Below are positions 1-6,596 of a stretch of DNA of 6,596 nucleotides, piece by piece. Under the pieces are notes generated by a model. That model was not told the DNA's origin and did no database searches. It was given only the letters and a program-made list of their open reading frames with translations. The stretch is taken from contig JAUXHY010000074.1 of assembly GCA_030621275.1 (NCBI GenBank), positions 1-6,596 on the forward strand, read 5' to 3'. The DNA is from a bacterium. Lineage in GTDB: Bacteria; Fidelibacterota; Marinisomatia; Marinisomatales; JAHJCW01. Each line of letters opens with the position of its first letter. Position 1 is the first letter of the stretch. Position numbers and translations under genes: made by a program.

Positions 1-102
1 ATCTTCGATTATATAGTAGGAGTCATGCGTTGGTCTTTACGTGTCGAAGCATACGCCATAATTTTGACGACTGATGAATATCCGCCATTTAGTTTAACTT
101 AG
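1..102 (+). CDS. DUF4389-type membrane protein, C-terminal end (5' truncated by window edge)
   Basis: Frame 1 is open from the first base to a TAG at 100-102 and gives 33 residues. They include a VGVMRWSLRVEAYA stretch followed by LTTDEYPPFSL. This R-W-(S)-x-R-V-x-x-Y ... T-D-x-YPPF pattern is, from family knowledge, the conserved C-terminal signature of DUF4389 proteins, which are small bacterial membrane proteins of unknown function. The start and most of the protein lie left of the window, so no start, membrane count or operon partner can be given. No terminator hairpin is visible in the 90 AT-rich bases before the next gene, so read-through into the barrel gene is possible. The reading frame is certain. 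The family call rests on a short but distinctive motif recalled without a database search. Confidence 0.75.
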   Translation: MFDYIVGVMRWSLRVEAYAIILTTDEYPPFSLT

Positions 103-144
103 AATTAGCTGTAAATTAATTTTAGTTAATCAATAATTTTCTAA

Positions 145-174
145 TTAATATTACATATTAATTTTTATTATAAT
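145..174 (+). promoter_or_regulatory. Possible sigma-70-like promoter for the barrel gene
   Basis: A perfect TATAAT lies at 169-174. A partial -35-like TTAATA (4 of 6 matches to TTGACA) lies at 145-150, 18 bases upstream. Transcription would start near 181, giving a leader of about 12 bases that carries little more than the ribosome binding site. The whole 103-192 region is extremely AT-rich, so such a match can arise by chance. This is a weak call. Confidence 0.25.
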
Positions 175-181
175 AATAATG

Positions 182-187
182 AAGGAG
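182..187 (+). promoter_or_regulatory. Strong Shine-Dalgarno site of the barrel gene
   Basis: AAGGAG sits 5 bases before the ATG at 193. It fixes that start codon and shows that this organism uses classical Shine-Dalgarno initiation for at least some genes. Confidence 0.85.
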
Positions 188-192
188 AAACA

Positions 193-861
193 ATGAAAAA
201 AGCGTTTATATTGATGATGATCCTTTCCATTGTGTTTATCGGTATTTTACCCGCACAAGGAATGGGATTTGGTGTTAAAGGTGGTATAAATATGGCAAAA
301 TGGACCGGTGATGATATAACAGAAATGACTGATGAAGGATTTGACCAAAAATATGTCACAGCCTTCTCTGTTGGTGGATTTCTAACATTACCTATAGGCA
401 ATGCTCTCACCATAAGACCTGAATTGCTTTACACACAAAATGGAACAAAATTTGAATATTCAGAAGATGATGGCGAACTATCCATGTCTTCGAAAATGAA
501 CTGGTTAAATATTCCTGTTCTTGCAGTTTTCAACTTAGGACCAGTTGGAATCGTTGCAGGACCGTATTTTGATCTTTTCCTTAATGGTAAGGCAAAATTT
601 GAAATGTCTTATGGTGGTCAAAGTTTTGATGAAGAAGAAGATATTGAGAGTGATGAAGTCCAAACATTGAATTATGGGTTAATATTTGGTGCTGCCTATG
701 GCATTACTAATAATATTGATGTAGAATTGAGATATTCTCAAGGTTTAAATAGTCCTGATAAAGAACCTGATGATTATGATAATACGTGGGGCGAATACGA
801 AGAATCTGATACAAAACCTAGCATGATTCAATTATTAATAAACTTCTATTTAAAGAAGTAA
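193..861 (+). CDS. PorT-family outer-membrane beta-barrel protein
   Basis: This 222-residue protein is probably exported and inserted in the outer membrane. Residues 1-23 form a typical signal peptide: a KK N-terminus, a hydrophobic core (FILMMILSIVFIGIL) and a likely signal peptidase I site near PAQG (20-23). The mature part starts with GFGVKGGINMA, typical of the OMP_b-brl_2/PorT family. Alternating amphipathic strands follow, for example 57-67, 71-81, 103-113, 117-129, 159-170 and 174-182, and the protein ends in a strand IQLLINFYLKK at the C-terminus. Acidic segments between strands (38-53, 87-97, 144-157, 188-207) look like surface loops. The start is set by AAGGAG 5 bases upstream, and the gene is closed by its own terminator, so it is probably monocistronic. 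Members of this family rarely have a known ligand; no specific role is claimed. Confidence 0.85.
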   Translation: MKKAFILMMILSIVFIGILPAQGMGFGVKGGINMAKWTGDDITEMTDEGFDQKYVTAFSVGGFLTLPIGNALTIRPELLYTQNGTKFEYSEDDGELSMSSKMNWLNIPVLAVFNLGPVGIVAGPYFDLFLNGKAKFEMSYGGQSFDEEEDIESDEVQTLNYGLIFGAAYGITNNIDVELRYSQGLNSPDKEPDDYDNTWGEYEESDTKPSMIQLLINFYLKK

Positions 862-879
862 TAAACCAAAAACATAATA

Positions 880-915
880 AATGCCTCTTTTATTTAGAAA
901 GGGGCATTTTTTTTT
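880..915 (+). terminator. Rho-independent terminator of the barrel gene
   Basis: An 11-bp stem with one G-T wobble (880-890 paired with 898-908) and a 7-base loop overlaps a run of nine T (907-915), 18 bases after the barrel gene's stop codon. On the - strand the hairpin is followed by only a loose T-rich stretch, so it might also weakly stop the converging secernin operon, for which no other terminator is visible. Confidence 0.93.
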
Positions 916-922
916 AATAAAT

Positions 923-1159
923 ATGATGTGTGGTAGAAGTAATATTACAGACCTAAGAGATAAAAATAATTCTAAAGTGCAACAACTGATTAAATCCTTT
1001 AATGAAAAATTTGAATCAACTCAATGCTATGAGCTAACAGGCTGCGATTTGGGAACAGAAGAAGGTCAGACTAAATATAATGAAAATAGATGCAATGAAT
1101 TGTGTGATAAGTTTGTATTTGAGACTATAGAATTAACATTGGATTTAATTGACGATTAA
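923..1159 (+). pseudogene. C-terminal remnant of a C_GCAxxG_C_C family (putative redox-active) protein
   Basis: From the first ATG after the terminator this frame encodes 78 residues with Cys at 3, 35, 41, 57 and 61. The order GRS (4-6), a helix KVQQLIKSFNEKF, then ESTQCYELTGCDL (31-43), then C-x3-C and KFVFETIELTLDLI, matches the C-terminal half of the C_GCAxxG_C_C family, where F-x-S-x-x-C-x-E-L-x-G-x-D and a late C-x-x-(F)V are conserved. The N-terminal half, with the defining C-x-GCAxxG motif and the glycine-rich CGA segment, is absent. Upstream lie only the terminator hairpin and an in-frame TAA at 878-880. No Shine-Dalgarno site precedes 923 or 926. The best reading is a truncated gene whose 5' half was deleted or replaced when it became joined to the barrel gene. 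A translated small Cys-rich protein remains possible. The family match is from memory. Confidence 0.62.
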
Positions 1160-1168
1160 CGAACAATC

Positions 1169-2488
1169 CTAAAGTACCATTTCAGCTTTCATATTTTGAG
1201 CTTTCCAATACCTTCTATAATTACTTTTCGGTTTCTTTTCTATCGGTAAGTCATTTAATTCATTCAGTATATAATCTTCAAACTGTTTGGATTTCTCAAA
1301 AGCGGAATTCGTTAGATCATAAAATTTATCTGAATCCATATTTATACTTTTATCATAGAATTCTTTTTCAAGCTTACTTCGTCGATTGTTTAATAATTGG
1401 TGACGCTTTTGAAAATCCATTAAAATAGTACGATGAAGTTTTTCGTGTTCCCACCAGAGAGAATTTGGAGTATATTTTCCTTCCGGTGTTGGTCCAATAT
1501 CCGGTAAAACATTATCATTAAACTGGATTGGTTTAAATATTGAGATGCATGGAGCTGAAGTTCCCGTCGCCCAATATGTTTGTTCATCCTTTTTCAATGA
1601 AGCTACCAAAGAGGAAGTTGATTGCGAGGCATGGCGCGCAATTTTATTGGCAGAGTGAGCACATACTTGATTCATTAAGAAATGGCTATCAGGAGTATAA
1701 TCCAATGAACCATGATTCCGGAGAATAGAAAATGCATCAGTTACAATCATTTTATTATTATAGCCAAGTTGTCCCATTGAACTCTGCCTTCGTGCATTAC
1801 ATCGTGAAAACGTAGTATAAAACCAATCGGAATAACATTCCGCAAAATGAAATGTATGCCCCTTTTTCAACCAACCCTTCTTCTGAGCATAATTAATTAA
1901 GTCTGGATGACTCAAATCATACTCTTCGCCAATAGTTAATCCATTACTTATAGCATAATAATCTTGCACCTTTTTTGCTACCCAAAGATGTGCGGAAGTT
2001 TCTAACACCCACGCTTCTGATGAATCTGTAATTATGAAACTATTATGATAAGTGAGCTTCTTATCTTCAAACCCGCAAGGTCCACCCTGTTCGAAATCAG
2101 CAAGTAACTCGATAATAGTTTCTAATGCCCTATGTGCAGTATCAGTCCGTTCCAATGCTAATCTTAGCAAATCCATTCCGGTAAGCCGACCCTTTTTTTC
2201 AGTAGGCATTTTTGTAAATACAGCTTCGTTACCAATAGTCACGCCCTTATCATTTGCGCCAATCTCAGCTCCCCACATCCAAAATGGTCTGCTAATCAAA
2301 ACTGAGTTTGTTTTCGCAACTTGTGGAATTTCCAAATATGTACATTCCAAAGACTTACCGTTAGAATATTCGGCAACCGGATGATATTCCAATACTTGAG
2401 CTTCATTCGGTTCTCGATCACTATTTTTACCAAATATTACTGATCCGTCATGAGTCATGCTTGGCATCGCTACAAAAGTATCACACAT
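1169..2488 (-). CDS. Secernin-like peptidase C69 family protein (Ntn-hydrolase)
   Basis: This 439-residue protein aligns by eye with animal secernins and bacterial C69 dipeptidases. It opens with M-C-D-T-F-V-A, and Cys2 would become the N-terminal nucleophile after Met removal, as in N-terminal-nucleophile hydrolases. Further family blocks are VIFGKNSDR (17-25), the CTYLEI block (49-54), SRPFWMWGAEIGAND (66-80), GVTIGNEAV (82-90), GMDLLRLALER (104-114), YHNSFIITD (147-155), AWVLETSAHLWVA (159-171) and ISNGLTI (180-186). There is no signal peptide, so it is cytoplasmic. C69 enzymes hydrolyse amide bonds of dipeptides or related compounds; the substrate here is unknown. The gene is last in a three-gene operon, starting 3 bases after the kinase-like gene, with only a weak AAGAGA upstream, which suggests translational coupling. 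The start is fixed by Cys2. The long C-terminal helical extension (about 345-415) also fits the secernin length. Confidence 0.9.
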   Translation of the reverse strand: MCDTFVAMPSMTHDGSVIFGKNSDREPNEAQVLEYHPVAEYSNGKSLECTYLEIPQVAKTNSVLISRPFWMWGAEIGANDKGVTIGNEAVFTKMPTEKKGRLTGMDLLRLALERTDTAHRALETIIELLADFEQGGPCGFEDKKLTYHNSFIITDSSEAWVLETSAHLWVAKKVQDYYAISNGLTIGEEYDLSHPDLINYAQKKGWLKKGHTFHFAECYSDWFYTTFSRCNARRQSSMGQLGYNNKMIVTDAFSILRNHGSLDYTPDSHFLMNQVCAHSANKIARHASQSTSSLVASLKKDEQTYWATGTSAPCISIFKPIQFNDNVLPDIGPTPEGKYTPNSLWWEHEKLHRTILMDFQKRHQLLNNRRSKLEKEFYDKSINMDSDKFYDLTNSAFEKSKQFEDYILNELNDLPIEKKPKSNYRRYWKAQNMKAEMVL

Positions 2489-2491
2489 AAT

Positions 2492-3406
2492 TTATCTCTT
2501 AATTTTACCTGGTAGAATAAATTCATATTGGCGACGTAAAATCTTTGTTGTAAGCCACCTGTCAAATTTTCGGAATGCTAAAAATAATGTCCAAATTAAC
2601 TTATCCTCTTTATAATACTTTTCCACTTCTTTAACACTGATGAAATTCCCATCATCTTTTAGATATTTATTAATTGTCTTAATAGCTGTTGGTATTAGGT
2701 CTGCACGTTGTTCTTTATAAAGATTGGCAATTAAATCCATATAAACTTGTCGATTGTTATAATAACGCCCCATTACATCTTTTAAGAAAAATAATTTCAA
2801 TATCCATCGTAAAAATGATGGAGCCGTCTTCAGAATCAAATCAGGATTTAATTGCTCTACTTCATCTAATTTAAAGAGTGGTGTACTTGTATCAATATAA
2901 AATATTTTATCATCTTCTGTTAATATCCAATTTGAAAGCTGACCGTCAATTGCTACTTCAATTTTGGGCATATTTTTAGAGTTAAAATCCCATACCTTTT
3001 CAATTTCAGTGCAAATTTTATTTAATATAGACTCAAATTGTTGAGCATTAAATGATTTCGTCAATTTATGAGCAAATCGTTCAGGATTATGTTTCTTTTG
3101 AATAATATACAAAACTACCGGTCTTTTTTTATGAATAATTATTTCGGTTTTATCATCCGGTAAATTCAATCCGATTTGTTTTAAATAATTACAATATGAA
3201 TTATAGATCTTTGTATAATCTTCTGCTAATTGCTGATTCGTAAATAATGGTAAACGTTTATAGGCATTTTCGTCATCTCCTTGTATCTCAAATACAGTTG
3301 ATATTTCACCATACCCAAGTATTTCTGCCGGAATGAGTGATTGCTCAATTGCTGTTGGAATTAATCCTTTTTCAAATTTATGCAATTGTGTTTTTGTTAA
3401 ACTCAT
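2492..3406 (-). CDS. Uncharacterised protein with kinase-like catalytic signature (possibly DUF6206 family)
   Basis: This is a 304-residue cytoplasmic protein with no signal peptide. Seen directly: a glycine-rich loop GYGEISTVFEI (31-41), AYKRLP with Lys50, DGQLSNWIL with Asp154 and Asn159, and YIDTSTP with Asp172. Asp-to-Asn is 5 and Asn-to-Asp is 13 residues, identical to D166/N171/D184 of protein kinase A and D190/N195/D208 of APH(3'). This implies a protein-kinase/aminoglycoside-kinase fold with ATP and metal sites. The His of HRD/HGD is not present (AID instead) and DFG reads DTS, so the substrate is not predictable and a pseudokinase is not excluded. The C-terminal third is helical, rich in aromatic and basic residues, and ends in RRQYEFILPGKIKR. 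I recall a family DUF6206 of this appearance but could not verify it. The start overlaps the aminotransferase stop (ATGA, 3403-3406), with GGAAAG (3419-3414) 7 bases before it. Confidence 0.8.
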   Translation of the reverse strand: MSLTKTQLHKFEKGLIPTAIEQSLIPAEILGYGEISTVFEIQGDDENAYKRLPLFTNQQLAEDYTKIYNSYCNYLKQIGLNLPDDKTEIIIHKKRPVVLYIIQKKHNPERFAHKLTKSFNAQQFESILNKICTEIEKVWDFNSKNMPKIEVAIDGQLSNWILTEDDKIFYIDTSTPLFKLDEVEQLNPDLILKTAPSFLRWILKLFFLKDVMGRYYNNRQVYMDLIANLYKEQRADLIPTAIKTINKYLKDDGNFISVKEVEKYYKEDKLIWTLFLAFRKFDRWLTTKILRRQYEFILPGKIKR

Positions 3407-4716
3407 GATAAATCTTTCCGACTAAATAATCTATTCTTCATTCTGTCCATTTTCTGTTTTGCTCCATATAATTTTCTCAGTTTTCGAGCTGATTTTAATG
3501 CCTTATCCAATTTATTTAACACAATATTTGCTTCATTAATTGTCATAGTTAGGGGTGGCAAAAATTGACATACAGATTTATCATTATTAGCGTAAACCAT
3601 CAACAAGCCCTCATTATAAGCTGTTTTTGTTAGTACCGGACCACATAATTCATCTTTCATTTCAATTCCCATCATTAGTCCCATTTGTCGCAATCCGATC
3701 AAAAAACCTTTGTGAGTATCTATTAATTTCGTAACACCTTGATAAAATTGCTCCGCTATTATATTCACATTATTCAAAAAGTTTGATGATGAAGATATTT
3801 CCAAAACACGTTTAGCCACCCGACAACCCAATTCTGATCCACCAAAAGTTGAAATATGTATAAATGGATCTTCATGAAATACTGATTCTAAAGGTTCACG
3901 GATCACAGTAGCAGATATCGGATAAATACCACCGGAAAGACCCTTCCCTATCACGAGGATATCCGGAATAATATCAAAATGTTCGAACGCCCATAATTTC
4001 CCTGTTCGTCCAAGTCCGGTTTGAACTTCATCCATAACTAACAATATTTGGTGCTCATCGCAAAGCTTTCTTACTCCCTGAATATATTCTTTATCAGGAA
4101 TTTTAATTCCGAGTGTTGCAGGAATAGTTTCTAAAATTATCGCTGCAGTATTTGTATCAGCAGCGTTATTAAGAGCATCTAAATCATTAAATTGAACTTG
4201 TTTAAATCCCGCTATTGATGATCTAAACGGTTCCCGATATTTTGCATCGCCTGCGGCTAAAGCTAAGCCGGTATGTCCATGATAACCACCCTTTGCTGAA
4301 ATGATATCAGATCTGTTTGTGTAACCACGCGCCACTTTAAGCGCGAGATCAATTGCTTCTCCGCCACTTACTCCAAATATAGTGTAATTAAGGTCTCCCG
4401 GTGTTAAATCCGATAGCATAGCAGCAAGTTCTGCCCGTTCACGACTAATTAAATGGTGATTCCCAATATCGAAGCTATTTAGAGATTCCTTTAGGACATT
4501 AATTATTTCAGAATTTCTATGTCCAAGATTAAATACACCTCCGTTACTATGAAGGTTGATAAGCTTTTTTGTTCCGTCTAAGTCATGGATATATGAACCA
4601 CTTCGGTCGCCCATTACAAAATCCATATTGTATTTTTTGAAAAATTTAACTTTCCCGCTTGATACAAATTTTTTGTAATGATCTATTGCAGTACGTTTTT
4701 CAGAAGATGCTTTCAT
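3403..4716 (-). CDS. Class III PLP-dependent aminotransferase family enzyme
   Basis: This 437-residue cytoplasmic enzyme has the usual class III (ornithine/GABA aminotransferase-like) length and order of motifs: GVFNLGHRNSEI (60-71), the phosphate-binding VSGGEAIDLALKVAR (116-130), GGYHGHTGLAL (143-152), MDEVQTGLGRTGK (228-240) with Asp229 contacting the PLP ring nitrogen, IGKGLSGGIYPISA (256-269) with Schiff-base Lys258, STFGG (289-293) with Thr290 for the PLP phosphate of the partner subunit, GLMMGIEM (346-353) and FLPPLTMTINEAN (385-397). The usual EP-I-x-GEGG segment reads ETIPATLGI (196-204), pointing to a non-standard amino donor or to a related reaction such as phospho-lyase activity. 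A basic tail (409-437) extends past the fold. It is the first gene of the operon. No Shine-Dalgarno site precedes its ATG, and no convincing promoter is seen in the 71 bases up to the repeats. The fold is certain, the substrate unknown. Confidence 0.92.
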   Translation of the reverse strand: MKASSEKRTAIDHYKKFVSSGKVKFFKKYNMDFVMGDRSGSYIHDLDGTKKLINLHSNGGVFNLGHRNSEIINVLKESLNSFDIGNHHLISRERAELAAMLSDLTPGDLNYTIFGVSGGEAIDLALKVARGYTNRSDIISAKGGYHGHTGLALAAGDAKYREPFRSSIAGFKQVQFNDLDALNNAADTNTAAIILETIPATLGIKIPDKEYIQGVRKLCDEHQILLVMDEVQTGLGRTGKLWAFEHFDIIPDILVIGKGLSGGIYPISATVIREPLESVFHEDPFIHISTFGGSELGCRVAKRVLEISSSSNFLNNVNIIAEQFYQGVTKLIDTHKGFLIGLRQMGLMMGIEMKDELCGPVLTKTAYNEGLLMVYANNDKSVCQFLPPLTMTINEANIVLNKLDKALKSARKLRKLYGAKQKMDRMKNRLFSRKDLS

Positions 4717-4787
4717 AATATTGTAATTATTTGCTCGTAGTTTACGAAAGTAAATATTTTAATTGAAAAGGATTTATAAAGTATTAT

Positions 4788-4865
4788 GTCATTGCGAGGA
4801 ATGCAATGACGAAGCAATCTATTTTTTTATGAGATTGCTTCACTTTGCAGGACTATACTCGCAAT
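4788..4865. repeat. Intergenic palindromic repeat (GTCATTGCGAGGA type)
   Basis: The unit begins GTCATTGCGAGGA and ends CTCGCAAT. Outer arms ATTGCGAG (4791-4798) and CTCGCAAT (4858-4865) are exact inverted copies, as are inner arms GAAGCAATCT (4811-4820) and AGATTGCTTC (4832-4841). A further local hairpin pairs GTCATTGC (4788-4795) with GCAATGAC (4803-4810). From memory, repeats of this core occur dispersed between genes of several bacterial phyla. No gene is encoded. Such elements are usually regarded as REP/MITE-like; the function here is unknown. The right side (4842-4857) looks degenerate. Confidence 0.8.
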
Positions 4866-4886
4866 GGTGTTATAACTGATTCAATA

Positions 4887-4941
4887 TTCACCCCACTATC
4901 CTGCGGATATCTCCCCTTGAGGGGAGACACAGAGGGGTGAA
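4887..4941. repeat. Second intergenic palindromic repeat (TTCACCCC...GGGGTGAA type)
   Basis: Outer arms TTCACCCC (4887-4894) and GGGGTGAA (4934-4941) are exact inverted copies. Inside are two hairpins: TATCC/GGATA around TGC (4897-4909) and CTCCCCT/AGGGGAG around TG (4911-4926). The G+C-rich arms stand out from the AT-rich surroundings. The element lies 30 bases after the glycerate kinase stop (reading -), so it could form a strong RNA structure at that transcript's 3' end, but no T-run follows the hairpins. From memory, similar units are dispersed in some Bacteroidota-related genomes. Confidence 0.78.
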
Positions 4942-4971
4942 TTATTCTTATAAAAACGGTATTTATTACAA

Positions 4972-6081
4972 TTAAGTAATAAAACGTGGCAATACTTTTG
5001 CAGTTAATTCTTCAAGTAAATTTTCACCGTCTTTAATAGCTTGTTTTACCGGAACATTTAAATCCCTACAAATAGAATAACAAGCTTGAATTCCATGTTT
5101 TCTTGCTATTGTTTGATCAATAGTGTGATCGCCACATAAAGCAATAATTGGAGTTTTTTTATTTGATACATATTCAGCCACTCCAAAGGGGACTTTCCCT
5201 TGTAATGATTGATTATCCATTCGCCCTTCACCCGTAATTATTAAATCAGCATCCTTAACAATTTCATTAAAATTTAAAACATCCAAAATTAATTCTATAC
5301 CTTTATGTAATTTTGCATTACAAAATGCCATTAATCCCCAACCCATACCACCGGCTGCACCGGCGCCTGGATAATTTGGATCTACATCGGGTATCATATC
5401 AGCAAGATGCATCAATCCTTTATCAAGGAATTCAATTTGATTTGGAGTTGCTCCTTTTTGTGCGGCATAGACTTGCGCTGCACCTCTAGATCCTGTTAAT
5501 ACATTTTTTACATCACAGGCTACGTCGATTTGAACAGTACTAACTCTAGGATCAACTAAAGATTTATCAATTGATTTAATATCATTAAGGAACCCTCCTG
5601 TAATCGGAGAATTGACTCCATTAAATTGGACACCAAGGGCTTGTGCCAATCCGGCACCACCATCATTTGTAGAACTGCCCCCAATCCCAATAACTATTCG
5701 ATTTACATTTGCGTCAAGTGCAATCCGTATCAATTCACCAACGCCAGAAGTTGTAGTTTTCAACGGATTCCTTTTGCTCTCAGGTACTAATTGCAATCCG
5801 GCTGCTTGGGCAAGTTCAATTACAGCTAAATTTTTATCATGGAATAAAGCCCAACTTGCTTTTCGCGATTCTCCCAAAGGACCAGTTATGTTAGAATATT
5901 GTTTTTGTCCATTCATCGCATTTAAGAATGTGTCAACAGTTCCTTCACCACCATCTGCAATTGGACAAGCTACAATTTCCGCATTTTCTGCAATTCTTGA
6001 AATACCTCTCGCAATAGCATGAGCAGCCATAATTGCACTCATTGAATCTTTAAAACTATCTACAGCAATAACTATTTTCAT
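4972..6081 (-). CDS. Glycerate 2-kinase (GlxK/GarK family)
   Basis: The protein transfers phosphate from ATP to D-glycerate, in this family normally giving 2-phosphoglycerate, which feeds glycolate/glyoxylate or sugar-acid breakdown into glycolysis. It has 369 residues, close to the usual length of about 375-385. Family motifs run the whole length: MKIVIAVDSFKDSMSA at the start, ACPIADGGEGTVD (38-50), GIGGSSTNDGGAGLAQALG (132-150), TGSRGAAQVYAAQKGA (196-211), GAGAAGGMGWGL (239-250), LIITGEGRMDNQSLQGK (280-296) and IIALCGDH (312-319). There is no signal peptide. The start lies 22 bases after the arsM stop with only a weak GGTG before it, so co-transcription and re-initiation are plausible. It is unrelated by sequence to the DeoR- or PdxB-linked kinases. 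The exact product (2- versus 3-phosphoglycerate) cannot be read from the sequence. Confidence 0.95.
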   Translation of the reverse strand: MKIVIAVDSFKDSMSAIMAAHAIARGISRIAENAEIVACPIADGGEGTVDTFLNAMNGQKQYSNITGPLGESRKASWALFHDKNLAVIELAQAAGLQLVPESKRNPLKTTTSGVGELIRIALDANVNRIVIGIGGSSTNDGGAGLAQALGVQFNGVNSPITGGFLNDIKSIDKSLVDPRVSTVQIDVACDVKNVLTGSRGAAQVYAAQKGATPNQIEFLDKGLMHLADMIPDVDPNYPGAGAAGGMGWGLMAFCNAKLHKGIELILDVLNFNEIVKDADLIITGEGRMDNQSLQGKVPFGVAEYVSNKKTPIIALCGDHTIDQTIARKHGIQACYSICRDLNVPVKQAIKDGENLLEELTAKVLPRFIT

Positions 6082-6103
6082 AATAACACCAAGTGATTAT
6101 AAC

Positions 6104-6596
6104 TTATTTTTCTCCAACAACCGTTATACTAAATATACCAATTCCACTTTTATTATATTGCAACAATTGTTCCTCGGATAAATACTTAATAAGAATACTT
6201 TCCGGAATTGTAATAGTTTTAGTCTGCTTGATTTCTACATTTCTAAAACCGGTATTTTTAATAATTCCGATATAATCATCCTTTTGTAAAGCACCGGCAA
6301 CACAACCGGCATACATTTCAGCAGACTTCTTTAATCCTTCCGGTAGATTCCCTACTAAAACAATATCGGATACACAGAAATGACCGCCTTTTTTCAAAAT
6401 CCGATGAATTTCAGAAAATGATTTTTCTTTATTAGGTACAAGATTCAATACGCAATTACTGATTACAACATCTGTTGAACCTTCATCAACCGGTAAATCC
6501 TCAATTTCCCCAAGTCGGAAGTCAACATTTGAAAATCCAAGTTTATCCTTATTTTCGTTAGCTAGATCGATCATTTCTTCAGTCATGTCAATCCCA
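6104..6596 (-). CDS. arsM: Arsenite S-adenosylmethionine methyltransferase (5' end beyond window)
   Basis: The enzyme methylates As(III) using SAM and thiols, giving methylated arsenicals in the cytoplasm. The frame stays open to the window edge, and the codons before the ATG at 6586 read G-I-D, giving GIDMTEEM, the usual end of SAM-binding strand 2. The real start is therefore outside, and the ATG at 6586 is internal. About 163 residues are visible. Counting from that Met: LGEIEDLPVDEGSTDVVISN (25-44) is the class I methyltransferase motif region, NCVLNLVPNK (44-53) and YAGCVAGAL (92-100) carry two of the arsenic-binding Cys (45 and 95, matching C174 and C224 of the algal enzyme), and HRILKKGGHFCVSDIV (61-76) is the post-core segment. 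The N-terminal Cys and the SAM GxGxG loop are outside the window. It reads into the glycerate kinase gene; no arsR or efflux gene is visible here. Confidence 0.9.
   Translation of the reverse strand, partial: GIDMTEEMIDLANENKDKLGFSNVDFRLGEIEDLPVDEGSTDVVISNCVLNLVPNKEKSFSEIHRILKKGGHFCVSDIVLVGNLPEGLKKSAEMYAGCVAGALQKDDYIGIIKNTGFRNVEIKQTKTITIPESILIKYLSEEQLLQYNKSGIGIFSITVVGEK

Follow-up and report, generated by a model that had tools for sequence, protein, structure and literature searches.

Hydroxylysine kinase with 5-phosphohydroxylysine phospho-lyase, and ethanolamine-phosphate phospho-lyase, represent known kinase–phospho-lyase systems; as in the locus described here, a kinase is paired with a class III PLP enzyme, and the solved phospho-lyases lack the Arg of the transaminases. 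The present locus differs from these systems in having a (predicted) DUF6206 kinase, a PLP subfamily with Gln rather than Lys at the position of that Arg, and an added C69 hydrolase. The phospho-lyase is named in PMC8154272. PRK06148/PRK06149-type fusions also pair a kinase, here of the APH family, with such a PLP enzyme, and a Thioclava plasmid encodes C69 beside an amidase, an ABC transporter, and an APH kinase that most resembles the kinase part of the PRK06148 model (187 bits, against a whole-model cut-off of 1128); however, these fusions lack DUF6206, and the PLP enzyme of our locus branches far from P0136, an example of this type chosen by its domains. Another class III “aminotransferase” that was recognised as a lyase via its gene context is the same kind of case, although our enzyme belongs to another subfamily (204.5 bits, against a cut-off of 525) and that lyase system has no kinase. 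Secernins and C69 dipeptidases share C69 homology and a Cys-Asp-Thr start with the third protein of the locus, which, in contrast, has operon partners and falls far under the cut-off of the C69 family dipeptidase equivalog (NF033678; 34.6 vs 250). The substrates of human secernins remain elusive according to a 2022 review (PMC9140057). A literature search that reached few subscription papers found no description of the trio or of the breakdown route proposed below, no paper on DUF6206, and none linking secernin to an aminotransferase operon or Peptidase_C69 to an aminotransferase/kinase operon.

The window, that is, the whole stretch of DNA analysed, is 6,596 nucleotides long (contig JAUXHY010000074.1, positions given on the forward strand) and carries the following features:

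3403..4716, minus strand: AMT gene, first of the three; ORF of 437 aa, class III PLP enzyme, predicted lyase
3943..3945, minus strand: AMT Lys258 codon, predicted PLP Schiff-base Lys
3565..3567, minus strand: AMT Gln384 codon, aligned with an Arg in the compared transaminases
3403..3406, minus strand: 4-base ATGA overlap in which AMT ends and KIN begins
2492..3406, minus strand: KIN gene, middle; ORF of 304 aa, DUF6206, protein-kinase-like fold, predicted small-molecule kinase
3257..3259, minus strand: KIN Lys50 codon, predicted ATP-binding Lys
2945..2947, minus strand: KIN Asp154 codon, predicted catalytic Asp
2492..2527, minus strand: KIN C-terminal tail, residues 294-304 and the stop codon; four of these residues are almost invariant
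1169..2488, minus strand: C69 gene, third; ORF of 439 aa, secernin-like Ntn-hydrolase homologue, predicted amide hydrolase
2483..2485, minus strand: C69 Cys2 codon, predicted N-terminal nucleophile
4972..6081, minus strand: glycerate kinase upstream of AMT

The three-gene operon is real and conserved. Its tight coupling, already seen in the original prediction, is borne out by the ATGA overlap (also present in loci L002 and L009), by the 3-base gap between KIN and C69 (2489-2491), and by co-occurrence and adjacency in other genomes. Within the phylum of the window, 36 of 245 genomes encode a DUF6206 protein, and of these 33 also encode the AMT subfamily and 32 the C69 subfamily (Fisher p ~3e-36 and ~2e-30, respectively, over the 245 genomes, with shared ancestry ignored); 16 of the 36 belong to one genus, and at genus level DUF6206 occurs in 17 of 84. 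When neighbours were counted, AMT adjoined 33, and C69 31, of the 39 DUF6206 places in the phylum, and the gene order, far from being restricted to this genome, recurs in others. At the 24 DUF6206 loci outside the phylum, AMT is adjacent in 20 and absent in four, whereas C69 is near only four; thus, C69 is an optional part of the module. That the middle protein might occur mostly without the other two therefore proved false for AMT and true for C69 outside the phylum. As an internal control, the other genes of the window do not accompany the trio across the compared loci: a glycerate kinase of the window's type was found elsewhere only in L002, likewise upstream of AMT; L002 also carries the methyltransferase and looks like a same-genus contig of L016. 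Otherwise, L003/L047 (a single contig) and L007 were the only loci with the methyltransferase, there on the opposite strand, and the two plus-strand genes of the window are in none of the compared loci. A plasmid search with KIN at E 1e-3 gave no match.

We propose, with a confidence that falls a little short of even, that the operon encodes a catabolic module for hydrolysis, phosphorylation, and phosphate elimination. The secernin-like C69 hydrolase would cleave an amide to release an amino compound, on which the DUF6206 kinase would phosphorylate a hydroxyl group; elimination of phosphate and ammonia by the class III PLP enzyme would then give an aldehyde or ketone. Some loci would do without the C69 step, or perhaps rely on a different peptidase or amidase for it. 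We infer this order of steps; as substrates, the likeliest would be amino alcohols or hydroxysine-like hydroxylated diamino acids that derive from peptides or are bound as amides. The release–phosphorylation–transamination/elimination route of the original prediction is supported in part: in its coupling, the identities of its parts, and the elimination analogy. It finds no support in the constancy of C69 outside the phylum or in the placement of the PLP enzyme among those of the ETNPPL/PHYKPL kind.

The class III PLP identity of AMT was confirmed by the match to Aminotran_3 (PF00202; 275.8 bits) and by the PLP Lys: Lys258 is invariant in a 10-sequence alignment and present in 181 of 182 aligned rows (with one gap), while Asp229 and Gln232 are present in all 182. 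An Arg before the PPL segment has a role in 2-oxoglutarate-dependent class III transaminases. At this column AMT has Gln384, which aligns to the Arg of YgjG; Gln occupies it in 176 of the 182 rows, comprising all 176 subfamily members, the six remaining rows being outgroups. Arg is found there in YgjG, PigE, and five outgroups, and Lys in the solved phospho-lyases 6tor and 5g4i. By sequence, AMT thus belongs to a distinct Gln384 subfamily of class III, with neither the Arg of the 2-oxoglutarate-dependent transaminases nor the Lys of ETNPPL/PHYKPL. Its closest relatives are not phospho-lyases either: the solved structures nearest by sequence are YgjG-type putrescine aminotransferases (232-234 bits), and the best 60 of 193 structure matches, led by YgjG, ArgD, and PigE, include neither 6tor nor 5g4i. 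The analogy with a kinase/phospho-lyase pair was nevertheless strengthened by the AMT-APH fusions described below and by the absence of the transaminase Arg. Of the two outcomes originally offered, transamination is the less likely half and elimination is favored, and lyase rather than transaminase chemistry is suggested for AMT.

The foremost alternative, which we consider possible but distinctly less probable than the catabolic module, is that AMT is a genuine omega-transaminase that acts on a phosphorylated or not-yet-phosphorylated amine, using an acceptor (pyruvate, aldehyde) that needs no Arg, with the kinase trapping or activating the substrate and an aldehyde dehydrogenase finishing the route. 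This would accommodate the best matches of AMT (putrescine aminotransferase, ArgD, and PigE models, and YgjG structures) and the aldehyde dehydrogenase gene directly after C69 in L062; it is harder to reconcile with the replacement of Arg by Gln in 176/176 subfamily rows, and with a kinase partner that recurs from two families kept apart by Pfam.

KIN belongs to DUF6206 (PF19709; 68.4 bits, against a curated cut-off of 30.4), a family with 3638 matches in a single search of a protein set clustered at 90%, and had no match to the APH family (PF01636) in Pfam up to E 1. Its fold is predicted to be protein-kinase-like, and Lys50, Asp154, Asn159, and Asp172, presumably the ATP-binding Lys, catalytic Asp, Asn, and metal Asp of a kinase, are each conserved in 178/178 DUF6206 sequences (near-duplicates included). 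The kinase catalytic layout originally described for the middle protein holds on both counts, and KIN would accordingly be expected to have kinase activity. The C-terminal tail is also conserved (Tyr294, 176/178; Leu298, 175/178; Pro299, 174/178; Arg304, 176/178), with pLDDT <50 at residues 300-304 of the model.

Natural fusions join the proteins pairwise. P0121 is a DUF6206-AMT fusion, and P0125 and P0137 are AMT-DUF6206 fusions (Ruegeria), so that both orders exist; P0122-P0124 are C69-AMT fusions. In P0126, P0197, P0233, and P0251, an APH kinase domain occupies the place of DUF6206 in fusion with the same PLP subfamily. The APH domain of P0126 has 44-46% identity to free APH proteins of Pseudomonas sp. 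MPC6, which adjoin or stand near subfamily AMTs. In the AMT tree, which is weakly rooted (long outgroup branches, some low-support nodes) and includes 11 single AMTs without neighbour information, both main subfamily clades include DUF6206 partners and APH partners, the second clade with one APH case only, two genes distant (PsB). For one subfamily AMT on a plasmid (L117), comparison with the partner set revealed no partner.

It is improbable that DUF6206, as a protein-kinase-like or PRPK-like protein, serves the PLP enzyme as a regulator or chaperone, with its conserved tail binding the partner, rather than acting as a metabolite kinase. APH-type kinases replace DUF6206 in the same-subfamily AMT fusions, which points to a metabolite substrate, and in fold comparison APH(2'') and LicA score close to PRPK.

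The C69 assignment also stands (Peptidase_C69, PF03577; 33.4 bits, against a cut-off of 23). All 35 C69 rows (repeats included) start with Cys-Asp-Thr, preceded by Met in 34 and by Val in one (read as a GTG start), consistent with an N-terminal Cys nucleophile exposed by Met removal. A green-alga C69 protein matches it with 40% identity over 329 aa. A biosynthetic cluster building an amino-modified metabolite or lipid head group, with C69 as an acyltransferase or deprotecting hydrolase, is the most doubtful reading, as the C45 acyltransferase/hydrolase profile gives C69 a weak match (28.2 bits, against a cut-off of 85) but the peptide-type transporters, GntR-FCD regulator, aldehyde dehydrogenase, and oxidoreductase among the neighbours point to catabolism.

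The catabolic module is thus favored by co-occurrence, adjacency, pairwise fusions, APH replacement, the kinase and PLP residues, and Gln384, as well as by gene neighbourhoods: the C69-APH pair of Thioclava, the aldehyde dehydrogenase of L062, and L005 and L110, which carry genes for a GntR-FCD regulator, a DAO oxidoreductase, and an Opp/Dpp transporter. On two rhizobial plasmids with no adjoining kinase, an alkaline-phosphatase-family gene (profiled as type I phosphodiesterase on one of them) directly precedes AMT and follows a peptide-type ABC transporter. Counting against the module are the true transaminases that are the closest solved relatives of AMT, the Gln in place of the phospho-lyase Lys, the scarcity of C69 and the loci missing AMT outside the phylum, L117 with no detectable partner, the 11 single AMTs of the tree, a GHMP kinase ~8 kb upstream of one rhizobial AMT, and neighbours that are hard to place in a single pathway (L107 has Trp dioxygenase-like and kynureninase genes, and in L096 genes for a ribosomal protein and RNA polymerase lie upstream). 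To these is added the AlphaFold model of fusion P0121 (pTM 0.53; one chain modelled, a class III dimer being expected), which gave no sign of the KIN tail docking onto AMT and has no ordered linker or tail (pLDDT <50 at residues 304-340). For the rhizobial loci, phosphonate breakdown of the PhnA type was rejected (36 bits, against a cut-off of 407.55). A peptide transporter in the co-directional run L053-L061 was dropped on the Pfam matches of L054 (PrmA methyltransferase, AAA ATPase, M28 peptidase, secretion-tail, and TonB-plug domains, with several genes matchless).

More speculatively, the operon may belong to a widespread undescribed pathway in which DUF6206 would be a new amino-alcohol kinase family, the Gln384 enzymes a large new phospho-lyase family, and secernin-type C69 proteins the suppliers of the amine. 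If so, secernins would gain a first substrate class, and many proteins named putrescine or acetylornithine aminotransferase may be misnamed. The proposal gives a function hypothesis for a domain of unknown function, ties secernin-like hydrolases to partners that narrow the substrate, and, through the natural Ruegeria fusion, is directly testable in a named marine bacterium.

The glycerate kinase (PF02595; 439 bits) lies on the same strand as AMT across a 255 bp gap, in which no terminator-like site was found and promoter-like sites do not exceed the shuffled level. That it is a member of the pathway, or glycerate the end product, is possible. Beyond the L002 case, no further glycerate kinase was seen beside the operon among profiled neighbours or homologues of the window's own, except in L092, where a different, non-homologous glycerate kinase lies between KIN and C69.

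Three genes of the window form a minus-strand operon, with two further genes upstream on the same strand:

4716-3403, minus strand: AMT, class III PLP enzyme (Pfam Aminotran_3)
3406-2492, minus strand: KIN, predicted kinase (Pfam DUF6206)
2488-1169, minus strand: C69, secernin-like Ntn-hydrolase homologue (Pfam Peptidase_C69)
6081-4972, minus strand: glycerate kinase (Pfam Gly_kinase), upstream of AMT
Interrupted by the window edge, minus strand: methyltransferase, upstream of AMT

The tight packing of the trio in the original prediction was confirmed in the window sequence: AMT and KIN overlap by 4 bases (ATGA), and KIN and C69 lie 3 bases apart. An outer-membrane beta-barrel protein (OMP_b-brl_2; plus strand, 193-861) faces the operon, and a short plus-strand ORF (881-1159) appears truncated, its match to the C_GCAxxG_C_C redox family being confined to later positions (45-115 of 118). 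The source assembly comprises 1.54 Mb in 274 contigs.

Across 245 genomes of the window's phylum (the same as that of Candidatus Neomarinimicrobiota records; the window's own genome counted), KIN was identified in 36 (E 1e-10), the AMT subfamily in 34 (E 1e-120), and the C69 subfamily in 37 (at least 356 bits; a further seven genomes, whose relatives score just 263-342 bits, are not counted). KIN co-occurs with AMT in 33 genomes and with C69 in 32; the exceptions are KIN without AMT (G069, G184, G244), AMT without KIN (G150), KIN without C69 (G028, G068, G069, G222), and C69 without KIN (G019, G092, G226, G230, G242). AMT is near 33 and C69 near 31 of the 39 KIN places (same strand, at most 400 bases between match ends), which include some gene pieces at contig ends. 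The distribution of KIN is patchy, given that it occurs in 17 of the 84 genera and a single genus supplies 16 of the 36 genomes. In the single-contig genome G184, the AMT adjoining KIN-C69 is reduced to a 121-aa piece (L046:9148-9513), and G070 has two diverged AMT-KIN operons (L047, L048), one with C69 and one without. In one genus (L054, and L053-L061) the trio lies within a long co-directional run that also holds PrmA methyltransferase, AAA ATPase, M28 peptidase and secretion-tail proteins.

Outside this phylum, KIN was found in 19/395, 2/395 and 3/40 genomes sampled from the phyla of a Deltaproteobacteria MAG, a Bacteroidales MAG and a Caldithrix MAG, respectively (centre genomes counted). 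All 19 of the first, one of the two, two of the three, and two further Deltaproteobacteria MAGs (G246, G250) supply 24 larger loci, where AMT is adjacent at 20 and C69 near at four; thus, the core of the module is AMT plus KIN, with C69 mostly missing outside the window's phylum. The expectation that all three genes recur as neighbours therefore holds for AMT and KIN in both samples, but for C69 it largely fails beyond the phylum. Besides the 24, AMT and C69 are both present at L011 and L014, and AMT without C69 at L012 and L004 (435 bp upstream in the latter). L014 is a second G246 copy, so that this genome carries two copies with C69 (L005, L014). At L106 (7431-9887), an 818-aa ORF has DUF6206 at its C-terminal end, a first part without Pfam match, and no AMT nearby; at L105, DUF6206 without AMT is divergently oriented from an amidase.

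Natural fusions were sought with the three proteins joined as query, scoring the 7993 candidates with the most shared words. DUF6206 precedes AMT in P0121 (42% identity with KIN across 319 columns) and follows it in P0125 (Ruegeria meonggei); P0137, from another Ruegeria, is a further AMT and DUF6206 protein (second search, best 120 of 4234). C69 always comes first in its fusions with AMT (P0122, P0123, P0124); the C69 part of P0123 is 37% identical to that of the window, and P0122 and P0124 begin with like sequence. P0123 and P0124 start MCDT (the listed start of P0122 falls just past that point), a beginning compatible with Cys2 as N-terminal nucleophile. In P0126, AMT is fused to a Pfam APH kinase, and precomputed domains indicate at least three more such proteins (P0197, P0233, P0251) among the best 120 of 4234 in the second search.

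FastTree, run on 72 sequences, divides the AMT subfamily into two clades. DUF6206 partners were found in both; APH partners comprise four fusions and PsA in the first clade, and PsB (two genes away) in the second. This spread suggests that a kinase partner was kept, its place having been either refilled or settled by differential loss.

AMT retains Lys258, Asp229 and Gln232, and DIGNHH-like and GKGLSGG-like segments are also common to the subfamily. At the Arg position of the putrescine aminotransferase YgjG and the transaminase PigE, 176 of 182 aligned rows have Gln and the remaining six are outgroups, five with Arg and one with Lys; the rows, some of them repeats, were selected for their similarity to either the window AMT or P0125. 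In 2-oxoglutarate-dependent class III transaminases this Arg holds the carboxylate of 2-oxoglutarate. The two solved phospho-lyases compared (6tor and 5g4i) have Lys at the Gln column.

We favour a hydrolyse, phosphorylate and eliminate route, each chemical step of which we infer: C69, or another hydrolase, would cut an amide; KIN or APH would phosphorylate a hydroxyl; and PLP-dependent loss of phosphate and ammonia would yield an aldehyde or ketone. The main rival reading is that AMT is a real transaminase using an unusual acceptor. Hydroxylysine and ethanolamine-phosphate breakdown pair a kinase with a class III enzyme without need for an amino acceptor, and the proposed route follows the same logic. 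No description of DUF6206 or of the AMT-KIN-C69 trio was found in the literature searched, which was partial in coverage; the pathway logic is already known.

Transporters, amidases, peptidases, an aldehyde dehydrogenase and an oxidoreductase near the module hint at peptide or amide catabolism. On two rhizobial plasmids with no adjoining kinase, a peptide-type ABC transporter is followed by an alkaline-phosphatase-family gene directly before AMT; this gene is a type I phosphodiesterase by profile in one plasmid, and a GHMP kinase lies ~8 kb from AMT on the other. No partner of a Burkholderia plasmid AMT was detected against the assembled partner set. A Thioclava C69 (33% identical to that of the window) is beside an amidase, an ABC transporter and an APH kinase that most resembles the PRK06148 model. 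An aldehyde dehydrogenase ORF directly follows C69 with no gap at L062, and M28 peptidases are close to the operon in L008, L051 and the L054 group. A GntR-FCD regulator is near the operon in L005/L111 and L006/L110, followed in the profiled L005 and L110 by DAO oxidoreductase and Opp/Dpp transporter genes. Tryptophan dioxygenase-like and kynureninase genes on either side of AMT-KIN (L107), ribosomal L17 upstream of the operon (L096), and sugar nucleotidyltransferase-like genes downstream (L108/L109) do not point to a single substrate.

Glycerate kinases from two separate Pfam families occur with the operon in distant genomes, Gly_kinase upstream of AMT in the window (4972-6081) and DUF4147-MOFRL between KIN and C69 at L092 (7760-9148), a possible hint of glycerate as product.
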